NCBI GenBank assembly: GCA_035712365.1
Contig: DASTAW010000054.1
Span: forward strand, 1 to 64,000
From: Terriglobia bacterium
Lineage (GTDB): Bacteria > Acidobacteriota > Terriglobia > UBA7540
Reading direction: 5' to 3'
DNA: 64,000 nucleotides
Shown in pieces: positions 1-64,000 of the stretch. Each line of letters opens with the position of its first letter. Position 1 is the first letter of the stretch. The translations under genes were made by a program, and so were the position numbers. The notes beneath the pieces were generated by a model that made no database searches, was not told the DNA's origin, and was given only the letters and a program-made list of their open reading frames with translations.

Positions 1-1
1 T

Positions 2-88
2 CGCAAACTGGAGCAGATTCACGCCCTGGCCGACCGACGCCTCAGCCCCAAAGCTCCAAATTCGTCTCAAAGCTCGGTTACATTTTAG
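2..88 (+). CDS. C-terminal end of a protein cut by the window edge
   Basis: An open frame enters from the left edge in frame 2 and stops at TAG 86-88. The 28 visible residues include a charged helical stretch (RKLEQIHALADRRL) and a polar tail. The family cannot be identified from this fragment. It is called coding only because the frame is open to the edge and its composition is protein-like; it could be chance. Confidence 0.4.
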   Translation, partial: RKLEQIHALADRRLSPKAPNSSQSSVTF

Positions 89-147
89 ATGGCGCGACAT
101 GTACAACCCAAAGTTACTTTCTTAAATGGCTTGATAGGGCCTGCCTG

Positions 148-251
148 GTGGCACGGCCACTCCTGGCCGTGTTCGTGCAAGCCTGCCTGTTTGGTGGCTC
201 TGCCGTCCTGGTCCCGCCCAGACGGGATCACGGGCGGAGCGCCCGTGCCAC
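148..251. repeat. Palindromic intergenic element with 9-bp inverted ends
   Basis: GTGGCACGG at 148-156 is matched by its reverse complement CCGTGCCAC at 243-251, bounding a 104-bp unit with further internal palindromes (CACGGCCACTCCTGGCCGTG and GGGCGGAGCGCCC). It is non-coding and lies in the leader region of the gene starting at 365. It looks like a REP/MITE-type mobile repeat. No second copy of this particular type was seen in the window. Confidence 0.6.
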
Positions 252-364
252 GACAGCGCCAACCCGCAGCCGAACGGTGATACAATCGCTCGGTGAAAAA
301 TGGCCCAGCCGTTTTTCCATTGCGAAGAACCAAACTCTTTCAGGTGGTGCGTTGGGGAGGGCAC

Positions 365-1753
365 ATGCGTTTCAAGATGATGAGCGCCGTGGTGGCGCTC
401 GCGTTTTCAGCGGCGCTGACGTTTGCGCAGAACCAGAATGTTGTGGTGCGTCCCAAGGAGATTGACACCGTGCTGGTGAATCCAGGCATGGGAATCCAAA
501 CGTTCCAGCGATTCAACGGCGACGCGCTGAATGCCGGGCTGCGATGGTCTGAGCGCGGCCCTACTGAAGTTCTGCAGCCGGCGGCGGAAAAGCCTGACTT
601 TCCTCAAAGCTCCATCTCCTACTGCCGGTGGTTCTGGAATGTTCTTGAGCCGCAGCAGGGTCAGTACAACTGGGGCATCATTGACTCGGCGCTCGAGCAG
701 GCGCGGTTGCACCACCAGACTCTCGCCATCCGCATGATGCCGTATGACGAGCGGGACCCGCTTCCCGAGTGGTACCTGAACTCCGGCGCCCATCGCGCCA
801 ACAAGCCCACCGACAAGGACGGCAAAATCTGGCAGCCCGACTTCACTGACCCGCTCTACCTGAAATACTGGGGAGATCTCGTAGCAGCGGCGGGCGCGCG
901 CTATGACGGCAATCCCTATCTCGAAATGGTGGACGTTTCCTCGATTGGCTACTGGGGTGAAGGTTGGAGCCATTACATGCCGGCGTTCCAATATCAGAAG
1001 GCCCTGATTGACATCTACCTCAACGCGTTCAAGCGGACTCCGCTGCTGATGAATTTTGATCAGGAGGAGGCGCTGGCTTATGGCGTCTCGCACGGAACGG
1101 GATGGCGCCTTGACTGCTGGGGCGACATGAGAACGCCGGGATGGGGCGCGATGCTCGACGTGTATCCCGAACAGGTGGTTCGCGCGGGCATTCAGAACGC
1201 CTGGGAACGAAGTCCCGTATCCCTTGAGAGCTGCGGAGTTCCGGGAAGCTGGCTCAAGCACGGATACGATTTGGACTACATCCTGCAGCAGGCGCTGCGC
1301 TGGCACGTCAGCTCGGTCAACATCAAGTCGTCAGCCATCCCTCCCGAATGGAAGAAGCAATTCGAAGAATTTGAAAAGAAAATGGGCTACCGCTTTATTC
1401 TTCGGCGCCTCGAGTATCCTAAGCAGGTCCGGCCCGGCGAGATGATGCCTGTCAACATGTGGTTTCTCAATGCCGGCGTCTCTCCCGTGTATGGGGACTA
1501 CACGCTGGCTGTCGAACTCTCTTCATCCGAGGGCAGCGCAGTGATCAAGACCTCGGCCAACGTGCGAAAGTGGCTGCCCGGCGATGCCGTGTTTGACGGG
1601 ACGCTTTTCGTTCCGCAAACTCTCGAGCCCGGCCAGTATCATTTCCGGGTGGGATTGCTCGATCCGTACACCGGGCTTCCGGCCATCAAGCTTGCCATCG
1701 AGGGTCTCCAGCCCGACGGCTGGTACGATCTGGGCACGATTGAGGTTCGCTGA
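365..1753 (+). CDS. Secreted DUF4832-type glycoside-hydrolase-like protein
   Basis: A 462-aa protein. The ATG at 365 is preferred over an in-frame codon 72 bases upstream because GGGGAGGG precedes it and it opens directly on a signal peptide (MRFKMMSAVVALAFSAALTFA). Residues about 30-340 resemble the TIM-barrel region of DUF4832 proteins, with the characteristic VNPGMGIQTF start, SSISYCRWFWNVLEP, DERDPLPEWY and DVSSIGYWGEGW. The end (about 350-462, LRRLEYPKQVRPGEMMPV onward) looks like a beta-sandwich. Such proteins resemble beta-galactosidase-type hydrolases, but the substrate is unknown; GYWGEGW supplies a candidate acidic residue. It is probably periplasmic or extracellular. The next gene follows in the same direction after a repeat element. 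Confidence 0.75.
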   Translation: MRFKMMSAVVALAFSAALTFAQNQNVVVRPKEIDTVLVNPGMGIQTFQRFNGDALNAGLRWSERGPTEVLQPAAEKPDFPQSSISYCRWFWNVLEPQQGQYNWGIIDSALEQARLHHQTLAIRMMPYDERDPLPEWYLNSGAHRANKPTDKDGKIWQPDFTDPLYLKYWGDLVAAAGARYDGNPYLEMVDVSSIGYWGEGWSHYMPAFQYQKALIDIYLNAFKRTPLLMNFDQEEALAYGVSHGTGWRLDCWGDMRTPGWGAMLDVYPEQVVRAGIQNAWERSPVSLESCGVPGSWLKHGYDLDYILQQALRWHVSSVNIKSSAIPPEWKKQFEEFEKKMGYRFILRRLEYPKQVRPGEMMPVNMWFLNAGVSPVYGDYTLAVELSSSEGSAVIKTSANVRKWLPGDAVFDGTLFVPQTLEPGQYHFRVGLLDPYTGLPAIKLAIEGLQPDGWYDLGTIEVR

Positions 1754-1809
1754 GCTGGTGTTCGAGGTATTTGCGGACCAGTGAGAGGCCGCTGGAAAAA
1801 GCCTCGCCC

Positions 1810-1911
1810 GTCATTTCGAGGACCGATGTTCTTCCTCGGCCCGAGGAATCTGCTTTGTTTGTGGGTAGAGCAAAAGCATATTCCTCTCCCGCTCTGCGGG
1901 ATCGGAATGAC
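1810..1911. repeat. Dispersed-type hairpin repeat (GTCATTTCGA...TCGGAATGAC)
   Basis: This 102-bp non-coding unit has near-perfect inverted ends (GTCATTTCGA at 1810-1819 against TCGGAATGAC at 1902-1911, 9 of 10). Inside lies a second inverted pair, GAGGAATCTGCTTTG (1843-1857) and AAAAGCATATTCCTC (1872-1886). Transcribed, it would form a long imperfect hairpin. From memory, similar GTCATTCCGA...GAGGAATCTGCTTT sequences are common between genes in Acidobacteriota. It lies just upstream of the ribosome site of the gene at 1963. Confidence 0.65.
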
Positions 1912-1962
1912 GCGGTCCGATGCATTTTCCAGCACCTGCTAACAAATTTTCGGAGGCGAACG

Positions 1963-4719
1963 ATGTCCACCGATGACTCTGGCAACAGCGGCGATGGTTT
2001 TTCACGCCGGGAGTTCCTCTATCGGGTCGGCGCCGGCGTGCCGACGCTGAGCCTGGCGGTTGAAAATGCAGCCGTCGCGCGGCCGGCCGGCAGCACGGAA
2101 CCGGCAGGCGCAGGCGACAAATTCACTCCCATTGACCTCGGCGCGCACTTCAATGCGTCGCCGCGCGATTTCGGTCCGCGCGACCGCGCCAAGGCGTTTC
2201 TGGGGGGCGAGGCTGAGAAAGACGGCCTGGTTCGCACGCCTGGCGGGAATCGCCGGCTGCAGGGAGCTCCGTTCCGCCTGGGGCCTGAGGGCGCGGACCA
2301 GAAATCCTGGGTCGGCCTCAGCACCCAGACCCGTTCCTGGACCACGCCTGCCGTCGAAATCGAACTCAACAGGAATGCCCATTACGTTTGCATGGCGTCG
2401 TTTTGCGATTGGGACCCGAACGAAACGCCGCCGCCCGGCGATGTCGCCATTGAGAACCTGGGGCAGGAACTGGCCCGCTGCGTGCTGCTCTATGAAGATG
2501 GCAGCCGGCACGAGTCGCTTATTCGACGGCGCTTTGAGACCAACTCTCCCCAGGAAGGCTGGGGGCACCTATCCGCCGCCTCTCTGCCGCCTTTCAAGGA
2601 CCGCGCCAAAACCATCCGCGATCCGCTTCGCTCGGGTCTCGGCTGGGGACCATTACAGGAGTGCCTGGGAGGCGGAGGTTCGGGGGGAGAAGGATTCGGC
2701 GACCTGTGGATATGCGCCCTGGAAAACCCTTCGCCCGAGCGCAACATCCGCAGCCTGCGGTTTGAAGCGCTGGGAGCGGACCCGCTTCTGCTGGCTGGAG
2801 TCACTCTTTATCAGCGGCCGGAGTTTCCTTTTCGCTACGAAAGGCGGTCGCTCTATCGCCTGACCCTGCCGGAGGCAACGGCCGAGGACACGGATCGCTG
2901 GAAGCTGGACGTTGATCTGGGCATCGTGATCGGAACATTTGTGCCGGCGGATTTTTCCGCGGAAGCCTGGCTGGCCTCGCCTGCCGCGGGGCTGGGCGAG
3001 TCTGCGAAACCTCCGTCCGGGGCGCGATATCTCTATGCCGAAATAGCTGCCAGCCTCGGCGCAACGCTGTCGCTCGAGGACGGCAAAAGCGGCCAGAAAT
3101 ACGAATTCGAGCTTGGCGGCGTGAAGCCCGGCGAAGAGCTTGCAGGCACGCCGGGCGGCAGCCGAATCGAACTCGTGATGCGCGAGAAGCAGTGGGTCCA
3201 CGGACGAGTGCTCGATTCCGCTACGCACAAGCCCACGCCCGTTCGCCTGGCTTTTCGTTCCAAAGAAGGGCGCTACATTCCTCCTTACGGCCATCGCGAG
3301 GACATCAACGACGGCTTTTTCCAGGATTATGGCGGCGACGTCAAGCTGATGGATACGCCATTCGCATACGTTGACGGGACATTCCTGGTGGAACTTCCCG
3401 TCGGCGAAGTTTATCTGGAGATGACCAAGGGCTTTGAGTATCAGGCAGTGCGGCAACGCCTCGAGATCAAGCCAGGCCAGCGGGAACTGACGGTGGAGAT
3501 TCCGCGCTTCACCGACCTGCGCGCCAAGGGCTGGGTGACCGCCGATACCCATACACACTTTCTTTCGCCCACCACCGCGCTGCTGGAAGCGCAGGCGGAG
3601 GGTCTGAACCTGATCAACCTGCTGGCGGCCCAGTGGGGCGCGCTGTTCACGAATGTGGGCGACCTTTCGCACGGGCCGCTGGTTTCATCTGACCGCGAGT
3701 CGATGGTGTGGGTGGGCAGCGAAAACCGGCAGCACGTGCTGGGACACCTGGCGCTTTGCGGAGTGCACGGCGCGCCAGCGTTCCCCTTTTCAGCCGACGG
3801 GCCTGACGAGGCCTTTATCGGCGATCCGCTCTGGACGAGCCTGGCCGAGTGGGCGGAGACCTGCCGCCAGCGCGGCGGCCTGGCCGTCTGCGCCCATTTC
3901 CCGTTTCCCACCGGCGAAATCGCCGCTGACATCATCCTGGGCAAGATCGACGCCGTCGAGATCTGGCCTCGCAGCGAAGTCGAGGTGCGCCCGTCGGCCA
4001 TCGAACATTACAGCACGCTCCGCTATCGCGACTGGTACCACTACCTGAATTGCGGCTTCCATGTTCCGGCGGTTGGCGGCACCGACAAGATGGGCGCCTA
4101 TATGCCCGCCGGAACCAACCGCTGTTACACCTGGATCGGGCACGATGAATTTACTTTCGCCAATTGGGCCAAAGGCGTCCGCAGCGGCAACACGTTTGTG
4201 ACCTCCGGGCCGCTGCTGCTTTTCCATGCCGATGGCCACCGGCCGGGGGAAGAGATCACGCTGGGCTCGGGAGGCGGCACGGTCGGAGTCCATGCCGACG
4301 TCCAGTCCCGTGTCCCCATTCACAAGCTGGAGGTGATTTTGAACGGCCGCGTGGTAGCCTCGCATGAAGACGCCGCCGGAGCGCGCACCATGAGCCTGAG
4401 TGAAGAAGTGAAGGTGCCGGGGCCGGGCTGGCTGGCGGCGCGCTGCTCTTCACAACTCGGGCCGACGACCGTGTGGCGATACAGGATTGCCGCGCACACC
4501 TCGCCGGTGTACGTCAGGGTGATGGGGCAGGAACTGTTTTCGGCGCCAGCAGCCGCGTATTTTATGAAGCTGATTGACTTTGCCGAAACCTACGTCAAGA
4601 CGCTTGCCATCCGGCCGGACGCCGGGCAGTATGCGAAAATTCTCGAACTCTATTCGCAGGCGCGCGAAGAACTGCACCGTCGCATGCATCAGCAAGGATT
4701 AGACCACTCGCACTCCTGA
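1963..4719 (+). CDS. Tat-exported CehA/McbA-family PHP metallohydrolase
   Basis: A 918-aa protein. The ATG at 1963 follows CGGAGG and opens on a twin-arginine signal (SRREFLYRVGAGVPTLSLAV); upstream in-frame codons fall inside the repeat element and are rejected. The first roughly 500 residues form beta-rich domains of unclear role. A metallohydrolase domain follows, with GWVTADTHTHFLSP (His530-x-His532), VCAHFPFP and the late AVGGTDKMG motif, as in CehA/McbA-type PHP-fold enzymes that cleave esters or phosphoesters using divalent metals. A beta-type C-terminal region (about 750-870) and a helical tail close the protein. It should act in the periplasm after Tat export. The natural substrate cannot be read from sequence. 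Its stop codon lies at the edge of a dispersed repeat. Confidence 0.75.
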   Translation: MSTDDSGNSGDGFSRREFLYRVGAGVPTLSLAVENAAVARPAGSTEPAGAGDKFTPIDLGAHFNASPRDFGPRDRAKAFLGGEAEKDGLVRTPGGNRRLQGAPFRLGPEGADQKSWVGLSTQTRSWTTPAVEIELNRNAHYVCMASFCDWDPNETPPPGDVAIENLGQELARCVLLYEDGSRHESLIRRRFETNSPQEGWGHLSAASLPPFKDRAKTIRDPLRSGLGWGPLQECLGGGGSGGEGFGDLWICALENPSPERNIRSLRFEALGADPLLLAGVTLYQRPEFPFRYERRSLYRLTLPEATAEDTDRWKLDVDLGIVIGTFVPADFSAEAWLASPAAGLGESAKPPSGARYLYAEIAASLGATLSLEDGKSGQKYEFELGGVKPGEELAGTPGGSRIELVMREKQWVHGRVLDSATHKPTPVRLAFRSKEGRYIPPYGHREDINDGFFQDYGGDVKLMDTPFAYVDGTFLVELPVGEVYLEMTKGFEYQAVRQRLEIKPGQRELTVEIPRFTDLRAKGWVTADTHTHFLSPTTALLEAQAEGLNLINLLAAQWGALFTNVGDLSHGPLVSSDRESMVWVGSENRQHVLGHLALCGVHGAPAFPFSADGPDEAFIGDPLWTSLAEWAETCRQRGGLAVCAHFPFPTGEIAADIILGKIDAVEIWPRSEVEVRPSAIEHYSTLRYRDWYHYLNCGFHVPAVGGTDKMGAYMPAGTNRCYTWIGHDEFTFANWAKGVRSGNTFVTSGPLLLFHADGHRPGEEITLGSGGGTVGVHADVQSRVPIHKLEVILNGRVVASHEDAAGARTMSLSEEVKVPGPGWLAARCSSQLGPTTVWRYRIAAHTSPVYVRVMGQELFSAPAAAYFMKLIDFAETYVKTLAIRPDAGQYAKILELYSQAREELHRRMHQQGLDHSHS

Positions 4720-4810
4720 GGATCGCAAAATATGGTGACAAACTCGTTTGTAGCGCCGCCGTCCCGGCGGCACTTTTCAGGGTCGGTCCCACTTGGCGGG
4801 ACCGGCGCTA
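4716..4810. repeat. Dispersed palindromic repeat, copy 1
   Basis: The unit starts at the stop codon of the preceding gene. It contains TAGCGCCG (4751-4758) and its reverse complement CGGCGCTA (4803-4810) around the palindromes GCCGCCGTCCCGGCGGC and GGTCCCACTTGGCGGGACC. About 88 bases match 43545-43635 in reverse complement with only about four differences. It is non-coding and a REP/MITE-like repeat. Confidence 0.8.
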
Positions 4811-5017
4811 TCGAAGCCCGCCATTCTATTATGCAACCGCTGTATCTACACGAACCGGCAAGTTGTAGCACATAAAACGGGAGCCCAGATGAGTTTTGAT
4901 GACTTGGAAAAATAATTATCGAGATAGCTTGATGGATTTGGACACCCTTTGTGCGGCATTAAGTTTAAGAAGCCATGAGATAATTGACCTCGTGTAATCT
5001 CTTACGGGAGCAATGCA

Positions 5018-8000
5018 ATGTTATCCAGAAAAATATCGATTGGGTTCAGCCTGGTGGTTTTACTCGCCCTGGTGCAGGCGGCACAGGCCGCCAACGTGCG
5101 GGTGTGGGAGGGGACGATCACCATTCCAACTTACCTGCTGGGGCCTGAAGACACGAACCCGCCGTTTCCGCTGGTGAATGACCACAACATCTATCCCTAC
5201 ACGGCACTGGATGATCTCACGGACAATCGCGAACCCAAAAATTATCGGGCCATCTACCTGGAAAACGAGTACCTGAAGGCCACCATCCTGCCGCAGATGG
5301 ACGGCCGAGTCTACTCGCTCTATGACAAGGTGGCCAAACGCGAAGTCTTCTACCGAAACAACGTGATCAAGTATGGAATGGTGGGCCTGCGTGGCGCGTG
5401 GATTTCAGGCGGCGTGGAATTTAATTTTCCGAACGGCCACACGACGGACACGGTGTCGCCCGTGGCCTCGCGCTTCCGCCAGAATGCCGACGGCAGCGCC
5501 ACCGTGGTGGTGGGAGACGTGGACCAGGTGAGCGGCATGCACTGGGAAGTCGCGCTGACCCTGCGGCCCGGCGTGGCGCACCTGGAGCAGCACGTCACGC
5601 TGTTCAATTCGACGCCGCTCACGGGACTTTACTGGTGGTGGGCAAACGCCGCCGTTCCGGCCCGCGATGACATGCAGTTCATCTACCCGATGCGGCTGGC
5701 CAATCCGCACTCGCACACCGAGATCTGGACTTTCCCCGTGTGGAAGGGAGTGAACTATAGTTGGTACAAAGATGTCCATCACGCCACATCGCTGTTTGGC
5801 GTAGACATCCATCGGGCGTTCTTCGGAGCCTATTACCACAACTCCGACAACGGCGTGATCCACGTGGCCGACTACCGCCAGGTGCCGGGCAAGAAAACCT
5901 GGACGTGGGGCAACGCGGGCGATGGCCAAATGTGGATCCATCTGCTGACGGACAACGACGGCCAGTATTGCGAGATCCAGTCGGGACGCTTCCAGACGCA
6001 ACTGAGCCAGGAATTCATACCGCCGCAGCAGGTCGAGTCGTGGACGGAATACTGGTATCCAGTGGCGGGGCTGGACGGCGGCTTTGTGGATGGCACGCCG
6101 CAGATGGCCATCAACGTGATCTACCCGTCATCAGATGGCGCCGGGAAGTCCGCAGTCGTGGTCGCGGTCAGCCCGGCCGTGGCTCTCGATGGAGCAAAGA
6201 TTGAAGTGAAGATGGGTTCGGACACGCTGAAGGACTTTGCACCCGTTTCGTTCGAGCCGCTGGCGACAAAAAAGTTTACCATTCCGGTTGCCGATGCCGC
6301 GGCCGCAAAGAAGCAGTTGGACGTTACCATCCTGAGCGCGGAAGGCAAAACGCTGCTCCACTGGTATGCTGGAGACCCGGTTGACGGGAATGCCAATCCC
6401 TCGGTGAAGCCCGGCGAGCAGCAGGTGAATGAAAAACCGGACAACGAATTGTCAGTGGAGGAGCTTTTCCTGCGCGGCGTAAACGACGAAAAAGAAGGCA
6501 GGCAGCTTCAGGCGACGGACATTTACAAGGAAGTGCTGAAGCGGGATTCCGGGTACGTGCCGGCGCTGCTGAAGCTGGCGGAAGAGGATTATGACGCCGC
6601 GGATTTTGCCGGCGCCGAAGCCCTGATGGCTCGAGCCCGGGCGCGCGATGCCAAGGACCCGCGGGCGGGTTACCTCTCAGGCGTGATCTACAAGGGGGCA
6701 GGGAAGACGGACCTGGCCCAGGACGCCTTCTGGACATCACTCCGGTTCGGCGGTGCAGAGGCGCCGGCGTTCGTCCAACTGGGCGAGATTGCCATTCAGC
6801 AAAAAGAATATACCGAGGCGGAAAGGCTGTTGCGCAGGGCCTTACAACATAATCCCGACGATGGCGTGGCGCTGAGTGACCTCGCGGTGGCGTTGAGGCT
6901 GGGTGGAAATTTGAAAGAAGCTTCTGAGGTGGCGAATAGGGCAGTTGAGAAGATGCCGATTCTGCCTTACGCGCTGGCCGAGCAATGGCGCGTCGAGTTG
7001 GCGCTCGGCGGCAGTGCTTCTGCCCAGCACGACGTGGTTTTTAAGAACACAGTCGGATTCCGTTCGCAGGGTTACCTGGAAGCCGGAGCGTGGTATCGGC
7101 GGCTGGGCGATCTGGCCTCCTCGGATGCTGTGTTGCGGGTGGGGACAAAAAACCTTGCGGCAAAAGACGTCTCTCCGCTGATCTACTACTACCTGGCGGC
7201 GAATGCCTGGGATGAAGGCAACGCCCAGCAGGCCTCCGCCGATGCCAATACGGCGGAGAAGGCCAACGTCGAAGCCGTTTTTCCCAACCGGCCGGAGGAT
7301 GCTCAGGTCCTGCGTGAAGTGCTGGCGCACAACTCCTCCGACGCGCACGCGAAATATTTTCTCGGAAACTTCCTCTTTGCCCACTCACGTTATTCAGAAG
7401 CCGCGGACTTATGGAAGCATGCTGAAGGCGCAGGGTTCCACTATGCGGTGCTCTACCGGAACCTTGGCGTGTACGCGATGCGGGTGCAGAATGATCCAAC
7501 CACCGCCGCCGCGTTTTATGCCAGAGCCATCAAGCAGAGCCCTGGAGATTTCCGGCTGTATGTGGACTTGGATGAGATTTACACCCAGCTCGGAAAAACG
7601 AGCGATCGCGAAAAATTGTTTGCCGGCGCCCCGGCCGAAGTCCTGGGCCATGATGCCGTGCGCGCGCGCCGAGTGCTACTGAATGTCGAAGAGCGCCGGT
7701 ACGATCAGGCCCTGGATGCGCTTAAAGGGCACAACTTCAAGCCGTGGGAGGGCGGGCGCAGCATTCGCGAGCTGTTTGTGCTGGCCAATCTGGAAAAGGG
7801 CCGCCAGGACTTCGAGGCTGGAGAATTCAAGGAGGCGGAAGACGCTTTCCGCGCCGGACTTGAATATCCCGAAAATCTGGGAGTCGGCAAGCCCGAATAT
7901 CCTCAGGATGAGGAAGCGCTCTACTGGCTGGGTCGCGCGCTCGATGAGCAGGGCCAGAAGTCCCAGGCACGCAGCGCGTGGCAACAGGCGGCCGACGAGA

Positions 8001-8293
8001 TGCGTCCGTCGGCGGATGAGAGCGAAGGGCGCGGCGGGCCGTCAAGCTTTTATGGAGCGCTGGCGCTGGTTCGCCTGGGACGCTCCGAAGAGGCCTCGCG
8101 TATTCTGGACGGACTGGCAAGCGAACCGGCGACCGGCCGGGAGTCAGCTTACGACTATTACATTGCAGGGCTGGTCAAAAACTACCGCAAGCAGGATGGC
8201 CAGGCAGCGGCGGATTTCCGTCGCGCGCTTGAGCTGAACCCAGGCTTCTGGCAGGCGCGCCTGGAACTCGAGCGCAAGAGCGACTCGGAATAG
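5018..8293 (+). CDS. Secreted DUF5107 domain plus TPR-repeat protein
   Basis: A 1091-aa protein with a signal peptide (MLSRKISIGFSLVVLLALVQAAQA). The start is supported by ACGGGAG 10 bases upstream. Residues about 25-350 match the DUF5107 region: TIPTYLLGPEDTNPPFPL, YLENEYLKATILPQMDGRVYSL, GLRGAWISGGVEFNFP and LYWWWANAAVP, a galactose-mutarotase-like beta-supersandwich expected to bind a sugar. A beta linker follows (about 370-470), then about 600 residues of tetratricopeptide-like helical pairs (for example AEALMARARARDAKDPRAGYLSGVIYKGAG is one unit region), suggesting a protein scaffold. Such proteins are secreted carbohydrate-related factors of uncertain activity. The surrounding genes for exported hydrolases agree with a role in polysaccharide use, but this is inference. 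Confidence 0.8.
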   Translation: MLSRKISIGFSLVVLLALVQAAQAANVRVWEGTITIPTYLLGPEDTNPPFPLVNDHNIYPYTALDDLTDNREPKNYRAIYLENEYLKATILPQMDGRVYSLYDKVAKREVFYRNNVIKYGMVGLRGAWISGGVEFNFPNGHTTDTVSPVASRFRQNADGSATVVVGDVDQVSGMHWEVALTLRPGVAHLEQHVTLFNSTPLTGLYWWWANAAVPARDDMQFIYPMRLANPHSHTEIWTFPVWKGVNYSWYKDVHHATSLFGVDIHRAFFGAYYHNSDNGVIHVADYRQVPGKKTWTWGNAGDGQMWIHLLTDNDGQYCEIQSGRFQTQLSQEFIPPQQVESWTEYWYPVAGLDGGFVDGTPQMAINVIYPSSDGAGKSAVVVAVSPAVALDGAKIEVKMGSDTLKDFAPVSFEPLATKKFTIPVADAAAAKKQLDVTILSAEGKTLLHWYAGDPVDGNANPSVKPGEQQVNEKPDNELSVEELFLRGVNDEKEGRQLQATDIYKEVLKRDSGYVPALLKLAEEDYDAADFAGAEALMARARARDAKDPRAGYLSGVIYKGAGKTDLAQDAFWTSLRFGGAEAPAFVQLGEIAIQQKEYTEAERLLRRALQHNPDDGVALSDLAVALRLGGNLKEASEVANRAVEKMPILPYALAEQWRVELALGGSASAQHDVVFKNTVGFRSQGYLEAGAWYRRLGDLASSDAVLRVGTKNLAAKDVSPLIYYYLAANAWDEGNAQQASADANTAEKANVEAVFPNRPEDAQVLREVLAHNSSDAHAKYFLGNFLFAHSRYSEAADLWKHAEGAGFHYAVLYRNLGVYAMRVQNDPTTAAAFYARAIKQSPGDFRLYVDLDEIYTQLGKTSDREKLFAGAPAEVLGHDAVRARRVLLNVEERRYDQALDALKGHNFKPWEGGRSIRELFVLANLEKGRQDFEAGEFKEAEDAFRAGLEYPENLGVGKPEYPQDEEALYWLGRALDEQGQKSQARSAWQQAADEMRPSADESEGRGGPSSFYGALALVRLGRSEEASRILDGLASEPATGRESAYDYYIAGLVKNYRKQDGQAAADFRRALELNPGFWQARLELERKSDSE

Positions 8294-8375
8294 ATCAAAA
8301 TAACGTGCTTGGTTTCACGCGAACTTGTGCCGATAGCTATTAGCCGCGGGCGTGATTGCTTTTCGAGGGGACACC

Positions 8376-10013
8376 ATGAGATCAGATAAAGTTCGAGAAG
8401 GAAGGGGCCGGCTGGCGCGGCTTGCAGGGATTTCATTTTGCCGAACGAGCCATGCGGCTGCCACGGGTGTCATGGCAGCCTTGATTTTTGCTGGCGCTGT
8501 GCTGGCTCAGGCGGGAAGTCCTCCGGCGCCGCAGACTGCATCCGAAGTTCGCAATACCGGACCCGTTTACGTCGTCCTTTGGTTTGATACAGAGGACTAT
8601 GTTCTGCCGCAGAGCGATGACGCTGCCAAGCGGATCGCAGAGTTTTTGACCTCGCAAGGGGTCCATGCCACGTTTAAGGTGGTTGGAGAAAAGGCAAGGA
8701 CGCTTGAGCGGCGCCACCGCGAGGACGTGATTGCCGCGCTTGACAAGCACGCCATTGCCTATCACTCGAATTACCACAGTTGGCACGCAAGCCCTGCAGA
8801 ATTTGAAGAGCCGCTTGATTGGCAGGACGGTGTGGCGGAGTTCATCAGGCGTGAGCAGCCGGGCATTGATGACATCCAGCGGATATTCGGGAGGATTCCG
8901 ACCGCCTATGGCCAGCCGGGGAGTTCCTGGTGTCCTGAGGCCCAACCAGCCATGCGCAAAATGGGAATCCATGTTTATCTGGACGACGGTGAGCAGATCG
9001 GCCTTGACGGCAAGCCGTTCTGGTACGGCGGGGTCCTGAACATTTTTCACATGAAGTATATCGACGACTTCAGGCCGAACAACGACTGGACGAACGTCGA
9101 AGAAGTCAAAGCAAACTTCAAGAAGGCCTATACCGCGCTGAGCCAGAGTGGCGGAGGCCTGATCAGCATTTATTTCCATCCCTGCGAATTTATCCATAGG
9201 GAATTCTGGGACGCGGTAAATTTCTCGCACGGAGCAGAGCCTCCGCGCTCCGAATGGAAGCTGCCGCCGGTGAAGACTCCGGAGGAACAGGCCAGGTCGT
9301 TTGCTTTCCTTGAGAAATTCGTCGAGTACATGAAGACCTTGCCGGTCCACTTTGTTACGGCGCCCGAGACGTTAAAGCTCTATCCGGACCATGCGCAGGC
9401 GCGGCCGTTTTCACGGCAGGAGCTGTCTGAAATCGCACGGAACGTCCGGCCTGCGGTTTCGTTTCAGGTTTATGAGGATTATGACCTGTCCGCCAGCGAG
9501 GTCCTCTGGCTGCTGAACACCTACGTCTCGCGTGTCGTCGATAAGGCGCCCAGCCAGTTCGTCGAACTTCAGGGGACACCTCTTGGGCCCAGTTCAGATT
9601 CCACGAGCGTGGTCATGTCTGGCGAAGCCAAAGTTCCATGGTACCAATTCCAGTGGGCTGTCCAGGAAGTTGATGAAGCCCTTCGGGAGAACGCGCAGGT
9701 CCCGACGGTTGTCTGGGTTGGCGGCAATCCCTACTCGCCCGCCAGCTATCTGGTTGCGCTGGCCAAAGTCGCCGGCGGTCTGCTAGAGGGCAATCAGCCT
9801 CCGCAGGAGGTCACGCTGGCCCCGGCGCAGTTGGATGCATCGAAGTACGTAGCGAAGAATACGCCGCAGGTCTGGTCCTGGCCCATCTTCCGTCCGAGTT
9901 TCAACGGACAGCACCTCCTTGACCTTGCAAGGTTGCAGGCCTGGACCCTTAAACCCGCACTGCTTCGAACGGCCCACAGCCTCACGGTAAGCGGCGCAAT
10001 CTCCAGGAATTAA
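8376..10013 (+). CDS. Exported polysaccharide-deacetylase-like protein
   Basis: A 545-aa protein. The ATG at 8376 follows TCGAGGGG and is preferred over a GTG 24 bases upstream. A hydrophobic segment near residues 31-46 (GVMAALIFAGAVLAQA) acts as signal or anchor after a long basic N-terminus. VVLWFDTEDYVLPQSDDAAKRI carries the Asp-Thr-Glu-Asp start of a NodB-like barrel, and AYHSNYHSWH supplies the candidate metal histidines. ISIYFHPCEF and VHFVTAPETL follow as later barrel strands. The last 170 residues (from about 370) are a separate domain. It probably hydrolyses N- or O-acyl groups from a glycan outside the cytoplasm; the exact substrate is unknown. It lies 82 bases after the DUF5107-TPR gene, probably co-transcribed. 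Confidence 0.7.
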   Translation: MRSDKVREGRGRLARLAGISFCRTSHAAATGVMAALIFAGAVLAQAGSPPAPQTASEVRNTGPVYVVLWFDTEDYVLPQSDDAAKRIAEFLTSQGVHATFKVVGEKARTLERRHREDVIAALDKHAIAYHSNYHSWHASPAEFEEPLDWQDGVAEFIRREQPGIDDIQRIFGRIPTAYGQPGSSWCPEAQPAMRKMGIHVYLDDGEQIGLDGKPFWYGGVLNIFHMKYIDDFRPNNDWTNVEEVKANFKKAYTALSQSGGGLISIYFHPCEFIHREFWDAVNFSHGAEPPRSEWKLPPVKTPEEQARSFAFLEKFVEYMKTLPVHFVTAPETLKLYPDHAQARPFSRQELSEIARNVRPAVSFQVYEDYDLSASEVLWLLNTYVSRVVDKAPSQFVELQGTPLGPSSDSTSVVMSGEAKVPWYQFQWAVQEVDEALRENAQVPTVVWVGGNPYSPASYLVALAKVAGGLLEGNQPPQEVTLAPAQLDASKYVAKNTPQVWSWPIFRPSFNGQHLLDLARLQAWTLKPALLRTAHSLTVSGAISRN

Positions 10014-10058
10014 TTTGATTACATCTCGGTAAGCTCTGAACACGGCCCAGGGTGACTC

Positions 10059-10071
10059 GGGGTCTGACCCC
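10059..10071. repeat. Short palindrome GGGGTCTGACCCC
   Basis: A 13-bp perfect palindrome sits between the convergent genes ending at 10013 and 10076. From memory, this sequence recurs in REP-type elements and near REP-associated transposases. The central base leaves no loop, so it is unlikely to be a simple terminator hairpin. Confidence 0.4.
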
Positions 10072-10075
10072 TTCG

Positions 10076-11686
10076 CTACTTGTCGCGGTAACGGGCGACA
10101 GACGAATCGATGAACTCAAAGCGCTTCTGGTCTGTGGCGGGCTGCGAGTGGATGCTTTCCCCGAGGACCATCACCTGGCGGCCCTGCGGCGAATAGCGCG
10201 GCCAGTGGGGAAGGCCCGATCCATTAGGATTACCAGTCTTCGCGAAATTCGACCAGTATCTCATCATGGCGTCTGAGACTTTGAAGTCTACCGGCTGCCA
10301 CGGAATTTTTTTCCATTTCAGAACTCCGAAGACGTATTCAATTTCGGCCGAGTGCCGGGCGCCCAGTTTGACCAGGGGAATTCCATCATCTGTCTCGCTC
10401 AGCGGCTCCGGCGGAGTGCGCGTGAAGAGGTAGCGATAGACGGGCGAATCGCCGGTCTTATTCTGCATCTCGAGCCATTTCCAGGTGCCGTAGACGGTGA
10501 AGAAATCGCTGGCGAGGTTTTCAGTGGATTGCCGCGTCTCTGCGGCGGTGGAATGCGGATAATACTTGAGCGCCTGGTCAGCGTCCGGGCCAAAGCGCTC
10601 CTTCAGGCTCTTGACGAGATTTTCGGCCGTGGGAGGAGTCTTTTTGGAATAGAGCACTCCCGCCTCTTCATCTTTATTCCAACCGGCCAGCAGCGGCACG
10701 TGGCTCTGCCTGCCTTCAACAAAGATGGTGTTGACATCCTGGGGCAGAAGGTAGCCGTCGATGTTCGGCCAGAAGTGTCCCTTTGCCGATTCCTCCGACA
10801 GCTTGCGGGCAGGAATGGCGCGCAAAGAGGCGAGTGATGTTGCTCCTATGGATTGGGCAAACTTTTCCCCAGCCTTCTCGGTTTGGGTCAGCGTTTCGGC
10901 TGAATGCAAATTCGGTCCCGCGCCGAACGAGGCGCCGCTTTCGCCGATGGCTTTCTGGAATAGCCCTTGGGCCAGCGGAGATGCCATCAGGAAGCTGACC
11001 GAAAACGATCCCGCGGACTCGCCAAAAATCGTGACGTTGTTTGGATTGCCTCCGAAGGCAGCAATGTTCTGCTTCACCCATCGAAGCGCTGCAATCTGGT
11101 CCATCAGCCCATAGTTGCCGGAAGCGTGATGAGGCGATTCCCTGGTAAGCGCGGGGTGGGAAAAGAACCCGAAAATTCCGAGACGATAATTGCAACTGAC
11201 CACCACCACGCCCTTTTTCGCCAGGTTCATGCCTTCCTGCCGCGGCTCGGAAGTTCCGCCGGCCTGGAATCCCCCGCCATAGATCCAGAACATCACTGGA
11301 AGACTTTCTGAGGCGGACCCTGCCGGGGTCCACACGTTGAGGTAGAGGCAATCCTCGCTGGGTCCGCTGTCGCGGAAGACCATGTCGGAATAAATATTTC
11401 GCTGCATGCAACGGGGGCCAAAGGCAAGGGCCTTGCGCACGCCTTGCCATGTCTCGACTGGCTGGGGTGGCTGCCAGCGCAGTTTGCCGATGGGCGGGGC
11501 AGCGAAGGGGATTCCAAGAAACGCGCGGACGTTTGAGTGGTCCAGCGCCATGCCCTCGAGCGTGCCTGAAGCGATCTTGACCTGGTCAGCGGCGCGCGCA
11601 GCGGCAACTTGCGAAACAGCGAGCACAAGAGCCAGCAGAAAGGATGGTCTCGTGGGCAGTAAGGCGTGTTTCCAGTCCCTCATCAT
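10076..11686 (-). CDS. Secreted type-B carboxylesterase
   Basis: A 536-aa alpha/beta-hydrolase of the carboxylesterase/cholinesterase type. The start at 11686 is preceded by GGGAGGAATTC; an adjacent ATG three bases on is equally possible. A signal peptide covers about residues 1-33 (ending AAARAA). Family motifs are clear: AFLGIPFAAPP, EDCLYLNVWTP (111-121), the oxyanion-hole region FWIYGGGFQAGG (133-144) and the nucleophile elbow FGESAGSFS with Ser224. GARHSAEIEYVFG near the end supplies the catalytic histidine. It hydrolyses carboxylic esters in the periplasm or outside. It is convergent with the deacetylase-like gene and transcribed alone. The substrate is unknown. Confidence 0.9.
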   Translation of the reverse strand: MMRDWKHALLPTRPSFLLALVLAVSQVAAARAADQVKIASGTLEGMALDHSNVRAFLGIPFAAPPIGKLRWQPPQPVETWQGVRKALAFGPRCMQRNIYSDMVFRDSGPSEDCLYLNVWTPAGSASESLPVMFWIYGGGFQAGGTSEPRQEGMNLAKKGVVVVSCNYRLGIFGFFSHPALTRESPHHASGNYGLMDQIAALRWVKQNIAAFGGNPNNVTIFGESAGSFSVSFLMASPLAQGLFQKAIGESGASFGAGPNLHSAETLTQTEKAGEKFAQSIGATSLASLRAIPARKLSEESAKGHFWPNIDGYLLPQDVNTIFVEGRQSHVPLLAGWNKDEEAGVLYSKKTPPTAENLVKSLKERFGPDADQALKYYPHSTAAETRQSTENLASDFFTVYGTWKWLEMQNKTGDSPVYRYLFTRTPPEPLSETDDGIPLVKLGARHSAEIEYVFGVLKWKKIPWQPVDFKVSDAMMRYWSNFAKTGNPNGSGLPHWPRYSPQGRQVMVLGESIHSQPATDQKRFEFIDSSVARYRDK

Positions 11687-11941
11687 GAATTCCTCCCCCA
11701 TGGCTGCCAGATCGTTTGCAGGATGCGGCTGCAAAATCCATCCCATGCTATCACCCCAGGCGGACGGAGACACACGAATCCTGGAAGCCTGAGTGGATTC
11801 TCGAAACCTTAACACGGGCAATTTGAATTTGCGCCAGTCACAACTGGCTGTCGGATGTGCCCTGTGGGTTTTGGGCCATCGCGGCAGGAATGATGGACGT
11901 GCTGCCTCTGAGACTCTACGATGCCTTTGCCGCCAACGGAG

Positions 11942-12523
11942 CTAGGTGGCAAATTCCGCGATCAGCTTATGCCCGGCTTCCGTCATTTCCCAGATGCCGC
12001 GCGGCGAGTCTGATTTCAACAGACCTGCCGCTACCATGGCGCTTTGCGCCCACTGCGCGGTGTTCCACCAGCGCGGCACTTCCGAGTTGGCGGCCAGAGG
12101 CTCAAAATCGAGGTCTGTCAGCGTTCCCTTCATCAACTTCGGAAGACGTTCCAGAACGTCCGCCATGTCACCGAAGCCACCCATCTGGTTCAGGACCTGC
12201 AGGATTGGTTTGAAATAAGCCACTTCCCGGGTCCTGATTCCCCGGTGCAGGCGGCTGAGATCATGGCTCCCGTTCTTTTTGGAACCGGCGCCGTTGGCTC
12301 CCGCTACCGGAACGAGCTTTTCCCATTCATTGCGCAGGCCAGCAAGCTTTTCGCGAAGCGCAGTAATCTGGTCTGCGCGCTCCAGGACAGCTCTTGCCGC
12401 GTCATAATTGCGCGCCGCAAAAGCTTTTGCTCCTGACTGATTAATAACTTCAATCTCCGTTTCCATCTCTTCCAGCAGGATTTCAAATGCTGCCTGAACA
12501 GTGGTGGGATCTTTGTCAACCAT
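11942..12523 (-). CDS. Helical protein with C-terminal Mrr_N-like winged helix
   Basis: A 193-aa soluble protein. The ATG at 12523 has a strong AAAGGAGG seven bases upstream, so the longer ATG at 12556 is rejected. Residues 1-90 are helical and partly coiled-coil (AFEILLEEMETEIEVI, AARAVLERADQITALREKLAGL). A polar linker containing GANGAGSKKNGS follows. The C-terminal roughly 90 residues (YFKPILQVLNQMGGFGDMADVLERL ... WWNTAQWAQSAMVAAGLL ... RGIWEMTEAG) resemble the winged-helix domain found at the N-terminus of Mrr restriction proteins. No nuclease domain is fused. A DNA-binding or regulatory role is inferred. No partner gene is evident nearby. Confidence 0.65.
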   Translation of the reverse strand: MVDKDPTTVQAAFEILLEEMETEIEVINQSGAKAFAARNYDAARAVLERADQITALREKLAGLRNEWEKLVPVAGANGAGSKKNGSHDLSRLHRGIRTREVAYFKPILQVLNQMGGFGDMADVLERLPKLMKGTLTDLDFEPLAANSEVPRWWNTAQWAQSAMVAAGLLKSDSPRGIWEMTEAGHKLIAEFAT

Positions 12524-13047
12524 CTTACGGCCTCCTTTATTCACTCGCAGTTCCATTGTATTTCCGAACGGTCATGGCGCGGGCGCGAACACGGCCCAAC
12601 CGATACTCCCCCTATCCCCACCTTTTCCCAGCAGCTTTCGATCAACCTGCATCCCCTGCCCGGGCGCTGCATTGTATCGCAGAGCTTCTGGTTCCGCCAG
12701 CTCTTACGACGCACCAGATAATTTACACCAATACGAGCCTGGCAGTTACTAAAAAATTAAGTGCTCTCCATCTAAAGCCGGTCAGATTTCCCAGAGCTTC
12801 GCGCCTGGGCAGGCCGAACATAGCGAACTTCTCCATGCCATCGGACGAGATTCCTGCCTTCTCCGATGATCGGGAAAACCAATAACTATGTTGGTTTGCC
12901 AGAAGATACGAGATTGACAGAAGATGAATGCGGCCGGTCAAGCAGACCGGCATCAGGGCCCCCTCCCGCGGCCCTGTAACAGACGAGGAAGGCTCCCCGT
13001 GGTCTTAGCGTCTGCTCGCGAGGCTTACCGTAATAGAAAATTCGTCT
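12524..13047. other. Non-coding stretch with one hairpin
   Basis: No supported gene lies in these 524 bases. A perfect 7-bp stem with a 5-nt loop, GCCGGTC-aagca-GACCGGC, sits at 12933-12951, about 95 bases beyond the end of the leftward TolC-family gene. It lacks a T-run, so it is only a possible terminator or repeat. The part next to 12523 holds the leader of the leftward Mrr_N-like gene. Confidence 0.5.
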
Positions 13048-14973
13048 TCAGGGCTGGCCGGATGGCTGGGAAGGCGCTCCGGGGATGTTTGTCTGCCGGC
13101 CGTACTCGCCGGTTTCCGGGTTCGTCACTACGATGTTGTGCGCGTCGAGCGTAGTGCCTGTCGCCTGATGGAATTGTACCAGCGCCTGCGCGTAGACCTG
13201 TCGGGCCCTGGCAAGATTGCCCTCTGCCGTTATCAGGTCGCGCTGCAGCAGGATGACGTTCAGGGTGGTGGAAACGCCCAGGTGCAGCTTCTTGATCTCC
13301 GCGTCCAATGCCTGCTTGGCGTAATCGCTTGCCTTCAGTGCGGCATTGATCTGGGCCTTGGCCTGAGTCACGGCGATTTCGGCGTTGCGGACATCCTGCT
13401 CCACCGTATTTTTGTCGCGCTGCATGCTGGCTTGCATCCGGTGGAGTTCGACGACGGCCTGGGCCGCATTGGCCTGCTCATTGCGATTGCGAATCGGGAT
13501 GCGAAGGCTGAGGCCGACGGAATAGCTGGGATATTTGCCGCTGAAGACCTGGCCGATCGAATCACCGAACCCGCCAGGCTGGGCGACGAAGGCCCCGAAC
13601 GGCACGCCGGACAGGCCGTTGGACTGGTAGGTGGCAAAGGCGTCGAGGGTGGGCAGCAAGCCGTTGCGGTCGGCTTGAATCGTGTAATCCTGGTTGCGCA
13701 GGTTGAGTTGGTCCTGAAGGAGCTCGGGACGGTTCTTGATCGCCTCGTTTATGGCCTCCTGAAGTGTGGGTATGTCATTGGTCCGGGGTTCCGGGAGCGA
13801 GTCCGTGGCGTTGATTTCGACGTTCGCCAGCTCTGGAGTTACGCGCTTCGAGATCAGGGTCTTGAGGATCTCCTGCTGTTGCAGGAAGGTGGTTTGGGCG
13901 ACGATCAGGCTCTGCTGATCAGTGGCGAGTTCGGATTCAGCCTGGACGACGTCAAGAGGCGCGAGCGTTCCGATCTGGACCTGCTTTTTGTCATCCTCGA
14001 CGAGCCGCTGCGAGTAATCCACGGCGGACTGGGCCACCCGCACCTGATCGCGGTCCGCGAGAAGAGTGTAGTAGGCGTTCAGCACGGCCGTCATGGTGGT
14101 GATCACCTGCTGGCGGAACACGCTGTCAGCCACGTTCAGGTTGTTCCGCGCAATGCGGATGAACACCGCATTCGCCCGGCGGCCGAAGCCGTTGAGCAGA
14201 TGCTGGTTCAAGCCGACGGTCAGCGTGGTCGGAATCGAGGGATTGAACAGCGTGCTGGTGGAGTTGGTGCTGTTCCTCGTGCCGCTGACCGAGGTCAGAA
14301 AGCTGGTTCCCGTAAGCCAGCCCATGCCGAAAAACGTGGAGTAGTTTGCCGTGTGGCTTCCTTCAACCGGGACGCCGGTGAGGGATTCAAAATTGAGAGG
14401 CGTTGAACTGTTGTTCCATCCGAAGCTGAAGCCGGTGAAGGGGTCGCAGCAACTCACGGCGCTCGTGCTGGTGACGCCGCCGCCGGTGAAGCCGCCGCCA
14501 CCCGTCCCGCCAACCCCGCCCAGATTGCCCAGGCCAGCGCCGATCGCGCCCGCAAACAGTGCATTTGAAACGGTAGCGCCCTGGATGCCGCGCGCCGCCC
14601 CGCCGCTCTTCGATCTGAGAAGGTCGAGCTGGGCGAGGGGACGCTCAAAATGGGCCACCGCAATGTCCAGATTGTTCTGGAGCGCCAGTTCGATGGCCGC
14701 GTCCAGCGAGAGCATCAGCTTGTTGTCCTGGATCAACTGGTTCAACTGCGGAGTGTTGGCCAGCGAGGGAGCGGGTACGTACGGATAAGAGTAAGCTTTG
14801 AACATGGACGGGCCGTTTGAATAACTGAAAGCGCCGCTATTCGCTTGTTGCTGGGTGGCTGACTGCTGGGCGGCTGGCTGCTGGGCATCAGCGTTCACTG
14901 GCAGGGCCATTGCCGCCCCGAAGAAAAAAAGGGCCGCCAGCGCGGCCACACCGTACATTTTTTCCATTCGCAT
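13048..14973 (-). CDS. TolC-family outer-membrane efflux/secretion protein
   Basis: A 641-aa protein. The ATG at 14973 follows GAGAGG and begins directly before a signal peptide (VAALAALFFFGAAMALPVNADA); a longer frame start lacks these. A Gln/Ala-rich linker (about 27-45) follows. Two outer-membrane efflux repeats are visible: LDAAIELALQNNLDIAVA near residue 95 and LQEAINEAIKNRPELLQ near 405, each beginning the helical hairpin typical of TolC. A Gly-rich insertion (GGVGGTGGGGFTGGGV, about 160-175) and a long beta-region precede the second half. VLNVILLQRDLITAEGNLARARQVYAQALVQFHQATG is typical of the C-terminal helices. It forms a trimeric outer-membrane channel. No inner-membrane pump or adaptor gene is adjacent, so its partner is unknown. 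Confidence 0.88.
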   Translation of the reverse strand: MRMEKMYGVAALAALFFFGAAMALPVNADAQQPAAQQSATQQQANSGAFSYSNGPSMFKAYSYPYVPAPSLANTPQLNQLIQDNKLMLSLDAAIELALQNNLDIAVAHFERPLAQLDLLRSKSGGAARGIQGATVSNALFAGAIGAGLGNLGGVGGTGGGGFTGGGVTSTSAVSCCDPFTGFSFGWNNSSTPLNFESLTGVPVEGSHTANYSTFFGMGWLTGTSFLTSVSGTRNSTNSTSTLFNPSIPTTLTVGLNQHLLNGFGRRANAVFIRIARNNLNVADSVFRQQVITTMTAVLNAYYTLLADRDQVRVAQSAVDYSQRLVEDDKKQVQIGTLAPLDVVQAESELATDQQSLIVAQTTFLQQQEILKTLISKRVTPELANVEINATDSLPEPRTNDIPTLQEAINEAIKNRPELLQDQLNLRNQDYTIQADRNGLLPTLDAFATYQSNGLSGVPFGAFVAQPGGFGDSIGQVFSGKYPSYSVGLSLRIPIRNRNEQANAAQAVVELHRMQASMQRDKNTVEQDVRNAEIAVTQAKAQINAALKASDYAKQALDAEIKKLHLGVSTTLNVILLQRDLITAEGNLARARQVYAQALVQFHQATGTTLDAHNIVVTNPETGEYGRQTNIPGAPSQPSGQP

Positions 14974-15784
14974 CTCGTAACCTCTCACTCCAGGATTAAA
15001 TATCTGTATTTTATGGCCTGATAAATTACATACGAACACTTTAGATGCTTAGTTTCACAGAGGTGGGAGAAAATACCGGCCTCGGCCGAACAAACGCAGG
15101 GCTGATCTTGTGAAGTCGATGGTGATTTTCCGCCCCTCGTGGGAGTCTCAGTCGAGTTTGCCGCAGACCGGCCGGCGCCGATGTGGCAGGCCTGGTTTCG
15201 ATGGTGCTAGAGGCTCAATGTAACATTCAGCGGGCCTTTCTGGCAATGGCCTGGGTCCATTCGGCAGAATGCTGAAGACCTTTCATCTCTAGTCGGGTCG
15301 AGTCGATGCGGGGATCGTACGAGGTGCAGCGGACGGAACATGCGAGCGTTCCGTCCGCCGCGGGAGGGGGGCCTCGTTGGTTTGGCCGATGTTTTGACCG
15401 AACCAAACCACCTGTAAAATGTCATTGCCCGGCGTCGGCGTGTGGCCGGGCGGCGGAGTCAGGCTGAAAAATCCGGTGTTCCTGAAACTTTTTCCATCAA
15501 GCGACTTCTTCCCCCGTTCAGTCGAAAACTGAATTGCTGTTGGCTCATAATTAATACCTAAATACGTTACTGTCAAGTAAATAAATACAGAGATTTCCGA
15601 CTCCTGCCTATCCTTCTATTTTTCTGGCACATACGGGTAGGCGCCGGACGTCTGCCACATTCCGGAACTCCGCCAGAAACGGGCTGAACCATTCAAGTGC
15701 AGGAGGCAAACTGGACGAACGCAAGGAGCTGCACGCCCAATTAAAAATTGCAATCGACAACGGCGCGGGGTATTTTGGTGGGTC
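14974..15784. other. Divergent intergenic region, 811 bases
   Basis: The region separates the leftward TolC-family gene from the rightward GH36 gene. A 95-codon frame at 15289-15576 on the minus strand has no ribosome site and unconvincing composition and is not called. A 6-bp stem hairpin TTCAGT-cgaaa-ACTGAA lies at 15517-15533. The segment around 15540-15600 is AT-rich, which would suit promoters. Confidence 0.5.
15748..15776 (+). promoter_or_regulatory. Candidate promoter of the GH36 gene, nearly leaderless
   Basis: TTGCAA (15748-15753) and TATTTT (15771-15776) are separated by 17 bases. A start about seven bases later would fall at about 15783, two bases before the ATG at 15785. The GGTGG overlapping this point would then not be available as a ribosome site. 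Consensus-based inference only. Confidence 0.35.
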
Positions 15785-17851
15785 ATGCTAATGAAATCAT
15801 CAAAACTGCTTGTGGTGGGCCTCGCGGTTTGGCTGGTGAGTGCGTCCAGTCCCTCTCCGTCGCGACAAGCTCGAGTGGATGGCAGGAACATCCGCATCGA
15901 GTTCAATAGCAATCTGCAAAGCCGTGTGGTGGCCAAATTCGGAGGCAGGGAAATCGCCATCGGCGACTTCGCGCCCTCGGAGACGGTAACGGTTGCGGGA
16001 AAGGAAATCCGCGACTTCGCCTTGCAGAGCGTGAAGCGCGGGCGCGTCAAGGACAACCTGGGCGCCGGGCAGCGCGTGACCCTGACCGGGATCGCGCCGT
16101 CGCTCAAGAAGACCGTTGCCGTGACGACCTATGACGATTTTCCGCAGATGGCCGTTTTCGAAGTGCAGTACACAAATACGGGCAACTCCAACCTTTCCGT
16201 GGATAGCTGGACGAATCAGGATTACTCCATTTCGGCCGGGCAGGGCAACGGCGAGCCGGCGTTCTGGTCATACCAGAGCGGTTCTTATGAGAAGCGGCCT
16301 GACTGGGTGCTGCCGTTGAAGACGGGATTCACCCAGGAAAATTATCTGGGGATGAACGCCACCGATTACGGAGGGGGCACGCCGGTGGTGGACGTTTGGC
16401 GGAGAGATGTTGGCATCGCCGTAGGTCACCTGGAGCTGAGCCCCAAGCTGGTGTCACTTCCCGTCGCCATGCCAGACCAGCAGCACGCCACAGTGGCAGT
16501 GCATTTCCAGGTGAATAAGGAACTGAAACCGGGAGAAACCCTCAAGACGTTCCGGACCTTCGTCGCCGTCCATCAGGGCGACTATTTCCGAAGCCTGAGG
16601 GACTATCGGCGGGTGATGCTCAAAGAAGGCGTGGAATTCAAGCCGTCGCCGGATGATGCCTTCGGTCCCATCTGGTGCGCGTGGGGCTTTGGCAGGACCT
16701 TCACCCCGTCGCAGGTCTACAACGCTCTGCCGGTGGTAAAGAAGCTGGGTTTCCGGTGGGTGACGCTGGATGATGGGTGGCAGACCGCCGAGGGGGATTG
16801 GTTCCTGAACCCGGAGAAATTCCCCAATGGCGACCGCGACATGAAGGCGCTGGTGGACCGAATTCACGCGGAGGGTTTCAAAGCCCAGCTCTGGTGGGCG
16901 CCTTTATCGGTTTCTCCGGACACGAAACTCATTACGCAGCACCCGAATTATCTGCTCCTCAATGCCGATGGGTCGAAGCATAAGATTTCCTATTGGAACG
17001 CCTGGTATCTCTGTCCCGCTGATCCCGGCGTCGTGGCGTACCATAAGGCGCTGGTCAGGAAAATCCTGGTGGATTGGGGCTTCGACGGTTTAAAGCTCGA
17101 TGGACAATTCATGAATGCCGCGCCTCGCTGTTACAACCCTGCGCACCATCACGCTTCGCCCGAGGCGTCAGTGGAAGCAATGCCCCAATTCTTTAAGGCC
17201 ATCTACGATACGGCGCTCAGCGTCAAGCCCGACGCGCTGGTTGAGTTCTGCCCGTGCGGGACCGCTTACTCTTTCTACACCATGCCTTTCATGAACATGT
17301 CGGTGGCCTCTGACCCCAGGAGTTCCTGGCAGGTCCGCCTGAAGGGGAAGACGCTCAAGGCCCTGATGGGCGATTCCGTCGCTTACTTCGGTGACCATGT
17401 GGACATGAGCGATGGCGGCGACGATTTCGCCTCGACGGTTGGAGTGGGCGGCGTGGTCGGCACTAATTTCACCTGGCCGGTAGGTTCGGGCCCGGCCAGG
17501 CGGCGAGGGCGAGCCACGCTGGATCTGACGCCTGCGAAGGAACAGATCTGGGACAAATGGATCAAAATTTATAAGGCCGAAATGCTCCCGCGTGGCCAGT
17601 ACATGGGAACCTTGTATGACATCGGCTTCGATAAACCGGAAGCTCACGCCATCCGCAAAGATGGAAACATGTACTACGCCTTCTACGCTCCGCAGTGGAG
17701 CGGCAAGCTTCAGTTGAGAGGTTTGGAGAAGCGATCTTATCACCTGATCGACTATGAGACCGGGGAGACATTGGGAACGGTTCGCGGCCCCACGGCCACT
17801 TGGCCCGCCCAGTTTGAGAAACATCTCATGCTGGAGGCAAAGGCCGAGTAG
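15785..17851 (+). CDS. GH36-type alpha-galactosidase
   Basis: A 688-aa exported protein (signal MLMKSSKLLVVGLAVWLVSASS). Residues about 30-280 form the N-terminal beta-supersandwich. The catalytic barrel starts with GFRWVTLDDGWQTAEGDW (about 320-337), followed by GFKAQLWWAP and FDGLKLDGQFM, where Asp439 sits at the GH36 nucleophile position, and SVASDPRSSWQ with Asp510 as candidate acid/base. The C-terminal beta domain begins near 610. It would release alpha-linked galactose from oligosaccharides, though GH36 also includes other specificities. It stands alone between the TolC-family gene and truA. Two ATG codons six bases apart are possible starts. Confidence 0.82.
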   Translation: MLMKSSKLLVVGLAVWLVSASSPSPSRQARVDGRNIRIEFNSNLQSRVVAKFGGREIAIGDFAPSETVTVAGKEIRDFALQSVKRGRVKDNLGAGQRVTLTGIAPSLKKTVAVTTYDDFPQMAVFEVQYTNTGNSNLSVDSWTNQDYSISAGQGNGEPAFWSYQSGSYEKRPDWVLPLKTGFTQENYLGMNATDYGGGTPVVDVWRRDVGIAVGHLELSPKLVSLPVAMPDQQHATVAVHFQVNKELKPGETLKTFRTFVAVHQGDYFRSLRDYRRVMLKEGVEFKPSPDDAFGPIWCAWGFGRTFTPSQVYNALPVVKKLGFRWVTLDDGWQTAEGDWFLNPEKFPNGDRDMKALVDRIHAEGFKAQLWWAPLSVSPDTKLITQHPNYLLLNADGSKHKISYWNAWYLCPADPGVVAYHKALVRKILVDWGFDGLKLDGQFMNAAPRCYNPAHHHASPEASVEAMPQFFKAIYDTALSVKPDALVEFCPCGTAYSFYTMPFMNMSVASDPRSSWQVRLKGKTLKALMGDSVAYFGDHVDMSDGGDDFASTVGVGGVVGTNFTWPVGSGPARRRGRATLDLTPAKEQIWDKWIKIYKAEMLPRGQYMGTLYDIGFDKPEAHAIRKDGNMYYAFYAPQWSGKLQLRGLEKRSYHLIDYETGETLGTVRGPTATWPAQFEKHLMLEAKAE

Positions 17852-17977
17852 GGCGAATCCAGCCTCAATTCGGTTTTCCCGGCCCCTCAATTCTGACTGC
17901 CCCCTGCGTTTTTCACTTCAAACGCACACGCATATGGGGTTGCGCGTTAGCCCGCTGCCGCAATACTCTGTGTGAGC

Positions 17978-18739
17978 ATGCGGAACATTCGCCTCACCAT
18001 CGCCTACGACGGCACGGATTTCCACGGCTGGCAGCGCCAGCCTCAGGCGCCCACCATTCAGGAGGCGCTTGAAGCGCGCATCGCAAAAATCACCGGCGCT
18101 GCGGTCACGCTTTACGGGTCAGGGCGTACGGACTCGGGCGTCCACGCCGCCGGGCAGGTGGCGAATTTCAGGACGGAATGTTCCATCCCGTGCGCCAGCC
18201 TCCAGAAGGCGCTCAACGATATTCTTCCCGTTTCCATCCGGGTGCGCGAAGCGCATGAAGCTCCCGCCGACTTCCACGCGCGTCACAGCGCAAAGGCAAA
18301 AACCTATCGCTACCGCATTCTGCAGGCGCCGATCTGCCCGCCGTATCTGGCACGCTACGTCTATCACCATCCTTATCCGCTCGATTGCCACCGTATGGCA
18401 AAGGCAGCGCGGCTGCTGGAAGGCGAGCACGATTTTACATCGTTTGCGGGCCGCGACCCCGCGCGCAAGGAAACTGAACGGCAGGAGGGCCCAAACGTTC
18501 GGAAGGTGTTTCATTCCCGCATCGCGGCACGGGAAAAATTGCAGATGATTGTTTACGAGATTCGCGGCTCTGGATTTCTGCACCATATGGTGCGAAACAT
18601 TGTGGGAACTCTGCTCGAAGCCGGCAGCGGAAAACTTTCTCCGAAAGACATACTTGTGATTCTCAAAGCGCGTGACCGAAGTAAAGCTGGAGCAACTGCG
18701 CCGGCATCTGGATTGTGGCTGGTCAGGGTGGAATACTGA
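17978..18739 (+). CDS. truA: tRNA pseudouridine(38-40) synthase TruA
   Basis: A 253-aa cytoplasmic enzyme that converts U38, U39 and U40 of tRNA anticodon arms to pseudouridine. The start at ATG 17978 gives the family N-terminus MRNIRLTIAYDGTDFHGWQRQP; a GTG six bases upstream is also possible. The catalytic aspartate is in GSGRTDSGVHAAGQVANF (about residues 50-67). FHARHSAKAKTYRYRI, HDFTSFAG and GSGFLHHMVRNIVGTLLEAG follow in the expected order. The length is typical. No Shine-Dalgarno site is strong. The stop codon lies in the first copy of a 26-bp tandem repeat. Confidence 0.95.
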   Translation: MRNIRLTIAYDGTDFHGWQRQPQAPTIQEALEARIAKITGAAVTLYGSGRTDSGVHAAGQVANFRTECSIPCASLQKALNDILPVSIRVREAHEAPADFHARHSAKAKTYRYRILQAPICPPYLARYVYHHPYPLDCHRMAKAARLLEGEHDFTSFAGRDPARKETERQEGPNVRKVFHSRIAAREKLQMIVYEIRGSGFLHHMVRNIVGTLLEAGSGKLSPKDILVILKARDRSKAGATAPASGLWLVRVEY

Positions 18740-18907
18740 AAAGCAACTTCACGCAAAGGCGCTGAAAAGCAATCTCACGCAAAGGCGCAGAGGCGCAAAG
18801 AAAATCATTATGAGAAATGGAAACTGCCACGGGACGTGCGGTGCTGTTGTTTGGCCTGCCCAGTGCCGCTGCAGGCGTTTTACTTCTTCCCTTGCGTCTT
18901 TGCGTGA
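18736..18907. repeat. Tandem 26-mer plus TCACGCAAAG...CTTTGCGTGA inverted element
   Basis: A 26-bp unit is duplicated head-to-tail at 18736-18761 and 18762-18787 (CTGAAAAGCAA..TCACGCAAAGGCG, two differences). The second copy contains TCACGCAAAG (18775-18784), whose exact reverse complement CTTTGCGTGA occurs at 18898-18907, bounding a 133-bp unit. GGCGCAGAGGCGCAAAG and CTTGCGTCTTTGCG extend the arms imperfectly. It is non-coding and resembles common dispersed bacterial intergenic repeats. Confidence 0.65.
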
Positions 18908-18918
18908 TGCGCTTTTGA

Positions 18919-19215
18919 TCACCCGCCGGCGATAGCGCCGATCACGCAGAAGGGCTCCTTGCCGCTGGCAACATCCTCCGGCAGAGGAGCGTCGGGCGGC
19001 TCGTGCGACAGGTCTTCCTCGCAGGCGAAGAATCGGATGAAGGCCCGGCGCTTGCCGGTATCGTGGTCCCGAATGGTGCCGCGCAGCACAGGATATTTCG
19101 CTTCCAAGGCGTCCAGCACCGCGCGTTGCGTGACTTCACCCTGAACGTCGAGCGTGGCCTCGTCGTCAACCTTTGCCAGGGTCCGAAGATGGAAGGGAAG
19201 TACGACTCGAATCAT
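18919..19215 (-). CDS. MoaD/ThiS-like ubiquitin-fold protein ending in Gly-Gly
   Basis: A 98-aa protein. The ATG at 19215 sits behind AGAGGTGAT and gives a start [16 protein letters not shown] typical of beta-grasp sulfur carriers; an upstream GTG is less likely. The protein ends CVIGAIAGG, so the last two residues are Gly-Gly as needed for adenylation and thiocarboxylation in MoaD, ThiS or ubiquitin-like modifiers. The middle ([20 protein letters not shown]) is longer than in classical MoaD. No MoaE, ThiG or E1-like gene is seen here. A VOC gene, an antitoxin gene and a BNR propeller gene lie upstream in the same direction. A molybdopterin, sulfur-transfer or protein-tagging role is possible; none is proven. 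Confidence 0.75.
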
Positions 19216-19281
19216 AGGACCAATCACCTCTCATTGCGAACCAAAGTTAGGCTTGCCCAGCCAATTTGATCATGCTCCTCT

Positions 19282-19638
19282 TCATTGAACGAAGACGAGC
19301 AGGACGCCGGATGGGTCCCAGACATGGAAGACCCGCGAGCCGTTGACGGGTTCCGGCGGCTTAAAGCGGACGCCGGGGAACTGTCCGCCCTCCGAGATCG
19401 TTCTCACATGCTGGTGCCAGGCCCCGACGTCATCTACCGCGATAACGACCATAAAGTTGTCGGCCCAGTCTTTGACGTAATAGTTCTGGAGTCGAAACTG
19501 CTTGCCATTGAGCTCAAAGTCAGCGGTGCCGCCCCAGCCCTCAGACATCTTAAAGCCCAAGGCTGTGTAGAATCGCTTGGACAGCTCGAAGTCTCTCGCC
19601 GGCATGTAGACTTTAAAGTCCCTGATACTCAGCGGCAA
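19282..19638 (-). CDS. VOC-family (glyoxalase/bleomycin-resistance fold) protein
   Basis: A 118-aa protein. The proposed start is TTG at 19638, which has GAAAGGA eight bases upstream and gives the family-like beginning LPLSIRDFKVYMPARDFELS; a longer frame from TTG 19683 is possible. The beta-alpha-beta-beta-beta pattern of the vicinal-oxygen-chelate fold is visible: KRFYTALGFKM, TADFELNGKQFRLQNYYVKDW and SRVFHVWDPSGVLLVFVQ. It is a single half-module, so it probably dimerises. Substrate and metal are unknown. It follows the decayed toxin remnant and precedes the MoaD-like gene by 66 bases. Confidence 0.75.
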   Translation of the reverse strand: MPLSIRDFKVYMPARDFELSKRFYTALGFKMSEGWGGTADFELNGKQFRLQNYYVKDWADNFMVVIAVDDVGAWHQHVRTISEGGQFPGVRFKPPEPVNGSRVFHVWDPSGVLLVFVQ

Positions 19639-19725
19639 TTTGAAAATCCTTTCGAGCAGTTGGGGAAGATGCACTGACCGCAATTCGCATATTGGCGGCC
19701 ATAGACTCTATATAGTTTCGCCGCC

Positions 19726-19881
19726 CTAGGCCCCCTCCGCCAGTGTTTCACAAATCGCTAACGTGGCAAACGACGCTGTGACTGCGCCAGGATCCGCTCG
19801 CCATCCGCTATGCGAGGACCAGAACGGGCCTTGGATTATCCAGGCGGGGAAAGGGGCAGGGGCGAATATCCCTGCGAGTTA
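19726..19881 (-). pseudogene. Remnant of a MazF/PemK-type toxin gene
   Basis: Directly after the antitoxin stop, the minus strand encodes RDIRPCPFPRLDNPRPVLVLA (21 codons with the stop, about 19809-19873). This parallels the MazF start, in which RG-D/E-I precedes RRPVLVL. A TAG follows, and the reading shifts frame to GAVTASFATLAICETLAEGA up to a stop at 19726, which resembles the MazF strand with VTVAP. The initiation codon, the rest of the toxin and one frame are lost. The position immediately behind a ribbon-helix-helix antitoxin is what a MazEF-type operon predicts. The similarity is short, so this is a moderate call. Confidence 0.45.
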
Positions 19882-20112
19882 TCGTTCCGGCCACACTGCC
19901 ACCCGCGCCCAGCACTCAACTTCTTCAACGTCCTGGGGCTGCTTCTGATAGGCACGGCGCTCGCGTGCTTCCAGCTCCTTGACGTTGAGGCGCCGCAAGT
20001 GTTGGCGAAGGGCCTCTCGGACAAACGCTGAGCGATTCATCCCGGCGCGACGGGCGGCGCTGTCGGTTGCCTTGAGAAGTGCAGAATCCAGCGCAACTTG
20101 AATGGTTTTCAT
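19879..20112 (-). CDS. Ribbon-helix-helix (CopG/MazE-type) antitoxin, solitary
   Basis: A 77-aa protein starting at ATG 20112. MKTIQVALDSALLKATDSAARR forms the DNA-binding beta strand and first helix. AGMNRSAFVREALRQHLRR is the second helix of the ribbon-helix-helix fold, which binds operator DNA as a dimer. The acidic tail (QPQDVEEVECWARVAVWPER) is the usual toxin-binding part. An intact toxin gene is absent; a decayed mazF-like remnant follows directly. It may persist as a stand-alone repressor. It sits 79 bases after the BNR gene. Confidence 0.75.
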   Translation of the reverse strand: MKTIQVALDSALLKATDSAARRAGMNRSAFVREALRQHLRRLNVKELEARERRAYQKQPQDVEEVECWARVAVWPER

Positions 20113-20191
20113 GCTGTGGATTCTACTCCACACCTTATTCCACAACCAATTTTTCTATCAGGCGGCGCCAGGGGCGGACGCTGGCTGCAAT

Positions 20192-21370
20192 TTATGCCAG
20201 CGTCTGCGCCTCGACTGAGAGCACGCGCGGAAGGTGTTCGACGATTGGCTTCCATGTATCCCCGGCGTCAGCCGAACCGTAAACCTGTCCGCTGGTGGTT
20301 CCAAAATAGATGCCGCAAGGGTCGAGCTTGTCCACCGACATCGAGTCGCGCAGGACGTTGACAAAGCAGTTGCGCTGCGGCAGTCCTTTGGTCAGCGGTT
20401 CCCACTCATTGCCGCCCGCGCGGCTGCGGAATACTTTCAGCCTGCCATCCAGCGGAAAGTGCTCGGAATCGCTCTTGATGGGCACCACGTAGATGGTCTC
20501 AGGATCGTTGGCATTGACGTCGATAACAAAGCCGAAATCGGTGGGCAGATTGCCGCTGACCTCGTGCCAGTTGTCGCCTGCGTCGTCGCTGCGCATCACG
20601 TCCCAGTGTTTCTGCATGAAAAGCACGTTGGGCTTGGAGCTGTGCTGGGCGATGCGGTGGACGCAGTGGCCGACTTCGGCGGCGGGGTCGGGGATGTATT
20701 GCGACCGCAGACCCTGGTTGATGGGTTTCCAGGTTTTGCCTCCATCGTCGGTGCGGAAGGCGCCCGCCGCCGAGATGGCGACGAAGATGCGATTGGGATC
20801 GGCCGGGTCGAGAATGATGGTGTGCAGGCACATGCCGCCCGCGCCCGGCTGCCACTTGGGACCGGTGCCGTGGCCGCGCAGCCCGGAGAGCTCCTGCCAG
20901 GTGTGCCCGCCATCCACCGTGCGGAATATGGCAGCGTCTTCCACCCCGGCATATGCCGTATCCGGATCGGTGAGCGACGGTTCAAGATGCCAGACGCGTT
21001 TGAATTCCCAGGGGTGCTGGGTGCCGTCGTACCACTGGTGCGTGGTGAGCGGCTTGCCGGTTTCCGAAGACGTATCGTAAACAAACCGGTTGCTTTCGCC
21101 CTGCGGCATGCCTTGCGGTGTCATCGTAACGCCTCCGCCGGGCGCTTCCCAGGTCTTGCCGCCGTCATTCGAGCGCTGCAGCACCTGCCCGAACCAGCCG
21201 CTCGTCTGCGAGCAGTAGATGCGATTGGGATCGGCCGGTGAGCCCTTCAGGTGGTAAACCTCCCACCCGGTAAAATGGGGACCGTTGACTTTCCACTTTT
21301 TGCGCGTTCCATCCGACTCGAGAATGAACGCGCCTTTCACTGTTCCCACCAACAGCCGTACTCCACTCAT
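20192..21370 (-). CDS. Cytoplasmic BNR/Asp-box beta-propeller (sialidase-like) protein
   Basis: A 392-aa protein. The ATG at 21370 follows AAAAAGGAGGAATGC, an excellent ribosome site. Asp-box repeats occur across the length: [36 protein letters not shown] and SADAGDTWK, predicting a beta-propeller like sialidases or VPS10 domains. There is no signal peptide ([17 protein letters not shown]), unlike secreted sialidases, and no clear sialidase arginine triad could be assigned. It is usually annotated as exo-alpha-sialidase, but the enzymatic claim is weak. The same strand carries, downstream, a MoaD-like protein; from memory such pairs recur in related genomes. Confidence 0.8.
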
Positions 21371-21458
21371 GCATTCCTCCTTTTTACATTCCGTGAAATG
21401 CCAACCGCTTTAATTGGCGGTCATTTGAGGTCCTACATTCGAGAAACCCCGAGATCTT

Positions 21459-21968
21459 CTATTCAAACCTTGCGTCGTCGGCCGACGGGCCATAAATTGC
21501 GGGTACTGGCACGTTGTTCAGACGCAGGTAGACCGTCAATTGACCGCGATGATGCGCAAGGTGTGCGAACGTGTCGCGTATCACAATGTGCCGCGGTTTC
21601 TCATCGACGACTTTGCCGGCAAGAAGCAGTCTCCACGGTTTCTTCAAGTGCTCCTCGGTAGTACCCCGAAGAGCTTCGCGAGCTGCCGCGACGCCTTTGT
21701 CGAGCGATTGCACCAATTCAGCGCTCGTGCGCAGCGGAGGCTGGCTGTAGTTTGAGCCACCCGGCGGGTTCAGGTCCAGATCGTCCTGATTGATGATCAT
21801 GAGCAGCCATGAAGGCATCCCCGCCACCAGCATGGCCAGCCGGCCGAACGGCATCGACTTCTCGTGTGGCTTCCAGTCATCACGACCTTCAGGCATGCGT
21901 TCCAGAGAACGGCGGGTCCGGCCGGCTTCTGCTTCCAGTTGCCCAAGGAACATTTCGTTCATCGTCAT
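21459..21968 (-). CDS. DinB-superfamily protein with altered metal site
   Basis: A 169-aa four-helix-bundle protein. The ATG at 21968 follows GAGGGAGA. The C-terminal motif FAHLAHHRGQLTVYLR carries the two histidines of the DinB metal site, and the N-terminal helix (QLEAEAGRTRRSLERMP) is typical. The first-ligand region reads GRLAMLVAGMPSWLLM, in which the usual histidine (LAxHVAxxP pattern) is replaced by leucine, so metal binding may be weakened or changed. DinB-like proteins include thiol transferases and damage-inducible proteins of unknown role. It is 88 bases upstream of the BNR gene. Confidence 0.8.
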   Translation of the reverse strand: MTMNEMFLGQLEAEAGRTRRSLERMPEGRDDWKPHEKSMPFGRLAMLVAGMPSWLLMIINQDDLDLNPPGGSNYSQPPLRTSAELVQSLDKGVAAAREALRGTTEEHLKKPWRLLLAGKVVDEKPRHIVIRDTFAHLAHHRGQLTVYLRLNNVPVPAIYGPSADDARFE

Positions 21969-22122
21969 AAATTCTCCCTCGAAGGTTAAGTCCGAATGTT
22001 TGCCATGCCTCTGGACTGGCAGACGAGTTTGGAGCTTCAGAAACTCACCGACGCCTCACCCAAATTCAACGCGCGAGCCGCGGAATTTAAGCCGCTAAGG
22101 CCAGACTGAAATTCGCAAGGCG

Positions 22123-22551
22123 TTATGCGCTCGCCTTGGCCTGTGACTGGCGAACGCGAAGCCAGCCGCCGAGCCACGCGGACGGCAGTGCGAGCACGAT
22201 GAGCGCAACGGGGTACCAGTGGGGGCCAAAAGCCGCCCCCCGGTTCCAAGTTGCCAGGGCCCCGAGCGTGCTCACGGCCATCCCAAGGCCGCCGAGCAGG
22301 AGTGCATGCTGCATGGGACGATCAGGCGCCAGCCGCGCCGTGACGTAGCTGCCCAGAACTCCATACGCCGTTCGGTAGGCCGTTGCCACCATCAGCGCTC
22401 CATCGGGCACGCTCTCGCCCAGAGGCGGAAAGAATCCCGACATATGCAGCGCGATGTCGGTGCTGAGGGAGAGCACAATGCCCACAATCGCACCCGCGAG
22501 AATAGCAATGACCGAGCGAGCGATCCGTTGCTGGTGGTTCACATCCCTCAT
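22123..22551 (-). CDS. Small integral membrane protein of unknown function
   Basis: A 142-aa protein starting at ATG 22551 behind AAGGTGAT. Four hydrophobic segments are visible: SVIAILAGAIVGIVLSL (about 12-28), a region from GALMVATAYRTAYGVLGSYVTA (about 50-71), ALLLGGLGMAVSTLGALATW (about 82-101) and YPVALIVLALPSAWLGGWL (about 112-130). A basic tail RVRQSQAKASA ends it. No catalytic motif is visible. It lies between the YciI and DinB genes in the leftward series. Confidence 0.7.
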   Translation of the reverse strand: MRDVNHQQRIARSVIAILAGAIVGIVLSLSTDIALHMSGFFPPLGESVPDGALMVATAYRTAYGVLGSYVTARLAPDRPMQHALLLGGLGMAVSTLGALATWNRGAAFGPHWYPVALIVLALPSAWLGGWLRVRQSQAKASA

Positions 22552-22713
22552 TGCCAAATCACCTTCGTGCCTACTCCCTCACCAGCCGGCGTGAGAAACC
22601 AGATCCTTCCTTTAGACATATGGGTCAAGCCCGCGTGTTCCTGGCGCCGTCAGGACTGTTGCACCCTTATGGTTATCGGTTTGCCCCCGCATTCCGCCCA
22701 GGGAACCAACATC

Positions 22714-23148
22714 TCACTTCTTGGCGCCTTGCGCAAGCTTTTCACTCTGTGCGCGCAGACGCTTCTCCTGTTCGACGAGTTCGGGCGAAAGTTGCTCTCC
22801 GAAGTCCTCAAGCTCCATAATCGGGCGGATTTCGATTTCCACACCGCCGTCGAACGGAGCGCGCTTCAGCCACTGAACGGCGTCTTCCATTGACTTGACC
22901 TTCCAGACCCAGAAACCTGCAACCAGTTCCTTGGTTTCGGCGAATGGGCCGTCGATCACCTTACGGTCTTTCCCGGAGAACCGGACCCGTTTGCCCCTCG
23001 AACTCGGGGCCAGGCCGTCGCCGGCCAGCATGACGCCGGCCTTCACCAGTTCCTCGTTGTATTTCCCCATCGCTTCAAATATTTTCTTGTCGGGCAGGAC
23101 GCCCGCTTCTGAATCTTGGTTGGCCTTAACAAAAACGATGACGCGCAT
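22714..23148 (-). CDS. YciI-like (DGPF-domain) protein
   Basis: A 144-aa protein with a strong ribosome site (AAAAGGAGGCGCAAAG before ATG 23148). It begins MRVIVFVKANQDSEAGVLP and contains the family-defining DGPFAETKELVAGFWVW (about 65-81). A charged helical tail (SPELVEQEKRLRAQSEKLAQGAKK) extends it. The fold is a ferredoxin-like dimer; DGPF proteins often sit beside ECF sigma factors or VOC genes and their activity is generally unknown. Here a PhnB-like VOC gene lies upstream in the same direction, but no sigma factor gene is present. Confidence 0.85.
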   Translation of the reverse strand: MRVIVFVKANQDSEAGVLPDKKIFEAMGKYNEELVKAGVMLAGDGLAPSSRGKRVRFSGKDRKVIDGPFAETKELVAGFWVWKVKSMEDAVQWLKRAPFDGGVEIEIRPIMELEDFGEQLSPELVEQEKRLRAQSEKLAQGAKK

Positions 23149-23318
23149 CTTTGCGCCTCCTTTTGAATTTGGTTAAGTGTCCAGGCAGCAGGTTGTTCCC
23201 ACCTGCCGGCCAGGCCCTCCCCTTCATACGACGCGCAAGATTACGACTTATCGACAATCCTGGTAATTTTTTATTGAATTTGACTTATCGCGCTCACCCC
23301 CGTGCCGGCCACCGCAGG

Positions 23319-23729
23319 CTACTTCTTCTCGCAGTTAACCATCCACGGGATGCCGAACCGGTCAGTGAGCATGCCGAACCGCCTGGCCCAGAAGGTCTCC
23401 TGGATGGGCATAGTTACTGCCGCGGCGCCTTCCGCCAGCCCGTTGTAAATGCGGTCGGCCTCTGCGGGGTCGTCCACAGTGATGGACACGGAAAATCCCT
23501 GCGGTTTCGACTGGCGACCCGGAGGGGCGTCCGACCCCATCAGAACTCCGCCGGGAGTAGTCATCCTGGCATGGAGAATCTTCTTTCGCCACTCAGCCGG
23601 CACGCCGCTTTCGGCCGGCGTACCCTCATGGGTCATCATCGCCTGAATTTTGCCGCCCAGCAGCTTTTCGTAAGACTTGAACGCCTGCTCACAGTCTCCA
23701 GTGAAAAGCAGATAAGAATTAATTTGCAT
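23319..23729 (-). CDS. PhnB-like VOC-family protein
   Basis: A 136-aa protein starting at ATG 23729 behind AAAGGGGTGCG (a GTG three bases earlier is alternative). INSYLLFTGDCEQAFKSYEKLLGG is the usual PhnB/DUF-type VOC beginning. HARMTTPGGVLMGSDAPPG and TFWARRFGMLTDRFGIPWMVNCEK complete the fold; the last is typical of PhnB-like proteins. The biochemical role is unknown despite the PhnB name. It is 82 bases after the HxlR gene and 170 bases before YciI. Confidence 0.85.
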   Translation of the reverse strand: MQINSYLLFTGDCEQAFKSYEKLLGGKIQAMMTHEGTPAESGVPAEWRKKILHARMTTPGGVLMGSDAPPGRQSKPQGFSVSITVDDPAEADRIYNGLAEGAAAVTMPIQETFWARRFGMLTDRFGIPWMVNCEKK

Positions 23730-23811
23730 CACGCACCCCTTTCGTTGGTGGACAGATTTTTTCTGATATGCGCCCTAAACTGAAGATTTTCTCTGGCGCC
23801 CGCCTGATCTC

Positions 23812-24276
23812 CTAATCCCGGCCAACTTTGCCTCCGAAGCGTGGCAGGAATGGTTTCGGGTCGCGGTCCCACCACCGCCGCCTCACTTCGGCCAGCACCG
23901 CCTCGCGATTTTTAGCCAATTCCTCAATCGTAGCACAGGGCGACCCGGTGTCCTCGTGGCGAGCGCCCCAGATGAGCAGTTCCAGAAGCACCGGCGCCAG
24001 GTCGATGCCTTTTTCCGTCAGATGGTAGTTCCGCTTGCGCCCGTCTGCCGGGTCGGCTTCTGTTGTGATGATCCCGCTTGCCTGGAGGTTTCTGAGCCGG
24101 TCAGAAAGAATATTTGTGGCGATACCCTCGCCGGATTGCTCGAACTCCTTGAAGGTCCGGTAACCGCGCACCATAAGGTCGCGGATGATGAGCAGCGACC
24201 AGCGGTCGCCAACGGCTTCGAGCGAAATGCTCACCGGACAGCCAGACCGATGTTTTGACTTGGGCTTTCCAGGCAC
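23812..24276 (-). CDS. HxlR-family winged-helix transcription regulator
   Basis: A 154-aa regulator. The GTG at 24276 is chosen because it gives MPGKPKSKHRSGCPVSISLEAVGDRW, the normal distance to the conserved Cys-Pro and GDRWSLLIIRDLM motifs; a frame open to 24480 would add an unlikely basic extension. The recognition region TFKEFEQSGEGIATNILSDRLRNL and wing ADGRKRNYHLTEKG are clear. HxlR proteins repress or activate neighbouring redox or detoxification genes. A palindrome of matching size lies 20 bases upstream. Likely targets are this gene itself and the following VOC/YciI genes (inference). Confidence 0.85.
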   Translation of the reverse strand: MPGKPKSKHRSGCPVSISLEAVGDRWSLLIIRDLMVRGYRTFKEFEQSGEGIATNILSDRLRNLQASGIITTEADPADGRKRNYHLTEKGIDLAPVLLELLIWGARHEDTGSPCATIEELAKNREAVLAEVRRRWWDRDPKPFLPRFGGKVGRD

Positions 24277-24295
24277 CTCGGGAAAGGTATCAAAA

Positions 24296-24316
24296 TAACT
24301 TGTATATTGCAAGTTA
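24296..24316. promoter_or_regulatory. Palindromic operator candidate upstream of HxlR gene
   Basis: TAACTTG (24296-24302) and its exact reverse complement CAAGTTA (24310-24316) flank seven bases. The site lies 20 bases upstream of the HxlR start, with the symmetry expected for a dimeric winged-helix regulator. It may mediate autoregulation. Confidence 0.5.
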
Positions 24317-24415
24317 CATTCGATGTGATTCACCCGTTTTCTAATAAACCCTTTGATTTCAGCTCGTGGTGAGGGCCCCGCGACGATTTTCGAGCGGCGG
24401 ACACGCCACGCCGAA

Positions 24416-24444
24416 TTGACTGACGGGCTGCTTTCTGCTAATGT
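24416..24444 (+). promoter_or_regulatory. Candidate promoter of the phoH-ybeY-corC-era operon
   Basis: TTGACT (24416-24421) and TAATGT (24439-24444) are spaced by 17 bases, about 110 bases ahead of the phoH-like start, in the divergent region with the HxlR gene. Consensus-based inference. Confidence 0.4.
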
Positions 24445-24553
24445 GAGAGTGGATAGAAGAGTTCTTCCCCGCAATATCAACGTGACAGATTCCGACCCAA
24501 TCGCCGGATTTCTCCACTGCTCAATTTAAGTGTGAAAGGGCTTCGCGCTCTCT

Positions 24554-25531
<978 letters not shown>

Positions 25532-25588
25532 CGGGTTACAGGCGCGGCCTGGTACAAAATTCGAAATTTGAAGCAGGGGAGTTGCGCC

Positions 25589-26080
25589 ATGATCATCAAC
25601 CGGCAAAGCCAGTTTTCCCTCGACCTGCCATCTTTGCGCGCGTATGAGCGCCAGGTAAGCAGTACTGTGGGCCTGGGCCAGCGCGACTTCAACGTTTGCT
25701 TTGTGAGCGACGAAGAAATCAGCAGGATGAACTCGGTTTACCGGGGCAAGGCAGCGCCTACGGACGTTCTGTCATTCCCGTGGGAGGGTGAAGGGGAAAG
25801 CGGCCTTGAGGAATTCATTGCGAGAGAATTCCAAAATTTCCTGGGTGACATCGTGATTTCTGTGGCCACCGCGAGCCGGAATGCCACGGCCCAGGGCCAC
25901 TCTACTGATGAAGAGGTCCGCATGCTGATCCTTCACGGCCTTCTGCACCTGATGGGTTATGATCACGAGACCGACCATGGAGAAATGAAATCCCTGGAAC
26001 TGTCGTTGCGTGAACGGCTGAATCCGCCCGATGCGGGCCCCGCCGGAAAGCGCGTACGGTCGGCAGGCCAGCCAGGCTGA
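25589..26080 (+). CDS. ybeY: Endoribonuclease YbeY
   Basis: A 163-aa metal-dependent endoribonuclease needed for 16S rRNA 3' maturation and ribosome quality control. The ATG at 25589 follows GGGGAG and is preferred over a TTG 21 bases upstream. The zinc motif H-x3-H-x5-H is complete (His116, His120, His126 in HGLLHLMGYDH). RMNSVYRGKAAPTDVLSFPW is the other conserved block. It lies between phoH and the corC-like gene, eight bases before the latter, so translation is probably linked. Confidence 0.95.
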   Translation: MIINRQSQFSLDLPSLRAYERQVSSTVGLGQRDFNVCFVSDEEISRMNSVYRGKAAPTDVLSFPWEGEGESGLEEFIAREFQNFLGDIVISVATASRNATAQGHSTDEEVRMLILHGLLHLMGYDHETDHGEMKSLELSLRERLNPPDAGPAGKRVRSAGQPG

Positions 26081-26088
26081 AGTTCAAG

Positions 26089-27381
26089 ATGGCCATTATT
26101 CTCTGGATTGTTGTGCTCGCGCTGCTGGTGGTCGCCAGTTCGGTGGCTTCCTACCTGCGGCTGTTGATGCGGCGGCTGACGCCGGTCGGCGTCCGGGCGC
26201 TGTTCAAGCCGGACGACCCGCGGCGGACCCGCGCCGACCGGGAGCGCGTGGGTGTTTCGATTTCTGCGCTGCATGGCGTGGCCATGGCGCTTTATTCCAC
26301 GGGAGTGGCCTGGCTCTTCATTCTTCACCGTTCGGCGGTCGTGTGGGAAAGCCTCGGCGCGGCGGTGCTGGTGGTGATGGCCACCATCGCGGTGTTTGAC
26401 CAGTTGATCCCGTTTGTGCTGGTCGCGCGCCATGACGAGCCGGAAGCCATCCTTCGGCATTGGCTGCCGCTGCTGCGCGCGGCGGTTTACCTGGCTTTGC
26501 CGGTCACCTTCCCGATCCTGATTTCGACCACCATAGCCCGGCTGCTGGAATTCCCTGAGGGGGAGGAACAGCCGGCCGCCCCCGAGAGAGGATTGCAGGA
26601 ATTGATCGACAGCGGCGAGGAGGCGGGCCTGATTGAAAAGGGCGAGCGCGAGTTGCTGCAATCGGTAGTGGAATTTGGAGGCAAGGTCGTGCGGGAAGTG
26701 ATGACTCCGAGGCCGGAGGTCGCCGCAGTCGAAATGGACATGCCCATCGATGAATTGCGAAGCCTGTTCCGGCAAAAGCGCTACACCCGTTACCCGGTGT
26801 ACAGCAAGGTGCTCGATCAGGTCCAGGGCGTCGTTAATGTGCGCGACCTGATGGCGCTGTCGCCCGAAGACCAGAAATACGCCACCTTGCGGACGCTGAT
26901 GAAGCCTGTACGATTTGTGCCGGAGACCAAGCCCATTCGTGACGTGCTGAAGGAATTGCAGAAAACCACCCTGCAACTGGCCGTAGCGATTGACGAGTAC
27001 GGAAGCGTGTCGGGCCTGGTGACCATCGAGGACCTGGTGGAAGAACTGGTAGGCGAGATCCGCGACGAGGTCGAGCCGCACGAGAGAGACATCATGAGGG
27101 AATCCGCCACCTCATACATCGTGGCCGGGCACACGGAGATGGCTCATCTTGCCGATGAGCTCGATCTGGAGATTGAAAACGGTGATTACTCCACAGTCTC
27201 CGGGCTGGTGCTGGCCAAACTGGGCCACATGCCGGTTGTCCACGAGAAGGTGGAGGCCAACGGTTTGACCTTTGAGGTCTTGGAAGTTAACCGCCGGACG
27301 GTCCTGAAGATTCGGCTTATCCTTCCAGTTCCAAATTCCGAAACACAAGCCAGCCATGCCGGAACCCAAAGTAGCATTTAA
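26089..27381 (+). CDS. CorC/HlyC-type membrane protein with CBS pair
   Basis: A 430-aa protein. The N-terminal part has about three to four membrane segments (IILWIVVLALLVVASSVASYL; the region near 60-75; ESLGAAVLVVMATIAVF; LPVTFPILISTTIARLL) in the DUF21/CNNM position. The linker holds GLIEKGERELLQSVVEFGGKVVREVMTPR, typical before the CBS domains. Two CBS motifs follow (about 205-330; PVYSKVLDQVQGVVNVRDL and VAIDEYGSVSGLVTIEDLVEELVGEI). The last 80 residues are the CorC_HlyC transporter-associated domain. It is linked with magnesium/cobalt homeostasis. Its 3' end overlaps era by 26 bases, which implies coupled translation. Confidence 0.88.
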   Translation: MAIILWIVVLALLVVASSVASYLRLLMRRLTPVGVRALFKPDDPRRTRADRERVGVSISALHGVAMALYSTGVAWLFILHRSAVVWESLGAAVLVVMATIAVFDQLIPFVLVARHDEPEAILRHWLPLLRAAVYLALPVTFPILISTTIARLLEFPEGEEQPAAPERGLQELIDSGEEAGLIEKGERELLQSVVEFGGKVVREVMTPRPEVAAVEMDMPIDELRSLFRQKRYTRYPVYSKVLDQVQGVVNVRDLMALSPEDQKYATLRTLMKPVRFVPETKPIRDVLKELQKTTLQLAVAIDEYGSVSGLVTIEDLVEELVGEIRDEVEPHERDIMRESATSYIVAGHTEMAHLADELDLEIENGDYSTVSGLVLAKLGHMPVVHEKVEANGLTFEVLEVNRRTVLKIRLILPVPNSETQASHAGTQSSI

Positions 27382-28261
27382 ATCTGGCTTTGTCGCAGTT
27401 GTGGGCAGGCCCAACGCCGGAAAAAGCACGCTGGTGAACGCTCTGGTGGGCGCCAAGGTGTCGATTGTCACTCCCGTGGCCCAGACCACCCGCAACCGTA
27501 TTCTCGGAATCGTTCACCGCCCGGACGCCCAGGTCGCGCTGATGGATACGCCGGGCATTCACCGGCCGCTATCACGCCTCAACGAGCAGATGATGGCCTT
27601 TGTACGCGAAGCTCTGGGGGAGCGCGACCTGACGCTGCTGATCGCCGATGCGTCGGCGCCCCTCGGCAAGGGAGATGAATTCGCCGTGCGGCTTGTTGCC
27701 GAACATGCGCCGCGCGCCATCCTTTTGCTGAACAAAATCGACCGGGTCCATAAGCCAAAGCTGCTGCCGCTGATTGACCGCTACTCCAAGCTGCACAATT
27801 TTGAAGAGATTTTTCCAATTTCCGCGCTGAAGGGCTTACAACTGGATGAGGTGATGGAGGCCATCATCGCAAGGCTCCCCGAAGGGCCGGCCTATTTCCC
27901 GCCCGACATTTACACCGACCAGCCGGAAAAGTTTCTGGCCTCTGAAATCATCCGCGAACAGGTGATCCGCAACACCCATCAGGAGCTGCCCCACGTCAGT
28001 GCGGTCCAGATGGAGCGCTTCGAGGAGTCGGAGACCCTCACGCGAATTCATGCCGCCATTCTGGTGGAAAGGGAATCGCAGAAGCCTATCATCATTGGCG
28101 CCGGCGGAAGCCGCATTAAGCAGATCGGCACCGAGGCCCGGCAGGAGCTCGAGAAAGTTTTCCCTCCTAAAGTTTTTCTTCAGCTTTTTGTGCGCGTGGA
28201 ACCCAACTGGCGTGATTCCAGGCCGTTGCTTGCCAGCCTGGATTACCGGCACGAAGGGTGA
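27356..28261 (+). CDS. era: GTPase Era
   Basis: A 301-aa ribosome-assembly GTPase that binds the 3' end of 16S rRNA. The G1 motif GRPNAGKS is at 17-24, G3 DTPG at 64-67 and G4 NKID at 126-129. The C-terminal KH domain contains IIIGAGGSRIKQIGTEARQELEKVF. The start overlaps the corC-like gene by 26 bases in another frame. The length and motif order are normal. It closes the phoH-ybeY-corC-era block, consistent with a ribosome-biogenesis operon. Confidence 0.97.
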   Translation: MPEPKVAFKSGFVAVVGRPNAGKSTLVNALVGAKVSIVTPVAQTTRNRILGIVHRPDAQVALMDTPGIHRPLSRLNEQMMAFVREALGERDLTLLIADASAPLGKGDEFAVRLVAEHAPRAILLLNKIDRVHKPKLLPLIDRYSKLHNFEEIFPISALKGLQLDEVMEAIIARLPEGPAYFPPDIYTDQPEKFLASEIIREQVIRNTHQELPHVSAVQMERFEESETLTRIHAAILVERESQKPIIIGAGGSRIKQIGTEARQELEKVFPPKVFLQLFVRVEPNWRDSRPLLASLDYRHEG

Positions 28262-28396
28262 CGGCGATGGCCGGCAGCAAGCTTCTCCGCTCGCGGAAGG
28301 TCCTCGGTACTCCATTCCATCACGATGCCGGTTCTGATGGCGGAGCGGTCGGGAAGGACCTGGCCGTCGGGCGCCAAAGCGCGAATCGAAGTTCAG

Positions 28397-29767
28397 CTAA
28401 TCTGTAGCGCTGATGCCCAGGGCTTTCATCTTGCGGTACAGATGGCTCCGCTCGAGGCCCAGGATTTCGGCCGTGCGGCTGACGTTGCCGTGGTTTTCGT
28501 CAAGCTTGCGAAGGATGTAGTCGCGCTCGTAGGCTGCGCGCGCCTCGTGCAGGCTGGAAAATCCGCGGGCTGTGCCCCGTGGCTGTGCTGACGGTGCGCG
28601 GTGGTTGGTAAGGGTCTGGGGAAGATGCCGGCGCTCGATCCGGTCGCCCGAAACCATGATGACCATGCGTTCCACCAGGTTCCTCAGTTCGCGGACATTC
28701 CCCGGCCAGCGGTAACGGCAAAGGACTTCCAGCACCGGCTCGGAAAAATGCTTGGGCCGGCGGCCATAGGCTGCGGCGAATGTTCCCAAAAAGAAACTCA
28801 GCAGTTCCGGTACATCTTCCGCGTGCTCGCGCAGTGGAGGGACGTAGAAGGGGATCACGTTGAGGCGGAAAAAGAGGTCTTCGCGGAAATTTCCCTTCTG
28901 GATTTCTTCTTCCAGGTCCTTGTTGGTGGCGGCAACCACTCGAACGTCGACCGCCATTTCCTTTTTCGAGCCGAGGGGCGAAAACCGTTGCTGTTCAATC
29001 ACGCGCAACACTTTGGATTGCGTGCGGAGACTCATGTCGCCGATTTCGTCGAGAAACAGCGTGCCCTCGTCGGCCTGTTCAAACTTGCCAATCTTATCTT
29101 CCACGGCCCCGGTGAAGGAGCCTTTAACGTGGCCGAAAAGCTCGCTTTCGATCAATTCCTCGGGTATGGCAGCGCAATTGACTTCCACGAAAGGATTGTC
29201 GCGGCGCAAGCTCAGGCGGTGCAGGGCATGGGCCACCAGTTCTTTCCCGGTCCCACTTTCGCCATAAACCAGGACCCGGCCGTTGGTGGGAGCGGCAAGG
29301 CTGAGTTGCTGCCGCAGGGCTTTCATGGGAACGCTGTTCCCGATAATGCGGTAGTCGCCCTCGAGTTTGCGGCGCAGTTGGCGGTTCTGGTCCGAAAGCG
29401 AGAGTTCCTCGATGGCGTGCCTGAGGGTCAGCAGCGTCTTCTCAATCGAAAGCGGCTTTTCAATAAAATCAAAGGCGCCCTTCTTGGTGGCGCGGACGGC
29501 AGTCTCGACGTTGCCGTGGCCGGAAATCATCACCACAACGGGCGGGTCCTCGCGCTGCCGGATCATGGCCAGCGTTTCGAGGCCATCAATGCCCGGCAGC
29601 CAGACGTCCAGCAACACAACGTCAGTTTTTCCCTGGCCGAGGAAATCCAGGCATTCCTCACCGCTCTCGACCGCCGTCACGCGGTAGCCTTCGTCCTGCA
29701 GAACGTCCGTCAAAGACTGGCGGATGCCGGCTTCATCATCAACCACCAGCACCGAATAATTTTTCAA
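28397..29767 (-). CDS. ntrX: NtrX-like sigma-54-dependent response regulator
   Basis: About 456 aa. The TTG at 29767 is proposed because GGAG precedes it and it gives LKNYSVLVVDDEAGIRQSL, the usual receiver start; a GTG at 29794 is possible but next to a repeat element. The receiver domain (1-120) holds the phosphoacceptor in VVLLDVWLPGIDGL. The AAA+ domain has GESGTGKE (Walker A), GSFTGA (the sigma-54 contact loop, with Ser at the second position) and GTLFLDEIGDM (Walker B). A Fis-type helix-turn-helix (ISRTAEILGLERSHLYRKMKAL-like) ends the protein. It follows the NtrY-like kinase on the same strand and probably forms a two-component pair with it. Confidence 0.9.
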   Translation of the reverse strand: MKNYSVLVVDDEAGIRQSLTDVLQDEGYRVTAVESGEECLDFLGQGKTDVVLLDVWLPGIDGLETLAMIRQREDPPVVVMISGHGNVETAVRATKKGAFDFIEKPLSIEKTLLTLRHAIEELSLSDQNRQLRRKLEGDYRIIGNSVPMKALRQQLSLAAPTNGRVLVYGESGTGKELVAHALHRLSLRRDNPFVEVNCAAIPEELIESELFGHVKGSFTGAVEDKIGKFEQADEGTLFLDEIGDMSLRTQSKVLRVIEQQRFSPLGSKKEMAVDVRVVAATNKDLEEEIQKGNFREDLFFRLNVIPFYVPPLREHAEDVPELLSFFLGTFAAAYGRRPKHFSEPVLEVLCRYRWPGNVRELRNLVERMVIMVSGDRIERRHLPQTLTNHRAPSAQPRGTARGFSSLHEARAAYERDYILRKLDENHGNVSRTAEILGLERSHLYRKMKALGISATD

Positions 29768-29800
29768 TCTCAGCTCCGTGAGTCCGGCTGTCACAAAACG

Positions 29801-29822
29801 TAGCGCCGGCGTCTTGCCGGCC
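29801..29822. repeat. Short copy of the TAGCGCCG palindromic repeat
   Basis: TAGCGCCGGCGTCTTGCCGGC at 29801-29821 shares TAGCGCCG with the end of the element at 4751 and forms a GCCGGC...GCCGGC hairpin. It sits between the ntrY and ntrX reading frames. It is a short variant of the dispersed family. Confidence 0.55.
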
Positions 29823-29889
29823 TTAAAAACTGCTTTTGCACCGGCCCCCGTTCGTTGAGCTTATAAAACGCAAACCGCGCTATTGCCCT

Positions 29890-32148
29890 CTACGCCTGCT
29901 GCTGGGCGGACTGGGCCGTGGCGGCCGGCGCATGCTCGATGGGCAACTCGATTATAAACTTTGATCCAAGCGGGTGATTTTCCTCCACCCGGATGTTCCC
30001 TTTATGCTCCGTAATGATTCGGCTGGCGATAGCCAGGCCCAGGCCAGTGCCGCGCCGCTTGGTGGAGAAAAACGGGACAAACAACCTCTCTTTAGCTTCC
30101 TGGGAAATCCCGGGACCGCTGTCGGCTACCACCAGGACAACCGCGTCCCGTTCCGAATCGAGGAGCGTGCGCACCCAGATTTCCCTGACCGCGGAATGCT
30201 CCAGAGCTTCCGCGGCGTTGTCGATCAGATTGACCAGCACGCGCTTCATCTGGTCCGGATCGGCATGAATGGCTGGTAAGCTTTCCGCCAGTTCACACCG
30301 CAGGGCAATCCCATCCAGGCGGCCGTCAAACACCTGCACCGCCTTTGCCACGATGCCATTCAGTTCAGCGTAGACCGGCCGTGAAGCGGGAAAACGCGCG
30401 AAGTGCGAGAACTCGTCCACCAGGGTTTTCAGGGTCGCCACTTCGCGCTCGATCAGCGCAGAACTCTGCTCGACGGCCGTCACAAGATCGCTGCCCGCCG
30501 ATTTGCGGTCCGCCCGGCCAATCCAGCGGCGAATGCGTTCTGCGGAGAGCTGGATCGGCGTGAGAGGGTTCTTGATTTCGTGGGCGATGCGCTGGGCCAC
30601 TTCCTGCCACGCCGCGGCTTTCTGGGCCTGCAGAAGCTCGGTGAGATCTTCGAGCACCAGCAGTGATCCCACGGCACCGTGGCGGGCGCGAATGGACGAG
30701 AGCGTCAGGGCGACGAAGGCCCGTCGTCCGCCCAGGGTCACTTCCATCTGCCGGGTGACGACTCCCTGGCGCTGTGCGCGGCGAAACAGCCGTCCAACCT
30801 CCCGGGCTTCATCCGGCTCGAAAAGATCGATAATCCGGTGCGCGTTCCGAATGGCATCGTGCCCGAACATCCGCTCGGCGGTGGAGTTTTTCCGCATGAT
30901 TCGTCCCTGGGGATCGAAAGAAACCACGGCCGTGGGGATATTTTCGAGAATGGTTTCCATGATGTTGCCGCGCTCTTCCAGTTCCTGGTTGACCTTCTGG
31001 ATTTCCTGTGCGGCGCGTTCCAGCGCCAGACGGTTCTCCTTCAATTGCCGGGTCATATCATTGAATGACCGGATCAGGCTGCCCAATTCGTCGTCCGCGC
31101 GGGCGGGAATGCGATAGTCAAGGTTTCCACGGGATACCTCGTGGGTGGCGTCGGCAAGCGCCTGGATGGGCACGGTCACCTGTTTGGAGAAGAAGAGCGC
31201 AAACCAGGAAGCGACAAACAGGATGAGCACGGTCAGCAGCGAAAGAGACATGAGATAGACGCGCCGGACCGCCCTCCGCTGGTTGCTGAGCTGGTTATAT
31301 TTGACCGCTTCGCTTTGGATCTGCGCGGCAATGCGGGCGATGTTCAGGGGCAGCCGCGTTATGGCAACCACCGCGCCTGACGCCCCGCCGCTGGCAAAAT
31401 TCAGCGGTCTCACGGAAAGGAATATATCCTCGCCGTTGGACCTTTTCTGGAATGAGAGGCCCTTCGGAGGGAGATTTCTGAAGCTGTGCCGGGGCAACAG
31501 TTCACGGATGGCTTCTCCGTCCAATTTCATCGGACCGGCCGCTGCCAGCAGGGCGCCGTCCGGATTGAAAAACATAGCGGATTCCGAGCTCAGATCGGCA
31601 ACTTCGCGCTGCAAAACGCGATTCAGCGCGGCGCGGCTGCCCATCGACGCAGCCTCCGCAAGCTGAGGGTCCGTGGTTAAGTGGACGGCCAGGTGGCGCG
31701 CGCGGTTTTCTGCCTGAATCGCAAGCTGACGGACCACTTCTGCCGCATCCGTCTGTACCACGTCAAACGGTATACCGAACCATTTGTCGATGCTTCGGTT
31801 GAGCAGCCCGTAGGAAAAGGCAAATAGAAAACATGCCGGCACCAGGGTCAAGGCCAGAAACGCCACCACCATCTTGGTCTTAAAACGCGACCCGAGTTTG
31901 TGGCTCCGCCTTTCGACATAAAGCTTCAGCAGGATGCGCAGCAGGATGAGGGCAAAGATCAGGAAGGCCAGGAAGATGATTGCCGAAACCACCACCAGCA
32001 AAATGGTTTGCGGGGCGCTTTTGGGGTGAATGAATGACAGGTTCAGCGAAGCCTGGCTCCAGCCAATGAACAAAAGGAACGGCACGACGATGAGCAGGAA
32101 GATCAGAAAGGCCCGCCGGGGAGGATTCGGGTTGCTATTGGACCCCAT
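29890..32148 (-). CDS. ntrY: NtrY-like membrane sensor histidine kinase
   Basis: A 752-aa protein. Hydrophobic segments occur near 12-33, 45-75, 92-115 and 290-310, enclosing a periplasmic sensor region (about 120-285). A HAMP domain follows (VTVPIQALADATHEVSRGNLDYRIPARADDE region, about 325-375), then a PAS domain (LENIPTAVVSFDPQGRIM), the dimerisation helix with QRIAHEIKNPLTPIQLSAERI, and the ATPase domain with NLIDNAAEALEH, DSGPGI and GTGLGLAIA. This layout is that of NtrY, which senses redox or nitrogen status and phosphorylates NtrX. It overlaps the upstream glycosylase gene by 14 bases and precedes the response-regulator gene. Confidence 0.9.
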   Translation of the reverse strand: MGSNSNPNPPRRAFLIFLLIVVPFLLFIGWSQASLNLSFIHPKSAPQTILLVVVSAIIFLAFLIFALILLRILLKLYVERRSHKLGSRFKTKMVVAFLALTLVPACFLFAFSYGLLNRSIDKWFGIPFDVVQTDAAEVVRQLAIQAENRARHLAVHLTTDPQLAEAASMGSRAALNRVLQREVADLSSESAMFFNPDGALLAAAGPMKLDGEAIRELLPRHSFRNLPPKGLSFQKRSNGEDIFLSVRPLNFASGGASGAVVAITRLPLNIARIAAQIQSEAVKYNQLSNQRRAVRRVYLMSLSLLTVLILFVASWFALFFSKQVTVPIQALADATHEVSRGNLDYRIPARADDELGSLIRSFNDMTRQLKENRLALERAAQEIQKVNQELEERGNIMETILENIPTAVVSFDPQGRIMRKNSTAERMFGHDAIRNAHRIIDLFEPDEAREVGRLFRRAQRQGVVTRQMEVTLGGRRAFVALTLSSIRARHGAVGSLLVLEDLTELLQAQKAAAWQEVAQRIAHEIKNPLTPIQLSAERIRRWIGRADRKSAGSDLVTAVEQSSALIEREVATLKTLVDEFSHFARFPASRPVYAELNGIVAKAVQVFDGRLDGIALRCELAESLPAIHADPDQMKRVLVNLIDNAAEALEHSAVREIWVRTLLDSERDAVVLVVADSGPGISQEAKERLFVPFFSTKRRGTGLGLAIASRIITEHKGNIRVEENHPLGSKFIIELPIEHAPAATAQSAQQQA

Positions 32149-32920
32149 CGGCTTTTACGCGGACCTCCTTTCCTGCGTGAAGTTGAAGGCGCCTGCCGGC
32201 CCTGCGGAGGTTTGGCGGCAGGGCGCGCGGCGGATTTCCGTTGGCAGGCAGGTAAGGCTGAAGCGGGCAGCCCTGACACGCGGGCGCCTGCCGTTTGCAG
32301 TGCCGCTTTCCGGTCTCGACCAGCAGAGCGTGAAACTCATTAAAGAGCCTCTGATTCGGCGGCAGATTCCGGTGAAGAAACTGCTGTGCGGCAGAATACC
32401 CGTCCGCGTGAGAAATCAGGCGGTGCCGTGCCAGGACACGGCGGGTATAAGCATCAGCTACAAAAAACGGCAGCTTGCCAGCATAGAGCAGAACCGCGTC
32501 CGCAGTCTCTGGTCCCATGCCGCGAAGGGCCAGCAACTGGGCGCGAGTCACGCCCGGAGGTTGACGAAACAGGGCGTCGAGCGATCCATGGTGTACCGCA
32601 TCCAGCCAGGCAACAAAAGTGCGGATGGTGCGGGCTTTCTGCCGGAAATACCCCGCCGGCCGGACACACGCTTCGACTCTGGACGGATGGGCCTGCCGCA
32701 ATCCAGACCATCTCAGCAACCCGGCGTCGCGTAGCCTGGAAATGGCGTGGGCAGCATTCTGCCAGGCGGTGTTCTGGGTGAGGATGGCGCCGAGGATGAC
32801 CTCCAGGCGGGTGCGTGCCGGCCACCAACCCTGGGGACCGAACTGCCGAAGGAGTTCTTCGTAGTACGTTTCCAGCACTTCACCCGGCTCAACTCCAAAC
32901 GGCTGAGCCGCGCGTTGCAT
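32135..32920 (-). CDS. Endonuclease-III-superfamily DNA glycosylase, MagIII-like
   Basis: A 261-aa HhH-GPD protein. LEVILGAILTQNTAWQNA is the conserved N-terminal helix. The helix-hairpin-helix and catalytic region reads LLALRGMGPETADAVLLYAG followed by FVADAYTRRVL; the Asp of VADAYTRR is the catalytic residue. At the position of the endonuclease III lysine (GVGRKTA) this protein has glutamate (GMGPETA), as in MagIII-type 3-methyladenine glycosylases, so it is probably a monofunctional glycosylase. The C-terminal cysteines (CKRQAPACQGC) retain three of the four iron-sulfur positions; the fourth is not seen. The gene overlaps ntrY by 14 bases and should be co-transcribed with ntrYX. Confidence 0.8.
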   Translation of the reverse strand: MQRAAQPFGVEPGEVLETYYEELLRQFGPQGWWPARTRLEVILGAILTQNTAWQNAAHAISRLRDAGLLRWSGLRQAHPSRVEACVRPAGYFRQKARTIRTFVAWLDAVHHGSLDALFRQPPGVTRAQLLALRGMGPETADAVLLYAGKLPFFVADAYTRRVLARHRLISHADGYSAAQQFLHRNLPPNQRLFNEFHALLVETGKRHCKRQAPACQGCPLQPYLPANGNPPRALPPNLRRAGRRLQLHAGKEVRVKADGVQ

Positions 32921-33100
32921 AGGTTTGAAGTTAATACGGCGCTGTCGATAAAGTCAAGTTCAGCCCCGGATTACCGATGAAAAATAAGGGCCTTCGTGGA
33001 AGTCCGCGCGCCGCTCCTACCACCAGCCGCGCGGTGAGTTCGGACTGGTACGACTCGGCGAATTTGGCCATAGATTCTGACGATCAAGTAGAAGGTAACC

Positions 33101-34882
33101 ATGGGAACGCAACCGGCAGCCGACGCTTCTGAAAACCAGCGTGGATTTGGCATGTCCGGGAAATTAGGCGAACTCCTGATTCGCGAGAGCCTGATTACCC
33201 AGGACCACCTCAAGCAGGCGCTGGAACATCAGAAGAACCACGGTGGCCGTCTGGGCAGCAGTCTCGTAAAACTGGGATTTTTAACCTCCGACCAGATCAC
33301 CAGTGTCCTCTCGCGGCAGTACGGCATCCCCTCCATCAATCTGGATTATTTTGAGGCCGAGCCAAGCGTCACCCGGCTGGTCCCGATGGAGACCGCCGTT
33401 AAATATCAGGTGGTGCCTATCAGCAGGGTAGGGTCATCCCTGACTCTGGCGATGGCTGATCCTGCCAACGTCTATGCCATGGACGACATCAAGTTCATGA
33501 CGGGCCTCAATATCGAGCCGGTGGTGGCTTCGGAGTTGTCGATCACAGAAGCCATTAAAAAGAATTACGGCTCCATCGAGGAACAGGACAGGAAGAAGGA
33601 ATTCGAAGACCTGGTCAGCTTTATTCATGAAGGGGAGACCGACAGCGTGGAGGTGGAGGCCGAGAATGAATCTACGCTGAACCTGGCGGCGCTCGAAAAA
33701 GCCGCGGAAGAAGCCCCGGTCATCCGGCTGGTCAATTATCTTCTGACAGACGCCGTCGAGCGCGGAGCCAGCGATATTCACCTGGAGCCCTACGAGAAGG
33801 AATACCGGGTCCGCTACCGGATTGACGGCGTGTTGCAGAACGTTATGCAGCCACCCTTCAAGCTGCGAGACGCCATCATCAGCCGTATCAAAATCATGGC
33901 CAAACTCGATATTTCTGAAAAGCGGCTGCCCCAGGATGGCCGCATCATGGTCCGGATGGTCCATAACAACCGCAGGAAACAGCTCGATTTTCGCGTTTCG
34001 GTGCTCCCAACCCTCCACGGCGAAAAGATTGTCATGCGGCTGCTGGACAAGGAGAACCTGCGCCTGGATATGGCTCGACTGGGATTTGAAAAGGAGTCGC
34101 TGGAAAAGTTTCAGCGGGCCATCTTTAAGCCCTATGGCATGGTGCTGGTGACGGGACCCACCGGCAGCGGCAAAACCAACACGCTCTATTCTTCCATCGC
34201 CCAGCTCAATAAGCCTGATATAAACATCATGACCGCCGAGGACCCGGTGGAATTCCAGTTGCCGGGTATCAACCAGGTCCAGATGAAAGAGCAGATTGGG
34301 CTTAATTTTGCGGCGGCGCTGCGCTCATTCCTTCGCCAGGATCCCAACATCATCATGGTGGGAGAAATTCGGGATTTTGAAACGGCCGAAATCGCCATCA
34401 AAGCGGCGCTGACCGGCCATCTGGTGCTGTCTACGCTGCACACGAATGACGCGCCCTCCACGATCTCGCGGCTGATGAACATGGGAATCGAACCCTTTCT
34501 CGTGGCCACCTCGGTGCACCTGATTTGCGCCCAGCGTCTGACCCGCCGCATCTGCCAGCAATGTAAAACCGAGGAAAAAGTCCGCCATCAGGTCCTGGTG
34601 GATGCTGGGTTCGCGCCGGAGGAGGTCATGACCCTCAAGGTTTACCGCGGAGAGGGCTGCCAGGCGTGCAACAACAGAGGGTTCAAAGGCCGGGTGGGAC
34701 TTTACGAAGTCCTCGAAGTCACCGACGAATTGCGCGAGATGGTTCTGGCGGGGGCTTCGGCGCTTGACCTCAGAAAAAAAGCCGTTGAACAGGGAATGAC
34801 TACGCTGCGGCGAAGCGGCCTGTTCAAGGTTGCTGAAGGAATCACCACGCTGGAAGAGGTGATCCGCGAAACCGTGCTCTGA
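33101..34882 (+). CDS. pilB: Type IV pilus assembly ATPase PilB
   Basis: A 593-aa cytoplasmic secretion ATPase that powers pilus extension. The N-terminal GspE/MshE-type domain (about 18-170) begins GKLGELLIRESLITQDHL. The ATPase core has Walker A GPTGSGKT near residue 352, the Asp box (TAEDPVEFQLPG), Walker B (IIMVGEIRDFETAEIA) and the His box (TGHLVLSTLHTND). A zinc-binding pair CQQCK ... CQACNNRG lies near 486-528, as usual for PilB. ATG 33101 is chosen; an internal ATG at residue 18 is possible. The gene opens the pilus locus and is followed by pilT after 50 bases. Confidence 0.96.
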   Translation: MGTQPAADASENQRGFGMSGKLGELLIRESLITQDHLKQALEHQKNHGGRLGSSLVKLGFLTSDQITSVLSRQYGIPSINLDYFEAEPSVTRLVPMETAVKYQVVPISRVGSSLTLAMADPANVYAMDDIKFMTGLNIEPVVASELSITEAIKKNYGSIEEQDRKKEFEDLVSFIHEGETDSVEVEAENESTLNLAALEKAAEEAPVIRLVNYLLTDAVERGASDIHLEPYEKEYRVRYRIDGVLQNVMQPPFKLRDAIISRIKIMAKLDISEKRLPQDGRIMVRMVHNNRRKQLDFRVSVLPTLHGEKIVMRLLDKENLRLDMARLGFEKESLEKFQRAIFKPYGMVLVTGPTGSGKTNTLYSSIAQLNKPDINIMTAEDPVEFQLPGINQVQMKEQIGLNFAAALRSFLRQDPNIIMVGEIRDFETAEIAIKAALTGHLVLSTLHTNDAPSTISRLMNMGIEPFLVATSVHLICAQRLTRRICQQCKTEEKVRHQVLVDAGFAPEEVMTLKVYRGEGCQACNNRGFKGRVGLYEVLEVTDELREMVLAGASALDLRKKAVEQGMTTLRRSGLFKVAEGITTLEEVIRETVL

Positions 34883-34932
34883 ATCGAAAGGCCGTCAGTG
34901 CGCCAGGCCAATTTGCCAGGCAGGGAGGCTGG

Positions 34933-36063
34933 ATGTCCACGTCGATACCGCCGCTGAGTGATTTGCTCCGCCTCATGGTGGATTCTGGAGGGTCGGACCT
35001 GCACATCACCACCAACACGCCGCCGCGGATTCGCGTGCATGGCGAACTGAAGCCGTGCGAAGACCTGCCAGCGCTGGGCCCCGCCGACAGCAAGCAGCTC
35101 TGTTACAGCATTCTGACGGACGCCCAGAAGCACCGGTTTGAGGAAAGCCTGGAGCTCGATTTTTCCTTCGGCATCAAGAATGTTGCGCGGTTCAGGGGCA
35201 ACCTGTTTCACCAGCGCGGCGCCGTGGCTGGCGTGTTCCGCGTGATTCCTTTTGAGATCAAGACATTCGAGCAGCTTGGACTGCCCGCAATCCTGCGCAA
35301 ATTGTGCGAAAAACCGCGCGGGCTGGTCCTGGTGACCGGGCCGACGGGAAGCGGGAAATCCACCACCCTGGCAACGATGCTGGATCTGATCAATTCCACC
35401 CGCCATGAGCACATGATTACCATTGAGGACCCGATTGAGTTCATACATCCCCACAAGAAGTGCCTGGTGAACCAGCGCGAGGTGAATTCGGACACGCATT
35501 CTTTTGCGAATTCCCTGCGCGCGGCGCTGCGCGAAGACCCGGACGTGGTGCTCATTGGCGAACTGCGCGACCTGGAAACCATCGAGTCCGCTCTGCGGAT
35601 TGCTGAGACGGGCCACCTGACTTTCGGCACCTTGCACACGAATTCGGCCGCTTCCACAATTAACCGCATCATTGATGTTTTCCCGGCGCACCAGCAGGCG
35701 CAGATTCGCGCACAACTTTCCATGGTGATGGAGGGCATCGTCTGCCAGTCACTGCTGCCGCGCAGTGATGGGAAAGGGCGTGTGATGGCGATGGAAATCC
35801 TGGTTCCAAACGCCGCCATCCGCAATCTGGTTCGTGAAGACAAGATTCACCAGATTTATTCCACCATGCAGACCGGCCAGGAGCGCTATGGCATGCAAAC
35901 GTTTAATCAGTCGCTTTACACGCTTTACCAGCAAAAGCTGATTGACCTGGAAACAGCCCTGGGCCGGTCAAGCAATAAGGAAGAGCTGCAGGACATGATC
36001 AACCGCGGAGCATCAGCCGGGCCGGCCCGCAGCCTTGTGCAGGGCTCGCCCGTGCGTAGATAG
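34933..36063 (+). CDS. pilT: Twitching motility retraction ATPase PilT
   Basis: A 376-aa hexameric ATPase that retracts type IV pili. The N-terminal PAS-like domain starts with LLRLMVDSGGSDLHITTNTPP. Walker A GPTGSGKST lies near 136, the Asp box is TIEDPIEFIHPHKKCLVNQREV, the Walker B segment DVVLIGELRDLETIESAL contains the GELRD motif typical of PilT, and the His box is TGHLTFGTLHTNSA. The C-terminal VVRM-type region is QSLLPR... with AIRNLVREDKIHQI. It sits between pilB and pilC, which indicates a motility-type, retractable pilus rather than a pure secretion system. Confidence 0.96.
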   Translation: MSTSIPPLSDLLRLMVDSGGSDLHITTNTPPRIRVHGELKPCEDLPALGPADSKQLCYSILTDAQKHRFEESLELDFSFGIKNVARFRGNLFHQRGAVAGVFRVIPFEIKTFEQLGLPAILRKLCEKPRGLVLVTGPTGSGKSTTLATMLDLINSTRHEHMITIEDPIEFIHPHKKCLVNQREVNSDTHSFANSLRAALREDPDVVLIGELRDLETIESALRIAETGHLTFGTLHTNSAASTINRIIDVFPAHQQAQIRAQLSMVMEGIVCQSLLPRSDGKGRVMAMEILVPNAAIRNLVREDKIHQIYSTMQTGQERYGMQTFNQSLYTLYQQKLIDLETALGRSSNKEELQDMINRGASAGPARSLVQGSPVRR

Positions 36064-36134
36064 CGCTGGGCAGGCTGGCCTGGCCGCAGGGCATCAAGGG
36101 GAACAAGGCGCGCCCCGAACGGAGGTAGCGGGCA

Positions 36135-37346
36135 ATGTCCCAATTCGAGTTTCGAGGAACGTCGCGAACCGGAGAAACCATCACAGGAATCCGCTCCGCG
36201 CCCAGCCGCGCGGCACTGGATTCTGCCTTGCGGCGCGAATCGATTACCCCTCTCAAGATTGTAGAGAAAGGGCGCGAAATCGCCATTCCCAAGTTCAAGT
36301 GGGGCGAAAAAGTTAAAGCCAAGGAGCTGGCCGTGTTCACCCGCCAGTTTTCCGTGATGATCGACGCCGGGCTCCCGCTGGTGCAGTGTCTCGAAATTCT
36401 TTCCTCGCAGCAGGAGAACAAGGCCTTCGCTCGGATGCTGGCCGGTGTCCGCGGGTCGCTGGAAGCGGGATCTTCGCTGGCCAACGCCTTGCGGCAGCAT
36501 CCCAAGGGCTTTGATGATCTTTACACCAACATGGTGGAAGCCGGTGAGAGCGGCGGCATCCTAGACACAATCCTGCAACGCCTGTCCACGTATATCGAGA
36601 AGGCTGTCAAGCTGAAGCGGTCCGTGCAGTCGGCCATGATCTATCCTGTGGCCGTTGTGGTGATTGCCGCCGGTGTCGTTGCATTACTACTGTGGAAGGT
36701 GGTGCCCATCTTCACCACCCTTTTTGCGGGCTTAGGTGTCGCCCTGCCGCTTCCCACCCGGATCGTAATCGCTCTAAGCCATTTTGTGGCGAGCTTTGGT
36801 CCCATTCTCCTCGGCCTGCTTGTTCTCGTCGGGCTGGGTATCCGGTGGTATTACCGCACGCCTTCGGGGCGGATGGTAATTGATGCTCTCATTCTGAAAA
36901 TTCCTGTGCTGGGCCCGGTGATGCGCAAAATTGCCGTGGCGAGGTTCTCGCGAACGCTCGGGACGCTGATTACCAGCGGCGTCCCCATGCTCGAGTCGAT
37001 GGACATTACGGCCCGAACTTCGGGAAATGCCGTGGTGGAAAAGGCGATCGCGCAGGTCCGCAGAGCCATCGAGGGAGGTCAGACCATCGTCGATCCGCTC
37101 CGCGAGACCGGCGTCTTTCCTAACATGGTGGTCCAGATGATTGGCGTAGGCGAGCAAACCGGCTCACTGGACGCCATGCTTCAGAAAGTGGCCGATTTCT
37201 ATGAGGACGAGGTGGACGCTGCGGTGGGCGACCTTCTGACCGCCCTCGAACCCATCATCATTCTCCTCCTGGGAGTGGTTGTGGGAGGGGTGGTGATTTC
37301 CATGTATATGCCATTGTTCTCACTCATCGGCAAGCTGGCGGGGTAA
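36135..37346 (+). CDS. pilC: Type IV pilus inner-membrane platform protein PilC
   Basis: A 403-aa polytopic membrane protein that anchors PilB/PilT and the assembling pilus. GAACGGAGG precedes ATG 36135. Two T2SSF cytoplasmic domains are visible: from FTRQFSVMIDAGLPLVQCL (about 67) and from FSRTLGTLITSGVPMLESM (about 270). Transmembrane segments lie near 170-192 (MIYPVAVVVIAAGVVALLLW), 213-240 and 373-395 (IILLLGVVVGGVVISMYMP). The motif MVEAGESGGILDTILQRL is typical. It follows pilT by 71 bases. Confidence 0.96.
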   Translation: MSQFEFRGTSRTGETITGIRSAPSRAALDSALRRESITPLKIVEKGREIAIPKFKWGEKVKAKELAVFTRQFSVMIDAGLPLVQCLEILSSQQENKAFARMLAGVRGSLEAGSSLANALRQHPKGFDDLYTNMVEAGESGGILDTILQRLSTYIEKAVKLKRSVQSAMIYPVAVVVIAAGVVALLLWKVVPIFTTLFAGLGVALPLPTRIVIALSHFVASFGPILLGLLVLVGLGIRWYYRTPSGRMVIDALILKIPVLGPVMRKIAVARFSRTLGTLITSGVPMLESMDITARTSGNAVVEKAIAQVRRAIEGGQTIVDPLRETGVFPNMVVQMIGVGEQTGSLDAMLQKVADFYEDEVDAAVGDLLTALEPIIILLLGVVVGGVVISMYMPLFSLIGKLAG

Positions 37347-37477
37347 CTCTCCAATGCGGGCATCTCCGCTATGATGAGCATTGACGAAGCAAGCGGATCT
37401 TTTTGGAGGGGTAAACGAACATACGCAGATTGAGCGTCTATGCGGCAAGAGTTGTGGTCTGGTAAGAGCTCAATCCC

Positions 37478-37483
37478 TATAAT
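37478..37483 (+). promoter_or_regulatory. TATAAT -10 box candidate before the 43-aa ORF
   Basis: A perfect TATAAT at 37478-37483 lies 21 bases upstream of ATG 37504. No good -35 match is found at the right distance (TTGTGG is 20 bases upstream of the -10). The resulting leader would be only about 14 bases. Tentative. Confidence 0.3.
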
Positions 37484-37503
37484 GCGCTTTTCACCTGCTA
37501 AGT

Positions 37504-37635
37504 ATGAAATTCACAGGTGAATTCCATAGCTGGCTTTCCTGGGTCATAAAGATTTGCGCTATCATCACTCTTTTCTTTGTCATCGCCTATGCCATCGAAC
37601 GTTTTCGCCAAGACCAGAAGCTTCCATTCAATTGA
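37504..37635 (+). CDS. Putative 43-aa single-pass membrane protein in the pilus locus
   Basis: ATG 37504 to TGA 37633-37635 encodes 43 residues. An amphipathic start (MKFTGEFHSWLSW) leads to one strongly hydrophobic helix (VIKICAIITLFFVIAYAI, about 14-31) and a basic tail (ERFRQDQKLPFN). The topology is that of a bitopic small membrane protein with the tail in the cytoplasm by the positive-inside rule. It lies between pilC and a TMTC-like gene with its own TATAAT candidate. There is no clear Shine-Dalgarno site, so translation is unproven. No known family is recognised. Confidence 0.4.
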   Translation: MKFTGEFHSWLSWVIKICAIITLFFVIAYAIERFRQDQKLPFN

Positions 37636-37855
37636 CGATCCGGGCGGGTGTGTCATTTTTTGGTACAGTGTGAGCCTGTCTTCCTGAGTTATGCTGGATC
37701 AGATTTACTACTCTGATGATACAGTTAAGCTCCGTGATTTAAACAGTTTATTTTGATTTTATAACGCTTTACTTGAAAATACGGAGCCCCGTTGCCGATG
37801 AGACGTGGGTCGTTTCGCCACGACCTTAATCCGCAGGCGTCTGAATGCCGCTAGA

Positions 37856-39703
37856 ATGTTTGCAATGACAGATCGTGCGCTCCAGGGAACCACCACGAAC
37901 AACCAGGCTTCCGCTCATCTTCGGCGGACAACGTCATGGATTTCGGAATGCTGGGTCTTGCTCAGCCTGATTCTACTGGCCGTCTTCCTCGTCTACAGCA
38001 ACACGCTGCGGTTTGACTTTGTTTACGACGATCGCGGCCAGATTCTGGCCAACGTGCAGGTCCACGCCTGGCGCTACGCTCCTCATTTTTTTCTTGAAAG
38101 GGTCTGGAGCTTTGCTTATCCGGGACTTCAGGGCAACTACTACCGCCCCATGTTTCTGCTGTTCCTGCTTCTCAACTACAAGATCTTCGGCCCCTTCGCG
38201 GCCGGCTGGCACCTGGTGAGCGTCATCGCGCATGCAGGGGTTACGTACTTGGTCTACGTGCTGGCACGGCGGCTGACGGGCGATCAGCCCACAGCCCTGA
38301 TTGCCGCCCTGATCTTTGGAATTGATCCGGTGCACATTGAATCGGTGGCCTGGATTTCAGGCGTTACCGATCCGCTGCTTGCTCTGTTCCTGCTGCCGGC
38401 ATTTCTCTGCTATCTCAACGCGCGAGAAGGGATGGCGCATCGCCGATCCTGGCTGGTGATCTCGCTGGCGCTCTATAGCCTTGCCATGCTGTCCAAGGAA
38501 ACGGCGTTGATTCTGCCGATTATCATTTTTGCGTATGAATGGCTCTGGCGCCGACCCGTTGGACATAACTGGTTCCGGTCAGCTTTCGCGCGTGCACGGA
38601 CTGCCGCTGTTCGAATCGTGCCTTTCGTGTTGCTCACGTTTGTGTATCTTGTCGTTCGCTGGCAGGTACTCGAGGGGTTAGGGCACATGATGGTTCCGCT
38701 CAGTGTCTCAACCATCATCTATACCTGGCCGCACCTGATGCTGTTTTACTTGCGTCACCTTGTCTGGCCGTTCGGCCTGAGCGTCTTTTACAACGTGCCC
38801 TACGTCGAGACGCCTGCTCTCGTGCCTTTTGTCCTGCCACTGGCCGGGCTTGTGGCCGTAGGATTCCTGGTCTCGATTGCGGTACGCAGGCTGGGCAGGA
38901 CCTCGCCGCCAGACGGCCGCCTGGCAGTCTTCTGCTGCGCGTGGATTCTGATTCCGTTTATTCCCTTGCTGGACCTTTCGGTATTGCCGGTTGGTGAAAT
39001 CGCGCATGACCGCTATCTTTACCTGCCGTCAATCGGTCTTTCCATTCTGCTGGCCATGGCCCTGCGGCGCATTCGCATTGGAAAGCTGAAGATGTTCGGG
39101 TTTCCTGCACTTCAAATCGCTGCCGTACTGCTGCTGGCGCTCGTGCTTGGGACGGCAACGGCCATCGAGGACCGCTACTGGGCGAATGATATGACTCTTT
39201 ATGCCCGCGGGGTCGAGCGCACCCCGCAAAACAAGCTTGCCAGGACCAATCTGGGCAACGCCATGGGCGAGCAGGGACGCTACACCCAGGCGCTTGCTCT
39301 CTACCGGGAAGTGCTGGCACGCGATCCGCAGTTCTGGCTGGCGATTTATAACACCGCGTATACGTATTACCGGATGGGTAAGCTGCCGGAAGCTGAGGAA
39401 TTTTTCAAGCGGGCAATCGCAGTGAACGGCGTTGACAGCGACGAGTATTTTTACCTGGGGCTTACATGGTTGAAGCTCGGCGATGTTGACAACGCCGAAA
39501 AGGCGGTGCGGCATGCACTCAAGCTGCAGCCGGGCGGACTGGCCTACCACTTCGCGATGGGAATGATTCTGAAGCTGAAGGGCGACATTCCCGGCGCGTT
39601 GACCGAATTCAACGAGGAGCTGAAGAATTTTCCGGGTGAAACGGGCGCGGAACAGCAGGTCGAGGCGATCAGAACCATCCGGGGCCAAGCTGATAAGAAT
39701 TAG
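37856..39703 (+). CDS. GT-C-like multi-membrane TPR protein (TMTC-type), copy A
   Basis: About 615 aa; the start is uncertain between ATG 37856, ATG 37865 and an upstream GTG at 37805, with no strong ribosome site. Many membrane segments cover about residues 30-440. The first loop holds FDFVYDDRGQILAN, with the acidic pair expected of GT-C glycosyltransferases, then NYYRPMFLLFLLLNY, DPVHIESVAWISG, LSKETALILPI and HDRYLYLPS. TPR units follow (RTNLGNAMGEQGRYTQALALYREVLARDP and on to about 600). Eukaryotic TMTC proteins with this layout are O-mannosyltransferases using lipid-linked sugar. It lies upstream of the pilin gene; a role in pilin modification is inferred only. Confidence 0.72.
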   Translation: MFAMTDRALQGTTTNNQASAHLRRTTSWISECWVLLSLILLAVFLVYSNTLRFDFVYDDRGQILANVQVHAWRYAPHFFLERVWSFAYPGLQGNYYRPMFLLFLLLNYKIFGPFAAGWHLVSVIAHAGVTYLVYVLARRLTGDQPTALIAALIFGIDPVHIESVAWISGVTDPLLALFLLPAFLCYLNAREGMAHRRSWLVISLALYSLAMLSKETALILPIIIFAYEWLWRRPVGHNWFRSAFARARTAAVRIVPFVLLTFVYLVVRWQVLEGLGHMMVPLSVSTIIYTWPHLMLFYLRHLVWPFGLSVFYNVPYVETPALVPFVLPLAGLVAVGFLVSIAVRRLGRTSPPDGRLAVFCCAWILIPFIPLLDLSVLPVGEIAHDRYLYLPSIGLSILLAMALRRIRIGKLKMFGFPALQIAAVLLLALVLGTATAIEDRYWANDMTLYARGVERTPQNKLARTNLGNAMGEQGRYTQALALYREVLARDPQFWLAIYNTAYTYYRMGKLPEAEEFFKRAIAVNGVDSDEYFYLGLTWLKLGDVDNAEKAVRHALKLQPGGLAYHFAMGMILKLKGDIPGALTEFNEELKNFPGETGAEQQVEAIRTIRGQADKN

Positions 39704-40031
39704 CGCGGGTAAGCCGATGCCGTAGGATCGCGGTGCTGTAAGTTGCTGACGCAAAATCTCTTTTCATGGAATCCAGAGCTTCCACCGGGCGATGATTGAG
39801 GCGGCCAGCGAAGGTTTTTTGTCCCCGGGATTCGACAGAAACGGTAGCGGGCCGGTTTCTGCCAGTTCCGTATCAGAGCACGCCAGTCGGTGGTATTATT
39901 ACACCTTGAATTTTCATGGGCCGAGGGGGTTATAAAGGATTGGTTAGCTTCAGCCGATGTGGAACCTGAGATGGACGAGGCAGTCGGCCTTGCCAGATCG
40001 GACGATTCAGGTAGGTTTAAAGGAGGAATGA
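39704..40031. other. Pilin leader region, 328 bases
   Basis: No gene is supported. A weak sigma-70-like pair TTGAAT (39906-39911) and TATAAA (39931-39936) with a long 19-base spacer could be the pilin promoter. AAGGAGGAATGA immediately before the pilin start is a strong ribosome site. A GG-N11-GC arrangement at 39979-39993 is close to, but not, a canonical sigma-54 promoter. Confidence 0.35.
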
Positions 40032-40538
40032 ATGGGGACAGATTCCAAAGGGTTTTCACTGATTGAACTGCTGATCGTCGTAGCGATCATCCTGATTATC
40101 GCTGCGATCGCGATCCCGAACCTGCTGCGCTCGAGGATTGCTGCCAACCAGGCGTCGGCGGTTGGATCGTTGAGAACTTACAGTACGGCCGAAGTCACCT
40201 ATGCTTCGACTTATACCAGCGGCTACAGCGCAACTCTGGGTGACCTGGGCCCGCCGGCGGCAGGCAGCATGCCCACATCCACGGCTGCCGCGCTCGTGGA
40301 CAGTGTGCTTTCGGGAGGCTCGGCAACGGCCATGGGAGCAGTGAAGAGCGGCTACAGCTTTACCTATTCGCCGGGACCGGTTGTTGGCGGACGGATTGAC
40401 ACCTATGAATTTTGGGCAGATCCGGTGACACGCGGAACCACCGGCCAAAATTCTTATTACACGGACCAGTCCGGCGTCATTCGCCAGAACTCGAACAACA
40501 CTCAGGCAAGTTCGGCGGATTCGCCCCTCGCGAACTGA
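40032..40538 (+). CDS. pilA: Major type IV pilin (PilA-like)
   Basis: A 168-aa prepilin. MGTDSKG is the short leader; cleavage after Gly7 by the prepilin peptidase leaves Phe8, followed by SLIELLIVVAIILIIAAIAIPNL with Glu at +5, the hallmark of type IVa pilins. The exposed part is small, Gly/Ser/Thr-rich and without a clear C-terminal disulfide pair (no cysteine is visible), so the head domain is compact. AAGGAGG precedes the start. The gene lies between two TMTC-like GT-C/TPR genes and about 2.7 kb after pilC. The many Ser and Thr residues near the end (SNNTQASSADSPLAN) would be possible O-glycan sites. Confidence 0.93.
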   Translation: MGTDSKGFSLIELLIVVAIILIIAAIAIPNLLRSRIAANQASAVGSLRTYSTAEVTYASTYTSGYSATLGDLGPPAAGSMPTSTAAALVDSVLSGGSATAMGAVKSGYSFTYSPGPVVGGRIDTYEFWADPVTRGTTGQNSYYTDQSGVIRQNSNNTQASSADSPLAN

Positions 40539-40581
40539 TCTGCAGTCGCGTCGGGATTGGGTGTAACTCCGGCAACTCCGC

Positions 40582-40615
40582 GGGGGGACCTTGGGGGTTC
40601 CCCCATTTTCTTCTT
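40582..40615 (+). terminator. Rho-independent-type terminator of pilA
   Basis: GGGGGACC pairs with GGTTCCCCC around a TTGG loop (about 40584-40604), with one bulged base, and is followed by ATTTTCTTCTT. It lies 44 bases after the pilin stop, so it could separate abundant pilin transcript from the downstream gene. Confidence 0.7.
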
Positions 40616-40636
40616 GTGATCTTCCATCCTGTGTTG

Positions 40637-42742
40637 ATGCCTCGAACAGCCAGTTCCTCAGAACAGGACCATGAAATCAGAGGGCGCGGTGTTTATCGTG
40701 TGTTTCGAGTGATTCGGACCAGAAGGGGGAGGACTTCGTTTGGCAGGAAGGACGGTCCGGAATCTCCCGCCACGGCCGTGTGTGCCGGAAGCAGGCGTGA
40801 AACCGGGGAATTCGACGCCTTCCTGATCGCAGCGCTCATTCTCTGTGCGGCGCTTCCTTACCTCAATACCCTGCTCAACGGGTTTGTCTATGACGACAAC
40901 CGGCAGGTGCTCGACAATCCTTACCTGAAGAATTTCCATTTCCTTCCGCAGATGTTTGGCACCACGGTTTGGTCGTTTGTGGGCACGCAGGGCGTCTCCA
41001 ACTACTATCGCCCCATGATGACCTTCGGGTATGCGGTGTGCTACCACCTGTTTGGTCCCCTGGCCTACGGCTTCCACCTGGTGAATGTCTTGCTGCACGC
41101 AGGTGTCGTCCTGCTCGTATTTTTGGTGGCAAGCAGACTGTTTAAGGACAGGGCGATTGCGTTTGTGGCCGCCTGTCTCTTTGCTGTTCACCCCATCCAC
41201 ACTGAAGCCGTTGCCTGGGTGGCGGCGGTCACCAGCCTTGAAGTCACGTTTTTCTTCCTGCTGACTTTCTGGCTGTTTCTCAGTATGGCGCGCCCGAACG
41301 GCGAGATTTCCCCGTGGATGAAGCTGGCTGCAGTAGTGAGTTTTGCGCTGACGATTTTTTCCAAGGAACAGGCCCTGGTTTTTCCCCTGCTGGCCATGAT
41401 CTATGAGCATTTCTTTCGCGATGACCGCGCTCAAACCAGCTTTTGGCAGAAGGCGCGCCGGTATGGGGAGTTCTGGCTGATGGATGTGGCGTACGTGCTG
41501 TTCAGGGTAGAGCACCTGGGAGCCTTCGCGCCACAGGTCCAATTATCGCGCCTGGGCTGGCGCCCCAGCGTTCTGTCGGCGCTGGCGCTGGTGGGACAGT
41601 ATCTCGAAAAAATTCTGTGGCCGGTCCAACTCTGCGCCTACTACGTCTTCCATAAGAGAACCTCAGTGTTCGATGCGGGGGTGCTGGCAGGCATCGCAGC
41701 GCTCGCTGCCTGCCTGATGATTTTTGTCCTGCTGTTCCGGCGAAATCGGGCAGCCTCGTTTGGATTTGTCTGGTTCTTTTTGACTTTGGCTCCGGTGCTC
41801 GACATCCGTTATCTGGCAGGGAACGTTTTCGCGGAACGATATCTCTACCTGCCGTCGGTGGGTTTCTGCTGGCTGACGGGATGGGCCGGTGTAAAGCTGT
41901 GGAAGTCGCTGTCCGCGCGGCGCCGCGCCTGGAGATATGCCCTGCTGGCAACCTCCTGCGCGATAGGTCTGCTGATGGCGATTCGGGTGGTCGCTCGCAA
42001 CCGCGACTGGCGCAGTGACGAGGCACTTTACAGCCAGACGCTGAAGGTCTCGCCCAGAGCCACCAACATCCGCGAAAACCTGGGCGTGGTGGCGTGGAAT
42101 CACGGGAGGATTGACGAGGCAGAAAAGGAATGGAGCATCGCGCTGAAGCTGAATCCTGACTCTCCGATCACACTCACTAATCTTGGCCTGGTTTCTGCCA
42201 AGAGAAAACAGTACGGGCAGGCGGAGCATTATTTCCGCGAAGCGATGCTGCGCAAGCCGGAGTATACCGATCCGCACCTCAATCTCGGCAGCATGATGAT
42301 GGACCTGGGCCGGTTTGAGGGGGCAGAACGGCAGCTACGGGCCGCGGCCGCGCTTTCACCCCTGGTTCCAGATTGCCATAATGAGCTCGGGAAGTTGTAT
42401 CTTAAAGAAGGGCGCCTCGCCGAAGCGGAGGGACAGTTTTTGCAATCGGTGCGGGCGGCGCCGAACTTTGAAGGCTATGACGGCCTTGGCGACGCTGATC
42501 TGCAGCAGGAGGATCTGAAGCGGGCCGCGCGAGCATTTGCGGCGGCAGCGGAGATCAACCCGTATGATAGCCGCGCTCATTTCGGACTGGCGCGGATCGC
42601 ATCCCTTGAGGGTCACCGGAAAGTGGCGCTGGCGGAATATGCGCGAGGGTTTGAAACGGACCCAAACAATCCCGAGGCAAAAATCGCCGCCGAAGTTTTA
42701 AGGGCAAATGGAAATTATGAACCAGAAAATTCAGAACCATAG
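40637..42742 (+). CDS. GT-C-like multi-membrane TPR protein (TMTC-type), copy B
   Basis: A 701-aa protein. ATG 40637 lies after the pilin terminator; the frame is open further back through the pilin gene but that part is not coding. About residues 50-450 are membrane segments with GFVYDDNRQVLDN, SNYYRPMMTFGYAVCYHLFGPL, HPIHTEAVAWVAA, FSKEQALVFPL and ERYLYLPS, the same blocks in the same order as copy A. TPR units (about 460-700: NIRENLGVVAWNHGRIDEAEKEW, ITLTNLGLVSAKRKQYGQAE) form a long solenoid. The acidic pair in YDDNRQ is the GT-C-like catalytic candidate. Copies A and B clearly share ancestry. lolA overlaps its end by 35 bases. Confidence 0.75.
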   Translation: MPRTASSSEQDHEIRGRGVYRVFRVIRTRRGRTSFGRKDGPESPATAVCAGSRRETGEFDAFLIAALILCAALPYLNTLLNGFVYDDNRQVLDNPYLKNFHFLPQMFGTTVWSFVGTQGVSNYYRPMMTFGYAVCYHLFGPLAYGFHLVNVLLHAGVVLLVFLVASRLFKDRAIAFVAACLFAVHPIHTEAVAWVAAVTSLEVTFFFLLTFWLFLSMARPNGEISPWMKLAAVVSFALTIFSKEQALVFPLLAMIYEHFFRDDRAQTSFWQKARRYGEFWLMDVAYVLFRVEHLGAFAPQVQLSRLGWRPSVLSALALVGQYLEKILWPVQLCAYYVFHKRTSVFDAGVLAGIAALAACLMIFVLLFRRNRAASFGFVWFFLTLAPVLDIRYLAGNVFAERYLYLPSVGFCWLTGWAGVKLWKSLSARRRAWRYALLATSCAIGLLMAIRVVARNRDWRSDEALYSQTLKVSPRATNIRENLGVVAWNHGRIDEAEKEWSIALKLNPDSPITLTNLGLVSAKRKQYGQAEHYFREAMLRKPEYTDPHLNLGSMMMDLGRFEGAERQLRAAAALSPLVPDCHNELGKLYLKEGRLAEAEGQFLQSVRAAPNFEGYDGLGDADLQQEDLKRAARAFAAAAEINPYDSRAHFGLARIASLEGHRKVALAEYARGFETDPNNPEAKIAAEVLRANGNYEPENSEP

Positions 42743-43430
42743 CCTGCGGGGCGGGTTCCAGTTCCTGGCGGGTGTGTGCGCGGCTTTTATAGCGATGACA
42801 TTACTCCCTTGTTGCCTGGCGGGCCAAGTCTCGGACGCCAGCCTGCCGCTCGATAAATTCATCACCGAGGTGCAGACCAGCTATCGTGAAGTGGAGGCCA
42901 TCCGGGCCGACTTCACTCAGACCTATGACACGGGCGGCGCCGCCCGGGTGGAATCCGGGACGGTGGTTTTTGCGCGCGGCGGCCGCATGCGATGGGATTA
43001 TCGCGAGCCGGAGAAGAAGGTCTTTCTCTCCAATAAAAAGGAGGTCCTGCTCTACTTGCCCGCCGAGGGCCAGCTTAACCGCTCGTCGGTTAAGCAGAGC
43101 GAGGACTTTCGCGTTCCGTTTCGCCTGCTGCTTTCCCGGCTCGACCTGAGGAAGGTGTTCTCCAGGTTTGAAGACGCCGACAACCAGTTTCAGCACCCAC
43201 CCGGAGACCGAGTGATCATCGGGTATCCTAAGAATGCGGATAAGATGGGTTACAAACACGTTGTCATGGAATTTGATCCGCAGATGGACATTCGACGGCT
43301 CGAAATTGTCTACACCAACAGCACCGAGATGAAATTCAGCTTCAGCCACATTGACCGGAATCCCACGCTGACGGCTGCCATGTTCGAGCTGACCCCACCG
43401 GCGGGAACCCAAATCATCAACCACGAGTGA
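42708..43430 (+). CDS. lolA: Outer-membrane lipoprotein carrier LolA-like protein
   Basis: A 240-aa protein with an N-terminal hydrophobic signal (FLAGVCAAFIAMTLLPCCLAG). The LolA fold is recognised by REVEAIRADFTQTYDTGGAARVESGTVVFARGGRMRWDY (two stretches, about 59-97) and the later VVMEFDPQMDIRRLEI. LolA receives lipoproteins from the inner membrane and ferries them across the periplasm. The start at ATG 42708 overlaps the TMTC-like copy B gene by 35 bases; a second ATG nine bases later is possible. No LolB is nearby, as in many non-proteobacteria. Confidence 0.9.
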   Translation: MEIMNQKIQNHSLRGGFQFLAGVCAAFIAMTLLPCCLAGQVSDASLPLDKFITEVQTSYREVEAIRADFTQTYDTGGAARVESGTVVFARGGRMRWDYREPEKKVFLSNKKEVLLYLPAEGQLNRSSVKQSEDFRVPFRLLLSRLDLRKVFSRFEDADNQFQHPPGDRVIIGYPKNADKMGYKHVVMEFDPQMDIRRLEIVYTNSTEMKFSFSHIDRNPTLTAAMFELTPPAGTQIINHE

Positions 43431-43544
43431 TCCGTCGCGGCATCGAGGCGCTCGTATTGAGCCCTTCGACTTTATCCATGAGTGTATTGGAATCCGCGAC
43501 TTAATGAGGATTGTATAATCGAGTGACGGACTTCCGTACCGCCG

Positions 43545-43635
43545 GTCCCGCCAGGCGGGACCGGCCCTGAAAAGTGCCGCCGGGACGGCGGCGCTACAAA
43601 CGAGCTTGTCACCATATTTTGCAATCCTCAGTAAG
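43545..43635. repeat. Dispersed palindromic repeat, copy 2 (inverted)
   Basis: This is the reverse complement of 4716-4806 with about four differences over roughly 88 bases. It includes the perfect palindrome GGTCCCGCCAGGCGGGACC and the GCCGCCGGGACGGCGGC hairpin. It lies between the convergent lolA and HAD genes, so it may also work as a bidirectional terminator. Confidence 0.8.
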
Positions 43636-43650
43636 GAGGCGGGCGGAACG

Positions 43651-44499
43651 CTACATCCCGCGGCGTCCATTCAGGGCAAGAGAGTGAATCGCGGCGGCCA
43701 CGCCGTCTTCGTCGTTGGACTGCGTGATGTGCCACCCATCGTCTGCGAGGCCGGGGCAGCAATTGCCCATGACCACCGGGCAGCCGGCCAGTTGAAGCAT
43801 CTCGAGGTCATTGTAGTTGTCGCCGATGGCCATCACTTCGCTTGCCTCGCAATCCATCTGTTCCAGCAGCCACTTGAGGCCGCTGGCCTTGGAGCAGCCC
43901 CGGTTCATAACATCCAGCAGGGAGATGTCCCGTTCGAAATACTTGGTCCAGGTCAAATGGACGTGCCGTCCGGCGTCAGAGGCGCGAAGCAGATGCTCCA
44001 GAGGTTCCAGAAACGCCGGTGCGCCGCCGAACATGATCTGTATGGGATCCTCGGGCAGCGCGGCGGAAAGGTCCATCACTTGCATCAGGTACTCGCGCGC
44101 CGTTTGCTGATACCAGCGAAGAGGACCGTCGGGGGACGCGTTCTGCTGCATCATCACCTGCCCGCGGCTGGGCTGGTCAAAAATTACCACGGCATAAGGC
44201 CGAAAGTCGAGGGCGGCTTCGAGCACCTGAACGGCAATCCTCTGGGGCAGGAAATTGTGGTGAAGCAGCTCGCCACCGAGCGACCGGACGACGGCGCCGT
44301 TGGAACTGACCAGAGTGACCGGGCAGGGAAGCGATTCGAGCTTCGGCCGGGCCGAGTGGTATCTGCGTCCTGTGATGATCACAATCCGGATGCCGCGCTC
44401 CGAGGCCTCGGCCAGGGCCTGGCGATTGGCCGGCGAAATTTCGGAATTGTTGTTCAGCAGGGTTCCATCAAGGTCAACTGCGATCAGGCGAATGGGCAT
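43651..44499 (-). CDS. Cof-type HAD-IIB sugar-phosphatase-like hydrolase
   Basis: A 282-aa cytoplasmic phosphatase. ATG 44499 gives the family start MPIRLIAVDLDGTLLNNNSEIS with the nucleophile and acid Asp residues in DLDGT. Motif II is VSSNGAV, motif III contains the lysine in CSKASGLKWLLEQM and motif IV is MAIGDNYNDLEML. The IIB-type cap lies between about 85 and 190. Family members dephosphorylate sugar phosphates or pyridoxal phosphate; the substrate is unknown here. A longer frame upstream overlaps the tRNA promoter region and is unlikely. It is divergent from the tRNA gene. Confidence 0.92.
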   Translation of the reverse strand: MPIRLIAVDLDGTLLNNNSEISPANRQALAEASERGIRIVIITGRRYHSARPKLESLPCPVTLVSSNGAVVRSLGGELLHHNFLPQRIAVQVLEAALDFRPYAVVIFDQPSRGQVMMQQNASPDGPLRWYQQTAREYLMQVMDLSAALPEDPIQIMFGGAPAFLEPLEHLLRASDAGRHVHLTWTKYFERDISLLDVMNRGCSKASGLKWLLEQMDCEASEVMAIGDNYNDLEMLQLAGCPVVMGNCCPGLADDGWHITQSNDEDGVAAAIHSLALNGRRGM

Positions 44500-44563
44500 C
44501 CTGCTTGAATTGTAGCATGATCGGCCCACTCGGACGCTGGCCGGCATTGGGCGTGTTCCCAAA

Positions 44564-44593
44564 TTGTCAGGCTGGAATCGAGCGTGCTATATT
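44564..44593 (+). promoter_or_regulatory. Promoter of tRNA-Ala
   Basis: TTGTCA (44564-44569), an 18-base spacer and TATATT (44588-44593) lie 20 bases ahead of the mature tRNA 5' end. This is a plausible sigma-70-type promoter. Confidence 0.65.
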
Positions 44594-44613
44594 AGCCAGG
44601 TTACAGCCAAAAT

Positions 44614-44689
44614 GGGCGCGTAGCTCAGTTGGGAGAGCGCGGCGTTCGCAACGCTGAGGTCGAGGGTTCGAATCCCTTCGCGTCCACCA
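44614..44689 (+). tRNA. tRNA-Ala (anticodon CGC)
   Basis: A 76-nt cloverleaf with encoded 3' CCA. The acceptor GGGCGCG pairs with CGCGTCC and includes G3-U70, the identity pair of alanine tRNAs. The D arm is GCTC-AGTTGGGA-GAGC, the anticodon arm CGGCG-TTCGCAA-CGCTG (CGC, reading GCG) and the T arm GAGGG-TTCGAAT-CCCTT. A G-U pair occurs in the anticodon stem. The structure is intact. Confidence 0.96.
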
Positions 44690-44795
44690 GCCCTTCATCC
44701 AGTAATTGGTTCAACCACCGCGACTACGCCCGTCGCAGCTCAAGTTCGAGCTGCCTTTTGCCGATAGGGACGCTGTCAGCCACGGAGGGCCCCTC

Positions 44796-45104
44796 ATGCG
44801 ATGTGCGAAGTGCGGCGAGGAAAACCCGGAGACGAACCAGTTCTGTTCACGCTGTCACCATCCTGTGCATTTCACCTGCCCGTCGTGCAAACGGGTCCAG
44901 GGCCATGGCGGGCAGTGCGACCAGTGCGGCCTGGATTTCGCGAAGTACGCAACAATGCTGATGTTCCAGGGGAAGGCGGCGGTGGAGCAGGAACGGCGGC
45001 GCAGGAATGGCCGGAGTGAGGTTCTGCGGCAGATCGTCCTTTTGCCGATTACTGGGGGGTGGTCGCTCCTCAAATACCTGAGGCAATCGAAGGATGCCGG
45101 CTGA
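44796..45104 (+). CDS. Double zinc-ribbon protein
   Basis: A 102-aa protein. GGAGGG precedes ATG 44796. Four Cys pairs form two zinc ribbons: CAKC ... CSRC and CPSC ... CDQC (residues about 3-52). A charged helix (GKAAVEQERRRRNGRSEVLRQ) and a short hydrophobic C-terminal region (IVLLPITGGWSLLKYL) follow. No known enzymatic domain is present. Zinc ribbons of this kind bind nucleic acids or proteins. It lies 107 bases after the tRNA gene and might be co-transcribed with it. Confidence 0.7.
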   Translation: MRCAKCGEENPETNQFCSRCHHPVHFTCPSCKRVQGHGGQCDQCGLDFAKYATMLMFQGKAAVEQERRRRNGRSEVLRQIVLLPITGGWSLLKYLRQSKDAG

Positions 45105-45194
45105 AGGAAAAGCCGATCTGCACAGATTTATTCCGGCCGAAAGACGATACAAATTTGCCGGCGTTCGGCCGAAGGAGCGAAGCCGAGTAATGTC

Positions 45195-46835
45195 TTATTT
45201 GCTTTCGGTGGCGGCCATGTACTTCTGGGCATTTTCCAGAAGCTGTTGCGCCTGCGGCAGGTGCGCGGCGGCGCTGTCCACCAGCGGATCGTTTTCCAGC
45301 TTGATCCGGTCGGCAACGTTCGTGCCGTAGATGTCCTCAATCAGCTTCTCCCGGATCTGCAGCTTAATAAAAGCCATGTTGGCCTGCAAATCGGCGTCCG
45401 AGACTGGAATCTGCTGGTCCGTCAGGAACTTCTTAAATTCTGCCATGTCTGCGTCCGACACCTGGAAGTTTTCCGGGATCGTTTTGTGAACTCCCAGATA
45501 TTTTTGAGCAAAGCTGAAGAACGCCCCGTTCTGCACCAGCGTGCGCTCAACATCGTTCAGCTTGTCGGGTTCCACCTTGACGTCCGGGGTGATTCCTCCG
45601 CCGCCGTAAACCTTTCGGCCGCCGTCGGTTACCTTCATGTCCGTATGGGGTTCTGGAGTAGTCCCGGGGTGGTAGTAATAATCGTACAGCGACACGGCGT
45701 CATAGTCCCGCTGGATCAGGCGGCCGCTCGGCGTGTAGTATCGGGCCGTGGTCAGCGCCAGGCCTGTCTCGTCGCTCAACGGGTAAACCGTCTGAACGAG
45801 GCCTTTGCCGAAGCTGGTCTCGCCCATTACCAGAGCGCGATCATGGTCCTGCAGGGCGCCCGTCACAATTTCAGCCGCGCTTGCCGTCATCCGGTTGATG
45901 AGGATAACAATGGGATACTGGTTGCCCCGGTCACCATGGGTTGCATAATACATCTTTTTGGGCGAAGACCGTCCGTAGTGATAGACGATCAACTGCCCCT
46001 TCTTCAGGAAATGGTCGGAAACTTCGACGGCCTCCTGCAGAAGCCCGCCCGGATTTCCGCGCAGGTCAAGCACCAGGCCTTCCATATGTTCAGAGTCCAG
46101 CTTTTTCAGCGCCTGAGAAAGTTCTGTATTGGTGGTTTCATTAAAGCGCGAAATGTGGATGTATCCCACCCGAGGTTTTACCATGAAGACATCATCCACG
46201 CTGGGCTGCGTAATCTCGCCCCGCGTAATCGTGAACTCGAGGGGCTTGGCGGCCCCTTCGCGCTGGACAGCGACGTGCACGACGGTGCCTCGCGGACCCT
46301 TCAGCAGCTTGGCCACCTTGTCGGTCTGACCCAAAAGCGAATCGTCAAGACCGGCGGCGGTTTTTCCGTTGACTTCCTGGATAACATCGCCGGGGCGGAG
46401 TCCGGCTTTGAACGCCGGCGAGCCGGGAATGGGTGCAACCACATAAGTTACCAACTTGCCCATCTTGCTCGGCCGTGACTGGATGCTCATGCCAACCCCG
46501 AAATATCTTCCTTCCTGGTCTTCGCGCAGCATGGCAAAGGCGCGCGGATCGAAAAAGTTGGAGTGGGGGTCCAGTGTCCGCAACATTCCGGGAATGGCTC
46601 CCAGAAAATTACTGTTTGTCGGGCCGTAAATGGCGTCATTAGGGTCCACGGGGCTGGCGTAATTTTCCTGGATTGTGTCGTAGACGCTCGTAAACTCCCG
46701 CAGGCTGGACTGAAAGGAGGAGTCGTTGTCGTTAGCCGTGGTGGCTTCAACTTGCGGGCCGTACAACCCACCGAGCATGGCGCACACGAACAGTGTAGCG
46801 AAGATAAACCATCCCGCACGTCGGCTTTGCTTCAT
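45195..46835 (-). CDS. S41 C-terminal processing protease (Ctp)
   Basis: A 546-aa periplasmic serine protease. The start at ATG 46835 follows AAAGGAG and opens on a signal/anchor helix (AGWFIFATLFVCAMLGGLYG). A PDZ domain covers about 120-200 (PGSPAFKAGLRPGDVIQEVNGK). The catalytic Ser is in MTASAAEIVTGALQDHDRA and the Lys in GETSFGKGLVQTV, the Ser-Lys dyad of the S41 family. The C-terminal 100 residues are helical. Such proteases trim or degrade envelope proteins. It is transcribed towards the zinc-ribbon gene, from which it is separated by 90 bases. Confidence 0.92.
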   Translation of the reverse strand: MKQSRRAGWFIFATLFVCAMLGGLYGPQVEATTANDNDSSFQSSLREFTSVYDTIQENYASPVDPNDAIYGPTNSNFLGAIPGMLRTLDPHSNFFDPRAFAMLREDQEGRYFGVGMSIQSRPSKMGKLVTYVVAPIPGSPAFKAGLRPGDVIQEVNGKTAAGLDDSLLGQTDKVAKLLKGPRGTVVHVAVQREGAAKPLEFTITRGEITQPSVDDVFMVKPRVGYIHISRFNETTNTELSQALKKLDSEHMEGLVLDLRGNPGGLLQEAVEVSDHFLKKGQLIVYHYGRSSPKKMYYATHGDRGNQYPIVILINRMTASAAEIVTGALQDHDRALVMGETSFGKGLVQTVYPLSDETGLALTTARYYTPSGRLIQRDYDAVSLYDYYYHPGTTPEPHTDMKVTDGGRKVYGGGGITPDVKVEPDKLNDVERTLVQNGAFFSFAQKYLGVHKTIPENFQVSDADMAEFKKFLTDQQIPVSDADLQANMAFIKLQIREKLIEDIYGTNVADRIKLENDPLVDSAAAHLPQAQQLLENAQKYMAATESK

Positions 46836-46866
46836 CCTATTGCAGCTCCTTTGCCCTGCTCTTGGA

Positions 46867-46875
46867 ATTATAGCA
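46867..46875 (-). promoter_or_regulatory. Extended -10 promoter of the S41 protease gene
   Basis: On the minus strand, TGCTATAAT (TG-N-TATAAT; 46875-46867) lies 31 bases upstream of the ATG at 46835. It is an extended -10 element that needs only a weak -35 (TTCAGG is 17 bases further upstream). Confidence 0.55.
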
Positions 46876-47144
46876 CGCCCTACCGATGGCCTGAAGTTCC
46901 CTAACAGGGTCAGTTTCGGGACCTGGCAGAACGCTTTCCTCCGGCCTTGCGGTACGTTTAAGTGAGGGTGGACCGAGGGCAAGAACGGCCTGACGGGCAG
47001 GCGGCGCCAAGGCATGCCAGTGTGCCGATCGCCTGTTTCCCGCGAGGGGGGCTGTCGTCATCTCCTGCTCCCCTTCCGACCCACACAGTTCACCTGCGCA
47101 GGCGGCAACGGTGTACCCTTCCCAACCGCAGTTGGAGGCGGTAT

Positions 47145-47174
47145 TTGACAGCCACGAGAGATTCCTAGTATTTT
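47145..47174 (+). promoter_or_regulatory. Candidate promoter of the MFS gene
   Basis: TTGACA (47145-47150) and TATTTT (47169-47174) with an 18-base spacer lie about 107 bases before the MFS start. The -35 is perfect; the -10 is weak. Confidence 0.4.
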
Positions 47175-47281
47175 GACCGCCCGGGTCTTTATCCGGCTAT
47201 AACCTGGAGTGGCAGAATCGCCAGGCTGCTGCTCGGAAGGGCTTTGCGGGACCTTCTCGTTTCGAGAAACCACCATCGCGA

Positions 47282-48541
47282 ATGTCGGCTCAGTCTTTAA
47301 CAGATCGTCGCAAACCTCAAGGCATGTTCTTCAGCGGCTCGCACTGGCATACCGTCCTGGCGTGCTTCCTGGGCTGGATGCTCGATGCCTTCGACTTCTT
47401 TGTCGTGGTGTTTATGGTCGGAACGCTGGCGGAGAGTTTCCGTGTGTCCAAGGCGGACATCATTCTGACTCTTACCGTTACGCTGGCCACCCGGCCTGCC
47501 GGGGCCTTCATATTCGGCATACTTGCGGACCGCTATGGCCGCCGATTGTCGCTGATGGCGAATGTTCTTTTTTATTCAGTGGTGGAAGTGCTATGCGGTT
47601 TCGCCCCTTCCTTCACCGTGTTTATTCTCCTGCGGGCCCTCTACGGACTTGGCATGGGTGGGGAATGGGGCATCGGCGCCTCGCTGGCTATGGAAAGCGT
47701 TCCGAGGCGCTGGCGCGGAATTCTCTCCGGGGTTCTTCAAAGCGGCTATCCGGTTGGATATCTGCTGGCGGCGGTAGCAGCGCGGTTCGTTTTACCGATT
47801 TGGGGTTGGCGGGCCATGTTTTTTCTGGGAGCAGCGCCCGCGCTGCTGGCCCTTTACATCCGGGCTGGCGTTCCGGAATCCAAGGCCTGGCTTACGCATC
47901 GCGAGCCAGACGTCCGGGCGATTTTTCGGACCGTGGGCCGGCACTGGAAAAGCTTTCTTTACCTCGTGCTGATGATGACCATGATGATGTTCCTTTCGCA
48001 CGGCACGCAGGACCTCTATCCTGATTTCCTCAAAACCGCCCATAACATCAAAGCGAGCACTGTCTCTGACCTGGCCGTTCTCTACAATATTGGGGCCATC
48101 GTCGGTTCCATCCTTTTTGGTTACCTTTCCGAGCGCGTCGGCCGCAGGCGCAGCATGCTGGGAGCTTTCGGCCTGGCGCTCGTCGTGGTGCCGTTCTGGG
48201 CGTTCGGCGGCTCGATAGGGGTTTTGGCGGCCGGAGCCTTCCTGATGCAGATGGGGGTGCAGGGCGCCTGGGGGATCATCCCAGCACATCTTAACGAGTT
48301 GTCTCCCGATTCGGTCAGGGGTCTCCTTCCGGGACTGTCGTACCACATGGGGATCCTGATCGCCGCACCGACCAATACGATCGAATACGCCCTGCGCGAT
48401 CATGTCGGCTATGCCTGGGCCATGGCTGGATTTGAAATAGCCGTCATTGTGATCGGCGGAATCGTCATCGCCTTTGGACGCGAGCAGAAGGGCAAAGACT
48501 TCCTGGCGCCAGCCAAGCCCGCAGTTGAGGAATCTGGATGA
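47282..48541 (+). CDS. MFS transporter of the carboxylate (SHS/AAHS-like) type
   Basis: A 419-aa protein with twelve expected membrane helices. LGWMLDAFDFFVVVFMVG carries the conserved Asp of helix 1 in sialate, hydroxybenzoate and lactate (SHS) symporters. GILADRYGRRLSLM is the MFS loop 2-3 signature and GYLSERVGRRRSML the corresponding loop 8-9 motif. GLGMGGEWGIGASLAMESVPRRWRG is typical of this subfamily. It probably imports a mono- or aromatic carboxylate with protons; lactate is plausible because lutAB lies 2.3 kb downstream. That link is inference. No ribosome site is strong, so a nearby start is possible. Confidence 0.85.
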   Translation: MSAQSLTDRRKPQGMFFSGSHWHTVLACFLGWMLDAFDFFVVVFMVGTLAESFRVSKADIILTLTVTLATRPAGAFIFGILADRYGRRLSLMANVLFYSVVEVLCGFAPSFTVFILLRALYGLGMGGEWGIGASLAMESVPRRWRGILSGVLQSGYPVGYLLAAVAARFVLPIWGWRAMFFLGAAPALLALYIRAGVPESKAWLTHREPDVRAIFRTVGRHWKSFLYLVLMMTMMMFLSHGTQDLYPDFLKTAHNIKASTVSDLAVLYNIGAIVGSILFGYLSERVGRRRSMLGAFGLALVVVPFWAFGGSIGVLAAGAFLMQMGVQGAWGIIPAHLNELSPDSVRGLLPGLSYHMGILIAAPTNTIEYALRDHVGYAWAMAGFEIAVIVIGGIVIAFGREQKGKDFLAPAKPAVEESG

Positions 48542-48598
48542 GCAGGGGATGAGAAACACGAGTCGCCGGGACCGCTGGTCTACGCATCGGCGGACGGC

Positions 48599-49837
48599 TC
48601 ACGCCCGCTCAAGCTCAAACAATGTGATTTCCGGTGGGGCATCGAAACGGATGGGCACGGCGATCGTCCCGATGCCGCGGTTGACGTAGAGTTGGCCGCC
48701 GGGCTTCTGGAAATGGCCTTTGACGTAGGGTGTCATCAGGCGCGCGATCGAAAGGTCAGGACTGAGGAAATCAAGAGAAATCTGGCCGCCGTGGGTGTGG
48801 CCTGACAGGCTCAGGTCAATTCCCAGTTCAGCGGCCCGATCAAAAGTGTTGGGATTGTGGCTCAGCAGGATGTTGACCTGACCGGGTTGCATGAGCCGGT
48901 CCACACCCTCCAGGTAGCGCCGCACGTGATGTTCGCCAAGATATCCTCTGCGCCGGCGGTTTTCATAATCCACGCCGATCAGGTTCAGGCTTTCCTTACC
49001 GACCTCAATGGGCGCGCTCTCATAACGCAGGATCCTGACGTGGTGCTCGGCAAAGAGCCTGGTGATTGACGCTTCCGTGTGCGTCATGATCTCGTGATTG
49101 CCAAGGCAACCATAAATGCCCAGAGGCGCCTTTAGGCCGGTCAGTGAATCGACGGCGGCTCCCTGCGTGTCCGGGTCCCAGGTAACGTAATCGCCGGTCA
49201 GCACGATCAGGTCAGGTTTCAGCGCGTTGGTCATATCAACCACACGGCGAATGTCCGAGGACGGCATGAAAGGCCCAATGTGTATGTCCGAAAGCTGTGC
49301 GATGCGGAAACCGTGGAATTCTCTCGGAAGCCGGGAGAGCTTTAAGCGAACAAATGATTTCTCAAACTTGACGCGGCCGAATAGAAATCCATAACCTGCG
49401 CCCGCCAGAGGCAACGCTCCGGCTGCAATCGCGGTGTTGGAAAGAAACTTTCGCCGTGCCAGTGAGAATGAAGGGTCGGGACCTGTCTCGAAATTGGACT
49501 TTGGCCTGAGCCCCTGAGCGCGGTCCCAGAGGAAGTTCGTCAGCACGAAGGGCAAGGCCAGGATGAATCCAGCCACCGATCCGAAAGCCCACCATTGTAC
49601 CGGGGCCTGCAGAAGCGCGATTTTCAGGGTGAGGCTGGTGGCGGCCACGGAGCGAGCCGATAGGAAGTTGTAGGCCAGCAGAAAGACATACACGCCCAGC
49701 CCGATTGCGCCAATCCAGCGCCGCAGGGTCTTGCCAGGGATGAGTTTTGCACCGAGCTTGCCGATCACGATGATCCAGAAAATCTGGCTGGCGAAGAAGA
49801 AGAAAACAAAGACCAGAAAAAACGCCTGTCGACCCAT
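48599..49837 (-). CDS. Membrane-anchored calcineurin-like metallophosphoesterase
   Basis: A 412-aa protein. ATG 49837 is preferred to a GTG 12 bases upstream. Four hydrophobic segments precede the enzyme domain: FFLVFVFFFFASQIFWIIVIG, the region near 38-57, then about 70-85 and 90-105. The phosphoesterase motifs are complete: QLSDIHIGPF, VLTGDYVTWDPD, GNHEI, LSHNPNTFD and LSGHTHGGQ, which bind two metals. YkuE/LpxG-type relatives act on nucleotide-lipid substrates, which might fit the membrane anchor, but no substrate is assigned. It is convergent with the MFS gene. Confidence 0.88.
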   Translation of the reverse strand: MGRQAFFLVFVFFFFASQIFWIIVIGKLGAKLIPGKTLRRWIGAIGLGVYVFLLAYNFLSARSVAATSLTLKIALLQAPVQWWAFGSVAGFILALPFVLTNFLWDRAQGLRPKSNFETGPDPSFSLARRKFLSNTAIAAGALPLAGAGYGFLFGRVKFEKSFVRLKLSRLPREFHGFRIAQLSDIHIGPFMPSSDIRRVVDMTNALKPDLIVLTGDYVTWDPDTQGAAVDSLTGLKAPLGIYGCLGNHEIMTHTEASITRLFAEHHVRILRYESAPIEVGKESLNLIGVDYENRRRRGYLGEHHVRRYLEGVDRLMQPGQVNILLSHNPNTFDRAAELGIDLSLSGHTHGGQISLDFLSPDLSIARLMTPYVKGHFQKPGGQLYVNRGIGTIAVPIRFDAPPEITLFELERA

Positions 49838-50069
49838 GGCACCCCGCACTCAAACTATCTTAAGGATGTTTGTTCCTGCGCCAAATTGTCAAGGGCCGAT
49901 GGTTCTACCCCATGCTGGCTGCTTGACTTCAATACAAAATTCTCGTACGGTTGAGCACTTCTGGTCAATTCGCTGAGTCAGTCGCCCGTTCAGTGCGCGC
50001 GGGCACGTTGCGGCGCCGGGCTTTGGAACGTTTTCAGCAGGGAGAGGCGCGCGATAGAATGGAGTAATC

Positions 50070-50828
50070 ATGAGAGCCAAAGACAAGGTCGCCATCGTAA
50101 CGGGCGGCGGCTCCGGCATCGGCCGCGCGACGGCGGAACTTCTCGCGGAAGAAGGTGCAAAGGTCCTCGTCGCCGACGTTGATCCCAAAGGCGGCAATGA
50201 AACGGTCAGCGCCATTCGCGAAAACGGAGATACCGGCCACTTCGTCCAGGCCGATATTTCCCAGGAACCGGATGCGAAGAAGATTTCAGACGAAGCCGTA
50301 AAGGTGTATGGCGGGATCGACATCCTGGTGAACAACGCCGCGACGTTTGTTCTGAAGGGTTTCGAAGCCTCCGTCGAAGACTGGCAGCATTCACTCGGCG
50401 TCAACGTCATCGGGACAGCGCTGGTCACAAAGTATGCCGTTGAGCATATGAAGAAGAAGGGTGGCGCCATCGTCATTCTCGGCTCGATCTCCAGCTTTCT
50501 GGCCCAGCCCGATTTCTTCGCTTACAGCGCCACAAAAGCCGCCGTGGTGCAGCTATGCCGCAACATGGCCATGGATCTGGGTCCGTATAAGATTCGCGTC
50601 AACGCCGTCTGTCCGGGCTCGATCATTACAGCGGCATCCTACCGGCACATGGAAAAGGTGGGCATGACGCTTGAAGAATTTGACGCCCAGGAAGGCGCCA
50701 AGACGTTTGTGGGCAGGGCCGGCAAGCCTCGCGAAGTGGCTGCCGCCATTCTGTTCCTGGCCTCAGACGAGGCAAGTTACATCACCGGCAGTCACCTGAT
50801 GGTGGATGGAGGCTATTCTGCGCAATAG
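50070..50828 (+). CDS. SDR-family NAD(P)-dependent oxidoreductase
   Basis: A 252-aa classical short-chain dehydrogenase. The Rossmann dinucleotide motif is TGGGSGIG (11-18), the NNA motif is VNNAATF and the catalytic Ser, Tyr and Lys are in ILGSISSF and YSATKAA. DVDPKGG after strand 2 suggests NAD preference by the Asp at the strand end (inference). NAVCPGSIITAA and the C-terminal ITGSHLMVDGGYSAQ are standard. It starts the block containing lutA and lutB, 20 bases upstream of lutA, so it may act in the same oxidation pathway. The substrate is unknown. Confidence 0.92.
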   Translation: MRAKDKVAIVTGGGSGIGRATAELLAEEGAKVLVADVDPKGGNETVSAIRENGDTGHFVQADISQEPDAKKISDEAVKVYGGIDILVNNAATFVLKGFEASVEDWQHSLGVNVIGTALVTKYAVEHMKKKGGAIVILGSISSFLAQPDFFAYSATKAAVVQLCRNMAMDLGPYKIRVNAVCPGSIITAASYRHMEKVGMTLEEFDAQEGAKTFVGRAGKPREVAAAILFLASDEASYITGSHLMVDGGYSAQ

Positions 50829-50848
50829 GCGCAGGATGATGGTTCCGG

Positions 50849-51586
50849 ATGGCAAATAATTCCCCCAAGGTTGCACTTTTTATCACCTGTCTGGGTGACC
50901 AGTTCTATCCGCAGGTTGGCGAGTCCGTTGTAAGAATTTTGCGGCGAGTTGGGGCCACAGTCACTTTCAACCCTCAGCAGACCTGCTGCGGGCAACCAGC
51001 CTTCAACACGGGCTACCGCGAGGAAGCGCGCGAGGTTGCCGCCCGCAATCTCGACCTTTTTGACGACGCCGATTACATTGTGGCGCCGTCAGGGTCGTGC
51101 TCCACGATGTTCCGGGTGTTTTATCCGGAACTGTTTGCCGAAAAACCCGAACTGCTGCAGAAGGTCGAAAGGCTGCGGCAACGCTTTTACGAGTTCTCGG
51201 AATTTCTGGTGAAAGTGATGAAGACGGAAGACCTGGGCGCCAGTTTCCCGCATCGGGTCGCCTACCATGATTCCTGCCACCTGCTGCGCGAGCTGGGGAT
51301 TGAGACAGAACCACGCAAGCTGATCAAGGCAGTTAAACGATTGGAACTCGTTGAACTGCAGGACAACAAGGTTTGCTGTGGCTTTGGCGGCACCTTCGCC
51401 GTAAAGTTTCCCGATGTGTCTGTAGCAATGGCGCGGGACAAGCTTCGCGCGGCTGCCGATGCCGGCGCGGAATTTCTGGTGGCGAACGATGCCGGCTGCC
51501 TGATGCATCTTGCGGGGTACATCCATCGGGAGAAACTGCCGGTCCAAACACTGCACCTGGCGGAGTTACTGGAAAAACACGAATGA
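50849..51586 (+). CDS. lutA: LutA-type CCG-domain (Fe-S) lactate oxidation protein
   Basis: A 245-aa protein with two cysteine-rich CCG domains: TCCGQPAFNTGYREEA (about 49-64) and KVCCGFGGTFAVKFPDV (about 174-190), with further cysteines in SGSCSTMF and HDSCHLLRELG. LutA proteins are glycolate-oxidase-like Fe-S subunits of the LutABC L-lactate dehydrogenase system. It lies between the SDR and lutB, and its TGA overlaps the lutB ATG (ATGA). Confidence 0.93.
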   Translation: MANNSPKVALFITCLGDQFYPQVGESVVRILRRVGATVTFNPQQTCCGQPAFNTGYREEAREVAARNLDLFDDADYIVAPSGSCSTMFRVFYPELFAEKPELLQKVERLRQRFYEFSEFLVKVMKTEDLGASFPHRVAYHDSCHLLRELGIETEPRKLIKAVKRLELVELQDNKVCCGFGGTFAVKFPDVSVAMARDKLRAAADAGAEFLVANDAGCLMHLAGYIHREKLPVQTLHLAELLEKHE

Positions 51587-53031
51587 GCGAAACGGGAGTT
51601 CACAGCTCGGCCATCCACGAACGGGCACAGAAGGCGATGGGTGACGCCCATCTTCAGGAGGCTTACCGTTCCTCTACGCTTCGGCTTTACTCGCATCGCA
51701 TGGGTGCGATTGGCCAGGTGCCGGGCTTTGAGCCGCTGCGCGAACGCGCCCGCGAGTTGAAGCGAGAGGTGATGAACCACCTGGACTATTACCTCGCGCA
51801 GTTTGCCGACAGCGTGGAACGAGAGGGAGGCAAGGTCCACTGGGCGCGCACCGCGGAAGATGCCTGCGCCATCGTCAAGGAGATTGTCCGGAACGCTGGC
51901 GCCAATGAAGTTGTCAAAGGCAAGAGCATGGTGGGCGAAGAGATTGAACTGAACCATGCCCTCGAGGCTGCCGGCATCGACGCCATTGAAACTGACCTGG
52001 GCGAAATGATAGTGCAGCTTTCCGGCGAGAGACCTGCGCACATCGTCGCCCCTGCCATCCATAAAACCCGCCACGACGTCTCGGACCTTTTTGTTGAAAA
52101 GCTCCACTCCACGCGGACCGAAGACCCGGAGCAACTTACCGCCATCGCGCGGAAAACCTTGCGGGAAATATTCGCCCGGGCCGAAGTGGGCATGAGCGGC
52201 GCCAATTTTGCCGTGGCGGAGACGGGCAGCGTCGTTACGATTGAAAACGAGGGCAACATCCGCCTCTGTACCACGGCTCCGCGGGTCCACGTGGCGCTGG
52301 TCGGCATTGAAAAGATCATTCCCCGGTTTTCGGACCTGGGCGTCTTTTTGCGGCTGCTGGGGCGTTCGGCCACCGGCCAGAAGCTGACTTCCTACACCTC
52401 CATACTCACCGGGCCGCGCCGCCCAGGTGAAGACGGTCCGGATGAGATGCACGTTGTCCTGATTGACAACGGCCGCACCGGAGCGCTGGCCGACGAGAAG
52501 ATGCGCGAGGCCCTTTACTGTATCCGCTGTGGCGCCTGCCTTAACACGTGCCCGGTTTATCGAAAAATCGGCGGGCACGCCTACGGATGGGTTTACAGCG
52601 GCCCCATCGGCGCTCTCATCACACCGCAGTTTGTCGGCCTCAACCAGGCCCGTGAACTGCCTTTTGCTTCTTCGCTGTGTGGGGCGTGCCGGGAAGTCTG
52701 CCCAGTCAAAATCAATATTCCGGACCTGCTGCTTCACCTGCGCGGCGAGGCCCAGGAACGGACTCCTGCGACACCCCATGCGGGGGAAGTTGTTTCAGAA
52801 CGAAAAGGCATGCGTCTGTGGGCCTGGGCGATGAAGCGCCCCTGGGTGTTCTCTCTGGGTGGCGCTGCGGTCCGGCTCGGAATTCGCTGGCTTCCCTCGT
52901 CCGGCGGACAGGGTTCGAAGTGGATTACGCGGCTCCCATTCTACCCCTTTTCAAACTGGACGAAGGGACGCGACTTCCCGGAGCCCGACCCCGTGCCTTT
53001 CCGCGAGCGATGGAAAAAGCTTTCCAGCTAG
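51583..53031 (+). CDS. lutB: LutB-type iron-sulfur lactate oxidation protein
   Basis: A 482-aa protein. ATG 51583 overlaps the lutA stop by four bases; a longer frame running back inside lutA is not real. The N-terminal LUD domain (about 60-300) includes EVVKGKSMVGEEIELNHALEAAG and AEVGMSGANFAVAETGS. Two 4Fe-4S clusters follow: CIRCGACLNTCPVY (about 309-322) and CGACREVCPVK (about 365-375). LutB usually transfers electrons from LutA during L-lactate oxidation to pyruvate. The LutC partner is not found downstream; a rhamnosidase gene comes next. Confidence 0.94.
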   Translation: MSETGVHSSAIHERAQKAMGDAHLQEAYRSSTLRLYSHRMGAIGQVPGFEPLRERARELKREVMNHLDYYLAQFADSVEREGGKVHWARTAEDACAIVKEIVRNAGANEVVKGKSMVGEEIELNHALEAAGIDAIETDLGEMIVQLSGERPAHIVAPAIHKTRHDVSDLFVEKLHSTRTEDPEQLTAIARKTLREIFARAEVGMSGANFAVAETGSVVTIENEGNIRLCTTAPRVHVALVGIEKIIPRFSDLGVFLRLLGRSATGQKLTSYTSILTGPRRPGEDGPDEMHVVLIDNGRTGALADEKMREALYCIRCGACLNTCPVYRKIGGHAYGWVYSGPIGALITPQFVGLNQARELPFASSLCGACREVCPVKINIPDLLLHLRGEAQERTPATPHAGEVVSERKGMRLWAWAMKRPWVFSLGGAAVRLGIRWLPSSGGQGSKWITRLPFYPFSNWTKGRDFPEPDPVPFRERWKKLSS

Positions 53032-53079
53032 GCTGGACTCCTCAAGCCTTCCTGGCAATTCAGACGTAGAGGTGCCGTG

Positions 53080-55788
53080 ATGCGCGCATCCACGAAGTTC
53101 CCGCGGTTTGTCCTGACCTCGATAGTGCTCCTTATTTCCGGTTTCATTTTCGTCACTCCGGGCTTCGCGGAGAATGGTGCAGTCGCGCCCGGGCATCTAC
53201 GCTGCGAATACCTCAAGAATCCAGCGGGAATTGACGTGCGCCAGCCGCGGTTTCAGTGGGTGCTGGACAATTCACGCCGCGGAGTGATGCAAACGGCATA
53301 CCAGATTCTTGTTGCCTCAAGCACCGCGGGGTTGGCCGGTAACCGCGGCGACCTGTGGGACAGCGGGAAAGTCATGTCCGGCGACTCAAGCCAAATCGCG
53401 TATAGCGGTAAGCCGCTGGTAAGCGACCGCGTCTACTACTGGAAAGTCCGCACCTGGGACGGCCAGGGGAACGAGAGTGACTACAGCGCGCCCGCAAAGT
53501 TTGGAATGGGGCTGCTGGAACGGCAGGACTGGAAAGGCCAGTGGATTGGCGGGGGTGGCCTGCTGCGCAAGGGATTCAGCCTGGCGGGCAAAGTGGTCCG
53601 TGCGCGAGCCTACGTTACAGCCCTTGGCTACTATGAACTGCACCTCAACGGTAAGAAGATCGGCGAGAAAGTGCTTGACCCCGCCTGGACCGTCTATCCA
53701 AAGCGGGTGCTTTATTCCACCTATGACGTCACTTCTGCCCTCAAAGACGGCGCGAACGCCATCGGCGTGATGCTCGGCGGTGGCTGGGCGACCCAGCAGG
53801 CGGGTGGTCCTGCCTATTACAAGGCGCCGGCCCTGCTCTTCCAGATGAACATCGAGCTTGCGGACGGGAAAACGGTCAGCGTCTCAAGCGACACTTCCTG
53901 GAAAACGGCCGCCGGACCTGTGGTGAGCGACAGCGTTTACGATGGAGAGGTCTACGATGCGCGGGAGGAGCAGGCTGGATGGGACCGATCTGGCTTTGAT
54001 GATTCGGCGTGGGCGGCTGCACACGAGGAGCAGGGCACGGCGGGAGAAATCTCGGCTGAGATGATGCCGCCAATCCGCGTGACGGATACTCTCGTGCCGC
54101 ACTCCATGACGAACCCTGAGCCGGGAGTCTACGTTTACGATTTTGGACAGAACTTTGCCGGCTGGGCGCGGCTGGTTGTTCGCGGGCCGCGCGGGGCAAA
54201 GGTCAGGCTGCGGTTCAGCGAACTGATCTATCCGAATGGCACGATCAATCGCCAGAACATCCGCAGCGCCAAGGCCCGCGACATTTACGTCCTGCGCGGA
54301 AGCGGGCTTGAAAAGTATGAGCCGCGCTTTACCTACCACGGGTTCCGCTACGTGGAAGTAACGGGCTACCCCGGCACGCCGAGCCTGGATTCGATTCGCG
54401 GCCGGGTGGTCAACAGCGCCGTCGAGACCACCGGCAGCTTTGTTGCGTCAAAACAGATCTTGAACGATATCCAGCATCTCATCCGCTGGGGCCAGCTCTC
54501 CAATCTTTACAGTATTCCCACTGACTGTGATCAGCGTAATGAACGCCAGGGCTGGATGGGTGACGCCCAGGTTACAGCGGAAGAAGCCATGATGAATTTT
54601 GACATGGCGGCGTTCTACACCAACTTCGTCCGCGACATCCGCGACGCGCAGATGCCGGACGGTGAAATTCCTGATACCGTGCCGCACAAGTACGGCAGGT
54701 ATCCTGCGGACCCGGCCTGGGGCACGGCCTATCCGCTGCTGTGCTGGTACATGTGGCAGCAGTATGGCGACAGGCGCATCCTGGAGGAGAATTACGACGG
54801 ACTGAAGAAGTACCTGGAATTCCTGCGCACCAGGGCCAAGGACAATGTTCTGCGGTACAGCTACTACGGTGACTGGGTGGCCATCAAGCCTACACCCGGC
54901 GCGCTGGTTTCGGATGCATACTTTTATTACGACACGCGCATTCTGTCTGACATTGCAAAGGTCCTTGGCAAAACCGGGGACACGGATGCCTATGCAGCGC
55001 TTGCCGATCAAATCAAGGCTGCGTTCAACAATGCGTTCTTCAAAGCTGACACCGGCGAATATGCGAACGGCGCCCAGACCGCCCAGGTCATGCCGTTGTT
55101 CCTGGATCTGGTCCCGGAAAAAGAGCGTGGCGGAGTGATGGGCAAGCTCTACAACAACATTGTCTATGAAAATAACACACACGTCACCACTGGCTTTATC
55201 GGGGTCAAATATCTTCTTCCCGTGCTGACCCGCGATGGACACTCTGACCTGGCGTATGAACTGGCCACCCAGACAACCTATCCCAGTTGGGGATACATGA
55301 TCGCGGAGGGAGCAACCACCTTGTGGGAACTGTGGCAGTCCAAGATCGGCCCTTCCATGAATTCCCACAACCACATCATGATGGGAAGCCTTGGCGCGTG
55401 GTTTTATCGCGCCCTCGGGGGCATCAATCTTGGCCCTGACGGCGAAGGCTACCGGCACATCGTGATAAAACCCAATATGGTTGAGGACCTCGACTGGACA
55501 AGCGCTTCGATGGAAACCCCGCGTGGCCAGGTGTCCTGCTCCTGGCAGAAAAAGGCTGGGGCCGTTTCCATGGAGGTGGTTGTTCCGGCCAATAGCGACG
55601 CCAAAATCGTGGTTCCGCCAGAAGAGGAGATGACGAAGGTGATAGTCCGCGAAGGCGACCACGTGGTGTGGCAAAACGGCAAGTTCGTTCCCGGCGACCC
55701 CGGGATTACCGGCGCCACGTTGCGGGAACACGCCATTGAGTTCAGCGCAGGCTCAGGCTATTATCATTTTCTCCTGACCGGAGAATGA
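53080..55788 (+). CDS. Secreted GH78 alpha-L-rhamnosidase
   Basis: A 902-aa protein starting at ATG 53080 (a GTG three bases upstream is alternative) with a signal peptide (FPRFVLTSIVLLISGFIFVTPGFA). The N-terminal Fn3-like and beta-sandwich domains extend to about 430 (KNPAGIDVRQPRFQW, the jelly-roll carbohydrate-binding region). The (alpha/alpha)6 barrel holds TDCDQRNERQGWMGDAQ (about 483-499), matching the GH78 acid motif with catalytic Glu, and YGDWVAIKPTPGALVSDAYF. The C-terminal beta domain runs from about 790. It releases terminal alpha-L-rhamnose from glycans or glycosides in the periplasm or outside. It lies directly after lutB and four bases before an overlapping frame of the next gene. 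Confidence 0.9.
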   Translation: MRASTKFPRFVLTSIVLLISGFIFVTPGFAENGAVAPGHLRCEYLKNPAGIDVRQPRFQWVLDNSRRGVMQTAYQILVASSTAGLAGNRGDLWDSGKVMSGDSSQIAYSGKPLVSDRVYYWKVRTWDGQGNESDYSAPAKFGMGLLERQDWKGQWIGGGGLLRKGFSLAGKVVRARAYVTALGYYELHLNGKKIGEKVLDPAWTVYPKRVLYSTYDVTSALKDGANAIGVMLGGGWATQQAGGPAYYKAPALLFQMNIELADGKTVSVSSDTSWKTAAGPVVSDSVYDGEVYDAREEQAGWDRSGFDDSAWAAAHEEQGTAGEISAEMMPPIRVTDTLVPHSMTNPEPGVYVYDFGQNFAGWARLVVRGPRGAKVRLRFSELIYPNGTINRQNIRSAKARDIYVLRGSGLEKYEPRFTYHGFRYVEVTGYPGTPSLDSIRGRVVNSAVETTGSFVASKQILNDIQHLIRWGQLSNLYSIPTDCDQRNERQGWMGDAQVTAEEAMMNFDMAAFYTNFVRDIRDAQMPDGEIPDTVPHKYGRYPADPAWGTAYPLLCWYMWQQYGDRRILEENYDGLKKYLEFLRTRAKDNVLRYSYYGDWVAIKPTPGALVSDAYFYYDTRILSDIAKVLGKTGDTDAYAALADQIKAAFNNAFFKADTGEYANGAQTAQVMPLFLDLVPEKERGGVMGKLYNNIVYENNTHVTTGFIGVKYLLPVLTRDGHSDLAYELATQTTYPSWGYMIAEGATTLWELWQSKIGPSMNSHNHIMMGSLGAWFYRALGGINLGPDGEGYRHIVIKPNMVEDLDWTSASMETPRGQVSCSWQKKAGAVSMEVVVPANSDAKIVVPPEEEMTKVIVREGDHVVWQNGKFVPGDPGITGATLREHAIEFSAGSGYYHFLLTGE

Positions 55789-55838
55789 CTTGCGGTGTGA
55801 GAAGTGCTCTTACTCTTGCTTTGACGAAAGGACGAACT

Positions 55839-56810
55839 GTGAAACTGGTCTCTTATGAATCGGGGAAGCAACCTGCCCTGGGAGTCGTGGTAAAAGACTG
55901 GATCGTCGGCGTCGGTCCGGCGATCCATCTGTTGCAGAAAAAGCGGGTGCCGCGAGCACTGGCGGGAGGCGCGAACTTCAAGAATGCGGCGCGCCGCCTC
56001 CTCGACGCCGGCGCGGCTCCGAAAGACATGATCGAACTGCTCGGGCGGGGGCAGGCCTGGGGCAAAGCGCTTGCTGTGGTCACCTCAGCACTGGCAAAAG
56101 GGATTGATCCCGCCAAAGCGCCGCGAGGCCTTTTTACTCCTCTCGCCGATGCACGCCTGCTCGCTCCCATCCCGAAGCCGGGCAAGATCACCTGTGTGGG
56201 GCTGAACTATGCCGACCATGCCCGCGAGCAGGGGCATGAGCCTCCGAAGTCGCCAATCTTTTTTCTCAAGTCCGGTAATACGATTTGCGGCCCGGGCGAC
56301 CCGATTCAACTGCCGCCGAATTCTTCCCAGGTGGACTACGAAGCGGAGTTTGCCGTGGTCATTGGGAAGGGAGGGAGCCGCATTTCCGAAGGGGACGCAT
56401 ACGATCACGTTGCCGGCTATATGGTCCTGCATGACGTCAGCGCGCGCGATCTGCAGTTCTCTGACGGCCAGTGGTTTCGCGGCAAAAGCTGTGACACTTT
56501 TGCCCCAAGCGGCCCCTGGATCGTTACGCGGGACGAAATCAAGGACCCGCACAAATTGCGGATTTCTCTCACGCTAAATGGCGAGGTCATGCAGGATTCG
56601 AACACTTCCAACCTGATTTTCAGCGTGCCTTATCTGATCAGTTACCTGTCGCAGTCTGCCAGGTGGGAAGTAGGCGATGTGATTTCCACCGGCACGCCAC
56701 CCGGGGTCGGTGTTTTTCGCAAGCCTCCGGTGTTCCTGAAGGCAGGAGATACCGTCAGCGTTACAGTTGAGGGCTTGGGGACGCTGACGAATACAGTCGC
56801 CGGCCCTTAA
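55839..56810 (+). CDS. Fumarylacetoacetate hydrolase (FAH)-family protein
   Basis: A 323-aa protein. The GTG at 55839 follows AAAGGACG and gives the usual FAH start VKLVSYESG; an ATG overlapping the rhamnosidase stop (55785) gives an unlikely 18-residue extension. The FAH signature ITCVGLNYADHAREQGHEPPKSPIFFLK and the metal-binding acidic residues in VDYEAEFAVVIGKGG are clear, followed by GYMVLHDVSARDLQ and GDVISTGTPPGVG. Such enzymes hydrolyse acylpyruvates or related sugar-acid intermediates, for example 2-keto-3-deoxy sugar acids. A link with rhamnose or pentonate breakdown is suggested by the neighbouring rhamnosidase, but is not proven. Confidence 0.9.
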   Translation: MKLVSYESGKQPALGVVVKDWIVGVGPAIHLLQKKRVPRALAGGANFKNAARRLLDAGAAPKDMIELLGRGQAWGKALAVVTSALAKGIDPAKAPRGLFTPLADARLLAPIPKPGKITCVGLNYADHAREQGHEPPKSPIFFLKSGNTICGPGDPIQLPPNSSQVDYEAEFAVVIGKGGSRISEGDAYDHVAGYMVLHDVSARDLQFSDGQWFRGKSCDTFAPSGPWIVTRDEIKDPHKLRISLTLNGEVMQDSNTSNLIFSVPYLISYLSQSARWEVGDVISTGTPPGVGVFRKPPVFLKAGDTVSVTVEGLGTLTNTVAGP

Positions 56811-56869
56811 AGATGTTTGCCGATTGGAGCCGACGGCCGGGCGCGGCGTTCCTGAGAAAGGATGGATCA

Positions 56870-58576
56870 TTACTCTTGAGCCAATCGCTCCTGGGCGGCT
56901 TTGGGGAGGGCGTTGTAAAGGGCCACGAAGGCGCCATTCGTCCATCCAAACCCCACCACGTTCGTCTTGTATCCCACCTGAATGTTGGTTTCGGAAGACC
57001 TCGTATCCACGTTGTATTTTTCGCGGATCGTTCCGTCCTTCAGGAAGTTGTCAAGCACCATGGAAAGGAACTGGAGTGAAATGCCGTTGGCTTCAGCGGC
57101 ATAGCCATAACGTCGCAGCCCCTCGATGGCGATCAGTTGGATCGGCGCCCAGCCGTACGGCGCGTCCCACTGCGCGCCTGTGTTCACCATGCTCATCACG
57201 ATTCCACCCGGCCGGTCAAAGGCTGCAAGATTCTTGAAAACGGCTTTTGCCTGCTCGGGAGAAGCCAGACCGACCCAGAGAGGATAAAACGTGGTGGCGT
57301 AGGAATATCGGGATTGGGTCCCGCTGGTAAAATCGTAATCGTAATAAAGACCGTATTCAGAGCTCCAAAGATATTTATCGATTTTCTGGCGCCGGGTTGC
57401 CGCCCGTTGACGCCATTCCATGGAAGCTTCTTTCAGACCAAGCTCAGCGCTCATCCACTCCAGGTCCTGTTCAGATTTGTAAAGCAGACAGTTTAGCCCA
57501 ACGGCTGCAAAATCCGGGGTGCCGGCCCCAAACGGGCCAAAGCGGAAAGACACATCGAATCCCGATTCGCGCATGCTGCGATCGCCCTTGTAAAACCTGG
57601 GCGTCAGAGCAAATTTGTCCAGGGTTTCGTCCTGCTGCCTGGCGCCCGGCTCGTTGAGCGTGAAGTCCAGGTTGAGCGAAAACTCCGGGCCCATGACGGC
57701 TGCCTGAGAGCCTTTCCCGTTTTTTGGTACCAGTTGGAGGTAAGGCTGGCTACCCTGCGGGTGAAGCATAAAATACTGTGCCACGGTTCTATAGTAGGCG
57801 TCTGTGGCAGGACCAAGCTCAGGGACCGGACCCTCGCCGAAATCGTAGAATCGAGAAAGGCCGGTGTCTCCTGCCAGGTGGGGAGGTTCTGTCCAGAAGC
57901 GGTAGTCCTTGACGGCATGGTCGTAGGCTGTGCGAAGCCAGGCCGGGTCCGATTGATCCTTGGCTTTCTCAGCTCCGTAGACTGTCCGGATCATGGATGT
58001 TAGAAATGGCGGCTGGGAGCGAGTCAGGTAATACGTCCGGTTGGCATTGAGAATTCCGCCATAGTGATCGATTTCAAAAAAGAAGTTGTCGATAATATCC
58101 CGGGCCAGGTTGGTCCTGCCGTCCTCGACCAGACCACGAATGATAAAGTAGCTGTCCCATCCGTACATCTCATTGAACATGCCTCCCGGGACGACATAAG
58201 GCTTGGGGAGGTAGAGCAAACCCGGGGATTTGATGGCACTGAGGTCAACAGCCCCCAGTTTTTTGATGACTGCCGGCAATCGGTTGACTTGCACCTGACA
58301 TCCAACTGCAGCAGTTCTCAGACCTGCGGGCTCCGGAAAATCCACAGGAAGGTAAAGGACGGACTTGGCGTTCGTTTTGGGATCGGTGTAGGTTCCGCAC
58401 TTAGTCATCGAGCGGGTCAGCGTGTCCCAGCCGCTGGAAATGTACTGCAGAATCTTTTGTACATTGGCCGGTGTCTTCGTTTGGGCGGCAGGGGCCACGT
58501 GGCCCGGAAGGGCAGTAAGGCACGCGGCCAGAATGACATACAGAAGAATCGGCCGAATAATGAGCGATTTTTTCAT
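56870..58576 (-). CDS. Periplasmic GH37 trehalase
   Basis: A 568-aa protein with a signal peptide (IIRPILLYVILAACLTALPG). The two trehalase signatures are PGGMFNEMYGWDSYF (about 133-147; Met replaces the usual Arg after Gly-Gly) and QWDAPYGWAPIQ near 480-491. These glycoside hydrolases split trehalose into two glucoses. The change at the Arg position of signature 1 may affect substrate binding, so trehalase specificity is likely but not certain. The ATG is at 58576. No Shine-Dalgarno is visible, and the promoter candidate suggests a nearly leaderless mRNA. It is convergent with the FAH-family gene. Confidence 0.88.
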   Translation of the reverse strand: MKKSLIIRPILLYVILAACLTALPGHVAPAAQTKTPANVQKILQYISSGWDTLTRSMTKCGTYTDPKTNAKSVLYLPVDFPEPAGLRTAAVGCQVQVNRLPAVIKKLGAVDLSAIKSPGLLYLPKPYVVPGGMFNEMYGWDSYFIIRGLVEDGRTNLARDIIDNFFFEIDHYGGILNANRTYYLTRSQPPFLTSMIRTVYGAEKAKDQSDPAWLRTAYDHAVKDYRFWTEPPHLAGDTGLSRFYDFGEGPVPELGPATDAYYRTVAQYFMLHPQGSQPYLQLVPKNGKGSQAAVMGPEFSLNLDFTLNEPGARQQDETLDKFALTPRFYKGDRSMRESGFDVSFRFGPFGAGTPDFAAVGLNCLLYKSEQDLEWMSAELGLKEASMEWRQRAATRRQKIDKYLWSSEYGLYYDYDFTSGTQSRYSYATTFYPLWVGLASPEQAKAVFKNLAAFDRPGGIVMSMVNTGAQWDAPYGWAPIQLIAIEGLRRYGYAAEANGISLQFLSMVLDNFLKDGTIREKYNVDTRSSETNIQVGYKTNVVGFGWTNGAFVALYNALPKAAQERLAQE

Positions 58577-58584
58577 AGGATAAG

Positions 58585-58613
58585 ACTATATAATTCCAGT
58601 TATTCATCTTCAA
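58585..58613 (-). promoter_or_regulatory. Candidate promoter of the trehalase, nearly leaderless
   Basis: On the minus strand TTGAAG (58613-58608), a 17-base spacer and TATAGT (58590-58585) lie so close to ATG 58576 that transcription would start about two bases before it. The sequence between the -10 and ATG (CTTATCCT) lacks a ribosome site. Confidence 0.5.
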
Positions 58614-58723
58614 CACAAGTTTCTTGGCGGTACGCCCCGGATGCTTTCGGCCGGTGCGGGGACGCTCTGGTTTTATTGACCGCGCAGAGGCTTTTCTGTC
58701 AGAATCCTCTAGGAACGAAAGCT

Positions 58724-59938
58724 ATGCCGCGCACGCTTCCACAGACCCGCGAAATACTCGCTGCCGCAAGGCTTGAGCATGTTCGCTATGCCATCCGCGA
58801 CCTTGCCGTGCTGGCGGAGGATTTGGCTCGCCAGGGCAAACAGATCCTGCCCCTCAACATCGGTGATCCGGTGATCTTTGATTTCCAGACCCCCGCTCAC
58901 TTGATCGAGGCGGCTGCCAAGGCCATGCGGGACGGCTGCAACGGTTATGCTCCGTCCGTGGGCGTAAAGCCGGCGCTTGAAGCGATCCGGGCAGAGGCGG
59001 AAGCGAAAGGCATCCGGAACATCCAGACTGTTTTTGTTACCGAGGGCGTCAGTGAAGCCGTGGACCTTGTTCTGACGGCGCTGCTGGAGCCGCACGAGAG
59101 TGTTCTGACGCCCCTGCCGGACTACCCGCTCTATGATGCCGTGCTCGCAAAACTGAACGCGCTTCCCAGTTCTTATAACCTGGATGAGAGCAATGGCTGG
59201 CAACCGGATGTCGATCATCTGGAGAGCCAGGTCACCAGAAATACCCGTGGGCTGGTAGTGATCAATCCGAACAACCCGACGGGCGCGGTCTATTCGCAGG
59301 CCACGCTTGAAAAGATAGTAGAAGTGGCGCGGCGGCACAACCTGGTGATCTTTTCCGACGAAATTTATGCGCGGCTTATGCTGGACGGCGAGCCTCACGT
59401 CTCGATTGCGAGTCTGGCGCCCGACGTTCCTGTGGTCACCTTCGGCGGACTTTCCAAAGAATACCTGGCCCCGGGCTGGCGGGTGGCCTGGGGCATCGTG
59501 AGCGGCGATGCCGGAGTGGTCGCTCCCTACGTTGAAGGCATCCACAAGCTGCTTCGGGCGCGTCTGTCTGCAAATCATCCGCTGCAATACGCAATTCCGG
59601 CGGCGCTCCATGGGCCGCAGGACCACCTGCAGGAAACCGTGAACAAGCTACGCAGGCGGCGCGATCTGGTGATGGACTGGAGCCAGAACACTCGCAGAGT
59701 CAGTTGCGTCAGCCCGCGCGGGGCTTTTTATGCTTTTCCGCGTCTGGACATTCCAGAGAGCGACGATGACTTCGTGCGGGGCTTGCTGGCGGAGCAGCAC
59801 GTGCTGGTGGTGAACGGTGGAGGGTTTGGCCAGGCCCCAGGGACGCGGCACGTCCGCATCGTATTTCTGCCGCCCGAACACATTCTTGAGCCGGCGCTTG
59901 GCAAAATCACGGCATACCTTGAGAAGCACTGGCCGTGA
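58724..59938 (+). CDS. PLP-dependent class I/II aminotransferase (AlaA-like)
   Basis: A 404-aa cytoplasmic enzyme. ATG 58724 is used; an apparent extension back to 58064 lies opposite the trehalase gene and is not real. It starts RTLPQTREILAAARLEHVRYAIRDL, typical of the alanine/glutamate-pyruvate group. NPNNPTGAVYS, SDEIYARLMLDG and FGGLSKEYLAPGWRVAW (with the PLP-binding lysine) are present in the expected order. The most likely reaction is alanine-2-oxoglutarate transamination; related enzymes use aspartate or aromatic amino acids. Divergent from trehalase. Confidence 0.92.
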   Translation: MPRTLPQTREILAAARLEHVRYAIRDLAVLAEDLARQGKQILPLNIGDPVIFDFQTPAHLIEAAAKAMRDGCNGYAPSVGVKPALEAIRAEAEAKGIRNIQTVFVTEGVSEAVDLVLTALLEPHESVLTPLPDYPLYDAVLAKLNALPSSYNLDESNGWQPDVDHLESQVTRNTRGLVVINPNNPTGAVYSQATLEKIVEVARRHNLVIFSDEIYARLMLDGEPHVSIASLAPDVPVVTFGGLSKEYLAPGWRVAWGIVSGDAGVVAPYVEGIHKLLRARLSANHPLQYAIPAALHGPQDHLQETVNKLRRRRDLVMDWSQNTRRVSCVSPRGAFYAFPRLDIPESDDDFVRGLLAEQHVLVVNGGGFGQAPGTRHVRIVFLPPEHILEPALGKITAYLEKHWP

Positions 59939-60189
59939 CGTTCGCGTTTTTGCCCGCCCGGGCGGCCTGCTCCCGGCTGGCGCAAGGCCCATGTTTGGCG
60001 GTAGCGATAGAAAACGGGCAAGTTAGATTATCGGCTTTTTCGTTTCCGGCTGCTTGTTCAGTCCGGCACGCCTTGAACAACCAGACCGAAACGACATTTG
60101 CGGTCCTGGCATTCTCGCGTTATTCTTAACACATCCGAGTTCAGTTTAACGGAATTCCGGTCAGCGCAGTCGCAGATTGCAGGTTTGTT

Positions 60190-60345
60190 GTGGACGGCAT
60201 CGAATTCAAGAACGACGAGCAGGCGGCCTCGCGGGAGTTTCCCAACCAGTTTTGCCCGGTGTGCGGGACCCGCCTGGAATCGAACCATTGTAAGATGGTC
60301 TGTTCGCGTTGCGGTTATTTCATGTCCTGTTCGGAGTTCGAATAA
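60190..60345 (+). CDS. 51-aa zinc-ribbon micro-protein
   Basis: GTG 60190 to TAA 60343-60345. AGG six bases upstream is a weak ribosome site. The sequence has CPVCG at 22-26, then C34, CSRCG at 38-42 and C47, i.e. a compact CxxC...CxxC ribbon in a small acidic-ended protein (ending SCSEFE). From memory similar short zinc ribbons occur before STAS or anti-sigma genes, but this should be checked. It lies 92 bases upstream of the STAS gene on the same strand. Confidence 0.6.
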
Positions 60346-60437
60346 GATTTTCCCAAGCATGCAACACGCTACTCGAGTAGCGGGCCAGATGTTTTGCAGC
60401 GGCCGGGGCCCGTGCCGAGAAACTCAGGAGGGGTGAA

Positions 60438-60782
60438 ATGGCACTGCACATTGTAGAAAAGGATACGGATGGAGTGACCGTGCTGTCGTTGGCGGGTCGC
60501 GTGACTCTGGGCGACGAAAGCGGCCAGTTGCGGAGCACGATTAAGCAACTCCTGGCGCAAGGAAAAAAGCGCCTGGTGCTTGACCTTGCCGACGTCAGCT
60601 ACATTGACAGCGCAGGACTCGGCACTCTGGTTGCCGCGTATACCTCCGCCCGCCATGAGGGTGGCGAGGTCCGCCTGGCTGGCGTCACAAAAAACTTTGG
60701 CGAATTACTCAACGTCACCAAGCTTCTGACGGTTTTCAGCGTGCATGATAATGTGCCGGACGCGCTGAAGGGTTTCCGCTAA
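60438..60782 (+). CDS. STAS-domain anti-sigma-factor antagonist
   Basis: A 114-aa protein with GGAGGGGTGAA before ATG 60438. The SpoIIAA-like fold is shown by VTVLSLAGRVTLGDESGQL and LVLDLADVSYIDSAGLGTLVAAY, where the Ser of DSAG is the usual phosphorylation site. It would bind and sequester an anti-sigma kinase when dephosphorylated. No cognate kinase gene is visible nearby; the kinase is presumably elsewhere. The end is convergent with the DUF1015 gene, 14 bases apart. Confidence 0.92.
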   Translation: MALHIVEKDTDGVTVLSLAGRVTLGDESGQLRSTIKQLLAQGKKRLVLDLADVSYIDSAGLGTLVAAYTSARHEGGEVRLAGVTKNFGELLNVTKLLTVFSVHDNVPDALKGFR

Positions 60783-60796
60783 ATTTTGCGAAGGCG

Positions 60797-62131
60797 CTAC
60801 AGGCCTGCGGGATTGTCCATCCAATAGACCGCCAAGCCGGACAGCAGCTTGGGGTAGAAGTCCGTGGATTTCTGCGGCAGCGGCAGACCTGCGTAGGCGT
60901 TCTCGCAGACGGCCTGGATGGGCGTCGGGTTCATCAGGAAGGCCGCCTGCGCCTGGCCTGCATTCACCTCTTCGACAGCCTGCTCCATTTCGCGGACGTA
61001 GCGCAGATATTTCTGTTCGCGCACAGCCTGGCGATCGATCCGCATCACCTTTTCCAGCACCAGCCCGTGCAGGAGAACCACGTCCAGCCGGCGGAGGGTT
61101 TCAGGGAATTCGCCGAGCGCTGCGGCGAGACCGGCGTCTTTTTTGAGTTTGAACAACGCCGCGCGCTTCGCCCCTGCATAGGCCGCGATGGTGGGCTGTT
61201 CGCGCCCGGACTTTTCGAGCGCCTGGCGGATCGTCTGCGCGTCCTGCGCCGTCTCTCCGCTCGTAGCAAGTTTTTCAACCTGGAAGAACGGCGCGGCCTC
61301 CCGGCAGAGTTTTTCCCAGTCAAACCCCGGCAGGCTGTGCACCACGCGATGCGTGGGAAGGACCAGCAGGCCGTCGCTTTCGAGCGGCACAAACGTGGCC
61401 ATGATGTAGTTCGCGCGATCGTCTTCCGGCGCGTTCCGGCGGCGCTCGCGCGCGTAGGCCAGGGATGTTTCATAGCGATGGTGGCCGTCGGCGATTACCA
61501 GCTTTTTGGACCTCATCGCGTCAATCACCTGCTCCAGCACGCGCGGGTCCGACACGCGCCACATGGAATGCAAGCTCGAGTATTCATCCGTCAGTTCCTG
61601 CCAGGGCGCCGCCTGCGTCTCTTCGCGCAGCAGATGATCGATCTCGCCTTTAGGATCGCTATAGAGCATGAAGATCTGCCCGAAATTGCACCGCGTGGCT
61701 TTCAGCAATTCCATGCGGTCCGCCTTGGGACCGGAGAGCGTCTCTTCATGCCGATGGACCACGCCGGCGGAATATTCTTCCAGGCGCAGCAACGCCACAA
61801 ATCCCCGCCGCTGTTTTCGCCGGGAGGTCTCGCCAGACTCGCCGGGCACGGCGAATTCCTGAAAGTAAGGATAAATAGCCGGCTCGCCCTCTGAAACCAG
61901 CGTGCGTTCCTCGATCCAGTTCTGCAACTCCGCGGCCGCCTCGCTGTAAACGCTCTGGCTGCTGCCCGGAGTCGGCTGCCGCAGAATCAGCCGGACAAAG
62001 TTGTACGGGCTCGTCGCGTAATAGCGGGCGCGCATTTCGGGCGATACCTTGTCATACGGCTGCGTCACAACCTTCTGCAAATCGATTGCTGAATTGTAAT
62101 GAAGCGCCCGAAAAGGATAAATCTCAGCCAT
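60797..62131 (-). CDS. DUF1015-family protein
   Basis: A 444-aa protein starting MAEIYPFRALHYNSAIDLQKVVTQPYDKVSPEMRARYYATSPYNFVRLIL-like sequence (two successive family blocks, 1-30 and 30-50). Later family blocks are VHRHEETLSGPKADRMELLKATRCNFGQIFMLY region and KKLVIADGHHRYETSLAYARERR. The GHHRYETS motif is typical of these ParB-nuclease-fold-like putative kinases. The biochemical activity is not established. It is monocistronic and convergent with the STAS gene. Confidence 0.88.
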   Translation of the reverse strand: MAEIYPFRALHYNSAIDLQKVVTQPYDKVSPEMRARYYATSPYNFVRLILRQPTPGSSQSVYSEAAAELQNWIEERTLVSEGEPAIYPYFQEFAVPGESGETSRRKQRRGFVALLRLEEYSAGVVHRHEETLSGPKADRMELLKATRCNFGQIFMLYSDPKGEIDHLLREETQAAPWQELTDEYSSLHSMWRVSDPRVLEQVIDAMRSKKLVIADGHHRYETSLAYARERRRNAPEDDRANYIMATFVPLESDGLLVLPTHRVVHSLPGFDWEKLCREAAPFFQVEKLATSGETAQDAQTIRQALEKSGREQPTIAAYAGAKRAALFKLKKDAGLAAALGEFPETLRRLDVVLLHGLVLEKVMRIDRQAVREQKYLRYVREMEQAVEEVNAGQAQAAFLMNPTPIQAVCENAYAGLPLPQKSTDFYPKLLSGLAVYWMDNPAGL

Positions 62132-62197
62132 ACAGCCCGCCCCCTCGGTGATGAAGAAAACGGCTATCTTATCACAGGTGGCGGACGGGCTGCATAT

Positions 62198-62518
62198 TCA
62201 GCGTGAAGGTCGTGACGTCTCCTCGAATCCCAACAGAGCGCGGATATCCCGGGAGGCGTGGAGCACGCGAATAACTTCAAGTGGCCGCGTTTCGGGCCGA
62301 TAAATGACGAGGTAGGAATAGACCAGGAAAAAACGGTGCCGGCGGTCAGCTAGGTCTTCGCGAAGGTGGCCCATGCCCGGCGTTCTGACCAGTTCTCGGA
62401 TGGCTGCTTCGATCCTGTCGAGCACCCTTTCGGCGGCCTCACGGTTGTCGAGGGCCAGGTAATCCCAAATCTCTTCCGGGTCCCGGCGGGCAAGCGGCGT
62501 GAGGACGAAACGCGTCAC
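62198..62518 (-). CDS. ParE/RelE-superfamily toxin
   Basis: A 106-aa protein starting at GTG 62518, which overlaps the antitoxin stop by four bases (GTGA). The ParE/RelE core is VLTPLARRDPEEIWDYLALDN, a central GHLREDLADRRHRFFLVYSYLVIYR and the C-terminal VIRVLHASRDIRALLG, the typical ParE ending. ParE toxins poison DNA gyrase, whereas RelE types cleave mRNA; ParE is favoured by the overall pattern. The antitoxin gene is upstream, as is standard. Confidence 0.88.
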   Translation of the reverse strand: MTRFVLTPLARRDPEEIWDYLALDNREAAERVLDRIEAAIRELVRTPGMGHLREDLADRRHRFFLVYSYLVIYRPETRPLEVIRVLHASRDIRALLGFEETSRPSR

Positions 62519-62775
62519 GAAGCGCGCCGGGCGGGTCGCCGCCGGCGGATCTTGCGAAAAGCTTCAGGACCGTCAACAAGCTCGCCGCGGTCGGCCTCGG
62601 CGCTCCCACGAGCAATCTCCCTGCGCAACTCCTCAAGGCGCAGCTTTTTCAGCTCCTCGCGCTCTTTCAGCAGGCGAAGGCCCTCACGGATCACTTCGCT
62701 CTGCGACTGGTAGAGGCCGGAATCGACCAGCTCAGCTACGAACTGTTCGAAGACGGGGCCCAGGTTGGCATTCAT
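62515..62775 (-). CDS. ParD-type ribbon-helix-helix antitoxin
   Basis: An 86-aa protein. ATG 62775 is the likely start (AAGGTC upstream); a longer frame to 62817 is unlikely. NANLGPVFEQFVAELVDSGLYQSQSEVIREGLRLLKEREE is the ParD ribbon-helix-helix dimerisation and operator-binding part, split here as residues 2-21 and 22-41. The tail (LRREIARGSAEADRGELVDGPEAF) binds and neutralises the toxin. It should autoregulate the pair. Confidence 0.9.
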   Translation of the reverse strand: MNANLGPVFEQFVAELVDSGLYQSQSEVIREGLRLLKEREELKKLRLEELRREIARGSAEADRGELVDGPEAFRKIRRRRPARRAS

Positions 62776-62995
62776 GGCAAATTGACCTTCCGAGAAATAG
62801 CTTAGTGCGGTTGTCAATAATTGTCAATTTTAGGCAGGAGCAGCAGGCATAGACTTAGCGCCTTTCTGGATGGAGAAAGGGGCCATTTTACCACACGCAC
62901 AGGAACCGGAGCCAAATGATAACTTGAGTTGATTGCAAAACTATCGTTGTATGATGATGGCAATCGACTGGTAGAAAGGGGTTAATTACGCAGGC

Positions 62996-63544
62996 ATGAG
63001 AAAAGTAATCTTTACAATCATAATGGCAACGATTGCAACATGTGCTGCCGGGCAGTCCGCGGCGATAAAGCGTTACGTTGATTACAACCTGGGCTTCGAA
63101 TTGTCATACCCTGCCAGCTATCGAGTGACAGAGCTGCCGTGCGAATTTGCCAGATGGTTTGCGGAGATGGGGTGCCAAAAATTACTTTACTTGAGCAGAG
63201 GCACTGGACAAAGCCAGGGAAATATCGCTCTAATTCTCGACAGAAGACATTTCAGTTTGGCGAGACTGGAAACGGGATACGCCCACACAGGGTGGGTGGA
63301 ACCTCGGCAGATTCAAATTGGCACCCACACGTTTTATTTTTATGGTGCTGGGGGCGGCGGGGTGACCTACCCGGATGATTATCTCTACGACCTGAATGGG
63401 TTGATTCTTAACATCAAATTCGACGGGCCGTATGCGTCAGGCAGCAAGTCGCCTACAGAAGAGACGCAGCAGGTGGAAAAAAAGATTCTCGGAAGCTTTC
63501 GGGTTCTCGCAGTGACAGCCCCTGGCGAATGGCACAGACATTGA
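62996..63544 (+). CDS. Secreted hypothetical protein
   Basis: A 182-aa protein with a signal peptide (MRKVIFTIIMATIATCAAG). GRQ and YVDYNLGFELSYPASYRV resemble the beginning of a PsbP-like fold seen in secreted proteins, with the rest (LSRGTGQSQGNIALILDRRHF, TFYFYGAGGGGVTYPDDYLYDL) of no recognised family. The PsbP-like suggestion is weak. The protein lacks clear catalytic motifs. It starts 221 bases after the antitoxin gene, divergent. Confidence 0.6.
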   Translation: MRKVIFTIIMATIATCAAGQSAAIKRYVDYNLGFELSYPASYRVTELPCEFARWFAEMGCQKLLYLSRGTGQSQGNIALILDRRHFSLARLETGYAHTGWVEPRQIQIGTHTFYFYGAGGGGVTYPDDYLYDLNGLILNIKFDGPYASGSKSPTEETQQVEKKILGSFRVLAVTAPGEWHRH

Positions 63545-63592
63545 TGTTTACTGTCTGCGTTCGGCGAAGCTGAGTGGGGTTAGTATGGGCCA

Positions 63593-63685
63593 GTGAAACA
63601 ACCGCTTCGACACTACGGCGAAAACGGTCTTCAGTTTTTGACCACCGGCCGAATCGATTATTGCCATGGATTGACTGCCATGATG
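63593..63685 (+). pseudogene. Possible remnant of a REP-associated (IS200-like) transposase start
   Basis: The GTG-started frame KQPLRHYGENGLQFLTTGRI resembles the N-terminus of REP-associated tyrosine transposases (pattern LRxYYGxxxLHFLTxSxYRR). The expected catalytic parts do not follow and the frame soon runs through unrelated sequence to a stop at 63785-63787. It may be a decayed fragment. Alternatively it is a chance match. Confidence 0.35.
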
Positions 63686-63825
63686 CTAACTGAAAACGTC
63701 CCGCTGCGCGGAATCGCAGATACTAAAAGGCGAGTATCTGCGCCACCCGCCGTCGCTGCCGGGAGATATTTACCGCCCCTGCCTTGACTTCAAATTACAG
63801 ATGCTGTATTTAGTAGCTCCAGAAC

Positions 63826-64000
63826 ATGGTCACGGCTCGAGTGCCTCTCAGGTTAACGCTTGCTCTCCTCTCCTGCGCAGTCTGCTCCCCGGCGCAGACC
63901 CCGGCGGCGAAAACCAAACAAGATTTTTCCAATGAAGCCGCCGTAATTGAAAGCTATCGCTCGACCTATACTTTCCAGAACGATGGCACTGACACCCAGG
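63826..64000 (+). CDS. Start of a secreted DUF3857-type protein, cut by the window edge
   Basis: ATG 63826 opens a frame to the right edge. A signal peptide (PLRLTLALLSCAVCSPAQ) precedes NEAAVIESYRSTYTFQNDGTDTQ, which matches the start of DUF3857 domains (pattern EAxVIExxRTxYRFENDGT) that usually precede transglutaminase-like or TPR regions. Only 58 residues are visible. The upstream ribosome site is weak. Confidence 0.7.
   Translation, partial: MVTARVPLRLTLALLSCAVCSPAQTPAAKTKQDFSNEAAVIESYRSTYTFQNDGTDTQ

Follow-up and report, generated by a model that had tools for sequence, protein, structure and literature searches.

A TMTC-like GT-C/TPR protein gene linked to type IV pilus genes in Acidobacteriota, and its lolA-linked paralogue

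Closest described systems and layout of the locus

According to Kus 2008, as cited in PMC11841053, the pilin of Pseudomonas aeruginosa group IV is glycosylated by TfpW, a GT-C arabinosyltransferase. TfpW is the nearest known case in function to one of the two proteins described here, TMTC_A, the likeness being one of proposed function and of linkage: both are GT-C proteins encoded together with a pilin gene, but the TfpW gene lies downstream of pilA and the TMTC_A gene upstream. To our knowledge, TfpW has no TPR array. The TfpO/PilO and PglL oligosaccharyltransferases are also encoded by pilin-linked O-glycosylation genes, but these enzymes are of the Wzy_C/WaaL type, not GT-C plus TPR, and none is encoded in our locus. 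In architecture, the nearest known system is the animal TMTC family, in which TMTC1–4 are O-mannosyltransferases that carry TPR repeats after their GT-C membrane domain; Eisenhaber and colleagues assigned the animal motifs to catalysis and lipid-phosphate-sugar binding, and TMTC-like proteins in bacteria were noted in the same work (PMC7801869). Our search of the open-access literature found no report on the function of bacterial TMTC-like proteins, on TMTC-like genes in pilus loci or on pilin glycosylation in Acidobacteriota. For pilus gene order, the Myxococcus xanthus cluster, consisting of pilBTC, pilSR, pilA and pilGHI (see PMC6060248), serves as the comparison.

Here, we analyzed a 64,000-nt stretch of Terriglobia DNA (the window), in which the ORF list and Pfam matches gave the order pilB-pilT-pilC-TMTC_A-pilA-TMTC_B-lolA, with all genes on the (+) strand. 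pilB (33101–34882) and pilT (34933–36063) were assigned by T2SSE/MshEN matches and keep this order in relatives, and pilC (36135–37346), encoding the inner-membrane platform protein, matched T2SSF; this part of the cluster falls outside the region covered by the initial annotation. TMTC_A (37865–39703) encodes a GT-C domain and ~4 TPRs, with the ATG at 37865 chosen by homology and a GTG at 37805 as an alternative start. pilA (40032–40538) encodes the major type IV pilin according to its N_methyl match (the match to Myxococcus PilA was sub-threshold), and it is 92% identical in sister genomes. A Rho-independent terminator with a 10-pair stem follows pilA on the (+) strand (40582–40604), a similar stem-loop being present in the related genomes G001 and G002; it resembles the terminator found after the pilin gene in known pilin-accessory gene cassettes (PMC11841053). 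TMTC_B (about 40637–42742; GT-C domain and ~7 TPRs) has an uncertain start within 40637–40710, and a TTG at 40412 is unlikely to be used because it overlaps pilA. The 3′ end of TMTC_B overlaps lolA (42708–43430; Pfam LolA) by 35 bases.

The genome contains three TMTC-type genes, two flanking pilA and the third on another contig. A second pilin, 71% identical to PilA, is encoded on a different contig from the window, and the surrounding 9 kb showed no TMTC gene. All eight Wzy_C proteins of the genome are encoded on other contigs, with none on the window's contig, and the Wzy_C domain was absent from the Pfam matches of TMTC_A and TMTC_B. The initial annotation's statement that no TfpO/PglL-type Wzy-like gene is present is therefore true of the locus and does not extend to the genome.

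Fold and active-site motifs of TMTC_A and TMTC_B

TMTC_A and TMTC_B are 29% identical over 587 amino acids (E 1e-59) and are ancient paralogues, each consisting of a GT-C membrane domain and C-terminal TPRs. Pfam families PMT_2 and PMT matched TMTC_A, and TPR families matched both proteins. AlphaFold models were obtained with a pLDDT of 93.8 and pTM of 0.92 for TMTC_A and a pLDDT of 86.8 and pTM of 0.85 for TMTC_B. The TMTC_A model aligned with yeast Stt3 (Z 21.0, rmsd 4.5 over 339 residues) and archaeal AglB (Z 19.7), and the TMTC_B model with Stt3 (Z 22.5), AglB (Z 21.3), Pmt1-Pmt2 (Z 19.0), Pmt4 (Z 18.5) and ArnT (Z 18.5), so that both membrane domains are predicted to have the fold that defines the GT-C superfamily. 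This assignment comes solely from fold comparison, as PDB sequence searches with TMTC_A alone and with profiles of both proteins returned nothing relevant. The initial description of pilA as lying between two homologous GT-C/TPR genes, with named sequence blocks in a shared order and C-terminal TPR arrays, agrees with the ORFs, the alignment, the TPR matches and both models. Plain Foldseek result lists were dominated by TPR proteins; PilF was among the structural TPR matches of both proteins, and models of PilW and Tgl gave sub-threshold matches.

An acidic YDD motif occupies the first outer loop of both proteins, at residues 57–59 in TMTC_A and 85–87 in TMTC_B. Across 111 related proteins, the DD pair is conserved in 100% (and in 100% within every clade), the Arg-Pro of YRP in 96–100%, KE in 96–100% and (D/E)R in 100%; near-invariance of these putative catalytic residues among ~30%-identical proteins points to selection for catalysis. 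They correspond to motifs M1 (DD), M2 (YRP), M4 (KE(T/Q)) and M7 ((D/E)RxxY) of the animal family (PMC7801869, Table 4) and occur in the same order as in TMTC1–4. At motif M3, the window's TMTC_B has Ser, and most B proteins have Asp. Unlike the animal proteins, TMTC_A and TMTC_B sit in a bacterial pilus locus, and they differ further in two sequence features: the DW motif (M5) is not conserved among the 111 related proteins, and no gene of the window genome matched DUF1736 (PF08409), a segment that other TMTC-type genes within the class do match. Since both proteins combine a predicted GT-C domain with the C-terminal TPR array of the TMTC family but fail to match DUF1736, we refer to them as TMTC-like and not as proven members of that family.

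Pilus linkage, clades and gene loss

To describe linkage across relatives, we used the best matches to TMTC, PilA and PMT_2 (about 150 each) over 61 related genomes. Among the matches listed, 44 of 148 TMTC matches lay within 10 kb of a pilA gene, where chance predicts ~1.7, in comparison with 0 of 150 for PMT_2, the general GT-C family, in the same genomes (Fisher p about 1e-15, among the matches listed). Most of these genomes are metagenome assemblies with short contigs, which biases the linkage counts downwards and makes absence of linkage uncertain; sampling covered one phylum, with a single A-type peptide pattern as the query of the genome scan. Beyond the window's own family, A-type genes linked to pilA or pilR were also found in further families of its class and in the class Blastocatellia.

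Gene maps of the relatives gave the canonical order pilB-pilT-pilC-pilS-pilR-A-pilA-ABC ATPase-ABC permease-TPR gene-(PAP2)-B-lolA, in which the ABC, PAP2, PilS and PilR assignments rest on Pfam and the TPR gene after the ABC permease was judged by eye. This layout is comparable to that of M. xanthus up to the TPR gene, with added TMTC genes before pilA and before lolA; the ABC genes correspond to Myxococcus PilGHI by position alone. A co-directional TMTC gene lay between pilR and pilA in 14 of the 22 loci with both pilR and a downstream pilA visible, all 22 having been picked for holding PilA or TMTC matches. In G002, the A gene starts only a few bases past the pilR stop codon and is thus probably part of the pilSR operon.

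In a tree of 111 membrane domains, the split between A and B was strongly supported. The A clade, which comprises the pilR/pilA-associated copies together with many copies without pil genes, duplicates, gets replaced and gets lost, while the B clade is slower and tied to lolA. Specifically, extra A copies accompany extra pilA copies in G006, G022 and G013, the last with three tandem A copies ahead of three pilins. A is missing from the pilR-pilA slot in G003, G012, G016, G017 and G025. Several relatives have a pil locus that lacks A, and in G017 B is not seen either. In G011, two TMTCs of another clade occupy the slot, as if A had been replaced with its function kept. Many A-type genes lie on contigs showing no pil gene; judged by eye, the neighbors at such loci are mixed (M16-peptidase-like, NAD-synthetase-like and others) and include no pilin. 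For the B clade, lolA is the usual neighbor wherever contigs extend far enough, often together with PAP2, and an ABC transporter and PAP2 phosphatase frequently accompany B in relatives. At four loci (L069, L072, L115 and L121), B keeps lolA though pilA lies on another contig. Linkage to the major pilin gene, the mark of a pilin-linked glycosyltransferase, was thus found for A, and B is linked to lolA. As a correction to the initial annotation, the two copies are not equivalent: they belong to distinct clades and occur in distinct contexts.

The neighborhood is accordingly conserved in relatives and the models show a GT-C fold; neither of these two checks, both named in the initial annotation, refuted its proposal. 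The tight A-pilA-B arrangement itself, however, is local and derived, having arisen from the loss of intervening genes. Most relatives have pilS-pilR before A and the ABC-TPR-PAP2 genes between pilA and B. In the window's genus this module is absent from the locus, which makes the sandwich a result of gene loss, and neither its TPR gene nor its PAP2 gene had a match in the window genome. Upstream, the window's lineage has also lost pilS and pilR from the locus, and a 43-codon remnant of the pilS N-terminus (37504–37635, [+] strand) remains, with 67% identity to residues 19–55 of a sister-genome PilS. At the corresponding place in G001, G002 and G026, pilS-pilR is present, and the remnant is the scar of the deleted pair. 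Both TMTC genes were retained in this lineage despite the loss of pilS-pilR and of the downstream module.

Candidate functions and competing explanations

Our best reading is that TMTC_A, encoded in the pil locus, is a protein glycosyltransferase whose likeliest acceptor is pilin. TMTC_B more probably acts as a separate glycosyltransferase of the envelope, and its acceptor is likelier to be an envelope component linked with lolA and the ABC/PAP2 module than pilin. Taken jointly, we lean somewhat toward A transferring a sugar to Ser/Thr of PilA and B most likely modifying another envelope component. TMTC_A would be an inner-membrane enzyme of the TMTC/PMT type with its catalytic side toward the periplasm, where it could draw on a polyprenyl-phosphate carrier for a sugar to place on Ser/Thr of PilA waiting in the membrane; its periplasmic TPR arm may keep the acceptor, or else the pilus machinery, in position. 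TMTC_B shares this catalytic core and would most likely act on some other component of the envelope that has to do with pilus biogenesis; action on a second pilin site is less likely. Four features support action of A on PilA: the position of A beside pilR and pilA, its replacement within that slot, its probable co-transcription with pilSR in a sister genome (G002) and the terminator 3′ of pilA. Also in favor are the predicted GT-C fold with its conserved motifs, the linkage counts, the extra A copies that accompany extra pilA copies, the retention of both TMTC genes through gene loss and the linkage in Blastocatellia. Against it stand the many A-type genes that lack a nearby pil gene, the pil loci without A, the tie of B to lolA and the absence of the DW motif and DUF1736, and pilin thus remains a putative acceptor. 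The Ser/Thr content of PilA did not differ with or without a TMTC neighbor (p 0.16) and lends the pilin acceptor no support, and a scan for sigma-54 sites near A and pilA gave weak matches only.

Alternatively, both proteins might decorate a surface lipid or polysaccharide in the manner of ArnT, with their placement among pil genes reflecting co-regulation with surface motility. ArnT is indeed among the fold matches of TMTC_B, PAP2 and an ABC-2 transporter adjoin B in relatives, and A-type genes also occur without nearby pilins; however, TPR arms characterize TMTCs that act on proteins and not ArnT, and A adjoins pilR/pilA specifically, whereas PMT_2 GT-C proteins did so in none of the 150 matches listed. 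We therefore regard this explanation as unlikely. Modification of one pilin by both enzymes, with different sugars or at different sites, is more doubtful still: A and B flank pilA in this genus and both cores look active from their residues, but B is tied family-wide to lolA and not to pilA, even when pilA lies elsewhere, and the double flank is derived. Least probable, by a small step, is a main role for the TPR arms in pilus assembly (as in PilF/PilW/Tgl pilotins or TfpY) with a minor sugar-transfer core, which would fit the PilF match, the sub-threshold PilW and Tgl matches and the position of B next to lolA, the gene of a lipoprotein carrier, but not the generic nature of the TPR matches or the near-invariance of the membrane-domain catalytic residues across ~30%-identical proteins.

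Returning to pilin glycosylation by TMTC_A, the conserved linkage suggests, without proving, that the pilus is sugar-coated by a previously undescribed route. The initial proposal of a new type of pilin modification system survives in part: a pilA-linked GT-C enzyme acting on pilin is already known in TfpW, the TMTC/TPR type is new, and pilin is the putative acceptor. More tentatively, Acidobacteriota may possess a dedicated TMTC-type pilus O-glycosylation system in which PilSR controls the modification of pilin by A, and in which B works together with LolA, the ABC transporter and the PAP2 phosphatase, either on a second acceptor in the envelope or in recycling the lipid carrier; bacteria would then have their own version of the animal TMTC pathway, directed at a filament protein. 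If A glycosylates pilin, pilin would be a first acceptor candidate for bacterial TMTC-like proteins, and an enzyme type that in animals is tied to deafness and brain disease could be studied in a simple bacterial system. The known kinds of pilin glycosyltransferase would also gain one more, with a bearing on pilus-targeting phages, surface motility and the attachment of abundant soil bacteria. These ideas are testable now, since a pil-linked A-type gene is present in the cultured Pyrinomonas methylaliphatogenes K22 (Blastocatellia).

Remnant of pilS and the missing pilS-pilR pair

Upstream of the pilin gene, we found a remnant of the pilS N-terminus, 43 codons long, at 37504-37635 of the window. 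Both pilS and pilR are kept in sister genomes, and the remnant is the mark of a pilS-pilR deletion from the window locus.

Genes adjoining TMTC_B

At its 3′ end, TMTC_B, one of the two paralogous GT-C and TPR membrane proteins flanking pilA, contains the start of lolA, and this 35-base overlap (42708-42742) suggests that the two genes are translationally coupled. Directly 5′ of TMTC_B, many relatives carry a gene for a PAP2_3 lipid phosphatase (L048:6417-7457; also L050, L052, L059 and L121); a search for this gene in the window genome returned no match.

Variant loci and TMTC-related genes elsewhere

In genome G026 the pil-TMTC locus occurs twice in similar form, each time on a different contig (L046 and L047), and TMTC_B of the second is broken into three frames. 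The pilR-pilA gap of G041 holds a different GT-C gene in divergent orientation (PMT_2, 460 aa; L060:11195-12577), and its TMTC gene lies downstream of the pilins. The corresponding gap in G049, where no TMTC matches were found, is taken up by the gene for a 725-aa membrane protein (L076:6933-9110) that by eye resembles fused spermidine synthases and has no Pfam match. Close to the right end of the window, a TPR-rich protein of 1115 aa starts near position 63826 (L043:3827, contig C54) and matches TMTC_B weakly (28%). Remote from pil genes, A-type (the TMTC_A clade) and C-type TMTC genes are clustered side by side at three loci (L089, L090 and L092).
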